A DNA stretch of 36,190 nt from Terriglobia bacterium. Its GTDB lineage: Bacteria; Acidobacteriota; Terriglobia; UBA7540. The stretch lies in assembly GCA_020073545.1 (NCBI GenBank), contig JAIQEZ010000040.1, positions 1 to 36,190 of the forward strand, written 5' to 3'. Position 1 is the stretch's first letter, and each line of letters begins with the position of its first letter. This document shows, piece by piece, positions 1 to 36,190 of this stretch. The position numbers and the translations under genes were made by a program. The notes below the pieces were generated by a model. It saw only the letters and a list, made by a program, of their open reading frames with translations, ran no database searches and was not told where the DNA came from.

Positions 1-1
1 T

Positions 2-94
2 GCGCTGCGGCTTTTGGGGTACCCGCACCTTTGCCTCTACGATGGCTCCTGGGAGGACTGGAGCGCGGTGCCGGAACTGCCGGTTGAGAAGTAG
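2..94 (+). CDS. Rhodanese-type sulfurtransferase, C-terminal end (5' truncated by window)
   Basis: Frame 2 from the first base reads through about 30 residues to a TAG stop. It contains YPHLCLYDGSWEDWS and ends in LPVEK. The Y-DGSW-EW pattern followed by PV is the closing segment of the second rhodanese domain in thiosulfate and 3-mercaptopyruvate sulfurtransferases, which move sulfane sulfur from a donor to cyanide or another thiophile through a persulfide on cysteine. The catalytic Cys loop lies upstream of the window, so activity cannot be judged. A hairpin with a T tract lies about 115 bases downstream and may end this transcript. The family call rests on a short but characteristic motif. 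Confidence 0.7.
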   Translation, partial: ALRLLGYPHLCLYDGSWEDWSAVPELPVEK

Positions 95-207
95 GCCTGC
101 AAAGTCTGGATACGGGCGGGGCCCGGTCCGCGAAGGTATGCCAACGTGGCATTACGCCCCACCCGGAGTTCGAAGCTGGCTTTGTGTGGGGATGATCTCA
201 CTCGCCC

Positions 208-229
208 CGGACGGAAGTCCGCGGTTTTT
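208..229 (+). terminator. Possible rho-independent terminator after the rhodanese gene
   Basis: CGGAC (208-212) pairs with GTCCG (217-221) across a GGAA tetraloop, and five T residues follow at 225-229. The stem is short, and three bases separate it from the T tract. It sits between the rhodanese stop and the promoter-like site of the TPR gene, where a terminator is expected. Confidence 0.45.
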
Positions 230-295
230 GCCAACCTCAAGCGCTGTAATGGCTTACTGAAAGATGCTGGAGCGGACCTGGCAGACCTCACTGCG

Positions 296-324
296 TTGAC
301 TTGAGGGGGGGCGTGTGTTACGTT
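296..324 (+). promoter_or_regulatory. Candidate sigma70-type promoter for the TPR gene
   Basis: TTGACT (296-301) is separated by 17 bases from TACGTT (319-324), which keeps the conserved first two and last positions of the -10 box and has a TG just upstream. Transcription would start near 331, leaving a leader of about 37 bases. The -10 match is only partial. Confidence 0.35.
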
Positions 325-367
325 TACGAAATTGTCCACCAAACTGCGGAGCGGTCGGAGCGTATAG

Positions 368-3265
368 ATGGCTTTGAGCAAAGCCAGGGCGCTGCAAGAG
401 GCTGAAAAGTCTGTGGCTCAGGGCAAGATTACTCAGGCCATCAGGCAGTACCTGGAGATCCTTGAGAACGACCCCTCCGACGTGTCCCTGCTCAATACCG
501 TCGGCGACCTCTATGTTCGCGAGCGGAACATCTCCGAAGGCTTGCGGCACTTCCACCGCTTGGCGGAGGTGTACGTCCGCGAAGGTTTCAATGTCAAAGC
601 CATTGCGATGTACAGGAAGATTTCCAAGGTCGATCCCAACTCCGTGGAGACTCTCCTGAAATTGGGGGAGCTTTATCAACTTCAAGGCTTGAGTCGTGAG
701 GCGCGCGAGCAGTATCTGCAGGCGGCGGAGGTCTTCAAGAAGCGCAACCAAGCCGACCGAGTCCTGGATGTCCTCCGCAAGCTCGTGCAGCTTGATCCTG
801 ACAACAGCACATTCCGCAGCCGTCTTGCCGAGGAATGTGAGCGAACGGGCAGACCGGAAGAGGCCGCGCAGGCTTATCTGGAATCGGCGGAGGTTCTGCT
901 CCTTCACGACGACGCGGCGGCGGCCGAGACGGCGCTAACAAAGGCGGCGGAACTGGCTCCGAAGAATCCCCAGGTCCAACTGCTGCGGGTTCGCGTGGCC
1001 ATGTCGCGGCAGCAGCCCGAGGAAGCCGAGAAGATCATCAGTTCCTCAGCCGATTTGCTCTCCGATCCTGCGGCCAAGCAGCTTCTGCTGGAATGCTATC
1101 TTGCATCGGGCAAGCTTTCCCAGGGGGAAGAGCTGGTGATGGAGGTCTACCGGGCGAATCCTTCGGACTTTACCCCGGTCTCCAACTTCTCAGCGCTTTG
1201 CCTGGAAAAGGGGACCGCTGACTCGGCGCTCGAGCCCCTCTCGCGGGTTGCGGATGAGTTGATCGAGCAGGGCAACACCGGCCCCTTAATGGAATCCCTC
1301 CGCCGAGTATGGAACAAAGCTCCCCAGCACATACCGACGCTCGAATTGCTCCGCCGGATTTGTGTGCGGACTTCGGATGAATTCACTTTGCCGGAGGTTT
1401 TGGAGGGGCTCGGCCACGCTTACGTTCAGGCAGGAGATCTGGAGAAGGCCGAGGCCGCCTATCAGAAACTCGCGCAGCGTGATCCGGAGAGTGAACATCA
1501 CCGGGGTCTTCTGAAGCAGGTTCAGCAGAAACTTGGCAAGCAGGCCACGCCCACCCCAGCGGCGGATCTTTCGGCGACGGAGATGGCGCTCTCCCCCGAA
1601 GGAGAAGCAGCCCAGAAGCCCGCACCTGGCGACACCGAACAGGAAGCAGTGGTGAAAGAGGCCATCGAGAACAGCGATCTGTTTGCGCGGTACAACTTGG
1701 TAGACAAGGCGGTCGCCGAGCTGGACAGGGTGTTGCAGCTCTATCCCGACCAGATTCAGGTTCACCGGCGCATTCTGGAAATCTGCCATAAGGGTTTGCC
1801 GAATCGGGCGGCGGTTGCGGCTGGGGCGCTGGCCAGGATCTTCAAGGAGCGCGGTGATCTCGCGGCGGCGAAAAAGTATGAGGCCATCGCCTCTGTAAAG
1901 GGCGCTGTGCCGGAGCTTCCCCAGGCCCCGCCACCGCTGCCCCCCCCCGTCAAGGAAGTGGAAGAACCCGTCGCCACTCCGCCCGCGCCTGCCGCGACTC
2001 AGGAGCCAAGCCTGACGGCACAATCTCCGATCTCGGCGATTGTTTCGGAGAAACCCGCCGAGACTGCGCCACCGTCGCCTGCAGAAGTTGCCTTGGACCT
2101 TACTCCGCCCGCGACATCAGGCGAACTGCCCCCCGCGCAGGGCTCTGAATTGGATCTTTCCGGCGACCTGGAGGCTTTGACGGCTCTCGCTCCCAGGACT
2201 GGTGCCCCGCCCGCGGAGGAGGCAGCCGCACCGGCTTCGATTCCTCCTGCCACCAGGGGAGCTCTTGCTGCGCAAGCCACCCAGGAAGCCGTGGCGCCGG
2301 TCGGGATTCCCCCCGCCAGCGCAGAAACGCCGGCCGCCTCCCCGGCAGAAGCGGCATCTTTTGATATTGAAGAAGGCAAGGTCGAGGTCGATTTTTACCT
2401 CGAGCACGGTTTTGTGGATGAGGCCCGGGGAACTGCCGCAGCACTGGAAGAGGAATACCCGGGCAACAAGCTGGTGGCCGAGCTCCGTCGGCGCGTGGAA
2501 GAACGGAGCAGCGAAGCCCCTGCCGAGGAACCGGAAGGGGAAGTTGCGCCAGCAGCGCCTGCGGATCAACCTGCGCACGAACGAGCCGCTGTCTCCGCGG
2601 AACCGGCACCCAAAGAATGGGAACTGCCCTCGACCTATGCTGCCAAGCCCGAGCCACCTTCCGTGGCGGAGACCGTAGGCGAGGAGCCTGCCGCCGTGGA
2701 GAGCGCCCGCAGGGATTTGCTGGGTGACCTGGCAGAAGATCTAGCCTCCGGCCTGGAGGGGGTGGCGGCGCCAGATGCCGGGGCCGCACCGGCAGCAGCC
2801 CTTACTCCGGGCGCGGCGCAGCTCAGCGGCTTGCTGGAGGAAATGGAGGGACCCGGTTCCAGCATGGCAACCGCACAGGACGACCCCGAGACGCATTACA
2901 ACCTGGGCGTGGCTTTCCGGGAAATGGCCCTGCTGGACGAAGCCATCGGAGAATTCCAACAGGTCGTGAAGGGGGCGGGGAAGGAACACTTGCCCGCGAA
3001 CTTCCTCCAGGCCTGCAGTCTGCTGGCGATTTGCTTTATGGAAAAAAAGATGCCCGCCATCGCCGTCAAGTGGTACACGCGTGCGCTGGAAGCACCCGGC
3101 CTCGATGACGACGCGATACTGGCCCTGCAGTATGATTTGGGCGTGGCGTACGAGCAGGCCGGCGACGCCCGCAAAGCCTTGGAGAGATTCACCGAGGTCT
3201 ACAGCCAGAATATCGACTTTCGCGACGTTGCCGAGAAGATCCGCGTGCTCCAGCAGAAGGTCTGA
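368..3265 (+). CDS. Large tetratricopeptide-repeat protein with Pro/Ala-rich linkers
   Basis: This 965-residue protein has no signal peptide or membrane segment, so it is probably cytoplasmic. Residues 1-390 are an almost continuous TPR array with the usual A-x-x-x-Y and L-DP-N spacing. A second helical-repeat block covers about 425-505, and a short repeat-like segment about 664-715. A final TPR block, starting DPETHYNLGVAF near 838, runs to the C-terminus. Long Pro/Ala/Glu-rich linkers (about 510-660 and 720-835) join the blocks. TPR proteins act as protein-protein scaffolds, and no enzymatic domain is visible. Similar modular TPR proteins occur in acidobacterial genomes, but the partner is unknown. 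The gene precedes a small membrane protein and thiE on the same strand, without obvious functional coupling. The ATG follows a weak GGAGCG site. Confidence 0.85.
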   Translation: MALSKARALQEAEKSVAQGKITQAIRQYLEILENDPSDVSLLNTVGDLYVRERNISEGLRHFHRLAEVYVREGFNVKAIAMYRKISKVDPNSVETLLKLGELYQLQGLSREAREQYLQAAEVFKKRNQADRVLDVLRKLVQLDPDNSTFRSRLAEECERTGRPEEAAQAYLESAEVLLLHDDAAAAETALTKAAELAPKNPQVQLLRVRVAMSRQQPEEAEKIISSSADLLSDPAAKQLLLECYLASGKLSQGEELVMEVYRANPSDFTPVSNFSALCLEKGTADSALEPLSRVADELIEQGNTGPLMESLRRVWNKAPQHIPTLELLRRICVRTSDEFTLPEVLEGLGHAYVQAGDLEKAEAAYQKLAQRDPESEHHRGLLKQVQQKLGKQATPTPAADLSATEMALSPEGEAAQKPAPGDTEQEAVVKEAIENSDLFARYNLVDKAVAELDRVLQLYPDQIQVHRRILEICHKGLPNRAAVAAGALARIFKERGDLAAAKKYEAIASVKGAVPELPQAPPPLPPPVKEVEEPVATPPAPAATQEPSLTAQSPISAIVSEKPAETAPPSPAEVALDLTPPATSGELPPAQGSELDLSGDLEALTALAPRTGAPPAEEAAAPASIPPATRGALAAQATQEAVAPVGIPPASAETPAASPAEAASFDIEEGKVEVDFYLEHGFVDEARGTAAALEEEYPGNKLVAELRRRVEERSSEAPAEEPEGEVAPAAPADQPAHERAAVSAEPAPKEWELPSTYAAKPEPPSVAETVGEEPAAVESARRDLLGDLAEDLASGLEGVAAPDAGAAPAAALTPGAAQLSGLLEEMEGPGSSMATAQDDPETHYNLGVAFREMALLDEAIGEFQQVVKGAGKEHLPANFLQACSLLAICFMEKKMPAIAVKWYTRALEAPGLDDDAILALQYDLGVAYEQAGDARKALERFTEVYSQNIDFRDVAEKIRVLQQKV

Positions 3266-3341
3266 AAGAAATTCCACCCGATGTCGCTGGGGCGGCGCAC
3301 ATCGCCCTGCCTGAGGCCGAAATCCCGGATCGATCCAACAC

Positions 3342-3599
3342 ATGAGCCGCTTGCTGATCATCGCCTACATCGTATTTTGCTTCGAGGTCGGCGTGTTTCT
3401 TTTCGTCTTCCCGTGGGTCTCGCTCTGGGGCAAAAACTATTTCCTGGACCACTACCCCCTGGTTGCCAACATCGCGCACAACTATTTCCTCCGGGGCGCG
3501 GTCTCCGGCCTCGGGCTGGCGGATATCTGGCTGGCTTTCTACGAGTTGTGGCGCTTCCGTCGCGAACTGGGCCTCGTGAGCTCCCGTCCGACTCGTTGA
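3342..3599 (+). CDS. Small two-helix membrane protein, unknown function
   Basis: This 85-residue protein has two hydrophobic segments. The first is at about residues 4-29 (LLIIAYIVFCFEVGVFLFVF) and the second at about 48-67, with an aromatic WRFRREL end. The net-positive C-terminus favours a cytoplasmic tail. I do not recognise a named family. The gene lies 76 bases after the TPR gene and 48 bases before thiE on the same strand, so co-transcription is likely. There is no clear Shine-Dalgarno site before the ATG. The reading frame's strongly hydrophobic, aromatic composition supports it as real rather than chance. Confidence 0.6.
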   Translation: MSRLLIIAYIVFCFEVGVFLFVFPWVSLWGKNYFLDHYPLVANIAHNYFLRGAVSGLGLADIWLAFYELWRFRRELGLVSSRPTR

Positions 3600-3647
3600 A
3601 AGCACCGCCTGCGGGCAGAGTTCACCCCCCTCATCAGCAGGTAAGGA

Positions 3648-4289
3648 ATGCCCGGAAAGCTGCAGCTCTACTACATTACGGACCGGACCCAGATCAAATC
3701 CAGCTCTCTCGAGGCTTGCATCGAAAGAGCCATCGAGGCGGGTGTGGATTGGGTGCAGATTCGCGAAAAGGATCTGCCGGCCCGAAGCCTGCTCACCATC
3801 ACCCAAGCCGCCGCAGGGTACGCGCGGCAGCGACACCAAGGCCGCACACGCGTCATGGTAAACGACCGGCTGGACGTGGCCTTGGCAGCTACAGCGCACG
3901 GCGTGCATTTGGGGACACGTTCGATGCCGGCAGGTGCGGTGCGCCGCGTGGTGCCGCGCGAGTTCCTGATCGGCGTCTCCTGCCACTCGCTCAAGGAAGC
4001 GCTTGCCGCACAAGCTGCGGGCGCCGATTACCTCCTTCTGGGACCGGTTTTTGAGACTCCCTCCAAGCTTCCGTACGGACCACCGCTCGGAATCGCCAGG
4101 CTGCGGGAAGTGACCGCGCAGGTTAAGGTCCCGGTATTTGCTCTGGGCGGAATGACGGCTGAGCGCGTCGGCATCTGCCTGGAAAACGGCGCGGCGGGAA
4201 TCGCCGGAATCCGGATTTTTCAGGATTGCGCTTCTGTACAGGAACTGGTTCGCGATTTACACGCCCGGGCTGAAGAACAGAAATCCTGA
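3648..4289 (+). CDS. thiE: Thiamine-phosphate synthase
   Basis: At 213 residues this is a normal-length ThiE TIM barrel. It condenses hydroxymethylpyrimidine diphosphate with carboxy-thiazole phosphate to give thiamine phosphate in the cytoplasm. Visible family motifs are YYITDR near the start, DWVQIREKDL (pyrophosphate/pyrimidine side), VNDRLDVALA followed by GVHLG, SCHS, LLLGPVFETPSK, FALGGM and GAAGIAGI near the C-terminus. These appear in the expected order. AGGTAAGG lies just upstream of the ATG. No other thi gene and no TPP riboswitch is visible in the 48-base gap upstream, so in this genome thiE stands apart from the pathway. The TenI paralogue is possible, but the intact motifs favour ThiE. 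Confidence 0.9.
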   Translation: MPGKLQLYYITDRTQIKSSSLEACIERAIEAGVDWVQIREKDLPARSLLTITQAAAGYARQRHQGRTRVMVNDRLDVALAATAHGVHLGTRSMPAGAVRRVVPREFLIGVSCHSLKEALAAQAAGADYLLLGPVFETPSKLPYGPPLGIARLREVTAQVKVPVFALGGMTAERVGICLENGAAGIAGIRIFQDCASVQELVRDLHARAEEQKS

Positions 4290-4513
4290 AGCTGGGAAAT
4301 GTGTGTGAGCGAGTCGAATCTTGATTACTCGGGACAGGCGGGTTTGGAGTCCCGCCCTCTCGACCCCGCAGGGCGGAGCCTTGCGGGACTGTCAGGATGG
4401 GGCGATTCCCCGCTGGTGTAACCCGCCCCGGAAGTTGTTCGGGAGAATTTGCCTGCTCAAAGGTGCAAGAAAAAGCCCGCAGCCGCCCGCCTACTGACTC
4501 CTCTCGAAGCAGA

Positions 4514-5584
4514 TCACCCTTCGCCCATCCAAGCGCCATAGGGCTTGAGCGCTTCGACGTTGTCGCATACGACCTTGATGGCAGCGGTGATGGGCACGGC
4601 GAGAGCTAAGCCGATCCCGCCCCACAGCCATCCCCAAAACATCATGGCAATGGTCACCGAGAGGGCATTGAGGTTGACGCGATGGCCCACGAGTTTGGGC
4701 GTCAGGACGTTGACGGCCAGGAAATGAACCACCGCGACCGTGCCGCCGATGACCAGGAAGGGTCCCATCGCGTCGAATTGCAGGAGCGCGATGAGCAGGG
4801 GAGGAAGGATTCCCAGCGCTACGCCAATATAGGGAATCAGACTGAGAAAGGCGGCCAGGGGGCCCATGAGCAAGGCATATTGGAGATGGACCATGGCGAA
4901 GATCGGCGTAATGATGCCGGCGGAAATGAGGCCGACCAGGAAGTTACCGACCACGAACCGGCGCAGCATGCGGGCGATGGCATCAATGACGTCCTCCGCC
5001 TGCTGCCGCCGCTGGATGGAGAAAAGATTCAACGACGCCGCCCACAACTGGTTCTTGGAGGTCAGCATGAAAAACACCAGGAAGGGGATGAACATCACGG
5101 TGACGGCGAAGGCGTATACCGATCCAATGCCCCGCAAGGCGAACTGCATCCAGGGAGATTCCTGCTGCAGGCGCACGGTCGGCAGGTTCGCGTCGGAGGA
5201 GGGGGGAATGATGGTCTGGGTGCTTTGCCGGATGTTGCGCGCGGTCACTTGAAGGTGGGCGGTGAGTTGTTTCAACTTGGCGACAAGCCTGGGTAGTTCA
5301 TCGAGAAACGCCTGCGCGCGAGCGTAGATTACGTAGATGACCACGTACGCGGCGGCGAGCATCAGGAGAACCATAATGAGCGAGGCCAACCACCGCGGAA
5401 CCCGCAGCCGCTCCATTACCTTGACGCCGGGCTCGAGGACCGCGGTGATCAGGATCGAACAGGTCAAAGTGATGACCACCGAGCTGGCGTAGTAGATGCA
5501 GCCGAAGAGAACGGCAATAGCGATGATGCGAACGCTCGCGGAAGCAGGGGATGCGGGAGGAATCTCGATCCTGGTTTCAGCCAT
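4514..5584 (-). CDS. AI-2E family transporter (PerM/YdiK-like permease)
   Basis: This 356-residue polytopic membrane protein carries the typical AI-2E exporter arrangement. An N-terminal helical pair (IIAIAVLFGCIYYASSVV; LASLIMVLLMLAAAYVVIYV) is followed by a soluble segment of about 100 residues with LKQLTAHL and a Gln-rich stretch. The C-terminal helices contain the family-like PYIGVALG and MFWGWLWGGIGLALAVPI. Members are predicted efflux permeases; few substrates are proven, so a quorum-signal role should not be assumed. An in-frame TTG 15 bases upstream is possible, but the ATG at 5584 is preferred because a GAGAG site lies at a suitable distance. The gene converges on thiE, and the 224-base gap between them holds GC-rich inverted repeats. 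Confidence 0.85.
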   Translation of the reverse strand: MAETRIEIPPASPASASVRIIAIAVLFGCIYYASSVVITLTCSILITAVLEPGVKVMERLRVPRWLASLIMVLLMLAAAYVVIYVIYARAQAFLDELPRLVAKLKQLTAHLQVTARNIRQSTQTIIPPSSDANLPTVRLQQESPWMQFALRGIGSVYAFAVTVMFIPFLVFFMLTSKNQLWAASLNLFSIQRRQQAEDVIDAIARMLRRFVVGNFLVGLISAGIITPIFAMVHLQYALLMGPLAAFLSLIPYIGVALGILPPLLIALLQFDAMGPFLVIGGTVAVVHFLAVNVLTPKLVGHRVNLNALSVTIAMMFWGWLWGGIGLALAVPITAAIKVVCDNVEALKPYGAWMGEG

Positions 5585-5671
5585 GGGGTGTGCTCTCAAC
5601 CAGGATTCTAGCGTGCCGCGCCGGGAAATGCCAGAGAGGAACCGCTTCTCTGGGGAGTCGCGGAGCCGCTA

Positions 5672-5680
5672 TGGTATAAT
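5672..5680 (+). promoter_or_regulatory. Extended -10 promoter for the UnbV-domain gene
   Basis: TGGTATAAT is a perfect TATAAT at 5675-5680 with the TG of an extended -10. No convincing -35 is seen, as is common with extended -10 promoters. The start would be near 5687, leaving a leader of about 94 bases. Confidence 0.5.
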
Positions 5681-5780
5681 CGCGGTTTTGGATAGCTGCA
5701 CCCTGTGTTCATCTTCCTGCGGGCCCGTGAACCGATGAAGCAGGCAACGGTTCGCTGGATCGCCGCACCCAATTGGTGGA

Positions 5781-7640
5781 ATGAAATCCTCTCGTCGTAA
5801 CTTCCTGGGTTCTTCCGCGGTCTTACTGGGGTCAAGAATTCTGGAGGTCCTTACTACCCCTCTGTGGCGGTGGACGGGAATTCCCGTACTGCAGGCGGCG
5901 ACCGCCCCCCATCCCGAAGAGTCTTTACCTGTCATCTTCGTAGACGTGGCCAGAGAGGCCGGGCTGAATGTGCAGAATGTGTGGGGCGGCATCAAACACA
6001 AGAAATACATCGTGGAAGCCAAGGGCAGCGGGCTGGCTTTCTTCGATTACGACCAGGATGGCTGGCTCGACATCTACTTGACGAACGGTGACCGCCTGCC
6101 CGGCGAGGAGCCGTATCCCGATGGCAAGACCCCCACGCAGCATCTCTTCAAGAACAACCGCGACGGCACGTTTACGGACGTGACCGAAAAGGCCGGGCTG
6201 GCTCGGTCCGGATGGGGCACGGGCGTGTGCGTGGGCGACTATGACAATGACGGCTGGGATGACCTGTTCTGCTGCTATTGGGGCCACAACGTGCTGTGGC
6301 ACAACAACGGCGACGGCACGTTCACGGACGTGACGAAGAAGGCGGGACTGTGGGAAGAGCGCGTCCGCTGGGCTTCCGGTTGCACCTGGATTGACTACGA
6401 CCGCGACGGCTTCCTGGACCTGTTCGTGTGTAACTACATCGAACTCGATCTGGAGAAAGTGCCGGCGCCCGGGCAGACGGGCTACTGCCAATGGAAGGGC
6501 ATTCCGGTGATGTGCGGGCCGCGCGGTCTGCCGGGCGGCATGAATATTCTCTACCATAACAACGGCGATGGGACTTTCACGGATGTTTCGGAAAAGGCGG
6601 GCATCCTGAAACCCGGGCCGCGCTATTCGATTACCGCCGTCTCCTACGATTTCGATAACGACGGCTGGCCCGACGTCTTCGTGGCGGTCGACTCCGAACC
6701 CAGCATCTTGTTCCATAACAAACACGACGGGACGTTTGAGGACATCGCGGTCATGGCCGGGTGCGCTTACAACGAGGACGGGCAAGAACAGGCCGGGATG
6801 GGCGTAGGCGTGGGGGACTACGACTGCGACGGCTGGCTCGACATCTTCAAAACCAATTTCACCGACGACACGCCCGACCTCTATCGCAACAATGGCGACG
6901 GGACTTTCACGGATGTGACGTTCGTGGCGGGCCTGGGCGTGAACACGCAATATGTGTGCTGGGGCGCCGGTTTCATGGACTACGACAACGATGGATGGAC
7001 GGACATCTTCCACGTCACCGGCCAAGTCTATCCGGAGATCGAGGAGTATCACCTGGATACCCAGTTCACCTCGCCGCGGTTGGTCTATCGCAATCTCGGG
7101 AATGGGAAGTTCAAAGACGTCTCCAAGGACATGGGTCCGGGAGTGAACGCGCGCTTCGCGAGTCGCGGTTGCGCCCTTGGTGATTACGACAATGACGGCG
7201 ACATTGATGCGCTGATCTTGAACATGAACGATTACCCGTCCCTACTGCGCAACGACGGCGGCAACAAGAACAACTGGATCAAGATCAAACTGCTCGGCAC
7301 CAAGTGCAACCGGACGGCCATCGGGGCGCGCGTGCGCGTGGTGACCGGACAACACGCGCAAATCGACGAGGTCCATTCGGGAACGAGTGTGATGTCCCAG
7401 AGCGACTTGCGGCTGCATTTTGGCCTGGGACAAGCCAAGCAGGCGGATCTGATCGAAGTGAAGTGGCCCACAACCCAGAAGGTCGAGAAATTCACCAACG
7501 TCGAAGCCAACCAGTTCCTCACCATCAAAGAAGGCGCGGGAATCATCAAGGGCGAGAAATACAAGCCTCCCAAGACAGGTCCGACGGCTTCCAAGGACGC
7601 CGCCCCCCCCAAAACCAAACCGGCGGGGGCGGGCTCCTAA
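5781..7640 (+). CDS. Tat-exported FG-GAP/VCBS repeat protein with C-terminal ASPIC/UnbV domain (CRTAC1-like)
   Basis: The 619-residue product starts with a twin-arginine signal (SSRRNFLGSS and a hydrophobic stretch, then an alanine-rich cleavage region near residue 40). This predicts folded export. At least seven FG-GAP-type units follow, each with a Ca-binding-like DxDxDGxxD loop (for example DYDQDGWLD, DYDNDGWDD, DYDRDGFLD, DFDNDGWPD, DYDCDGWLD, DYDNDGWTD, DYDNDGDID) and a NGDGTFTDV turn. They should form a beta-propeller. Residues from about 495 on (NNWIKIKLLG, GARVRVVTG, GLGQAKQADLIEVKWP) are the ASPIC/UnbV domain. The family is abundant in Acidobacteriota and Planctomycetota. Its role is unsettled, with adhesion or carbohydrate/protein binding suggested. 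The C-terminal tail is Lys/Pro-rich. Confidence 0.9.
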   Translation: MKSSRRNFLGSSAVLLGSRILEVLTTPLWRWTGIPVLQAATAPHPEESLPVIFVDVAREAGLNVQNVWGGIKHKKYIVEAKGSGLAFFDYDQDGWLDIYLTNGDRLPGEEPYPDGKTPTQHLFKNNRDGTFTDVTEKAGLARSGWGTGVCVGDYDNDGWDDLFCCYWGHNVLWHNNGDGTFTDVTKKAGLWEERVRWASGCTWIDYDRDGFLDLFVCNYIELDLEKVPAPGQTGYCQWKGIPVMCGPRGLPGGMNILYHNNGDGTFTDVSEKAGILKPGPRYSITAVSYDFDNDGWPDVFVAVDSEPSILFHNKHDGTFEDIAVMAGCAYNEDGQEQAGMGVGVGDYDCDGWLDIFKTNFTDDTPDLYRNNGDGTFTDVTFVAGLGVNTQYVCWGAGFMDYDNDGWTDIFHVTGQVYPEIEEYHLDTQFTSPRLVYRNLGNGKFKDVSKDMGPGVNARFASRGCALGDYDNDGDIDALILNMNDYPSLLRNDGGNKNNWIKIKLLGTKCNRTAIGARVRVVTGQHAQIDEVHSGTSVMSQSDLRLHFGLGQAKQADLIEVKWPTTQKVEKFTNVEANQFLTIKEGAGIIKGEKYKPPKTGPTASKDAAPPKTKPAGAGS

Positions 7641-7762
7641 AGCGGAGCTGCACCGGCTGTGCATGCTGCCGAAAATTCCTTCAAATCCTGACGGGTTGGG
7701 CGGCATCCCTGAAGGAATACAAGAGCGTTTCACCCCAAGGCCGCAGCCCACGCCAACACGGT

Positions 7763-7804
7763 TATTCCCGCGAAGCTCGTCCCCGCAAAGGCGGGGAGTG
7801 GGAA
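7763..7804. repeat. REP-like nested hairpin
   Basis: TCCCCGC (7780-7786) and GCGGGGA (7791-7797) form a stem over an AAAG loop. It is flanked by an outer ATTCCC/GGGAAT pair. The sequence resembles the dispersed ATTCCCGC...GCGGGAAT repeats found between genes in many bacteria. A related hairpin lies at 8589-8608. Confidence 0.6.
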
Positions 7805-7846
7805 TCTGGTCATGAAGCTCGGCGTCTTGGCGTGAGGACGGACCTT

Positions 7847-8329
7847 TCATTCCGGCAGGAGATAGATGGCCAGCAGGCTGGCGACCTGGGCGACGAAGAT
7901 CTTAAGGTGGGTGGCCTCATACAGGTGGTTTACGGGGAACTTGTCGGCCAGCAGGAAGGTAGCGTACAGGGACAAGGCCAGGAGGAAAGCCACCGCGAGG
8001 GCGCGACCACCGGCATTCTTAAGGCCGTGAAACTTGTAGAAGGTGCGCCAGAAAGCGCCAACAGCGATTCCCTCCCACACGATCACGCCCAGCATCCACA
8101 CGCCGTGCGCTCCTGCCGGGACTCCGTAAATCGCCGTGGTGGAAGAAATCAGAGCGAACCTCCCTGGAGCGATTTCCCAGCCCTTGTCGATCGCGCCCAG
8201 CCCCTGGAGACCGGCAAAGACACTCATGGCGAACACGATGGTGAACCAGAGCGACCAATAGAGCAACAGTCCACGCTTGATCGCTACGAGGGTCAGAGTC
8301 TTCATCGAGGTTGAGGTTTCGGGATCCAT
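7847..8329 (-). CDS. Four-helix integral membrane protein, unknown function
   Basis: About 160 residues from the ATG at 8329 (MDPETSTSM). A second in-frame ATG at 8305 would remove eight residues, and neither has a strong ribosome-binding site. Hydrophobic stretches fall near residues 20-38 (LLLYWSLWFTIVFAMSVFAG), 68-92 (GVWMLGVIVWEGIAVGAFW), 108-126 and 140-158. The C-terminus is the hydrophobic LLAIYLLPE. I see no catalytic motif and cannot name the family; a DoxX-like or DUF membrane protein is possible but not shown. Upstream DNA is rich in hairpins, which may end the preceding minus-strand gene. Confidence 0.65.
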   Translation of the reverse strand: MDPETSTSMKTLTLVAIKRGLLLYWSLWFTIVFAMSVFAGLQGLGAIDKGWEIAPGRFALISSTTAIYGVPAGAHGVWMLGVIVWEGIAVGAFWRTFYKFHGLKNAGGRALAVAFLLALSLYATFLLADKFPVNHLYEATHLKIFVAQVASLLAIYLLPE

Positions 8330-8454
8330 CGTGATAAGCCAGTGAAGTTTACAGCGTTCCACCCTTGGTTTCCATGCACGGCTGCTCACAGCGCAAGTCT
8401 TCGGGGCGCCGACGGGAATCCCTCTTTGCCATATCGATTCCCACCCCACCTGCT

Positions 8455-8487
8455 ACCTGCTTACGCAAGAAAACTGCGCAAGCAGGT
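8455..8487 (-). other. Long near-perfect hairpin between two minus-strand genes
   Basis: ACCTGCTTaCGCA (8455-8467) pairs with TGCGcAAGCAGGT (8475-8487) with a single mismatch over a seven-base loop. It lies between the stop of the minus-strand gene at 8627 and the start of the one at 8329, so it could act as a terminator. No T tract follows on the minus strand, so it may instead be an intergenic repeat. Confidence 0.45.
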
Positions 8488-8588
8488 TTGGGGGGACCGT
8501 GTCTCGATATTCTGTATCGGGATGTCTCTCCAGCCAAAGCCTCCCCCTGCGCGCCGCCAAGGGATGGTCGTGCTACGGTAGACACTGG

Positions 8589-8608
8589 ATCCCCGCTTGC
8601 GCGGGGAT
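8589..8608. repeat. REP-like hairpin
   Basis: ATCCCCGC (8589-8596) and GCGGGGAT (8601-8608) form a perfect 8-base stem over TTGC. The flanks (CTGG before, GAC after) match the widespread dispersed CTGGATCCCCGC...GCGGGGATGAC repeat type. Confidence 0.6.
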
Positions 8609-8626
8609 GACGGCGACGACGTGCTC

Positions 8627-9049
8627 TCACCAGAACCTCCACCACGGCTTCCGGAACGGCGGCAGCAAACCAACTTGCCCTGCAAACAGGATGGGAATAG
8701 TGCGAAAAAAACTCCCGATCCCGTCTTCCACACCGTTCTCCATTTGCTTCGCGACCTTCGCGAATGGAAACACGATGTTGCTATCGTCGAAGGCCACGCT
8801 CCAAGCTCCCGCGCGCTCGGTCCACACACCTCCGTAACAGCGCACGATGCACTCGCCGAGAAACGAACCGAACACGCTGGCCAGGTGATCTCTTGCGGTC
8901 GCAGACTGGAACTCTCCCGATTGGCGCAATCGCTCGATGTAGCCTTCGAGCCACTCGACCGACTCGCGATCGTATCCGAAGTCCATCCCACTGAGCGGAC
9001 GCAACTGCTGGACAACCATCTCGGCATTGGCTTTGATACGTTCTTCCAT
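8627..9049 (-). CDS. Hypothetical cytoplasmic protein, possibly DUF3806-like
   Basis: This 140-residue protein has no signal or membrane segment. The central part reads as a globular domain: SVFGSFLGECIVRCYGG, then WSVAFDDSNIVFPFAKVAK and GIGSFFRTIP. The G-x-x-LGE...G-W...PF-x-x-x-K layout resembles DUF3806-type or immunity-like proteins, but I cannot confirm this. An Arg/Trp-rich C-terminus (PPFRKPWWRFW) closes it. The ATG at 9049 has only a weak upstream AGG. The frame continues upstream without an ATG, so a slightly longer protein is conceivable. It is flanked by repeats on the 3' side and a DUF1330-like gene on the 5' side. Confidence 0.6.
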   Translation of the reverse strand: MEERIKANAEMVVQQLRPLSGMDFGYDRESVEWLEGYIERLRQSGEFQSATARDHLASVFGSFLGECIVRCYGGVWTERAGAWSVAFDDSNIVFPFAKVAKQMENGVEDGIGSFFRTIPILFAGQVGLLPPFRKPWWRFW

Positions 9050-9171
9050 GTATGCCTGGAATTGCTGAGGGTCTGATATTGTGGTACACGCAACTGCCCA
9101 CAGAAGTTATTCGCGTTTCCCCTCTCACCCGGCGCGGAGCTGTTTTGCTGCCTTCCCGAGGATAGGAGCAA

Positions 9172-9468
9172 TCACGCTGGTTTGACGCCCTCAACTACAA
9201 TGATTTCTCCCACTGCCGCTCCTTCCCGGAGTCTTCTGGCATCCTGATATTCACTCGAATCGTAAAACTGCCGCGCCTTTTCCAGAGACGGAAATTCGAT
9301 AATCACGATCCTTCTTGTCTCTGGTGGACCTTCCAGGGTAACCATTTCACCACCGCGGGCAATATACCTCCCTTCGTGCTTGGCGATAATCGCCGGGGTG
9401 GCTTTCAGATACTCCCTGAACTTGTTCTGATCTGTGACATTCACTCTCACCACAAGGTAAGCAGCCAT
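9172..9468 (-). CDS. DUF1330 domain protein (dimeric alpha-beta barrel)
   Basis: This 98-residue protein begins MAAYLVVRVNVTD and contains FREYLKATPAIIAKHEGRYIARGG, then RRIVIIEFPSLEKARQFYDS and EYQDARRLREGAA. These are the recognisable segments of the DUF1330 ferredoxin-like fold, a small family of unknown enzymatic role related to dimeric alpha-beta barrel monooxygenases. Length matches the family (about 95-100). The start is well supported: AGGAGG lies nine bases upstream of the ATG at 9468. An open frame extends further upstream but has no comparable start signal. It is monocistronic between the receptor gene (opposite direction) and the hypothetical gene. Confidence 0.85.
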   Translation of the reverse strand: MAAYLVVRVNVTDQNKFREYLKATPAIIAKHEGRYIARGGEMVTLEGPPETRRIVIIEFPSLEKARQFYDSSEYQDARRLREGAAVGEIIVVEGVKPA

Positions 9469-10009
9469 CTCATTATGCCTCCTGATGCTGATGATGTTAT
9501 GACTGAGTGTGAAACGTATTTGTGCGTCACCACGATGAATCTGTATCCCTCTGCATCCCCGGATACGGTCCTCGGCGCCGTATGAGACACCACAGGAAGT
9601 AGGACGGTTCCTGTCCAAACCTCGGCAGCGCCATGGTGCTGGTTCGAACCGGCGACTTGATCCCGGCCCCTGACGCGGATGAGCATAACTTCTTCCTGAC
9701 AACCTCACAAGGCGTCCATAGGGTTGCGACCGGCCCGAAGGGACCGACAGTCGACGTTGCAGCCTGGGAAAACGGACGAAAAAGTCGATTGACTTGAGGT
9801 ATTCCGTTGTCGTGAATCCTCCTGGGTATTACACTTAGTCAGTGCGCCCCTGTTCCGAGAGCGCTGAGGATCGGTCGAGACTCGATCCGACCGAGGACCC
9901 GCTGCCACGTTGCTGGGGAAAATCCGAAAGAACACAGCTCGACACTGAATTCCAAGAAGGGAGGTGGATTGTCGCCCTCGCACGGAGAGATTTGGACGTC
10001 AGGACCAGC
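9469..10009. other. Gene-free divergent intergenic region
   Basis: 541 bases between the DUF1330 start (minus) and the receptor start (plus). I found no convincing coding frame or RNA gene. TTGACT at 9789-9794 could be a -35 box for the receptor, but the bases 17-18 further on (GTGAAT/TGAATC) are a poor -10. A GGTTCGAACC palindrome near 9652 recalls a tRNA T-loop but has no cloverleaf around it. Confidence 0.4.
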
Positions 10010-12535
10010 ATGCTTATCCAGCGGCTTCGATGGGTCACAGGGAGTCTCATTCCGGGGACAGCACTCCTCCTGGCAAGTTTCTGCTTCCCGCGTGCTCTGC
10101 CCACAACAGAGGCCGTGCAAGGAGAAGTTCTCGACGACAGAAACCTCCCCATCGCTGAAGCCGTGTGCACGCTCACGGGTCGCCTCCTTCCCGCGGAAGG
10201 CCTCACTTCGAGGACGGACCATAAGGGGCAGTTCGAGTTCCTAGGCTTGCAGCCGGGCGAGTACTCGCTCCTCTGCGCGGCACCGAGCCACGAACCCTTA
10301 AGACGCACCCTGGAGGTGACGGATACACCGCCGCCCTTCATCCAGATGATCTTGCCGTCGGAGGTGGTGATTCGCGAGCACGTGGAAGTCCGCGAACAGG
10401 CTCCCACCGTTTCTACGGAACAGAGCGCGCCCCCTGCCAAACTGAGCGCGCCAGAACTCACCAGCCTGCCCCTCGTCGAGCAGAAGTTCAAGGCTGCACT
10501 GCCCTACATCCCGGGTGTGGTCCGTACGCCGGACGGCAAAATAAATATCAAGGGCGTACCTGAGAACCAGGGTCTGCTGCTCGTGAACTCCGCGGAGACC
10601 ACGGACCCCGTCACGGGAAGCTTTGCCATCGATGTTCCCGTGGTCGCCATCGATTCCCTGCAGGTATTCAAGAACGCTTACAACGCCCAGTACGGCGGGT
10701 TCTCGGGTGGACTCACGACCATCCACACGCGGCCACCCTCCGCCACCTGGCAGTGGGAAGTGCAGAACTTTACCCCGAATCCCCGCATCAAGAGCGGGAC
10801 GCTCGTAGGAATCGCGGACTTCAACCCGCGCCTGTACGTCACCGGTCCCTTGCTCGCGAACCGCGTGAACTTCTCGGAGTCTCTGGCTTACGACCTGGAC
10901 AAACAGCCGGTGCGGGGATTGGCCTGGCCTAACAACGAGATCAAGACTCACGATTTCAATTCCTATACTGACTTCCAATACGTTGTTTCTCCGCGCCATC
11001 TGGCCACGGCCAACGTTCAGGTCTTCCCCCTGCGCCGCCAGTTCGCAAATATCAACTCCCTGGTTCCACAGACCGCCTCTTCCGATTATGGCCAGAAGGG
11101 TTTCTCTGTGAGTTTCACCGACCAATACGTGACCTCGACGGGAGGCATCCTCACCACGCTCGTGCACGGCTCGAAGTTCGACAGCAACGGCCACGGACAA
11201 GGACCGCTCGACATGCTGGTCACGCCCAACGGCTGGGACGGGAACTTCTTTAATGCGTTTCAGAGAAACAGCCATCAGGAACAGATTCTGGAAACCTACA
11301 AGTTCCCTCAGCAGCAAGGGCTGGGAAAACATGAAATGACGCTCGGCGCGAGTTTCCTGCACCGCTTCTACGACGGGAGCAGCCACTCGCACCCCGTGCT
11401 TTTGCTCAGGCCCGACGGGACTGTGACGGAAAGAATTGATTTTCTGGGGCCGGGTCTTCTTTCCGCGCGGGACTTTGAAGGGGCCTTCTTTGTGGCCGAC
11501 CACTGGGTGCCCAGCGAACCGATTTCCATCGATTTTGGCTTGCGGTACTCCGGCCAGACGCTCGGCAGCCAGGCGAATGTCGCGCCGCGCGTGGGATTCG
11601 CCTACTCACCTGGCCGCCGCGGGAAGACGGTTTTGCGGGGAGGCCTTGGCCGGTTCTTTGACCATAGCCCTCTGCTGGGTGGCGACTTCACCATGAACCC
11701 TACCCGCACCATCACCTTTTTCGATGAACAGGGAACCCCCCAGGGGTCGCCAATCAGTTACCAGAACGCTTACGGGCTCCTCAAGGGGCAGGAGTTGACG
11801 GCGTCACCGCACCACCTGAGCAGTGCACCTTATAACTGGAGCTGGAGCCTGGAAGCAGATCGCGAGCTGCATCCCCGCGTGGCGCTGCGGTTGAGCTACA
11901 TCTCCAGCCGCGCGTATAGCCAGTTTATTCTCAACCCGGTCGAGGAGCTCGCCACGGGCCCTGCCCTGCTGCTTACCGATCAGGGCAATTCACGCTACCA
12001 CGAGTTCGAGTCCACGTTACACGTTCGCCCGACCGGAACCTCTGAGTGGAACCTCTCCTACGTTTACAGTAAGGCGCGTGGCGACTTGAACGCCCTGGCG
12101 CAAATCTATGTCCCCTTCGAGCAACCCGTGATTCACCCTAACGCTTATAGCAACCTGCCGTCAGACACTCCTCACCGGGTGGTGACTTGGGGACGGTTCA
12201 AGACTCATGTGTGGGGGATCACCGCCAGCCCGGTGATCGACTACCATTCGGGCCTTCCCTACGCGCTCGTTGATGTGCGGCAAAATTACGCCGGTCAGCC
12301 CAACACCCACCGCTTTCCGCGCTTCTTCTCCCTCGATTTGAAGCTGAGCAAGGAATTCCACCTCCCTCTGCCGTGGCTCAAGAACCACATGATGCGCGGC
12401 GCTTTGACGATTTTCAATGTGACCGATCACACCAATCCACGAGACGTCTTCAACAACATCTCCTCTCCGTTCTTCGGCCATTTCGCAGGAAATCAACACC
12501 GCTTCCTGGACACTTCCTTAGACGTCATTTATTGA
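10010..12535 (+). CDS. TonB-dependent receptor, Oar-like, with carboxypeptidase-regulatory-like N-terminal domain
   Basis: From the ATG at 10010 the product is 841 residues. A hydrophobic signal segment (SLIPGTALLLASFCFPRA) comes first. A beta-sandwich regulatory-like domain follows at about 35-115 (VQGEVLDDRNLPIAEAVCTL, DHKGQFEFLGLQPGEYSLLC). Next is a plug-like region (INIKGVPENQGLLLV, DSLQVFKNAYNAQYGGFSGG) and then many amphipathic strands ending in FNVTDHTNPRDVF. The frame is open for 56 codons further upstream, but that part has no receptor character. Such outer-membrane receptors import large substrates using TonB energy; the ligand is unknown. An adjacent LacI regulator suggests carbohydrate control. 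No TonB/ExbB genes are in the window. The C-terminal residue is Tyr rather than the usual Phe. Confidence 0.88.
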   Translation: MLIQRLRWVTGSLIPGTALLLASFCFPRALPTTEAVQGEVLDDRNLPIAEAVCTLTGRLLPAEGLTSRTDHKGQFEFLGLQPGEYSLLCAAPSHEPLRRTLEVTDTPPPFIQMILPSEVVIREHVEVREQAPTVSTEQSAPPAKLSAPELTSLPLVEQKFKAALPYIPGVVRTPDGKINIKGVPENQGLLLVNSAETTDPVTGSFAIDVPVVAIDSLQVFKNAYNAQYGGFSGGLTTIHTRPPSATWQWEVQNFTPNPRIKSGTLVGIADFNPRLYVTGPLLANRVNFSESLAYDLDKQPVRGLAWPNNEIKTHDFNSYTDFQYVVSPRHLATANVQVFPLRRQFANINSLVPQTASSDYGQKGFSVSFTDQYVTSTGGILTTLVHGSKFDSNGHGQGPLDMLVTPNGWDGNFFNAFQRNSHQEQILETYKFPQQQGLGKHEMTLGASFLHRFYDGSSHSHPVLLLRPDGTVTERIDFLGPGLLSARDFEGAFFVADHWVPSEPISIDFGLRYSGQTLGSQANVAPRVGFAYSPGRRGKTVLRGGLGRFFDHSPLLGGDFTMNPTRTITFFDEQGTPQGSPISYQNAYGLLKGQELTASPHHLSSAPYNWSWSLEADRELHPRVALRLSYISSRAYSQFILNPVEELATGPALLLTDQGNSRYHEFESTLHVRPTGTSEWNLSYVYSKARGDLNALAQIYVPFEQPVIHPNAYSNLPSDTPHRVVTWGRFKTHVWGITASPVIDYHSGLPYALVDVRQNYAGQPNTHRFPRFFSLDLKLSKEFHLPLPWLKNHMMRGALTIFNVTDHTNPRDVFNNISSPFFGHFAGNQHRFLDTSLDVIY

Positions 12536-12615
12536 TCCCGGGACCGTTAGGACACTCCGGAAGACTGCCAGGAGCGGTCCGTGTGGGACAGAGGCGCAGA
12601 CGTCGCCTTTCTGGG

Positions 12616-12643
12616 GTCTGCAGCCTGCCTATTGCAGGCAGAC
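12616..12643 (+). other. Hairpin downstream of the receptor gene
   Basis: GTCTGC-agc-CTGC pairs with GCAG-GCAGAC around a CTATT loop, leaving a three-base bulge. It lies 81 bases after the receptor stop and before the LacI gene. It may attenuate or protect the transcript end. No T tract follows, so it is not a standard terminator. Confidence 0.4.
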
Positions 12644-12808
12644 TCTTGCCTTGTAGCCGCGGAATCCTGGCGCGCGCTTCCAACTTCCGGCCGCCGCAGA
12701 CGCTGGACCGGGTCGCGCTTTCGCCTCGCCCCATTGAAATCCCCCGGCCAATCGCATATGCTCACCCCTCTGCCTTCGGGACCGAATGCTTCTCGCGTGC
12801 CGGACTTC

Positions 12809-13861
12809 ATGGTCACCATTCGGGATGTTGCCAAAACGAGCGGCTTTTCGATCACCACCGTTTCCATCGTTTTGAACGACGCGCCGCTCGCGCGTTATAT
12901 CCCTCTTGAAACCAAGAACCACATCAAGAAGGTTGCCAAGAAACTCCGCTACCGGCCCAATGTCTTCGCGCGCTCGCTGCGCAGCAAACGCAGCAACACC
13001 GTGGGCGTCATCGTGTTCGATATTACGGACCCCTATTGCACGCACATTCTGCGCGGCATTGAGAAGTCGCTGTACCAGTCCTCGTACATCCCCATCCTCA
13101 CCGACGCACAGAACGACCGCACGCGTTTCGAGCGCTATCTCGAAATGCTCCTGGACCGTCGGGTCGAGGGATTGATCGCCCTGGCCAATTCTCTTCTGCT
13201 TGACCTCGATATCCTGGCCGTGCTCGAGAAGCGGCGCGTGCCTACCGTGCTCATCGGGCGCGAGATGAAGCCCCTGGCGATGAGCTCTGTCATCGTTGAC
13301 AACGTAGCCGGCGCGCGCGCTGCGCTCGAGCACCTCTTCACCCTGGGTCATCGCCAGATCGCATTCATCCGCGGGCCCAAGATGCTCGCGGACAGCCGCG
13401 AGCGCTGGAAGGGGGTACGCACGTTCGCTCACGATTCCGGCCTCGCACTCGATCCCAAAATGATTGTCGACCTCGCGGACCCCTACGATCCTCCCGCTGG
13501 GATTGAAGGGGGTTACCAGCTCACGCAAGAACTCCTGCGCCGCAAACGACCCTTCACAGCGATTATGGCGTTCGACGACATGACCGCCTTCGGAGTAATT
13601 CGCGCGCTGACCAAGTCCCGACTCAAAGTCCCCGAGGATTGCTCTGTCATCGGCTTCGACGACGTTTGGCCCGCGGCCTTTTACACGCCGCCCCTCACCA
13701 CCGTCCGCCAGCCCATGGAAACCATGGGCGCAATCGGCGTGGGCATTCTCCTCGACGCCATCCATGCTTCGCTTCAGAAGCAAGCCTTCACTCCCCTGCA
13801 CCGCAAGGTGGCGCCGGAACTCCTAGTTCGAGAGTCCACCAAGGCACTCTCTCCGCCGTAA
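12809..13861 (+). CDS. LacI-family transcriptional regulator
   Basis: From the ATG at 12809 (MVTIRDVAKTSGFSITTVS) the protein has 350 residues, the standard LacI length. Another in-frame ATG at 12758 would add 17 residues. The N-terminal helix-turn-helix (VTIRDVAKTSGFSITTVSIVL) is followed by the hinge (YRPNVFARSLRSKRSNTVGVIV). The periplasmic-binding-protein-like sensor then runs from about 65 on, with GHRQIAFIRGP, FTAIMAFDDMTAFGVIRAL and VIGFDDVWPAAFYTPPLTTV. These are diagnostic. LacI proteins sense sugars or sugar acids and usually repress neighbours. Candidate targets are the receptor upstream and the kinase/dehydrogenase genes downstream. The normal TVSRVLN of helix 2 is TVSIVLN here. 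Confidence 0.92.
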   Translation: MVTIRDVAKTSGFSITTVSIVLNDAPLARYIPLETKNHIKKVAKKLRYRPNVFARSLRSKRSNTVGVIVFDITDPYCTHILRGIEKSLYQSSYIPILTDAQNDRTRFERYLEMLLDRRVEGLIALANSLLLDLDILAVLEKRRVPTVLIGREMKPLAMSSVIVDNVAGARAALEHLFTLGHRQIAFIRGPKMLADSRERWKGVRTFAHDSGLALDPKMIVDLADPYDPPAGIEGGYQLTQELLRRKRPFTAIMAFDDMTAFGVIRALTKSRLKVPEDCSVIGFDDVWPAAFYTPPLTTVRQPMETMGAIGVGILLDAIHASLQKQAFTPLHRKVAPELLVRESTKALSPP

Positions 13862-14341
13862 ACTCCACGCTTTGCCGTTGACAGACACGAGCGAAATCAA
13901 TAGAAATCTTCGAGTGGAGAACATGGCGTAGAGGAGTCGATTTCTCCCATCACTGGAAAGGCAGGGCGTCAGCCGGTAGTGGGCTTCGTGGGGGAGGAGC
14001 CTGGGCGGGCCGTCACCCTCGCCGCCGGCGAATTGGATACTGGCGGGCCGCAGAAACAAAATCCGTGATCCCCGGCAATGCGTGGGAGATTGCGAGGGGA
14101 ACGAAACCACCGAACGACGCGGCCGGCAACACCCGTCCCCCTCCCTGCCGGCCGGCGAAAGTCCCTGCGCAGCCTGCTGAATCACGATCCCGTCCAGGCC
14201 AGCCCCGTTGAGAACTCCGCATTACGCCAAGCCGCCCCGAAGCTGCAATTGCAGGCCCGGAAACCGCGGACTACAATCAAGAGGCAGGGCCCAAGCTTCA
14301 AGCCGGCACGACCTTCGTCGCGCCCAGGAAAGGATTCCAGC
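13862..14341. other. 480-base intergenic region, mostly without recognisable content
   Basis: Between the LacI stop and the next plus-strand gene. It is GC-rich with short inverted repeats (for example GCCGGC blocks around 14130-14160). I found no coding frame with protein-like composition. The only clear signals are the promoter and palindrome at 14243-14277, listed separately. Confidence 0.4.
14243..14277 (+). promoter_or_regulatory. Promoter with overlapping palindrome upstream of the small exported protein
   Basis: TTGCAG (14249-14254), a 17-base spacer and TACAAT (14272-14277) make a good sigma70-like promoter, with a start near 14284 and a 58-base leader. A perfect 12-base palindrome CTGCAATTGCAG (14243-14254) covers the -35 box, where a repressor dimer could bind. 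Confidence 0.5.
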
Positions 14342-14746
14342 ATGAGACGAACTCCTCAGTCCGTTTGGCTCCGTGGATTCATCCTCACTCTGGGCTGGCT
14401 GGCCGCCGCCAGCTTAATCTCGCCGACCACTGCACCGTCGCGGAATGCTGAGGGCCCGGCGGACACCCCGCAAGCCGATTTCCAGGTGGCGTTGCTTCTC
14501 CCCCAAACGATTGGCGTGGAGAAGCACCCAACCCCAGAGCTCACTCACAAGCAGAGGCGGGAGCTGATGAAATTCAACTTCGAGAACATGAAAGACGACG
14601 CCGCACAGCTTGCCTCCCTAGCCAACGAGCTCCGCGATGAGCTCAATAAGACGAGCGTCGACATCCTCTCCGTGGACGTCATTCACAGGGCTGAAAAGAT
14701 TGAAAAGCTGGCTAGGAAGATCAAGCAAGAAGCCAAGGGATATTGA
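14342..14746 (+). CDS. Small exported protein of unknown function
   Basis: 134 residues from the ATG at 14342, with GGAAAGGA about seven bases upstream. The N-terminus has positive residues, a hydrophobic segment (GFILTLGWLAAASLI) and a Thr/Pro/Ala stretch, so it is probably exported. The mature half is highly charged and helical: HKQRRELMKFNFENMKDDA, LASLANELRDELNK, and IHRAEKIEKLARKIKQEAK at the end. This suggests a coiled coil. Comparable short exported helical proteins are frequent in Acidobacteriota, but I know no function. It converges on the pyrophosphatase gene 180 bases away. Confidence 0.7.
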   Translation: MRRTPQSVWLRGFILTLGWLAAASLISPTTAPSRNAEGPADTPQADFQVALLLPQTIGVEKHPTPELTHKQRRELMKFNFENMKDDAAQLASLANELRDELNKTSVDILSVDVIHRAEKIEKLARKIKQEAKGY

Positions 14747-14926
14747 ACCTCCCTCTTCCGATCAAGTCCGATCGTTCGCCCTTCGTGGATAGCCGGCCCC
14801 AAAAACCTGAGGCCGCTCTGAGAGCGGGAACCCCACCGAGCTATCCCGCCCCTCGAGCGGCCATGGAAATCTACCAAGTGCGCCGAAGCGTCAAGTCGGC
14901 CGCTGTTGCGGCAGGCCTGAGAAGAC

Positions 14927-17485
14927 TCAATCCGCAGTGCCGCTGGATTCAGCCTTCGACCCCTCACCGGAGCGAATCCGCATGTCGTAGAAGGACCGAT
15001 ACACGAAGTAGTACGAAACGGCGAAGAACACCGCCGCCAAGGCGTGCGTCAGACGGCTGCCGCTGGTCGCGGTCAGCTTGACCGCGAGTTCCACTGCCAG
15101 CAGGCCAAACAGTGTCGTGAACTTGATGATCGGGTTCAGCGACACCGAAGAGGTGTCCTTGAACGGGTCGCCCACAGTGTCGCCGACGACCGTGGCCTCG
15201 TGCAGGGGAGTGCCTTTTTCTTTCAGCTCGACTTCCACGATCTTCTTCGCGTTGTCCCACGCTGCCCCCGCATCGGCCATGAAGATGGCCTGATAGAGGC
15301 CGAAGACAGCAATCGAAATCAGGTAGCCGATGAAGAAGAAAGGATCGAGGAAGGCAAAGGCTAGCGTGACGAAGAACACCGCGATGAAGATGTTCAACAT
15401 GCCTTTCTGCGCGTACTGGGTGCAAATGGCGACGACCTTCTTGCTGTCCGTGACCGACGCCCTTTCGACGCCTTCCAGCTTGATGTTGGCTTTAATGAAC
15501 TCCACGGCGCGATACGCACCCGTACTCACGGCCTGCGTCGAGGCCCCGGTGAACCAATAGATGATCGCTCCGCCGCTGACCAGCCCCAGCACAAAGGGCG
15601 CGTGCAACAGCGAGAGCTTGTCCACGTTCTCCGCGAGGCCGTGGGTGAGCGCCATGATGGTTGCGAAGATCATGGTCGTGGCGCCGACCACCGCGGTTCC
15701 GATCAGCACCGGCTTGGCCGTGGCTTTGAACGTGTTGCCGGCGCCGTCACCCTCTTCCAGCATGTCCTTGGCGCGGTCGAAATTCACGTCGAAATTGAAG
15801 TCCTTCTTGATTTCCTGGGCGACGTTCGGAACCTGCTCAATCAACGAAAGCTCATAGATTGATTGCGCGTTGTCCGCGACAGGGCCGTAAGAGTCAACTG
15901 CGATGGTCACCGGGCCCATACCCAAAAAGCCGAAGGCTACCAGGCCGAAGGCAAACACCGGGGCCGCGAGCATGATGTTCCCCAAACCCTGCGCGCTGAC
16001 AATCGAGCCGATGGCCATCAGCAACATAATGGCCAGCCCCAAGTAGTAGGCGGAGAAGTTGCCGGCGACGAATCCTGACAAGATATCCAGCGACGCGCCG
16101 CCTTCCCGGGCCGAGGCCACCACCTCTTTGACGTGCCGGGATCCCGTGGAGGTGAAAACCTTCACCAATTCCGGGATCAAAGCACCGGCCAGCGTCCCAC
16201 AGGAAACGATCGTCGAGAGTTTCCACCAGAGGGTGGGATCTCCGCCTAGGTCAGGGATGATGAGCGCGGAGATCGCGTAGGTGAGACCAATCGAGGCGAA
16301 GGACGTGATCCAAATGAGCCAGGTCAGAGGGGTTTCGAAGTTCATCTTCTCGGCAGCCGAGTACCGAGCCTTGGCGATGGCAGCGTTAATAAAGTAAGCC
16401 CCCGCGGCGGCGATTAACATGACGACGCGGATCACAAAGATCCACACCAGCAATTGCACCTTGATGACGGGGTCTTTGACCCCCAGCAGGATGAAGGTGA
16501 TGAGCGCGACACCGGTCACGCCGTAGGTTTCAAAGCCGTCGGCGGTCGGTCCTACCGAATCGCCTGCGTTATCACCCGTGCAGTCGGCGATCACGCCCGG
16601 GTTGCGCGCGTCGTCTTCCTTGATCTTGAAGACGATCTTCATGAGGTCAGAGCCGATGTCCGCGATCTTGGTGAAGATGCCGCCCGCGATACGCAGCGTC
16701 GCCGCCCCCAGCGACTCGCCGATGGCGAATCCGATGAAACACGGCCCGGCATAATCACCCGGAACAAAGAGCAGGATGATCAGCATCATCAGCAGTTCAA
16801 CGCTGATCAACATCATGCCGACGCTCATGCCGGATCGCACGGGAATTCTGTATACGGGAAACGGCTTGCCGCCCAGGCTGGCGAAGGCCGTGCGGGAATT
16901 CGCAAAAGTGTTTACACGAATACCGAACCACGCCACTCCGTAACTGCCGGCGATTCCGACTACGCTGAAGAACAGAATGAACCCCACGCGAATCGCCTCA
17001 TATTTCAGCAGCACGCCGAAGTAAAGCACGATGATGGCGGCGATGAAAACCCACAATAGCATGAGGAACTTGCCCTGCTGGACCAAGTAGGTCTTGCAGG
17101 TTTCCCAGATCAATTGGGAAATCTCCGCCATGGCGCGGTGTACGGGCAGGTTCTTCAGGCTGCTGTAGATGGACAAGCCAAAGAGCAACCCAAAAATGCA
17201 GAACAGGATACCGATCATCAGCAACCTGTGGCCATTCACGCCCAGGAACTGCACCTGGGAAAGGTCTGGAAGCTTCAGATTGGCCTCGCCCGCGGCCTCT
17301 TCGGGAGCCGCGGCGAACGCTCCAGTCGCCGACAGCAACGTGAGGGCTACGCTCGCTCCGAACACCTTGGAAAACCGGCAGCGTCGTGCCCAAACATGGG
17401 TGAGCCAGCTCTTCAGGACCTGTTGGGAAAACGCGGAAATCACTAATATAAGCACACTGAGACTAAGAATGACGGAAACGTGCAT
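14927..17485 (-). CDS. hppA: Membrane-bound ion-translocating pyrophosphatase (probably K+-independent H+-PPase)
   Basis: 852 residues from the ATG at 17485, which has GGAGG seven bases upstream. About 16 hydrophobic segments span the protein. The enzyme hydrolyses cytoplasmic pyrophosphate and pumps H+ (or Na+). Substrate-site signatures are present: FTKIADIGSD, EDDARNPGVIAD, GDNAGDSVG and, near the C-terminus, AWDNAKK and TVVGDTVGDPFKDTSS. The GNTFKATAK segment has Lys where K+-dependent members carry Ala, which points to K+-independence. It departs from the canonical DVGADLVGK loop and the AADLFETY segment (here PTADGFETYG), so it belongs to a divergent subgroup. An N-terminal extension of about 90 residues includes one helix and a signal-like AFAAAPEEAAG segment. 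It stands alone on the minus strand. Confidence 0.95.
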   Translation of the reverse strand: MHVSVILSLSVLILVISAFSQQVLKSWLTHVWARRCRFSKVFGASVALTLLSATGAFAAAPEEAAGEANLKLPDLSQVQFLGVNGHRLLMIGILFCIFGLLFGLSIYSSLKNLPVHRAMAEISQLIWETCKTYLVQQGKFLMLLWVFIAAIIVLYFGVLLKYEAIRVGFILFFSVVGIAGSYGVAWFGIRVNTFANSRTAFASLGGKPFPVYRIPVRSGMSVGMMLISVELLMMLIILLFVPGDYAGPCFIGFAIGESLGAATLRIAGGIFTKIADIGSDLMKIVFKIKEDDARNPGVIADCTGDNAGDSVGPTADGFETYGVTGVALITFILLGVKDPVIKVQLLVWIFVIRVVMLIAAAGAYFINAAIAKARYSAAEKMNFETPLTWLIWITSFASIGLTYAISALIIPDLGGDPTLWWKLSTIVSCGTLAGALIPELVKVFTSTGSRHVKEVVASAREGGASLDILSGFVAGNFSAYYLGLAIMLLMAIGSIVSAQGLGNIMLAAPVFAFGLVAFGFLGMGPVTIAVDSYGPVADNAQSIYELSLIEQVPNVAQEIKKDFNFDVNFDRAKDMLEEGDGAGNTFKATAKPVLIGTAVVGATTMIFATIMALTHGLAENVDKLSLLHAPFVLGLVSGGAIIYWFTGASTQAVSTGAYRAVEFIKANIKLEGVERASVTDSKKVVAICTQYAQKGMLNIFIAVFFVTLAFAFLDPFFFIGYLISIAVFGLYQAIFMADAGAAWDNAKKIVEVELKEKGTPLHEATVVGDTVGDPFKDTSSVSLNPIIKFTTLFGLLAVELAVKLTATSGSRLTHALAAVFFAVSYYFVYRSFYDMRIRSGEGSKAESSGTAD

Positions 17486-17609
17486 CGAATTTCCTCCGAT
17501 CGAAACTCCCTCTTCGCATCCCCCGAGGTGGGTCTGGTTGGCTTCTCCGAAACGCAGTCTTCGGGATAACTTGCTAGGAGAGCTTGCGAATGATCTGTAA
17601 AAGCCGTGC

Positions 17610-17639
17610 ATGATATCACGCGCCAAAAATAGGCGTCAA
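17610..17639 (-). promoter_or_regulatory. Sigma70-type promoter of hppA
   Basis: On the minus strand TTGACG (17639-17634), an 18-base spacer and TATCAT (17615-17610) match the consensus well. The start would be near 17603, giving an unusually long leader before the GGAGG site. Confidence 0.55.
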
Positions 17640-17798
17640 GAAAAGCGCCGGTTAAGAGACCATGAAGATCAACGACTTCCAGTCCAGCCAGTCGAAAAAT
17701 CCCCCCACGTTCGATCCGCGATCGTGTTCCACCCGGCGAAAAGGGCTCAAGAGTAACCGGGAAGCAATTCTGTGTCCCATCTAAAGTAAAAACGCGCC

Positions 17799-17826
17799 TT
17801 GTCGGCCCTGCGGCAGCGCGTATAAT
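17799..17826 (+). promoter_or_regulatory. Sigma70-type promoter of the PfkB kinase gene
   Basis: TTGTCG (17799-17804), a 16-base spacer and a perfect TATAAT (17821-17826). Transcription would begin near 17833, about 97 bases before the ATG. Confidence 0.6.
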
Positions 17827-17929
17827 CAGCCGCCGGGCCGACACGGATCTGACCCACGACTGGCAGCGACGTTCTCCGTCAGGAGAGACGCTTAGGCGCG
17901 CAGCGGCCCAGCCCTTGAGGGCATCTCCC

Positions 17930-18877
17930 ATGAATGGTCAGTGCGAGGTCTTCTGCGTAGGCAATGCTGTTGCCGACGTTCTGGCGCGGCCGGTGGATCA
18001 TCTCGCGCCTCCCGGGACCAGCCAGCGACTTGAGGACGTCGTCCTTGGTCCTGGCGGCAATACGATCAACACCGGCATTGCCCTAGCCCGTCTGGGCGTG
18101 GGGGTACGCGTCGCGGCCGCGCTCGGCGCAGACCGCTTTGGCCAGTTTCTCCGCGAGCGAGTACGCGCCGAAGGTATCGACGACTCGAGCCTGGTCACGC
18201 TGGCAGGCGCCAAGACCTCCACGTCCGTTGTGCTCGTCGAGGCGACCGGCGAGCGCCGCTTGCTGCACCTGCGCGGCGTGAGCGCCTACTTCTCAGACCA
18301 GAACCTGGACTGGGGGCTGGTCGCAGGCGCTCGCTTCTTTCACTACGCAAGCGCGTTTGCCCTGCCCGCCTTCGACGGCGCGCCTCTGGAGCGTACACTC
18401 AAGCACGCCCGCGAGCTGGGCTGCCTGACCTCAGTGAACATCTGCTGGGACGTGCAGGGGCGCTGGCTCCCGCTTCTTCAACCCGCCCTTGCTCACACTG
18501 ACTTCATTTTCCCCAACCGTGAGGAGGGACAACAACTTACGGGGGAATCTGAGCCCACAGCCATCGCCCGCCGCCTGCGCAGCCTGGGAGTGCAAACCGT
18601 CATCGTTAAGCTGGGAGCAGGGGGCTGCTTCGTGGACTCCCCCGAAGGCTTCTTCACCTCCCCGGGTTTCGCCGTGCATCCCATTGACACCACCGGCGCG
18701 GGCGACTGCTTCGCGGCCGGGTTTCTCGCTGCCCTCTGCCGTGGCCACGACCTGGCCGAGGCCGGCCGTTTTGCCAACGCCGCCGGAGCCCTTGCGACCC
18801 TCAGTATGGGCGGCGCTGATTCGGCACCAACCGTCACCGAGGTTGATGAATTCCTAAGGCGACACACAGCCCATTGA
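17930..18877 (+). CDS. PfkB-family carbohydrate kinase
   Basis: 315 residues from the ATG at 17930, with GAGGG eight bases upstream. An in-frame TTG further up is less likely. Both ribokinase-family signatures are visible. The N-terminal one is GPGGNTINTGIALARLG followed by GADRFGQFL. The C-terminal one is DTTGAGDCFAAGFLAAL, with the catalytic Asp in GAGD and the anion hole. The family phosphorylates sugars, sugar acids or nucleosides with ATP in the cytoplasm. The substrate is not evident; 2-keto-3-deoxygluconate, fructose, ribose and adenosine-type enzymes share these motifs. Location just before a 2-hydroxyacid dehydrogenase and glycerate kinase suggests sugar or sugar-acid catabolism. Confidence 0.9.
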   Translation: MNGQCEVFCVGNAVADVLARPVDHLAPPGTSQRLEDVVLGPGGNTINTGIALARLGVGVRVAAALGADRFGQFLRERVRAEGIDDSSLVTLAGAKTSTSVVLVEATGERRLLHLRGVSAYFSDQNLDWGLVAGARFFHYASAFALPAFDGAPLERTLKHARELGCLTSVNICWDVQGRWLPLLQPALAHTDFIFPNREEGQQLTGESEPTAIARRLRSLGVQTVIVKLGAGGCFVDSPEGFFTSPGFAVHPIDTTGAGDCFAAGFLAALCRGHDLAEAGRFANAAGALATLSMGGADSAPTVTEVDEFLRRHTAH

Positions 18878-18955
18878 TGCGTGGTGTGGCTCCTTGGTCA
18901 GATGCAGGATCAGCGGAAACATCCGGCTCGTTCCATGGGAGAGTCATTAAGGACT

Positions 18956-19219
18956 CTACTTCAGAAAACGAGGCATGACGACGACGGCTATGACCTCCAG
19001 AACCAGGTTTAGGAAGGCATCCTGGAATACCTGCAAATAACTCAATTGCTGTCGATCGACCCGCCATCGCATCACAAGTCCTAAGAGTCCTGTGACGAAA
19101 CCCACGACTCCCCAGCGGAGCCACGACAGGAAATCAGGGCGCTCGCGAATCGCAATGATGAGCGTGACAATTCCAGCGATCGAATGCATCACTAAAATAA
19201 ACAATACCGGTTCAGGCAT
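18956..19219 (-). CDS. Small membrane protein, unknown function
   Basis: 87 residues from an ATG preceded by GAGGG about four bases away. Three hydrophobic segments (VLFILVMHSIAGIVTLIIAI; WLRWGVVGFVTGLLGLVM; AFLNLVLEVIAVVVMP) predict an inner-membrane protein. Short charged loops (RERPDF, RWRVDRQQ) lie between them. I recognise no family. It lies opposite to the surrounding catabolic genes, so it is probably unrelated to them. The frame is open further upstream, but that part is hydrophilic and lacks a start signal. Confidence 0.6.
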   Translation of the reverse strand: MPEPVLFILVMHSIAGIVTLIIAIRERPDFLSWLRWGVVGFVTGLLGLVMRWRVDRQQLSYLQVFQDAFLNLVLEVIAVVVMPRFLK

Positions 19220-19604
19220 CCTACCCTCAGTGCGTAGCCCTGGATGCGCCGTCGTCCCGGCGCGTACCTGTCCGTCGGGTGACGTGGCTATCTCTCGGGG
19301 GATCTTCCGGGCCCGGGAAACCTCTCTTGGTTCCCCGATCAAGACCCCGTCTATCAAGGCCAGTGTCAGAGCGAAACTCCCCGCGCCGGCCCCATCATAC
19401 CAAAACGAACCTGCCGCGAAGGGATATTTGCGCGGCGCGCATCAGGCGTTTTCAGTCGCCGCCGCCCGCTTTGTGATCCCAGGGTCAGTGCCCATTCGGC
19501 GTGGCCGTGGCAAAGTGCGACTGCTACTGGCCCTCTCCTGTCATTGACCTCCCTTCGGCCTTGTGGTATCAACCGAACTTCATCCTGCGCTGGGGGGAAA
19601 CCAC
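19220..19604. other. 385-base divergent intergenic region
   Basis: Between the small membrane gene (minus) and the hydroxyacid dehydrogenase (plus). On the minus strand TGGTATGAT (19402-19394) is an extended -10 candidate for the membrane gene, with no clear -35. On the plus strand the promoter at 19544-19572 serves the dehydrogenase. The rest shows nothing I recognise. Confidence 0.4.
19544..19572 (+). promoter_or_regulatory. Promoter of the hydroxyacid dehydrogenase operon
   Basis: TTGACC (19544-19549), a 17-base spacer and TATCAA (19567-19572) with an extended-type TGG just upstream. A start near 19579 lies downstream of the GTG at 19563. That excludes the GTG as the start codon and supports the TTG at 19605. 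Confidence 0.55.
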
Positions 19605-20579
19605 TTGAGTCGACCTAAGGTCTTTATTACCCGGCCGTTGCCGGCCCAGGCTGTCGAGCGTATCGCGACGCGATGCGATGTGAAGATGCATCCGGACGAC
19701 GCACCGCTCGAGCTTGCGCAACTGGCGGAAGCTTGCCGAGAGGTCGTGGGCCTGCTGGCCTCCGGCGCGCGGGTCGGCGCAGAAGTGCTGGAGCAGGCCC
19801 TGCACCTGCGCGTGATCGCCAACGTCGGCGTCGGCTACGACAACGTCGATGTGGCCGCCTGCACGCGCCGCGGCATCGTCGTTACGAACACTCCCGGGGT
19901 GGTCACGGAATCGACGGCCGACCTCGCCTTCGCGCTGCTCACGGCCGTAGCGCGCCGCCTCGTGGAAGGCGACCGCTACGTACGCGAGGGTCACTGGCGC
20001 CACTGGCAGTGGGGACTGTTATGGGGCACGGACCTCCAGGGCAAGACACTGGGGCTCTACGGTTTTGGACGCATCGGCCAAGCCCTGGCGCGTCGCGCCC
20101 GCGGATTCTCCCTACGCATCCTCTATTATTCGACCGAGCGGGCCACGCAAGCGCTGGAGGAGGAACTCGGCGCACAATTTGTGGATCGCGAGACCCTGCT
20201 GCGCGAAGCGGATTTCCTGAGCCTGCACGTCCCTCTCACACCTGCGACGCACCACCTGATCGGCGCTCGCGAGTTGGCGCTGATGAAGCCTACGGCTTAT
20301 CTCATCAACACAGCGCGCGGCAGAGTCGTAGACGAAGCCGCATTGGTCGAGGCGCTGCGCTCGAACGAGATAGCGGGCGCCGGCCTCGACGTCTTCGAGC
20401 ACGAGCCGCACATCCACCCGGCGCTCCTTGCCCTGCCCAGCGTCGTCCTGACGCCGCACGTCGGCACCGCCACTTCCGAAACTCGTCTGGCCATGGCCAT
20501 GCTGGCAGCCGAAAACCTGCTCGCCGTGCTCGACGGCCGCCGCCCGCCTAACCCCGTCAACCCGGAATTGTTCGCGTAG
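19605..20579 (+). CDS. D-isomer-specific 2-hydroxyacid dehydrogenase (glyoxylate/hydroxypyruvate reductase type)
   Basis: 324 residues from a TTG start with GGGGGGAAA seven bases upstream; the promoter position argues against the longer GTG form. The Rossmann motif LYGFGRIGQALARRA lies near residue 155. The catalytic set is visible: Arg in NTARGRVVDE, Glu in FEHEPHIHP, and His in LTPHVGTAT. NVGVGYDNVDVAACTRRGI is the typical substrate-domain segment. The family reduces glyoxylate or hydroxypyruvate to glycolate or D-glycerate with NAD(P)H. The neighbouring glycerate kinase makes D-glycerate production the natural role. Phosphoglycerate dehydrogenase is less likely because there is no ACT domain. 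Confidence 0.9.
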   Translation: MSRPKVFITRPLPAQAVERIATRCDVKMHPDDAPLELAQLAEACREVVGLLASGARVGAEVLEQALHLRVIANVGVGYDNVDVAACTRRGIVVTNTPGVVTESTADLAFALLTAVARRLVEGDRYVREGHWRHWQWGLLWGTDLQGKTLGLYGFGRIGQALARRARGFSLRILYYSTERATQALEEELGAQFVDRETLLREADFLSLHVPLTPATHHLIGARELALMKPTAYLINTARGRVVDEAALVEALRSNEIAGAGLDVFEHEPHIHPALLALPSVVLTPHVGTATSETRLAMAMLAAENLLAVLDGRRPPNPVNPELFA

Positions 20580-20586
20580 CAAGCCA

Positions 20587-20635
20587 GTCCGCGGTCCGGG
20601 GTCTGATGTCCGGAGTCCGCTGTCGGTTGTCGTGC
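20587..20635 (+). repeat. Imperfect heptamer tandem repeat (GTCCGNN type)
   Basis: Seven consecutive 7-base units each start with GTC: GTCCGCG, GTCCGGG, GTCTGAT, GTCCGGA, GTCCGCT, GTCGGTT, GTCGTGC. They begin eight bases after the dehydrogenase stop codon. Confidence 0.65.
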
Positions 20636-20704
20636 ACCTCAACTCGGCCTCAGCATCTGACCGCCGTGATCACCATCCACCCTGCGATTCTCGAGTTTCG
20701 TTTC

Positions 20705-20760
20705 CTGCCTACTGCCTTCTGCTTACTGCCTACTGACTCCCGACCCCTGACTCCGCCGAG
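20705..20760 (+). repeat. Imperfect heptamer tandem repeat (CTGCCTA type)
   Basis: CTGCCTA, CTGCCTT, CTGCTTA, CTGCCTA, CTGACTC, CCGACCC, CTGACTC and CGCCGAG follow each other with exact 7-base phase. They lie in the spacer upstream of the HbpS-like gene. Confidence 0.7.
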
Positions 20761-20857
20761 ACTCGCACAAGGCGCTCGCCTCCTGGTGCCTCTCGACTCC
20801 GGACTCCTGCCTTCCCTCCCTCTTGCGTTTCCGCGCCAGCTTCCCAATAATGGAGGT

Positions 20858-21286
20858 ATGCTGACACGAAACAACATTCGTCTGACGCTCGAAGGCGCGC
20901 GTGCCATCCTGTCCGCGGCAGAAGCGAAGGCACGCGAAATCAAAGTTCCGCAAAACATCGCTGTGGTGGATGAAGCTGGCTACCTGCTGGCGTTTGCGCG
21001 CATGGACGGCGCCAAGCTCATCGCGGTGGAAGTGGCGCTTACCAAAGCCCGAGCCTCGGCACTTGGCCGTGTTGCCACGGGTCCTTCGCCGGCGCGAGAG
21101 CCGGACGTGATGCTTACCCTCGGCCTTTCCCTGGCCACCCATGGCACGCTCACCTGCATCCGCGGCGGGCTGCCACTTATCGTGAATGGCCAATGCGTGG
21201 GTGGCATCGGAGTGAGTTCCGGCACGCAGGACGAAGACGTTCTGGTGGCTCAGGCAGGTGCGGACGCGTTCCAGAAGTTCTCCTGA
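20858..21286 (+). CDS. HbpS/GlcG-like (DUF336) protein
   Basis: 142 residues with the family features: LTLEGARAILSAAEAKAREI, VPQNIAVVDEAGYLLAFARMDGAKL, ALTKARASAL, and a Gly-rich end GGLPLIVNGQCVGGIGVSSG. GlcG/HbpS-type proteins accompany glycolate, glycerol or diol catabolism and some bind haem or cobalamin; their exact role is unclear. The TGA overlaps the next gene's ATG by one base, so it is translationally coupled to the glycerate kinase. GGAGG lies only one base before the ATG, which is unusually close. A five-codon frame (ATG at 20849) overlaps the start and could affect initiation. Confidence 0.85.
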   Translation: MLTRNNIRLTLEGARAILSAAEAKAREIKVPQNIAVVDEAGYLLAFARMDGAKLIAVEVALTKARASALGRVATGPSPAREPDVMLTLGLSLATHGTLTCIRGGLPLIVNGQCVGGIGVSSGTQDEDVLVAQAGADAFQKFS

Positions 21287-22641
21287 TGGACACTTCGATA
21301 CAATCCGCAGCCCTTACGAACCTGGCCTATGCCCACGGCAAGCAACTGGCCCAACAGATTTTCCTCGAGACCATGGCGGCCATCGAGGTGCGCCATGCCA
21401 TGCTCGCGAAGTTGATATCCGAGGGCGGTGCTCTGGTGGCGGGAGGAGTTTCACATCCGCTGATCCGGCCGCCGCGCGTGGTGGCGTTCGGCAAAGCCGC
21501 CAACCGCATGGCTGCCGCGCTGGACGAAATCCTGGGCGGTCGCATCGAAGCGGGTATAGCGGTGGCGCCGGCAGAGCCCCCGAGAAAACTCGCGCGCTTC
21601 CACTATTTCCTCGGCGGTCATCCCTACCCCACGGCCGGCAGTCTGGAAGGCGCGCAGGCCGCACTGGAACTCGTTTCCAACCTGTCGCGCGACGACTCGG
21701 TTATCTTCCTCGTTTCCGGAGGAGGCTCCGCCACGCTGGCGCAACCCATTGATGCGAGCATCACCCTCGCCGACCTGATCGAGTTTAACCGCGTGCTGGT
21801 CACCTCCAGGCTGCCCATCGAGAAGATCAACGTGCTGCGCAAGCACCTCTCGGCTGTAAAGGGCGGAAGGCTCGGCGTGCGCGCGTACCCCGCACAACAG
21901 CTTACGATTTTCATTTCCGACGTACCAGACCACCTGCCCTCGATGGTCGCCTCCGGCCCGACCATGCCCGATGAGTCCACGGCCGAGCAGGCATACGAAC
22001 TGACGGAACGCCACGGCCTGGTCCGCCTGTTCCCCGCGAGTATCCGGAGATTCTTCGAGCTTCGGAAACTACCGGAGACTCCCAAACCGGGCGACGCGCG
22101 GTTTGCGAATGCGCATTACTTCTGCCTGCTTTCGAACCACGACGCGGTAGAGGCTGCCCTGACGGCGGCGGAAAAACTCGGGTTCGCCAGTGCGATCGAC
22201 CCCGGACCATGGGACGCCGACTACCAGCAGGTGGCGCACGCGAACCTGGCCGCGCTCGAGGCGCTCTCCAAGAAACACCAAGGCCAGCCCGTCTGTCTCG
22301 TGGTCGGCGGAGAAGTCACGTGCCCGGTCACCGGCCCCGGCGTGGGTGGGCGTAACCAGGCTTTCGTACTCTACGCGGCGCAGCAGATCACGGGACGGCA
22401 CCGCGTCGTCCTGAGCGCCGGCACCGACGGCCGCGACGGCAACAGTCCCACCAGCGGCGCAGTCGCCGACGGCCAGACCATTTCGCGCACTCAGGCCCGA
22501 GGTCCGGATCCCGCCGCCCACCTCGCGGAAAGCGATTCCTATTCGTTCTTCCGCACCTTGGGCGACACGCTCGACACCGGATTCACGGATAACAACGTTC
22601 GCGACGTGCGCATCTGGCTCGACTTCGGGGCGGCAAAGTGA
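21286..22641 (+). CDS. Glycerate 2-kinase (GckA/TtuD type, DUF4147 plus MOFRL)
   Basis: 451 residues from the ATG at 21286, which overlaps the preceding stop (TGATG). The N-terminal DUF4147 domain has VVAFGKAANRMAAALDEIL, VSGGGSATLAQP and NVLRKHLSAVKGGRL. The C-terminal MOFRL domain has CLVVGGEVTCPVTGPGVGG, RNQAFVLYAAQQI and LSAGTDGRDGNSPTSGAVAD. The enzyme transfers phosphate from ATP to D-glycerate, giving 2-phosphoglycerate for lower glycolysis. Coupling with the GlcG-like gene and closeness to two glyoxylate/hydroxypyruvate-type reductases strongly support this substrate. Confidence 0.93.
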   Translation: MDTSIQSAALTNLAYAHGKQLAQQIFLETMAAIEVRHAMLAKLISEGGALVAGGVSHPLIRPPRVVAFGKAANRMAAALDEILGGRIEAGIAVAPAEPPRKLARFHYFLGGHPYPTAGSLEGAQAALELVSNLSRDDSVIFLVSGGGSATLAQPIDASITLADLIEFNRVLVTSRLPIEKINVLRKHLSAVKGGRLGVRAYPAQQLTIFISDVPDHLPSMVASGPTMPDESTAEQAYELTERHGLVRLFPASIRRFFELRKLPETPKPGDARFANAHYFCLLSNHDAVEAALTAAEKLGFASAIDPGPWDADYQQVAHANLAALEALSKKHQGQPVCLVVGGEVTCPVTGPGVGGRNQAFVLYAAQQITGRHRVVLSAGTDGRDGNSPTSGAVADGQTISRTQARGPDPAAHLAESDSYSFFRTLGDTLDTGFTDNNVRDVRIWLDFGAAK

Positions 22642-22682
22642 CGTAGCGCCGACCACGGGGTCCGCACCTTGGTTCCATCGCC

Positions 22683-23414
22683 ATGGACGATCTGACAGGG
22701 AAAGTTGCTCTGGTGACGGGCGCGAGTCTGGGCATCGGCCGGGCCATCGCCCAAGCCTTAGGCAAGGCCGGCGCAGAGGTGGCGGTCAATTACCTTCGGC
22801 ATGAGGCGGAAGCCGAAGAGGTGTGCGAGTTCATCCGGCGCTTGGGACGGCGCGCGCTCGCCGTGCAGGCGGATGTTTCAAAATCCTCGGAAGTCACGCG
22901 CCTGGTAAAAACGGTTGAGCAGGGGTTGGGGTCAATCGAAATCCTGGTCAACAATTCCGGCATCACGCGCCCGCAGCCGCTGGAGGATATTCGGGAAGAA
23001 GACTGGGATGAACTCATCAATGTGAATCTCAAATCCGCCTTCCTGGTCACGCAGCGGGTTCTGCCGGGAATGCGCGCGCGCCACTGGGGGCGCATCATCA
23101 ATATCTCCTCGGTGGCCGCCCACACAGGCGGAGTGGTGGGGCCGCACTACGCCGCATCCAAGGCGGGCATGCTCGGGTTGACGCATTCCTATGCCGGGCT
23201 TCTGGCGCGCGAGGGTGTTACCGTGAATGCCATCGCGCCCGCGCTGATCTACACCCAGATGGTGGCGGCGAACCCCCGCGCGCGTGCGGACCTGATCCCG
23301 GTGGGGCGCTTCGGCAAAGTCGAGGAAGTCGCGGACGCGGCCCTCCTGCTGGCGGGCAACGGTTATATCACCGGCCAGACCCTCAACGTGGACGGCGGCT
23401 GGTACATGACGTAG
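22683..23414 (+). CDS. Short-chain dehydrogenase/reductase (FabG-like)
   Basis: 243 residues of classical SDR. The nucleotide motif TGASLGIG is at 13-20, then NNSG (for NNAG), the catalytic Ser in INISSVAAHTGG, and YAASK supplying Tyr and Lys. The C-terminal DGGWYMT is typical. An Arg and Asn lie after the second strand (NYLRHEAE), which suggests NADP preference. FabG-like enzymes range from 3-oxoacyl-ACP reductase to sugar dehydrogenases. Here, away from fatty-acid genes and inside a catabolic cluster, a sugar or hydroxyacid dehydrogenase is more likely. It starts 41 bases after the kinase, with only a weak upstream site, so co-transcription is expected. Confidence 0.88.
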   Translation: MDDLTGKVALVTGASLGIGRAIAQALGKAGAEVAVNYLRHEAEAEEVCEFIRRLGRRALAVQADVSKSSEVTRLVKTVEQGLGSIEILVNNSGITRPQPLEDIREEDWDELINVNLKSAFLVTQRVLPGMRARHWGRIINISSVAAHTGGVVGPHYAASKAGMLGLTHSYAGLLAREGVTVNAIAPALIYTQMVAANPRARADLIPVGRFGKVEEVADAALLLAGNGYITGQTLNVDGGWYMT

Positions 23415-23416
23415 GG

Positions 23417-23451
23417 CTGTCAGCTGTCAGCGATCAGCTTTCAGCTGAAGC
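23417..23451 (+). repeat. Imperfect heptamer tandem repeat (CTGTCAG type)
   Basis: CTGTCAG, CTGTCAG, CGATCAG, CTTTCAG and CTGAAGC in exact 7-base phase, immediately after the SDR stop codon. This is the third heptamer array in the cluster spacers. Confidence 0.65.
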
Positions 23452-23496
23452 ATGAGCGGACAGCTGAGCGCTGGTCGCTTTTCCAGGAGGAAATTG

Positions 23497-24387
23497 ATGC
23501 CGGAATCCATCGGATTCATCGGACTCGGAATTATGGGGCAGCCCATGGCGCTGAACCTCATCAAAGCGGGTCACCAGCTGGCGGTCTACAATCGCACCGC
23601 CGCGAAGGCCGCCGCACTCCAGGCGGCTGGCGCCCGCGTGGTCTCTTCGCCTGCCGACGCCGCGCGCGATGCCAACGTCGTGATGATGATCGTGAGCGAC
23701 TCCGCCGCGGTGGAAGAAGTGGTGGCAGGCAAGGGTGGAATTCTCGAATCGCTCCGCGCCGGCGCGCTAGTGATCGACTCGAGCACCATCAGCCCCACCG
23801 TCAGCCGCAAGATGGCCTGCCTGGTAGCAGGCAAAGGTGCAAGCTGGCTCGACGCGCCCGTCACCGGCTCGAAGCATGGCGCCGAAAAGGGCGAGCTGAC
23901 GTTTATGATGGGCGGCGATCGCGCCGCCTTCGACCGTGCCCTGCCCATCCTGCAGGTGCTCGGCAAAAAGCATATCTACTGCGGCTCGCACGGGCTCGGC
24001 CTCTCGGCCAAGCTCGCGCAGAACACCATCCAGGCTACCCTGCTCGAGGTTTTCTGCGAAGGCTTCGTGCTCGCGACCAAGGCGGGTGTGCGGCCCGAAA
24101 CCATGCTGGAAATCATCCAGTCCAGCCTGGCGCGCGCCGCGCTCACCGACTTCAAGGCGCCGTTCATTTTCAAGGGTGACTTCACCCCCTACTTCCCGCT
24201 CAAGCTCATGCACAAAGACCTGGAATTGGCCGCCGAAGCCGGTTACGCGCAGGGCGTCCCTATGCCCGCGCTCGCAGCCGTGAAAGAGGTTTACATGGCC
24301 GCCAAAGCTCAGGGAAAAGGCGACTTGGATTACGCCGCGATCGTCACTTTTCTGGAGGAGCTGGCGGGCGTGAAGGTGCGAACCTAG
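23497..24387 (+). CDS. Beta-hydroxyacid dehydrogenase, glyoxylate/succinic semialdehyde reductase-like (GLYR/GlxR/HIBADH family)
   Basis: 296 residues from an ATG with CAGGAGG six bases upstream. The N-terminal motif GFIGLGIMGQPMALNLIKAGH and NRT after the second strand point to NADP. The substrate motif DAPVTGSKHGAEKGELTFM resembles the APVSGSK form of plant and bacterial glyoxylate/succinic-semialdehyde reductases more than the GG form of hydroxyisobutyrate dehydrogenases. The catalytic Lys lies in LSAKLAQNTIQA, and the C-terminal helices include FPLKLMHKDLELA. A role in reducing glyoxylate or tartronate semialdehyde fits the neighbouring glycerate kinase. 3-hydroxyisobutyrate dehydrogenase remains possible. 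Confidence 0.88.
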   Translation: MPESIGFIGLGIMGQPMALNLIKAGHQLAVYNRTAAKAAALQAAGARVVSSPADAARDANVVMMIVSDSAAVEEVVAGKGGILESLRAGALVIDSSTISPTVSRKMACLVAGKGASWLDAPVTGSKHGAEKGELTFMMGGDRAAFDRALPILQVLGKKHIYCGSHGLGLSAKLAQNTIQATLLEVFCEGFVLATKAGVRPETMLEIIQSSLARAALTDFKAPFIFKGDFTPYFPLKLMHKDLELAAEAGYAQGVPMPALAAVKEVYMAAKAQGKGDLDYAAIVTFLEELAGVKVRT

Positions 24388-24392
24388 CGTCA

Positions 24393-24567
24393 TGTAACAG
24401 AAGTGCGTCGACAAACTCCCGCGCGCTGGTGAGGGAATACGCAGCCCCGACAGGGGCGAAAGATTGTAGCCCAGGGTCTCCCTTGACCCGCCGTGCGCGG
24501 GCGCAAGCCCTGGGCTAAGTTCTCGCGCCCGCTACGCGGGCTGACTTCATAAATGAACTTCTGTTAC
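24393..24567. repeat. MITE-like inverted-repeat element
   Basis: GTAACAGAAGT (24394-24404) and ACTTCTGTTAC (24557-24567) are perfect inverted arms about 150 bases apart. Both are preceded, outward, by TAGCG, with five extra bases on the left side. A second pair, TAGCCCAGGG (24467-24476) and CCCTGGGCTA (24508-24517), lies inside. No coding frame is present. The layout is that of a non-autonomous mobile or dispersed repeat. Confidence 0.55.
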
Positions 24568-24579
24568 GCTACATTAGTG

Positions 24580-24676
24580 CCGTTCCAACTTAATCTCCCA
24601 ATCTGGTGCGCCTTCATTCTGTCCGGCTCGAAAGATGACCCTGCGTAGAAAGGTTGGGCAAGACAAATTGGAACGG
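24580..24676. repeat. Inverted repeat upstream of the glycosidase
   Basis: CCGTTCCAA (24580-24588) and TTGGAACGG (24668-24676) are perfect inverted arms enclosing 79 bases. The match extends to 11 of 12 bases. It ends 37 bases before the glycosidase ATG and could fold in the leader mRNA or mark another element boundary. Confidence 0.5.
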
Positions 24677-24713
24677 AACCAGGCAGGCTCACTTTCCCCG
24701 GAGGAGGATTTAG

Positions 24714-26528
24714 ATGCGCATCTCCTGCGGCCATTCTTGCCTCCGTCCAATCTTTCACATCCTGGCGGCGGTCGCCCTTTGTCTCACACTTCAAATGGTT
24801 CTCTCTGCCGCCGAAGGCCAGCGTCGCGCGCCGGACCACATTCCACCCAAGCGCTCCTCGCAGATTCGCGATGGCTTCGGCATCAACTCCGACCTGCCTC
24901 GCGACCCCTACCTGCCCTGGAATCGCTGGTGGTGGACCCGCATGTTCGATACAGGGGTGAAGTGGATACGCATCGGGCAGTACGAGAACAGCTCCGAGCC
25001 GACCAGTTGGGACTGGGTCGAGCAGAAGCGCGGCGTCTACTCGATCTCGCCGCAGGTGGACGACTATGTGGACTCACTGGTCGAGAACGGCGTCAACATC
25101 CAGGTCCAGCTCCTCTATGGCAACCCCCTGTACACTTCCCCCGCCGGAAAGAAGCCCGACCAGATCGCGCCCGAACCCGGCAGCTTCCACAACGAAGACC
25201 GCAGCCTCTACTCCATCTTCTGGCCGCCCCGGACCCCCGAGCAGATTGAGGCTTTCTCGAAGTACGTCCACTGGGTGGTGGACCACTTCCGCGGCCGCAT
25301 CCACTATTACGCGCTGTGGAACGAACAGGACATCAGCTACTGGAACCCGTGGGGAAATCCCGAGGAATACGGGCGCTTGCTCAAAGCGTTTGTCCTCGCC
25401 GTGCACGAGACCGACCCGAAAGCCAAGGTCATCTATGGAGGCCAAGCCGATCCCAGCCGCGAATTCACGCGGCGCGCGCTCGACACCTGCCAGTGCGCTT
25501 CAGGAATCGATGTATACGCCTACCACACCTATCCCGGCTACGGCCGGAACCTGAATCCCGAGTCGATGGATTCGGGGGCCTACGGAGCCGAATCGCCAGC
25601 CAAGCTGCGTGCGTTCGTCCGCAGCTACCCGGGCATCCGCAAGGACATCCCTTTCTGGGACGACGAATTCAATTCCATTCCCTCCTGGAAGGGTTCGGAT
25701 GAATCGGTGCAAGCGAAGTACATCCCGCGCTGTCTGCTCTATAACTGGGCAGCGGGCGTCAAGACCTTCGTCTGGCTGCTCACCGCCGGCGTGGACGGCA
25801 ATGAGTACGACAACTTCGGCCTTATTCACGGCCTGCGTTATCTGCCTGACGACTTCACAGCGCGGCCAGTGCTCTCGGCCTACCAGAACACCAACGCCCT
25901 GTTTTCCGATACGAAGTTCGACGCGGGAATTCAGATCCAGTCGAGCGATATCCCGGCCCTTCGCCGCCAAGCGCGCGCGCCGTTCCTGGCTTACGGCTTC
26001 CGCGCAGCTTCCGGAAAAGCCATCATCGCTTACTGGATAGCCGCGCACAGCAATCCCGGAAACGTCTTTCCGCGGCTGGCCACCACGCTCGCCCTCAAGA
26101 ACTCGGGCATCGAGCACCCGGTGCTCATCGACGTGGTTTCGGGCGACATCTCACCGCTCAAGTGGATAAAAGGCACGACGGATACGATCGAGGACGTGCC
26201 GGTTCGCGACAGCGTGCTGGCCGTCGCCGACGAAAGCTATTTCGACTGGGATGTCTTGCCGGAGTCGCCTAGCTCGCTGAACGCGCAGGCGTCCGGCGGC
26301 TCCGTGGTGCTTTCCTGGGAACTGCACGGCGGCGGGATCACAGGCGTCGCCGTCGAGCGCCGACCGGCCCACCGCGGCACGTGGGAACGCGTCACCAAGC
26401 TTTCCGGGGACGCGAATTCCTACCGCGATTCCAGCGCCGCCGCGGGGCAGACGCTTTGTTACCGCGTGCGGGCGCTTAACGAGGCGGGTGAGTCCGCTTA
26501 CTCCAATATTGCGCGCGCCGCGCTGTGA
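24714..26528 (+). CDS. Exported glycoside hydrolase (clan GH-A-like) with C-terminal fibronectin III domain
   Basis: 604 residues; GGAGGAGG lies seven bases before the ATG. A signal peptide (about 1-33, ending LSAAEG) leads into a barrel domain (about 50-400). Motifs are WIRIGQYENSS, GVNIQVQLLYGNP, HYYALWNEQDISYWNPWG with the NE pair whose Glu204 is the likely acid/base, IDVYAYHTYPG, and PFWDDEFNSIPSW with Glu318 as likely nucleophile. That spacing fits retaining clan GH-A enzymes such as GH39, GH5 or GH42-like ones, but I cannot name the family. A beta domain follows, then a fibronectin III module from about 515 (PSSLNAQASGGSVVLSW to CYRVRALNEAGESAYSNI). It is probably periplasmic or outer-surface, acting on plant or microbial glycans. 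Confidence 0.8.
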   Translation: MRISCGHSCLRPIFHILAAVALCLTLQMVLSAAEGQRRAPDHIPPKRSSQIRDGFGINSDLPRDPYLPWNRWWWTRMFDTGVKWIRIGQYENSSEPTSWDWVEQKRGVYSISPQVDDYVDSLVENGVNIQVQLLYGNPLYTSPAGKKPDQIAPEPGSFHNEDRSLYSIFWPPRTPEQIEAFSKYVHWVVDHFRGRIHYYALWNEQDISYWNPWGNPEEYGRLLKAFVLAVHETDPKAKVIYGGQADPSREFTRRALDTCQCASGIDVYAYHTYPGYGRNLNPESMDSGAYGAESPAKLRAFVRSYPGIRKDIPFWDDEFNSIPSWKGSDESVQAKYIPRCLLYNWAAGVKTFVWLLTAGVDGNEYDNFGLIHGLRYLPDDFTARPVLSAYQNTNALFSDTKFDAGIQIQSSDIPALRRQARAPFLAYGFRAASGKAIIAYWIAAHSNPGNVFPRLATTLALKNSGIEHPVLIDVVSGDISPLKWIKGTTDTIEDVPVRDSVLAVADESYFDWDVLPESPSSLNAQASGGSVVLSWELHGGGITGVAVERRPAHRGTWERVTKLSGDANSYRDSSAAAGQTLCYRVRALNEAGESAYSNIARAAL

Positions 26529-26952
26529 CTGCAAAGAGGCGGTCGGGTTCACCTCCCGAGAACCTTTCGTCGGTCTTGCCCGTCAGGCCATTGTCTAGGA
26601 TCTCTCCTTATCGCCGGTTTGCTGTCTTATGAGCTCTTGCGGCGGGCAAACGTCGTTCCCTCGCGCCTCGAACGTTCGCGAGTCCAAAAGCGGCACTGCC
26701 TTCCTAGCTCCAATTTCTCACCACAATCTGCTGCTTTTCGTCCGGAGGTCGGATGGGCGGGGTTTTAACCCCGCCCTTCCCCTCCGTGGTGAGAAGTTCG
26801 GGCTAGTGGCTCTGGGCTGTGAAGCTGCGAGTCCTATTTGCCAGGCATGAACTCCTGTACATGCTCAGGAGTCCTTACCACCAGAACCTCCCGTGCTATG
26901 TGACCCGGCATTTCCACAATAGATCCCGGACCGGTGCGTGTTCGAAACTACG
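26529..26952. other. 424-base convergent intergenic region rich in hairpins
   Basis: Between the glycosidase stop and the stop of the minus-strand repeat protein. It contains the nested palindrome at 26713-26797 and a second hairpin, ACTCCTG (26851-26857) with CAGGAGT (26866-26872). The latter could end either transcript, although no T tract follows. No convincing coding frame was found. Confidence 0.5.
26713..26797. repeat. 85-base nested palindromic element
   Basis: Outer arms TTCTCACCAC (26715-26724) and GTGGTGAGAA (26786-26795). Middle arms CGGAGG (26742-26747) and CCTCCG (26781-26786). Inner palindrome GGGCGGGGTTTTAACCCCGCCC is written here in two parts: GGGCGGGGTT from 26755 and AACCCCGCCC ending at 26776. 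The element has three concentric stems and no coding content. Confidence 0.6.
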
Positions 26953-27453
26953 TCAATTCAGCTTGGCGGTCCACTTGCCTCTGTCCCAGGTCAAGTAGTT
27001 CATGATCGTATCGGGATGAGCTTTCGACCAGTCGCCATTCGGCGCATGCAGAAACCCGTTCCCCTGCAACTTCGCGGTCCACTTACCTCCGTCCCAGGTC
27101 AGATAGTTGAGGATGGTATCCGCATGGGCTTGTGACCAGTCGCCATTCGGCGCATGCAGGAACCCGTTCCCCTGCAACTTGGCGGTCCACTTACCTCCGT
27201 CCCAGGTCAGATAGTTGAGGATGGTGTCCCCATGGGCTTGTGACCAGTCACCATTCGGCGCGTGGAGGAACCCGCTTCCTTGCAGCTTGGCTGTCCCCTG
27301 GGCGCCGTTCAGGGTCAAGTAACTGACGATAGATTTGGAATGGCCACTCGCCCCGTCTGAAACTCGACCTGCTCGGGGAGCCTGGCCCGTCATAAGCAGG
27401 ATGATCGCTGCTCCAACCAGAATGAGGTACACCGCCCGGATGAAGAGTTTCAT
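26953..27453 (-). CDS. Exported protein made of 36-residue tandem repeats
   Basis: 166 residues from an ATG with AAGGAG about seven bases upstream. A signal segment (IRAVYLILVGAAIILLMTG) precedes a Gly/Ser spacer. Then come a degenerate unit, two nearly identical 36-residue units and a final half unit, each with the core ILNYLTWDGGKWTAKL and GFLHAPNGDWSQAH. The DNA repeats are 108 bases apart (26966, 27074, 27182). Two Trp, one Tyr and the HAPNGDW turn per unit suggest a repetitive beta fold, exported and perhaps binding a ligand. I know no named family and cannot assign a function. High nucleotide identity between units implies recent duplication. Confidence 0.75.
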   Translation of the reverse strand: MKLFIRAVYLILVGAAIILLMTGQAPRAGRVSDGASGHSKSIVSYLTLNGAQGTAKLQGSGFLHAPNGDWSQAHGDTILNYLTWDGGKWTAKLQGNGFLHAPNGDWSQAHADTILNYLTWDGGKWTAKLQGNGFLHAPNGDWSKAHPDTIMNYLTWDRGKWTAKLN

Positions 27454-27678
27454 GGCATTGCTCCTTTTGTGCGAGTCGGACAGCGCTGCGGGAAAGTCAT
27501 GCCTTTGGCAGCGCGAGTTCCACCAGAGGGATCCCAGGTGGCTTGCAGTTTACACCCGGCATGTTCATTTTGGAATGTTCAAATCAGCTTGTCGGCAGGT
27601 GGATCGGACTTGGGCAGGAGTCAAAAGTGAGGAGACCAACCAGGGATGGGGAGTTCCCCACTTCACGTGTGGCGGGGA

Positions 27679-27801
27679 CACGCCAAGGTTCCCAAGTCCG
27701 TCGAGTTCGTGGAGAGCCTGCCGAAAGGCGAAACGGGAGAGATCCTGAAGAAGGTCCTCCGCGCGAAAAACTGGGCGGACCGCGAGCGGCGCGTCCGTTG
27801 A
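27679..27801 (+). pseudogene. Remnant of an acyl-CoA synthetase (AMP-forming) C-terminus
   Basis: Forty codons ending in TGA read HAKVPKSVEFVESLPKGET then GEILKKVLRAKNWADRERRV. This is the final segment of ANL-superfamily acyl-CoA synthetases (usual form YKVPKSVEFVDSLPKTPTGKILKRELR). The Lys of the conserved GK motif, needed for adenylation, is Glu here. No start codon and no upstream adenylation domain exist; the frame loses similarity just before this segment. It is a decayed fragment 20 bases upstream of murB, left by an old deletion or rearrangement. Confidence 0.7.
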
Positions 27802-27803
27802 CC

Positions 27804-27812
27804 TGCTACAAT
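27804..27812 (+). promoter_or_regulatory. Extended -10 promoter placing murB on a leaderless mRNA
   Basis: TGCTACAAT (TG at 27804, -10 box TACAAT at 27807-27812) lies nine bases before the murB ATG at 27821. Transcription starting 7-9 bases later would begin at or next to the ATG. No ribosome-binding site precedes the ATG. Confidence 0.4.
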
Positions 27813-27820
27813 CAGCCTCT

Positions 27821-28957
27821 ATGCCGCCCCATCCAAGCGCTGAAGGCCCTGTAGTCAAACCGCAGGAACCCCTCAAGCCCTACACGACTTTCAAGATTGG
27901 CGGGCCGGCACGATTTTTCGTGTGCGCCGCCGCGGAGGACGAATTCCGCGCGGCCCTCTCCTTGGCCGCCCAACACAGCCTGCCGCTTTTTGCCCTCGGC
28001 GGAGGCAGCAACATCCTGGTGAGCGACCGCGGCTTTGCCGGCGTGGTGGTGCATCCTGTTTGCCGCGGGATCGAGATCCTCCACGAAGACGCGGAAAGTG
28101 GGACCCTGGAAGTGAACGCCGCCGAAGCCTGGGATGATGTCGTCCGCTATGCCGTGGAACGAAACTCGTGGGGAATCGAAAACCTTTCGCACATTCCCGG
28201 GCAAGCCGGAGCGGCGCTCGTTCAAAACATCGGCGCCTACGGCCAGCAGGTCAGTGACGTCCTGGAATCTGTTCAGGTGATGGACGTCACAACCGGGGCA
28301 CCCCGAGTTCTCAGCACAAGCGATTGCGGTTTTGGCTATCGGCGCAGCATCTTCAACACCACCGCGCGGGGAAACTTCATCATTGTGAAGCTGACGCTCC
28401 GACTTGCCCAGCACGCGCGCCCGAATCTCGATTATCCCGACGTGCAAGCCTATTTCGCGGAGCGGTCCGTCGAGCAACCCTCGCTCGCCGAAATCCGGCA
28501 GGCCATCATCACCATCCGCGACGGCAAGTTCCCCTTTCCACGCGAGGAGCGGGGTGGGAACGCGGGCTCGTTCTTCAAGAACTTGTCGCTTGCCGAACGA
28601 GAATACGCCGCGCTACGGGCAAACACCGAGCGTAACTTCTCACCGCGAGAACTCGTGCGCCTGGAGGACATTCGGAAGCGGTTCCCTCTTTCGGACCAGA
28701 TCAAGATCCCAACAGCTTTTTTGATCGAGATTTGTGGCCTCAAAGGTTATCGCATCGGGGGCGCCCAGGTAAATGAGCATCAGCCGCTCGTATTGCTCAA
28801 TCAGGGAGACGCCACCGCGCAGGATGTGATCGCTCTGGCCAAGCACGTCCGGCGCACCGTCTACGCACGCACGGGCATAGCCATCTCGATAGAACCGGAA
28901 CTTGTGGGGTTTACCAGACAGGAAATTGCCGACATCTATTATCTTGAAGAGAGTTAA
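27821..28957 (+). CDS. murB: UDP-N-acetylmuramate dehydrogenase (UDP-N-acetylenolpyruvoylglucosamine reductase)
   Basis: 378 residues. The enzyme uses FAD and NADPH to reduce UDP-GlcNAc-enolpyruvate to UDP-MurNAc in peptidoglycan synthesis. The FAD-binding half shows YTTFKIGGPARFF, LFALGGGSNILVSDRGF and HIPGQAGAALVQNIGAYG. The C-terminal half carries GYRRSIFN, the GGNAGSFFKN loop with the catalytic Ser, and a Glu in ISIEPELVGF. The IPG...QNIGAYG form and the length near 340-380 indicate type I MurB, as in E. coli. It is not in the usual mur/fts cluster here; neighbours are a gene remnant and a lactate permease. Confidence 0.96.
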   Translation: MPPHPSAEGPVVKPQEPLKPYTTFKIGGPARFFVCAAAEDEFRAALSLAAQHSLPLFALGGGSNILVSDRGFAGVVVHPVCRGIEILHEDAESGTLEVNAAEAWDDVVRYAVERNSWGIENLSHIPGQAGAALVQNIGAYGQQVSDVLESVQVMDVTTGAPRVLSTSDCGFGYRRSIFNTTARGNFIIVKLTLRLAQHARPNLDYPDVQAYFAERSVEQPSLAEIRQAIITIRDGKFPFPREERGGNAGSFFKNLSLAEREYAALRANTERNFSPRELVRLEDIRKRFPLSDQIKIPTAFLIEICGLKGYRIGGAQVNEHQPLVLLNQGDATAQDVIALAKHVRRTVYARTGIAISIEPELVGFTRQEIADIYYLEES

Positions 28958-29040
28958 TCAATAAATTATGGTAGCCCGGCAAAAGTTCATTCGCTAGGCG
29001 GGGCACGCTGCGGCGCAGCTGGAAGGCCAGCGCACTTGAA

Positions 29041-30723
29041 ATGCACCTACTGACCACTCTGCAGTTCTCTCTCGTCGCGCCGGGCTCGCCGGTCGGGGTT
29101 TTGAACCTCGCGTGGGTATGGCCTCAACCACTGGCGCCAGCGCACAATCTGGGCATTTCCGCGCTGGTTGCAGCCCTTCCACTCGCCGTTGTCCTTATCC
29201 TTATGGGTGGGCTACGGAAGAGCGGAGCGTTCTCGGCCGCGGTAGGGCTGGCGACGGCGTTCCTCCTCGCCCTACTCGTATGGGGCATGCCCGCGGAGTT
29301 GGCGCTTCTGAGCGGCGCATTTGGTTTTGTTTATGCGCTTTGGCCAATTCTGTGGATCGTATTTGCGGCGCTCTGGCTCTATAACCTTTCGGTCGATACT
29401 CGCACCTTCGATTTACTGCGCCGATGGATGGCTGAACATGCCTCCGGCGACCCACGCATTCAGGCCATCCTGGTAGCTTTCTGCTTCGGAGCCCTGCTGG
29501 AAGGCACGGCCGGCTTCGGTGCGCCGGTGGCAGTGGCAGGCTTTCTCCTGCTCGGCCTTGGATTCACCGCGCGCCGGGCTGTCACGCTCGCCCTGATTGC
29601 CAACACTGCGCCTGTGGCGTTCGGAGGACTCGGAATTCCCATCGTAGCGCTGGCTGGCGTGACGGGCCTCGACCAGATGAAACTCTCCGCCATGGTGGGA
29701 CGGCAACTTCCTTTTCTCTCGCTGATCCTGCCGGCGTATCTGGTCTGGGTGGTAGCCGGCCGAAAGGGCTTGAAGGAGACGTGGCCGGTCGCACTCGTGG
29801 GCGGCGGGAGTTTCGCCCTGGCTCAATTCGGTTCGTCGAACTATTGGGGACCTTACGCGACGGACATCGTCGCCGCCATGTTTTCGACAGTCTGCGTGGT
29901 GTGGTTCCTGCGTATTTGGCAACCCGCGCCGCCGCTCCGGGCCGCGAACGCGACGACCCCCGAGCGCCCGCCGAGCGGGGAAGCTCGCCTCACAGTTTCG
30001 GAATCGCTCGCCGCCTGGGCACCCTGGATGCTGCTTGCCGGTGTGATGGTCGGCTGGACTTACTTCCGGCTCTTCACCATCGCACAGAAAGCCATCATTT
30101 TCCCGCATCTGCACAACGCGGTTTTCATCACGCTTTATCAAAAGCCCTACGCCGCCGTATTCCAATTTCAACCACTCGCCGCAGGAACCGCCGCACTCAC
30201 TGCGACAATCCTTACTGCCCTGCTTTTTCGTACCCGCCCACAGGTCGTCGCAAAATCCGGGGTGAGAACCCTGAGGCAACTCCGCATGCCGGGGCTGACC
30301 GTGGGACTCATCGTTTCGTTGGCGTATCTTTACAACTACTCCGGGATGGCCTACACGTTGGGCGCGACGCTGGCGGGCTTGGGAAAACTCTTCCCGCTGG
30401 TCAGCGCGTATCTCGGTTGGATCGCCTGCTTCCTGAGCGGTAGCGATACCGCGAGCAATCTCCTCTTCGGAAACCTCCAGGTGGCAGCCGGTCACCAGAT
30501 CGGCGTGAGCCCGGTCCTACTTGCCGCCACCAATTCCTCCGGGGCCGTAGCTGGAAAGATGATCTCTCCGCAGAATATTGCTGTAGGAGTTACCACGGTC
30601 GGTTTGGTGGGGCACGAGGGCGACGTTTTGCGGTCCACCTTCGGCCACAGCCTGCTGATGGCGCTGCTGATCAGCCTGATTGCATTTGCGCAAGCATACT
30701 GGCTGGGCTGGATGATTCCCTAG
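29041..30723 (+). CDS. L-lactate permease (LctP/LldP family)
   Basis: 560 residues with about 12-14 membrane segments. Family signatures are visible: WPILWIVFAALWLYNL, FCFGALLEGTAGFGAPVAVAG, LIANTAPVAFGGLGIPI, and near the C-terminus GWIACFLSGSDTASN, LLFGNLQ and SSGAVAGKMISPQNIAVG. These place it firmly among proton-coupled lactate/glycolate permeases of the inner membrane. Glycolate is also a known substrate of such permeases, which would fit the glyoxylate/glycerate genes 5 kb upstream. No lactate dehydrogenase (lldD, lutABC) lies beside it. A GGAAGG site sits somewhat far from the ATG. Confidence 0.93.
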   Translation: MHLLTTLQFSLVAPGSPVGVLNLAWVWPQPLAPAHNLGISALVAALPLAVVLILMGGLRKSGAFSAAVGLATAFLLALLVWGMPAELALLSGAFGFVYALWPILWIVFAALWLYNLSVDTRTFDLLRRWMAEHASGDPRIQAILVAFCFGALLEGTAGFGAPVAVAGFLLLGLGFTARRAVTLALIANTAPVAFGGLGIPIVALAGVTGLDQMKLSAMVGRQLPFLSLILPAYLVWVVAGRKGLKETWPVALVGGGSFALAQFGSSNYWGPYATDIVAAMFSTVCVVWFLRIWQPAPPLRAANATTPERPPSGEARLTVSESLAAWAPWMLLAGVMVGWTYFRLFTIAQKAIIFPHLHNAVFITLYQKPYAAVFQFQPLAAGTAALTATILTALLFRTRPQVVAKSGVRTLRQLRMPGLTVGLIVSLAYLYNYSGMAYTLGATLAGLGKLFPLVSAYLGWIACFLSGSDTASNLLFGNLQVAAGHQIGVSPVLLAATNSSGAVAGKMISPQNIAVGVTTVGLVGHEGDVLRSTFGHSLLMALLISLIAFAQAYWLGWMIP

Positions 30724-30828
30724 TCGCCCCGCAACGCTAGAGGTATAACCTATCTTGTATATAGCGGGCTGAGCGTAAGCTCATAGCACGCAAGAGAGAG
30801 TCACCCCCCCAGCGCGTGCCAATTCGCA

Positions 30829-30857
30829 TTGAAAATCCCGCGTCGATCAACTAACCT
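30829..30857 (+). promoter_or_regulatory. Candidate promoter of the UbiA-family gene
   Basis: TTGAAA (30829-30834), a 17-base spacer and TAACCT (30852-30857), giving a start near 30864 and a leader of about 64 bases. The -10 box is a partial match. The position argues against any start codon upstream of 30928. Confidence 0.35.
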
Positions 30858-30927
30858 AACTGCGACCTGGCCGGAAAGCCTATGCTGTACGCACTTCGGG
30901 ACCAAAGAGGTGAACCAGGGAGTCTGG

Positions 30928-31854
30928 ATGGATTCACCGACAACATCGCTTCCCGTTCGGACCACCGCCCGCGGCCGTAGTTCCACGCTTGGGGCGTTGC
31001 TGGAAACGCTGCGCCCGCAGCAGTGGGTTAAGAATGGGTTTGTCTTTGCCGCTCTCATCTTTTCGCAGAGCCTCACCCGTTGGGACCGCTGCCGCGAGGT
31101 CATCCTGGCCGCGCTGGTTTTCTGCTTGATCTCCAGTGCCGCTTATGTCCTGAACGACATTCTCGACGCACCAGAAGACCGCCACCATCCAACCAAGAAG
31201 CTCAGGCCGATCGCCGCGGGTCGGATTAGCGCCACTAGAGCAGGAATCGCCGGTGTGTTTCTAGGGATCGTCGCTCTGGCCGAAGCCTGGAGGTTGGATT
31301 TACGCTTCTTTGGAATTGTCGCCGCTTACCTGGCGCTCAACGCTCTTTATTCCACTTTTCTGAAGAGAATCGTGCTTCTGGATGTGTTCATTGTTGCAGC
31401 GGGCTTTCTGTTTCGCGTAATCGGCGGGGGCCTGGTGATTCGAGTTGCCATCTCTCCTTGGTTGATCGTGTGCACCACCCTGCTCGCTCTCTTTATCGCC
31501 TTGAGCAAACGCCGGCATGAACTGGTATTGCTGGGCACTCATGCCTCTGATCATCGGGCCATTCTGGCGAAGTATACCCCGTACTTCCTGGATCAGTTGA
31601 TCAGCATTGTCACGGCCTCCACGGTGGTCTCGTACGCGCTCTACACCCTGTCGCCGGACGTCCAGAGCAAGTTTCCGGGAAAGCGGCTGGAGATCACAAT
31701 TCCCTTCGTACTGTTTGGGATTTTCCGCTATCTCCATCTGGTTCACCACGATCAGCAGGGAGGAAATCCCGCGCGGGTTCTTTTCACGGATCCGGTGTTA
31801 CTTTCCGTGGTTGTCATGTGGGCAGCATCCGTGATCTTCATCATTTATCTCTGA
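30928..31854 (+). CDS. UbiA-family decaprenyl-phosphate phosphoribosyltransferase (Rv3806c-like)
   Basis: 308 residues from the ATG at 30928, with AGGGAG six bases upstream. The polytopic protein has the LRPQQWVKNGFVFAALIFS start typical of DPPR synthases. The first Asp-rich motif is NDILDAPEDRHHPTKKLRPIA, the NxxxDxxxD equivalent. Next come NALYSTFLKRIVLLDVFIVAAGFLFRV and SKRRHEL, then a C-terminal YTLSPDVQSKF and TDPVLL segment. The mycobacterial enzyme joins phosphoribose pyrophosphate to polyprenyl phosphate on the membrane, the first step to polyprenylphosphoryl arabinose. The next two genes resemble DprE1 and DprE2, which gives strong context. Confidence 0.9.
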   Translation: MDSPTTSLPVRTTARGRSSTLGALLETLRPQQWVKNGFVFAALIFSQSLTRWDRCREVILAALVFCLISSAAYVLNDILDAPEDRHHPTKKLRPIAAGRISATRAGIAGVFLGIVALAEAWRLDLRFFGIVAAYLALNALYSTFLKRIVLLDVFIVAAGFLFRVIGGGLVIRVAISPWLIVCTTLLALFIALSKRRHELVLLGTHASDHRAILAKYTPYFLDQLISIVTASTVVSYALYTLSPDVQSKFPGKRLEITIPFVLFGIFRYLHLVHHDQQGGNPARVLFTDPVLLSVVVMWAASVIFIIYL

Positions 31855-31903
31855 GAGGTTTCCCGAGACCGAACTCCGCGCGGATTCTCAAAGCTTTGTC
31901 GAA

Positions 31904-32019
31904 CGGCCCCAGCCGGACTCGCAAAGTTGTGCTGCTTACGAGCTGCCCGGCGCCTCTCAGATGGAAATGAAACCGTTGACTATTGGGTTCACAACGAAAC
32001 CTCTGTCCGGCTGGGGCCG
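31904..32019. repeat. Perfect 15-base inverted repeat spanning the DprE1-like start codon
   Basis: Arms at 31904-31918 and 32005-32019 are exact reverse complements (left arm CGGCCCCAGCCGGAC), separated by 86 bases. The right arm encodes part of the conserved SGWGR segment of the oxidase. The left arm is in the untranslated region. Confidence 0.65.
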
Positions 32020-33346
32020 CTACCCCGTGCAGTCGTGTCACATCTTTCGGCCGGAGAAACGCAGCGAGCTTGCCGCGACCTTGGCGTCGGGCTTGCAGCC
32101 TTCTTATATCTCCCGCGGCCTGGGGCGCAGTTACGGTGACGCAGCACTGAATGACCACGCGGGCGTTATCTGGCATGTCCTGTTGAACCGTTTTCTTTCC
32201 TTCGACAGTTCCTCCGGGGTGCTCGAATGTGAGGGCGGAGTGAGCCTCGCCGAGATCATTCAGTATTTCCTGCCCCGCGGCTGGTTTCTACCCGTGACAC
32301 CGGGAACGAAGTTCGTGACCGTGGGTGGGGCCATTGCCGCGGATATCCACGGCAAGAACCACCACAAAGAGGGATCTTTCTCAAGCTTCGTTCGGAATTT
32401 CCGCTTGCTGATTCCTGGCGGTGAAGTTCTGCTTTGTTCTCCAACCGTGAATGCCCCGGTTTTTTGGGCCACCGTGGGGGGCATGGGCCTGACCGGAATT
32501 ATCCTGAGCGCGAGGCTTCAACTTCGCCGCGTGGAGTGCGCGTACGTTTTGGTGGACTTTCAAAAGGCTCGAAACCTCGAGGAAGCCCTGGCGACTATGG
32601 AAGAGTCGGACGAGCGCTATCAATACTCCGTGGCGTGGATTGACGGCCTCGCGACAGGCAAAGCGCTGGGCCGCGGCGTCCTGATGCGCGGCGACCACGC
32701 TGTGGCCGCCGATTTGCCGGCGCGCGTTCGGAATCCCCTTGCTGCCCTGGTGGGATTCCAGTGGAACCTGTTGTTCGACTTCCCCTCTGGGACTTTGAAC
32801 CGCCTCACGGTGAAGGGGTTTAATACGGCCTACTACGCGCTGCACCGCAACCTCACGCGCGAGCTCGTGAGCTTTGAGAAGTTCTTCTATCCACTCGATG
32901 CCATTCTCCAGTGGAACCGAATGTACGGCAGGCACGGCTTCGTTCAGTACCAGATCGCGCTTCCGCAGGCGAGCGGGCGCGAAGGTCTCCGCGCCATCCT
33001 GGACCGGCTGGCTCGCTCCGGCCGCGCCTCATTCTTGGCAGTCCTGAAGCGCTTCGGCGATGCCGGCCCCGGGCTGCTCTCCTTTCCACTGCGCGGCTAC
33101 ACCTTGGCCTTGGATATTCCCGTGGCCCGTGGACTGATTCCCTTCCTCCATGAGCTCGACCGGATGACCCTGGATCATGGGGGACGGATCTATCTGGCCA
33201 AGGACGCCGTGCTGCGAGCCGAGGATTTTGCCGCCATGTACCCGCGACTCGAACCCTTCCGGGTGATCCAGCGGAAACTGGACCCGCAAGGCTTGCTGTC
33301 TTCTTCGTTGGCTCGGAGACTGGCTATTGTCGAAACACATGTTTAA
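31961..33346 (+). CDS. DprE1-like FAD-dependent decaprenylphosphoryl-ribose 2'-oxidase
   Basis: 461 residues, the size of mycobacterial DprE1. The start could be the ATG at 31961 or the one at 31967. The FAD-binding domain shows LSGWGRYP, SYISRGLGRSYGDAALN, FLPVTPGTKFVTVGGAIAAD (split by HGKNHH next) and GMGLTGIIL. The substrate half has VLKRFGDAGPGLLSFPLRGY and IYLAKDAVLRAEDFAAMYP, whose Lys414 matches the essential Lys of DprE1. The residue aligned with Cys387 of M. tuberculosis DprE1 appears to be Ala383. The enzyme oxidises polyprenylphosphoryl ribose at C2' to the keto form, which DprE2 then reduces to the arabinose donor. The gene order UbiA-DprE1-DprE2 supports this. Confidence 0.9.
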   Translation: MEMKPLTIGFTTKPLSGWGRYPVQSCHIFRPEKRSELAATLASGLQPSYISRGLGRSYGDAALNDHAGVIWHVLLNRFLSFDSSSGVLECEGGVSLAEIIQYFLPRGWFLPVTPGTKFVTVGGAIAADIHGKNHHKEGSFSSFVRNFRLLIPGGEVLLCSPTVNAPVFWATVGGMGLTGIILSARLQLRRVECAYVLVDFQKARNLEEALATMEESDERYQYSVAWIDGLATGKALGRGVLMRGDHAVAADLPARVRNPLAALVGFQWNLLFDFPSGTLNRLTVKGFNTAYYALHRNLTRELVSFEKFFYPLDAILQWNRMYGRHGFVQYQIALPQASGREGLRAILDRLARSGRASFLAVLKRFGDAGPGLLSFPLRGYTLALDIPVARGLIPFLHELDRMTLDHGGRIYLAKDAVLRAEDFAAMYPRLEPFRVIQRKLDPQGLLSSSLARRLAIVETHV

Positions 33347-33409
33347 AGAACCTTCTATAGCTCACTCTGATGTTTATCGAAGCGGGATCTGCCGGGCGGG
33401 GGTAACTCT

Positions 33410-33556
33410 GTGCCGAGCGTTCTGATCCTGGGAGCCACTACGGGCATCGGACGGGCATTGGCGGCGGAGTTCGCATCGCATGAGTACGATCTTATCCTGG
33501 CAGGTCGCGACCTCGAAGAACTGCAGGCTCTCTCGGCCGACCGTGTGCGATCATAA
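33410..33556 (+). pseudogene. DprE2-like short-chain reductase, cut after about 45 residues
   Basis: A GTG start reads PSVLILGATTGIGRALAAEF and continues HEYDLILAGRDLEELQALSAD before meeting a TAA at 33554. The TGATTGIG-type nucleotide motif (here GATTGIGRA) and AGRDLEEL are typical of DprE2-like SDRs, normally about 250 residues. Position right after the DprE1-like gene fits decaprenylphosphoryl-2-keto-erythro-pentose reductase, the last step of the pathway. Everything past Leu-Ser-Ala-Asp is missing, because the sequence switches at about 33,541 to an unrelated gene in another frame. I count it as truncated by the junction, not as a decayed gene in its native place. Confidence 0.75.
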
Positions 33557-34163
33557 CTCGGCACAAAACGTTTTGGCCGTCAAGAAGGCGGGCGAGCGGA
33601 ACGGGCTGATGGTGCTCGGCGGGATGGAAGTCGCCTCTTCTGAAGAAGCGCACCTCCTGGTGTTCTTCGACGATGACGATGACCTTCTCGGATTCCAGGA
33701 TTATATTTACCAGCATCTGTATGGCAGAAATGACGAGCACGCCTTCGGTCTCCAGGTGATCGCAGACGACGAAGACGGGGTGACCGGTTTCTGTGACCGG
33801 CTTCTGATCGCGGCGACATCGCTCCCGGCCGAAGCAATCGTGGCGGCGGCCCGCGCAGCAAAAAGCGAGAGCCTCGTGATCGCTGCACATGTGGACCGAC
33901 AGTCCTTCAGCATCATCGGCCAGCTCGGCTTCATACCTCATGCCCTGGTCCTCGATGCTGTGGAAGTATCGGCGCAGATGACCGTAGACGAAGCGAAAGA
34001 GCGGTTCCCTGATTGCAGGAACTACCCCGTCATAACGGGCTCTGATGCCCACGGTCCTGAGGACATCGGCAAGCGATTTACCTGCTTCACCGTCGAAGAC
34101 GGGAGTGTGGCCGAGATCAAAAAGGCACTTACTGGCCGGGACGGCAGGAAGGCGGTCTGCTGA
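33540..34163 (+). CDS. PHP-domain metal-dependent phosphoesterase, N-terminus missing
   Basis: Homology begins abruptly at VCDHNSAQNVLAVKKAGE. Complete members have about 45-50 residues before this, including the HxH metal motif (usually DLHIHT). Remaining PHP features are GMEVASSEEAHLL, the LPAEAIVAAARA helix, HVDRQSFSIIGQLGFIP and a final GSDAHGPEDIG. Without the first His pair the product could not bind its metals. Genes of this type start operons for NAD(P)-linked [FeFe] hydrogenases in anaerobes, and the four following genes agree. The upstream bases belong to the DprE2-like gene in another frame, so this is a junction-truncated gene. Confidence 0.8.
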   Translation, partial: TVCDHNSAQNVLAVKKAGERNGLMVLGGMEVASSEEAHLLVFFDDDDDLLGFQDYIYQHLYGRNDEHAFGLQVIADDEDGVTGFCDRLLIAATSLPAEAIVAAARAAKSESLVIAAHVDRQSFSIIGQLGFIPHALVLDAVEVSAQMTVDEAKERFPDCRNYPVITGSDAHGPEDIGKRFTCFTVEDGSVAEIKKALTGRDGRKAVC

Positions 34164-34167
34164 GGTT

Positions 34168-34704
34168 TTGGAAGACATATCGCTCCATATCCTCGATATT
34201 GTTGAGAACTCGATATGTGCCGACGCGAAGAGAATAGAGATCATCCTTTCGCTGGATGCGGAGCATGACCTCTTTCGGGTGGAAATCAACGACGACGGCA
34301 GGGGGATGGATCCCGAGACGCTCGCAAAGGTCCGAGATCCCTTCTTTACAACGAAGGGAAAGAAGACCGGCTTGGGAATCCCGCTTTTAGCGCAGGCTGC
34401 TGAACAAACAGGCGGTGAACTCATCCTTGATTCCGCTCCCGGCAAAGGCACACAGATGTCGGTCGCATTCCGATGGAGCCATGTGGACCGGCCGGCAATC
34501 GGCAGTATGACGGACACACTGATGACGCTTATTGCAGGCCATCCGGACAGGGATTTTGTGTATGAAGAGCGGGCTGGCGACCGGGTTTTCCGGTTCGACA
34601 CACGCGAGATCAAGAGCGATCTTGACGGCGTGCCGATCGCAGCTCCCGCAGCACTTGGTGCAATCAGGGACTTGCTGAAAGAAAACATTCAACAATTTGA
34701 ATAG
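34168..34704 (+). CDS. HATPase (GHKL) ATP-binding protein of a hydrogenase-type operon
   Basis: 178 residues from a TTG start, with GAGG just upstream and five bases after the PHP stop. The GHKL fold is clear. The N box is LHILDIVENSICADAKRIEI, then NDDGRGMD, and the G boxes are DPFFTTKGKKTGLGIPLLAQA and APGKGTQMSVAF. There is no phospho-accepting His domain and no membrane segment, so this is a stand-alone ATPase module (anti-sigma or kinase-like). Similar genes lie between PHP and nuoE genes in anaerobic hydrogenase operons. Their role there is unknown, possibly regulatory. The start codon is uncertain. Confidence 0.8.
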   Translation: MEDISLHILDIVENSICADAKRIEIILSLDAEHDLFRVEINDDGRGMDPETLAKVRDPFFTTKGKKTGLGIPLLAQAAEQTGGELILDSAPGKGTQMSVAFRWSHVDRPAIGSMTDTLMTLIAGHPDRDFVYEERAGDRVFRFDTREIKSDLDGVPIAAPAALGAIRDLLKENIQQFE

Positions 34705-34735
34705 TACTATTTCAAATCAGCAGACGAGGTAGATA

Positions 34736-35275
34736 ATGAGTAACGATGCAGTTGCACAGAAGGAAACAACGGGTGCCGGAAAACAGCCCACCTTGGACAT
34801 GGGAGTGGACACCATAACGCCGGAGATGTACCGGAAGATAGATGCCATTGTCGAGCGGTACAAGGACAAGCCCGGTTCGCTCATCCCCGTGCTCCAGCAG
34901 GCGCAGGAGGTGTGCGGGTACCTACCGCACATCGTCCAGCGCTACATCGCGCAGGGGATGAATATGTAGCCGAGCATGGTGTTCGGCGTTGCTACCTTCT
35001 ATTCCTATTTCACGCTGGTGCCGCGCGGCAAACACGTCATTCGTGTCTGCCTTGGTACGGCCTGCTATGTGAAGAGGAGCGAAGAGATCCTTGAAAAGAT
35101 CAAGGATGAGTTGGATCTCGAGGTCGGGGAAGTCACGAGAGACAAAAAATATTCCCTCGAAGCAGTGCGCTGTCTTGGTGCCTGCGGTCTTGCGCCGGTC
35201 GTGGTAATAGGAGCGGACACGTACGGAGACGTGGCGGCCACGAAGGTGATGGATATCATCAAGAAATATGAATAG
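34736..35275 (+). CDS. NuoE/HndA-like 2Fe-2S subunit with internal amber codon
   Basis: GAGG lies about seven bases before the ATG. The frame runs 77 codons (YRKIDAIVERYKDKPGSLIP, VLQQAQEVCGYLPHIVQ, YIAQGMNM), meets TAG at 34967-34969, then continues in the same frame for 101 codons (PSMVFGVATFYSYFTLVPRG, CLGTACYVKRSEEIL, VRCLGACGLAPVVVI). The whole is a standard thioredoxin-like NuoE of about 178 residues, with all four Cys ligands downstream of the stop. NuoE passes electrons to the NuoF flavoprotein in NADH-linked hydrogenases or complex I. The stop falls where related proteins have an ordinary residue before the conserved Pro. Reads may show an error, a real nonsense mutation or recoding. 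The gene sits between the HATPase and HndB-like genes. Confidence 0.82.
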
Positions 35276-35321
35276 CTGAAGTATAAGATTACAACGCACA
35301 AGAGCAAGTAAAAGGTGAGAC

Positions 35322-35699
35322 ATGGCAAAGCTGACGATCGCTGATTTAAAAAAGATCAAGGAAGAGTACCATCAAGGACTGCGAGAGGGCGGGTTTCGGG
35401 CCAGGATCACGGTGCATATGGGGACCTGCGGCATCGCAGCAGGCGCCCGAGGCATCATGAATACGGTCATGGAAGAGCTGGCCAAATCCAACCTGAAGGA
35501 TGTGGCAATCACCACCTCGGGTTGCGCCGGACTCTGCAGCCAGGAGCCGATGGCTACCATTGAACTTTCCGGAGAGCCTCCGGTGAAATATATCTCGCTG
35601 ACCGAAGACAAGATGCGCAAGATCTTCACTGAACATGTGGTGGGCGGGAAACCAGTCAAGGAGTACGCCCTGGTCGTTGGGCATGAAACTACCTATTAA
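35322..35699 (+). CDS. 2Fe-2S ferredoxin-like protein (HndB type)
   Basis: 125 residues, with AAGGTGAG just before the ATG. LKKIKEEYHQGLREGG is followed by RITVHMGTCGIAAGARGIM. SGCAGLCSQEPMATIEL then supplies the remaining Cys ligands of a thioredoxin-like 2Fe-2S fold. The C-terminal KMRKIFTEHVVGGKPVKEYAL matches HndB of NADP-reducing hydrogenases, the small electron-transfer subunit between HndA and HndC. Gene order nuoE-hndB-nuoF here is the same as in those operons. Length is usual for the family. Confidence 0.88.
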   Translation: MAKLTIADLKKIKEEYHQGLREGGFRARITVHMGTCGIAAGARGIMNTVMEELAKSNLKDVAITTSGCAGLCSQEPMATIELSGEPPVKYISLTEDKMRKIFTEHVVGGKPVKEYALVVGHETTY

Positions 35700-35702
35700 T
35701 TG

Positions 35703-36190
35703 ATGGGGAACAATACCGTGGAGACAGCATACCGCTCAAATATAATGATTTGCGCAGGAACGGGCTGCGTGGCAAACGGCTCGCTCAAGGTGAAGGACGC
35801 GCTCGAGACCGAGCTAATCAAGCGAAGCCTCCAGAACGAGATCAAGATCGTTTTGACCGGGTGCAACGGGTTTTGCGCCAAGGGCCCGGTCATGGTGGTC
35901 TATCCCGAGGACATCTTCTATCAGCTTGTGAAGCCCGAAGACGTGCCTCATCTCGTTGAAGAGCACTTTATCAAGGGGCGGCCAGTTCAGAAATTCCTCT
36001 ACACGCCGCCGGCGCAGAAAGACGCGATACCGGTGATGAACGAAATCCCGTTCTTCAAGCACCAGGTGCTGCGTGCGCTCAGGAACCGGAGCCTCATCGA
36101 CGCCGAGAAGATCGAGGAATACATTGCCCGTGACGGCTATATGGCCGCGGCCAAGGCGCTCACCGAGATGACGCCCGAGCAGATCGTAGC
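35703..36190 (+). CDS. NuoF/HndC-like NAD(P)H-binding flavoprotein subunit, 3' end outside window
   Basis: The frame opens with ATG three bases after the preceding stop and stays open for 162 codons to the window edge. It starts NNTVETAYRSNIMICAGTGC and has a second Cys pair in TGCNGFCAKGP, the N-terminal thioredoxin-like 2Fe-2S domain found in HndC-type NuoF but absent from plain complex I NuoF. The linker FIKGRPVQKFLYTPP and PFFKHQVLRALRNRSLIDAEK then enter the flavoprotein domain (EEYIARDGYMAAAKAL). The NAD- and FMN-binding Gly-rich sites lie beyond the window. It probably accepts or donates electrons to NAD(P) in a bifurcating hydrogenase or formate dehydrogenase complex. Confidence 0.88.
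   Translation, partial: MGNNTVETAYRSNIMICAGTGCVANGSLKVKDALETELIKRSLQNEIKIVLTGCNGFCAKGPVMVVYPEDIFYQLVKPEDVPHLVEEHFIKGRPVQKFLYTPPAQKDAIPVMNEIPFFKHQVLRALRNRSLIDAEKIEEYIARDGYMAAAKALTEMTPEQIV

Follow-up and report, generated by a model that had tools for sequence, protein, structure and literature searches.

Several studies have described tandem heptamer repeats in bacteria, but to our knowledge no cause for them has become accepted. The STRR sequences of cyanobacteria such as Calothrix are intergenic tandem heptamers. The GGGAATC repeats of Xanthomonas and the GGGGA(C/T)T repeats of Nostoc likewise form degenerate, mostly intergenic heptamer arrays, and in the two Xanthomonas, the GGGAATC arrays form 70 and 75 convergent pairs, most commonly with four units, the word lying on the sense strand after stop codons and on the antisense strand before start codons (Rehm 2015, PMC4692102). 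TAACTGA repeats of Beggiatoaceae, Cyanobacteria, and Bacteroidetes were described as direct repeats (MacGregor 2015, PMC4679880). In the 23S rRNA of Coxiella, an S23 element carries GACAGAT heptamers in strain-variable number before its ORF, which lies between complementary ends, and RNase III cutting is described; the S23/IVP proteins themselves were described without known function (PMC4990558). This single Coxiella locus was the only connection between S23 proteins and heptamers in the literature searched, as far as its accessible parts go, and a general link was not found there.

We analyzed a window of 36,190 nt, positions 1 to 36,190 of contig JAIQEZ010000040.1 of a Terriglobia bacterium. 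An earlier note on this DNA had reported three arrays in strict 7-nt phase between its genes, and all three are indeed present (20585-20632, 20685-20754, and 23416-23446). What the note had missed is that they appear to be arms of convergent inverted pairs: together with two further short stretches, the three arrays would make up two paired elements, of which element 1 is the weaker case. The features are as follows.

19680..20579, + strand: D-2-hydroxyacid dehydrogenase gene (PF02826/PF00389), neighbor
20585..20632, + strand: left arm of element 1, GTCCGNN-like units, 6 nt past the stop of the dehydrogenase gene
20685..20754, core 20705-20735, + strand: right arm of element 1, part 1, CTGCCTA-like units, then CTGACTCC-like
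20795..20815, + strand: right arm of element 1, part 2, a short GACTCCGGACTCCTGCC stretch, read from the sequence
20858..21286, + strand: HbpS-like gene (PF03928), neighbor
22683..23414, + strand: short-chain dehydrogenase gene (PF00106), neighbor
23416..23446, + strand: left arm of element 2, TCAGCNN array, immediately following the short-chain dehydrogenase stop codon
23460..23480, + strand: right arm of element 2, decayed, GCTGAGCGCTGG-like, inverted relative to the left arm
23497..24387, + strand: beta-hydroxyacid dehydrogenase gene (PF03446/PF14833), neighbor

The arms of element 2 were more similar in inverted than in direct orientation (3.73 versus 3.08), the right arm ends just 5' of the next gene's ribosome-binding site, and the spacer folded better than its shuffles (z -4.4). 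With element 1, the spacer folded no better than shuffles (z -0.2), and the first pair was below the pair cut-off of the polarity test described below. The units at 20685..20754 are the complement of a TAGGCAG- or AGTCAGG-like word; the similarity of this array to the left arm was 3.14 as a whole, and its distal part reached 3.66 inverted against 2.55 direct, with corresponding values of 3.53 and 2.60 for the stretch at 20795..20815. In the sequence of both elements, the TCAG or purine/G-rich strand faces inward.

The predominance of period 7 extends to a larger sample of the genome. In a scan of the window over lags 2-30, only lags 7 and 14 produced 24 or more self-matches within 35 nt. Applied to a 472,617-base sample of this genome that was unselected for repeats (about one tenth of the genome), the same criterion gave 16 places at lag 7, five at lag 14, and two each at lags 8 and 21, and a Markov surrogate of this sample gave none at lag 7, so that the lag-7 signal for which the earlier note had proposed to look across the genome is present. 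With a log-odds segment score (cut 10), lag 7 yielded 48 segments compared with 2-8 at lags 4, 5, 8, 10, 11, 13, 16, and 17, the segments at lags 14 (26) and 21 (31) being harmonics of lag 7.

Among 36 adjacent arrays of the own-genome sample, 18 same-word pairs were inverted and none was direct. Each pair has one word in both arms, and the words differ from pair to pair. The pairs are also polar: the inward strand carried TCAG in 28 of 28 TCAG-type pairs and was purine-rich in 19 of 21 others, with TCAG words scored by their motif and the others by purine content, a split chosen after a non-significant test of the whole set (20/37 pairs by purine content, 23/37 by G minus C), which failed because TCAG words are balanced. 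These counts include one locus that was fetched twice (L095 and L174), which adds one pair to each group, and, again in each group, one pair that has its right arm in common with another pair; without these four pairs, the counts were 26/26 and 17/19. In gene-bearing elements, the polarity was found in 23/23 TCAG-type and 53/59 other cases, with L328 as a clear reversal.

One array pair enclosed a gene of the S23 / 23S-rRNA-IVP four-helix-bundle family (PF05635, TIGR02436). Of the S23 genes from 37 genomes, 105 were usable, and inverted same-word heptamer arrays framed 82 of these; in none of the framed cases did a direct pair outscore the inverted one. Of 205 size-matched control genes, only one was framed, and this one is a distant member of the S23 family. 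The 105 loci are mostly best-scoring matches and no random draw; they remained from 112 entered loci after the loss of L300 and L380 (not located), one duplicate, and four with a short flank or ORF, whereas L296, L303, and L304 (under the cut-off) and the duplicates L365-L373 and L382 had been excluded beforehand. Of the 105 genes, 23 did not pass the framing test; nine of them lacked heptamer arrays on both sides, periods of 8-10 being present at some of the nine. The framing had been predicted in advance for S23 genes on named plasmids, and inverted same-word heptamers were present around 14 of 18 such genes (18 of 26 records examined, with L390 and L396 being near copies of one locus), and the two plasmid S23 proteins closest to the TCAG type have TTAGCNN, which is one letter off. 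Facing arrays were found at plasmid S23 genes of Nostoc, Calothrix, Anabaena, Trichormus, and other cyanobacteria, in agreement with the likeness to the heptamers of filamentous cyanobacteria that the earlier note had pointed out.

Importantly, the word follows the protein. The same word was found in 58 of 62 comparisons of S23 genes at 65% identity or more, and in 148 of 2,771 below 45%; after removal of flank-homologous pairs, it was common to 39 of 42 and 148 of 2,737, respectively (Mantel p 0.002). The word thus tracks the lineage of the S23 protein between genera and sometimes also between phyla, and the link holds at unrelated sites and for some cyanobacterial genes. We regard the association of S23 genes with arrays and the link between word and protein, taken by themselves, as practically certain.

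How do the arrays of the window relate to these elements? The best S23-element word of the own genome was AGTCCGA (L309, 4.39) for 20585..20632, GGCAGAA (L311, 4.01) for 20685..20754, where L356 from another genome scored best overall (4.34), and TCAGCNN (L305, 4.96) for 23416..23446. There is no S23/IVP gene between the arms, and the genome has 19 PF05635 matches, all of them on contigs other than that of the window, so that the window elements can only be gene-less relatives. The arrays look like two such relatives of S23 elements, one clear and one composite.

Gene-less pairs occur more widely. For four S23 loci, the corresponding spacer in another genus has a gene-less pair, mostly with a different word (gene-bearing/gene-less: L273/L009, L334/L010, L354/L021, L356/L172). 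Words vary at orthologous spacers; the spacer upstream of the beta-hydroxyacid dehydrogenase gene (23497..24387) was the one used in the between-genome spacer comparison. Own gene-less arrays favored own S23 words over foreign words only slightly, in 59 of 85 cases compared with 48 expected (p 0.07). In 61 genomes, the number of TCAGC arrays correlated with the number of PF05635 matches (Spearman 0.75, partial t 6.0), and all 11 genomes without PF05635 had fewer than three such arrays. At least three TCAGC arrays were present in 19 of 20 genomes with a TCAG-type protein and in 12 of 41 others, the cut-off for this type having been set after the scores were seen; as the genomes are related drafts, p values at the genome level come out too low.

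We considered whether gene-less pairs might be decayed copies of gene-bearing ones or might arise through the copying of whole elements. The loops of 34 gene-less pairs held no convincing S23 remnant, with two weak matches (16 residues, E 0.04), and the loops are mostly unrelated to one another; gene-less pairs are therefore not simply decayed or copied elements. A short-loop TCAGC subset has a common TAAWGCWTTA-like loop; genome-wide, this pattern had 17+16 matches at up to two mismatches, compared with 32+33 in the reversed control, and is therefore given no weight.

We consider it probable, on the whole, that a dispersed repeat system linked to S23 proteins includes the two window elements as gene-less members, with the window arrays as their arms; in its gene-bearing members, two convergent arrays of one word frame a small S23/IVP-type gene. 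Most likely, an S23 protein would recognize its own heptad word, in DNA or in RNA, and would guide the making, spread, or upkeep of intergenic array pairs together with host enzymes. The association and the word specificity are shown, and this role of the protein is inferred. On gene-less pairs, the protein would act in trans, as proposed for RAYTs and REPINs. In transcripts, the arms may pair to form an imperfect hairpin, and the hairpin could be the reason why an intergenic element is tolerated, similar to 23S rRNA intervening sequences with their stem cutting by RNase III.

That the arrays are instead RNA hairpins which selection keeps in intergenic positions for termination or processing, independently of S23 proteins, appears unlikely. 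In the own-genome sample, the median distance of arrays from the nearer gene boundary is indeed 6 nt, and 47 of 48 selected pairs folded better than mononucleotide shuffles, though these pairs had been preselected for inverted similarity. The arms are not mirrored copies or covarying stems, however: an ungapped test of register showed no signal, with one of 37 pairs at p<0.05, and a fold gain over unit shuffles (45 elements, p 0.002 and 7e-5) was lost in 43 elements when decayed edge units were kept at the edge (p 0.83 and 0.12), the identical loci L084, L174, and L177 being excluded from the fold tests. In addition, selected stems would not explain words that vary at orthologous spacers yet track the S23 protein where one is present.

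Replication slippage alone, in which 7 nt suits the polymerase, any heptamer grows, and words are arbitrary, is quite unlikely; a similar proposal has been credited to Mrazek (PMC4679880). It would account for the predominance of period 7, for the unit order, which is scrambled and unmirrored between arms, and for the two variable letters of the words, which are nearly free. As the sole cause, it is already contradicted. The earlier note had suggested slippage or a bare 7-base step behind all arrays, and neither predicts the inverted same-word pairs (18 versus 0 direct), the inward polarity (28/28 and 19/21), the framing of one gene family (82/105), or a word that tracks a protein. At the S23 locus L315, TCAGT is kept in both arms at period 8, whereas the orthologues have period 7, which also argues against slippage. 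The more general idea of the note, one common mechanism behind different words of one period, gained support, and its view that the arrays do not descend from one element was right in that the words are not one lineage, but it did not foresee that words follow protein lineages.

It is very unlikely that a Y1 (REP-type) transposase moves the arrays with S23 genes as passengers. A REPIN-like mode is already known, and for Y1_Tnp counts the Spearman correlation with TCAGC arrays was 0.51 (partial t 2.0), but the correlation with S23 counts was stronger, the word tracks the S23 protein, and the S23-rich genomes G023 and G027 have one and two Y1 matches. A reverse transcriptase was rejected as the driver, with a Spearman of 0.05 with arrays and no RVT_1 matches in G010, G018, and G027, which have 17, 17, and 23 PF05635 matches. 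Least probable of all is the insertion of S23 genes into spacers that already held arrays, which would fit orthologous spacers that are gene-bearing in one genus and gene-less in the next but should make the framing word independent of the protein, which it is not, even at unrelated sites.

The link between word and protein connects two long-unexplained genome features, heptamer repeats and S23/IVP proteins, and makes them jointly testable by the preference of a protein for its own word. If the present reading is right, the elements would form a second REPIN-like system around a protein that is related to Avd, a subunit of diversity-generating retroelements, and words would be predictable from protein sequence across phyla. 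More tentatively, and with considerable doubt, S23/IVP pentamers might be sequence-specific readers of heptad arrays, perhaps with one heptad per subunit, that drive a transposase-free intragenomic replicator with cyanobacterial heptamers, TAACTGA, GGGAATC, and the 23S rRNA IVS as its products and with a protein-to-word code readable from sequence. Two solved S23 relatives were deposited as five-chain assemblies. In fold, the S23 protein resembled XCC0516 and BT_0352, and then Avd (4dwl, E 0.03); with the Avd model, three S23 proteins scored 20-30 bits, below the cut-off of 80.

Compared with the GGGAATC systems, the present genome has many words, most of which are not G-tracts, and the window words GTCCGNN, CTGCCTA, and TCAGCNN do not match GGGAATC or GGGANTN. 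The Rehm study deals with one word, interprets it as G-quadruplexes, reports few pairs for its Nostoc, and makes no S23 link in its accessible parts (PMC4692102). Read on the complementary strand, TAACTGA becomes TCAGTTA, which is a TCAGTNN unit and differs from the window word TCAGCNN in one core letter; TAACTGA lies close upstream of start codons, as the present right arms do, and the accessible text makes no S23 link either (PMC4679880). In two Thiomargarita MAGs, the TCAGYNN pattern had no match. STRR resemble the present arrays in being intergenic tandem heptamers, and the facing heptamer arrays of cyanobacterial S23 genes make them candidates for the same kind of element. The Coxiella IVS sits in 23S rRNA (PMC4990558), whereas the elements of the window have protein genes on both sides and many of the present elements contain no S23 ORF. 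Also similar in organization are REPINs and RAYTs (Bertels and Rainey 2011, PMC3116915), as far as described there: both systems consist of dispersed, inverted, hairpin-capable doublets, some beside a lineage-matched protein gene and most without. The present arms differ in being tandem arrays with turnover and not conserved palindromes, and there is no conserved REP unit common to the copies, as words differ between pairs and loops are mostly unrelated. By analogy, the paired elements may work like REPIN/RAYT with an unrelated protein, a four-helix bundle without known catalysis in place of a Y1 transposase.

The three heptamer arrays that the earlier note had described in the window are present and in 7-nt phase, and strong local self-match was found within the window at lags 7 and 14 only. 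The check for a lag-7 signal elsewhere in the genome (draft assembly, 5.28 Mb, 261 contigs) also came out in favor: 472,617 bases, not selected for repeats, contained 16 strong places at lag 7 versus at most 5 (lag 14) at the other lags from 2 to 30, and a Markov surrogate gave 0 at lag 7. With a second score, there were 48 places at lag 7 versus 2-8 at eight non-harmonic lags.

The arrays are arms of convergent pairs. In our sample of the window's genome, to which the window and four stretches picked for a repeat belong, 18 of the 36 adjacent arrays at most 300 nt apart carried the same word in inverted and none in direct orientation; random arrays of the same genome reach pair-level similarity in 5% (inverted) and 4% (direct). 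The relative G059 gave 8/15 inverted and 1/15 direct (random 14% and 11%), and the gp13 loci 7/10 and 0/10. Polarity is fixed, with TCAG on the left and CTGA on the right in 28/28 TCAG-type pairs and a purine-richer left arm in 19/21 others, both counts including duplicate loci. The base following TCAG is common to both arms (0.90 vs 0.52, p 0.0005), the two variable letters barely so (0.131 vs 0.092, p 0.03), and unit order is not mirrored between the arms. In our sample from the window's genome, 75/87 arrays are intergenic (non-coding DNA makes up 22%), and where the spacer measures 60 nt or more, the median distance from an array to the closer gene end is 6 nt, with genes placed by a simple custom caller. 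Folding against mononucleotide shuffles gave z below -2 for 47/48 pairs, with a median of 67% of the left arm paired with the right arm, which is expected because the pairs were preselected for inverted similarity.

In one pair (2735-3218 of locus L009), the 378-nt loop contains a reading frame, which was read as an S23/IVP protein (23S-rRNA intervening-sequence protein, PF05635) and later matched by the family search. PF05635 matches occur in 50/61 genomes and in 0/14 control genomes; the window's own genome has 19, of which two represent the second part of a gene. Among 105 usable S23 genes from 37 genomes, with loci taken mainly from best matches, arrays flank the gene on each side in 85 and carry the same word inverted in 82; 9 have no array, and none has direct similarity equal to or above the inverted one. 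Of 205 control genes 300-600 nt long, by comparison, 4 are flanked by arrays on each side and 1 shows the inverted arrangement. This sole framed control gene (L178, 13559-13891) encodes a distant four-helix-bundle relative of the S23 family (E 5e-5), and divergent members may thus also be framed. Between the left array and the start the median distance is 30.5 nt, and between the stop and the right array it is 9.5 nt. Beyond the relatives, 7/10 usable genes pass the framing test (other Acidobacteriota, Phycisphaerae, Methylomirabilota, and Zipacnadia). The commonest arm lengths are four and five units (44 and 45 of 166 arms). Five chains make up each of the two solved relatives, 2gsc and 2rld, and PMC4990558 describes 2gsc as a toroidal homopentamer.

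The heptamer word tracks the protein sequence. In a set of 83 elements, protein pairs of at least 0.65 identity share the word in 58/62 cases, pairs below 0.45 in 148/2,771. As many elements are orthologous by context, 75 flank-homologous pairs were removed, with a filter that may let some orthologues through; the word was then shared in 39/42 pairs at 0.65 or above, 42/56 at 0.60-0.65, and 148/2,737 below 0.45 (Mantel p 0.002). Word similarity is a simple profile score with cut-offs of 3.3 and 4.0 set by us. One of the three exceptions at 0.65 or above has an identical word in reversed polarity: the gene-bearing element L328 carries TTCTGCC left and GGCAGAA right, and L311, 79% identical, has the usual polarity. 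L291 from Methylomirabilota, 0.66-0.70 identical to Terriglobia genes, has a TCAG-type word in common with them. C54 and G55 of L305, an S23 element of the window's genome, are among the alignment columns that best tell pairs sharing a word from pairs that do not; in a model, both residues lie in or adjoin the helix 2-helix 3 loop. The residues going best with the word (C54, G55, F62, R64, S74, E103, and K105) are possible specificity determinants, a lead from sequence comparison.

For plasmid-borne S23 loci, a prediction was set down before reading; 18 of 26 records were read (16 cyanobacteria, one Azospirillum, one Gemmatirosa). Heptamer arrays lie on both sides in 15/18 and are inverted with the same word in 14/18; L399 went against the prediction, and L389, L393, and L398 have 8-nt arrays. 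In the two genes nearest the TCAG type, the word is TTAGCNN, which differs from the predicted TCAGYNN by one core letter, and the other twelve inverted loci have other words, in line with the prediction. An AGTCAGA-like word accompanies four cyanobacterial genes that are 64-67% identical to AGTCAGA-type Terriglobia genes, and 3/4 of them reach a profile score of 4.0 with one of the two nearest. In more distant plasmid genes, the word often mismatches that of the nearest gene. CRISPR genes flank three cyanobacterial plasmid S23 genes (L384, L386, and L393; cas6/cas4 twice, cas10/cmr3 once).

The best period among 4-12, fitted for 123 genes without demanding inversion, was 7 in 100, 8 in 7, 9 in 2, and 10 and 6 in one each; for 12 genes no period fitted. 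Framed genes with other periods are L286, L283, L323, L315, L389, L393, and L398 (8), L266 and L347 (9), and L355 (10). The period may be a trait of the protein lineage. L315 has TCAGT with period 8 in both arms at a site where relatives have TCAGTNN, which suits array remaking better than slow slippage.

Spacer comparisons also show turnover. The spacer upstream of the window's reductase gene, whose nearest named relatives are Acidobacteriota of the Terriglobia, some labelled subdivision 13, was compared at 20 loci including the window. Six, judged by eye, have facing arrays, with the words TCAGC (L053, L054), AGTCAGA (L060), GGTAAAG (L061), GTTGAAA (L068), and TCGAAAG (L071); others have none, and two spacers measure no more than 16-18 nt. 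Among 426 conserved gene pairs of the fetched loci, which draw repeatedly on the same spacers, 21 have arrays in both genomes and 131 in a single genome. Words therefore change at a locus, and period and facing layout come back.

Across the 61 genomes, TCAGC-array counts correlate with PF05635 matches (0.75), less so with the REP-type transposase Y1_Tnp (0.51), and not with reverse transcriptase RVT_1 (0.05), with p values that are too small because the genomes are related drafts and kinship is still included. Ten of the 11 genomes lacking PF05635 have zero TCAGC arrays and one has 2. At least three arrays occur in 19/20 genomes with a TCAG-type protein, by a cut-off fixed after seeing the data, versus 12/41 others. 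Reversing the pattern as a control also yielded many matches (80 and 86) in G070 (Acidobacteria PL23a_bin.88), perhaps reflecting a second heptamer word of AGTCAAC type.

The window contains two elements, which are gene-less as none of the 19 PF05635 matches lies on its contig:

20585-20632 with 20685-20754 and 20795-20815: element 1, composite
23416-23446 with 23460-23480: element 2, a clear TCAGC pair

Folding did not support a hairpin for element 1. The S23-element words of the same genome closest to the window arrays are those of L305 (TCAGCNN), L309 (AGTCCGA), and L311 (GGCAGAA); own-word preference of gene-less arrays in this sample is weak (59/85 vs 48 expected; mean test p 0.07). Separately, a 108-nt tandem repeat (26962-27296, 3.1 copies, 88% alike) lies in a minus-strand frame with a DUF4751 match. 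About ten short-loop TCAGC pairs of genome G000 (e.g., L010 5531-5548 and L021 17076-17093) have a near-palindromic loop like TAAWGCWTTA; with 2 mismatches, the reversed control of this pattern was no rarer.

Alongside the observed array anatomy, framing, polarity, and word-protein link, we propose that the S23 protein would recognise the heptads, that gene-less sites would be served in trans, and that hairpins could render insertion tolerable. Such a system would operate like REPIN/RAYT, but the heptamer-array elements, when tested for a conserved unit, did not show one. PMC10053308 describes the S23 family as structurally akin to Avd of diversity-generating retroelements, and structural matches were 4dwl (E 0.03) and 8ub7 (E 0.04); despite this kinship, the S23 proteins score beneath the Avd model cut-off. 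In Coxiella, according to PMC4990558, GACAGAT heptamers in strain-variable number precede the ORF of an S23 element that is cut by RNase III.

Follow-up and report, generated by a model that had tools for sequence, protein, structure and literature searches.

An abrupt junction in a Terriglobia contig very probably joins two unrelated bacterial genomes

We analysed the whole of a 36,190 bp contig (C29, the window) from a Terriglobia genome assembly and found that its affiliation changes at a single point, 33541/33543. Relatives of the left arm belong to the same genus and family, while those of the last 2,648 bases, the right arm, fall within one Nitrospirota family. Both genes interrupted by the break are intact across the breakpoint in relatives, as a 246-residue DprE2-like reductase in congeners and as a PHP-type phosphoesterase in Nitrospirota (248 residues in locus L003), and sequence composition switches between the arms. 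We put the probability that the contig is a chimera of two bacterial genomes, joined artificially, at about 0.95. Bases 1–33541 very probably belong to the binned genome (G000), and bases 33543–36190 to a fragment of a nuo (complex I) operon from an unrelated Nitrospirota species. This interpretation is supported by the discordant relatives of the two arms, the change in composition at the break and a probable continuation of the left arm on another contig. A sequence-only reading of this DNA had proposed an abrupt junction at about 33,541 and a chimeric contig; we confirm the first and find support for the second.

Results

Towards the break, the left arm carries a lactate permease-like gene, then genes for a UbiA-type decaprenyl-phosphate phosphoribosyltransferase, for a DprE1-like oxidase and finally for a DprE2-like reductase (Table 1), an arrangement kept in five same-genus genomes. 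Orthologues of the DprE1-like oxidase are 73–79% identical in five same-genus genomes, and an intact 246-residue DprE2-like gene follows DprE1 in five congeners and is also present in three further family members. The DprE2-like open reading frame of the window starts with GTG at 33410 and reads VPSVLILGATTGIGRALAAEFASHEYDLILAGRDLEELQALSAD. Homology to the reductase ends at the Asp codon that finishes at 33541, after which the frame encodes four unrelated residues before a stop codon at 33554–33556. With 44 of 246 codons kept, 202 residues are lost, in agreement with the earlier figure of ~200. Neither the C-terminal part of DprE2 nor an intact copy was found elsewhere in G000.

Table 1. Features on either side of the junction, in coordinates of the 36,190 bp window.
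Feature	Coordinates	Strand	Basis or remark
UbiA-family decaprenyl-phosphate phosphoribosyltransferase-like gene, native	30928..31854	+	PF01040; NF008977 290.5 bits vs cut-off 234; congener order
DprE1-like FAD oxidase, native, intact	31961..33346	+	NF053785 489.5 bits, slightly below cut-off 500
DprE2-like SDR reductase, codons 1-44, cut by junction	33410..33541	+	73-86% identity to congener codons 1-44
Junction	33541..33543		Left homology to 33541; right homology from 33543; base 33542 ambiguous
PHP-type metal-dependent phosphoesterase gene without first 42 codons, foreign	33543..34163	+	Nitrospirota homology; PHP_C domain only
HATPase_c (histidine-kinase-like ATPase domain) protein	34168..34704	+	PF02518; equal position in L003
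NuoE-like thioredoxin-type 2Fe-2S subunit	34736..35275	+	PF01257; in-frame TAG at 34967-34969
Thioredoxin-like 2Fe-2S ferredoxin	35322..35699	+	Weak PF01257/NF041612 matches, both under cut-off
NuoF-like subunit, N-terminal 161 residues, cut by contig end	35706..36190	+	97% identical to L003 NuoF

The UbiA, DprE1-like and DprE2-like genes (30928–33541) form a trio of the decaprenylphosphoryl-arabinose type, conserved across the genus and shared by some members of the family. We would not have expected a pathway of this type in the lineage. The left arm shares gene order and family matches with the UbiA-DprE1-DprE2 set of the decaprenylphosphoryl-arabinose pathway, but its DprE2 is cut by the junction, and DprE1 and the DprE2-like protein of the congeners score below the NCBIfam cut-offs for DprE1 and DprE2.

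In one congener (G001) the gene following DprE2 encodes an 844-residue membrane protein, which we take from its sequence to be YfhO-like, no library model having matched. In two further genera of the family, too, DprE2 is followed by this gene. Its only homologue in G000 lies at the end of a second contig, C30, where the protein (about 60% identity) begins from residue 209 at base 2, in an orientation that fits a continuation of C29. Going by the spacing in G001, the gap from 33541 to C30 would amount to about 1.3 kb and would contain the DprE2 C-terminus; the C30 end shows no direct overlap with C29. C30 is probably the true continuation of the left arm, a link that we draw from synteny across the ~1.3 kb gap; this basis and the modest YfhO identity weaken it as support for a chimera. 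In the real left genome DprE2 would run on for about 200 codons and would probably be followed by the YfhO-like gene, the remainder of which lies at the C30 end.

The right arm opens inside a PHP gene, in a frame different from that of the DprE2-like gene, so that two genes are truncated in different frames, as the sequence-only reading had described. The PHP frame aligns with Nitrospirota proteins from VCDHNSA at 33543 onwards. The intact L003 protein has 248 residues and reads GVCDHNSAENVLAV; the window enters it at V, so 42 residues are missing. The N-terminal truncation was therefore correctly recognised earlier, although its size had been given as about 50 residues. With these residues the window gene has lost the beginning of its PHP domain, and the intact L003 gene has both PHP and PHP_C domains. 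The window protein shares 71–82% amino acid identity with six Nitrospirota relatives and 67% with a seventh (L004), and in the PHP tree it nests inside this Nitrospirota family with support of 99/95. No match to it was found in 60 relatives of G000 (8 congeners and 52 others).

At the DNA level, seven Nitrospirota MAG loci (L003–L009) align from 33542–33546 to the contig end, and none of them aligns to the window left of 33542. Their genomes constitute one family, for which our search spanned 14 genomes. The closest of these share 73–89% DNA identity with the right arm, in pieces, and the parent species was not found among the 14. The order PHP, HATPase, NuoE-like, 2Fe-2S protein, NuoF-like is shared with the nuo operon of Nitrospirota MAGs of the GWC2_57_9/GWC2_56_14 type (69–89% DNA identity), from which the window differs in lacking the first 42 PHP codons, in the stop within NuoE and in ending inside NuoF. 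The NuoF fragment is 89–97% identical in protein to L003–L009 and at most 75% identical to sequences outside them. In L003 the operon runs nuoE, 2Fe-2S protein, nuoF, nuoG, nuoH, nuoI, nuoJ, nuoK, nuoL, with a NuoF of 596 residues comprising Complex1_51K and NADH_4Fe-4S domains. Judged by this gene content, the right arm corresponds in its relatives to part of a complex I (nuo) operon. We reject the earlier assignment to a hydrogenase operon, since L003 carries nuoE to nuoL; the window itself ends before nuoG. The hydrogenase label is understandable, because the top NCBIfam match of the NuoE-like protein is HoxE, below cut-off. One genome of this Nitrospirota family (L133; G073:C26 and G073:C110) holds two copies of the nuo segment.

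At the position of the in-frame TAG in the NuoE-like gene, each of the seven close Nitrospirota relatives has Ser. The TAG may stem from an error in poorly covered sequence or mark a pseudogene. It would be compatible with low coverage and the errors that come with it, but one nonsense mutation proves nothing.

G000 has divergent nuo genes of its own, with a NuoF on C179 and nuo-like genes on C192, and no high-identity copy of the Nitrospirota nuoF–L continuation was found in the assembly. The NuoF-like gene (L124, G000:C179:3411-5015) contains one in-frame TGA. The right arm could be regarded as the native nuo operon of one organism in which a true deletion truncated DprE2, given that both arms share one bin and one contig. 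These resident nuo genes count against such a deletion, as do homology, tree and composition, which assign the arms to different lineages, and we consider it extremely improbable.

Composition separates the arms along the same line. GC content is higher on the left, as previously noted (60.6% versus 55.4%). To score the sequence we used a tetranucleotide Markov model, for which the training set of each group (G000 itself and Nitrospirota) consisted of other contigs. The right arm scores +12.9, compared with -17.0 for fragments of equal length from the own genome (s.d. 5.2, maximum -6.0, n=116), none of which reaches the right-arm value. Nitrospirota fragments score +16.9 (s.d. 6.3), and 26% of them lie below the right arm. 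The left arm is negative throughout, with -11.6 for the last 2,648 bases before the break. From composition alone the best changepoint falls at 33324, which is 217 bases away from the break in homology. Twenty G000 contigs were sampled for up to 20 kb each, and none of their fragments had Nitrospirota-like composition. The tetranucleotide comparison and the protein searches of each arm, both suggested by the sequence-only reading, thus led to the same division.

The junction itself can be placed almost to the base. Base 33542 (C) agrees with the left gene and also with several, though not all, of the right genes; the flanking bases fit one side only, and the overlap deduced from relatives of both arms, which stand in for the parent sequences, is 0–1 nt. 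No tRNA and no notable or shared repeat was found at the break, and a domain search of the right-arm proteins returned no recombinase or integrase families, consistent with the earlier observation that transposase, integrase and repeat are lacking.

The junction could instead exist in a living population, through recent horizontal transfer or illegitimate recombination that placed a Nitrospirota PHP-nuo segment within DprE2 and disrupted that gene. A base-precise join with little or no overlap resembles non-homologous end joining, and related PHP and NuoF genes in Bryobacteraceae MAGs indicate that such genes occur in Acidobacteriota; however, the Bryobacteraceae PHP copies are only about 40% identical and belong to another clade. 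The right arm retains Nitrospirota composition, and both of its ends are bare, one cutting two genes and the other being the contig end. The border shows neither a mobile element nor a tRNA, and no target-site repeat was found there. The segment is found in no congener (PHP match in 0/8 congeners and 0/52 further relatives), its operon continuation is absent from a bin that has its own nuo genes, and its NuoE gene carries a stop codon. A recent non-homologous capture with loss of DprE2 is therefore highly improbable, and true recombination at the junction is very unlikely.

Two Bryobacteraceae MAGs (L038, L042) possess relatives of the PHP and NuoF genes, and their PHP proteins group with those of the Nitrospirota MAGs L060 and L062 (support 88/88), which possibly reflects inter-phylum transfer or further MAG contamination.

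Discussion

Viewed as biology, the junction is very probably no real feature but an ordinary assembly error. We infer that the join was made during sequencing or assembly, outside any cell. A shared k-mer is an unlikely cause, given the overlap of 0–1 nt and the lack of a repeat, tRNA or recombinase at the break. Tangles in a k-mer graph usually leave a longer overlap than this near-zero one, which counts against the chimera reading. Because comparison with relatives leaves no more than 1 nt of overlap, we lean towards a chimeric read or insert, or forced scaffolding or gap-filling, rather than a shared repeat. The join would most likely have formed where low coverage interrupted the left genome, so that the assembly lost the true path there and took up the foreign fragment in its place. 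The missing continuations of DprE2 and nuo, together with the C30 end, are what would be expected from such a loss and attachment.

Chimeric contigs produced by misassembly are a recognised class of MAG error, although chimera-forming misassemblies are relatively rare compared with mis-binning, which counts against a chimera here (PMC8201837). The contig resembles the interspecies misassemblies described in the GUNC paper (PMC8201837) in that it unites pieces of two lineages, in a bin that passes marker-gene quality measures (261 contigs, 5.28 Mb, 95.5% complete, 3.6% (3.56%) contaminated). It differs in that the foreign segment is short and lies at the contig end, and the overlap, apparently 0–1 nt, leaves no obvious repeat-mediated graph tangle. 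The fragmentation and the contamination of this assembly speak for a chimera.

The contig illustrates cleanly how a chimera of distant lineages can go almost unnoticed by a marker-gene contamination score, and the analysis points to C30 as the probable correct neighbour of C29 for re-assembly. Since the right arm is Nitrospirota by homology, tree and composition, the earlier caution against transferring its functions to the left organism holds. The five right-arm genes (33543–36190) should not be assigned to that organism, nor should its DprE2-like gene be labelled a pseudogene.
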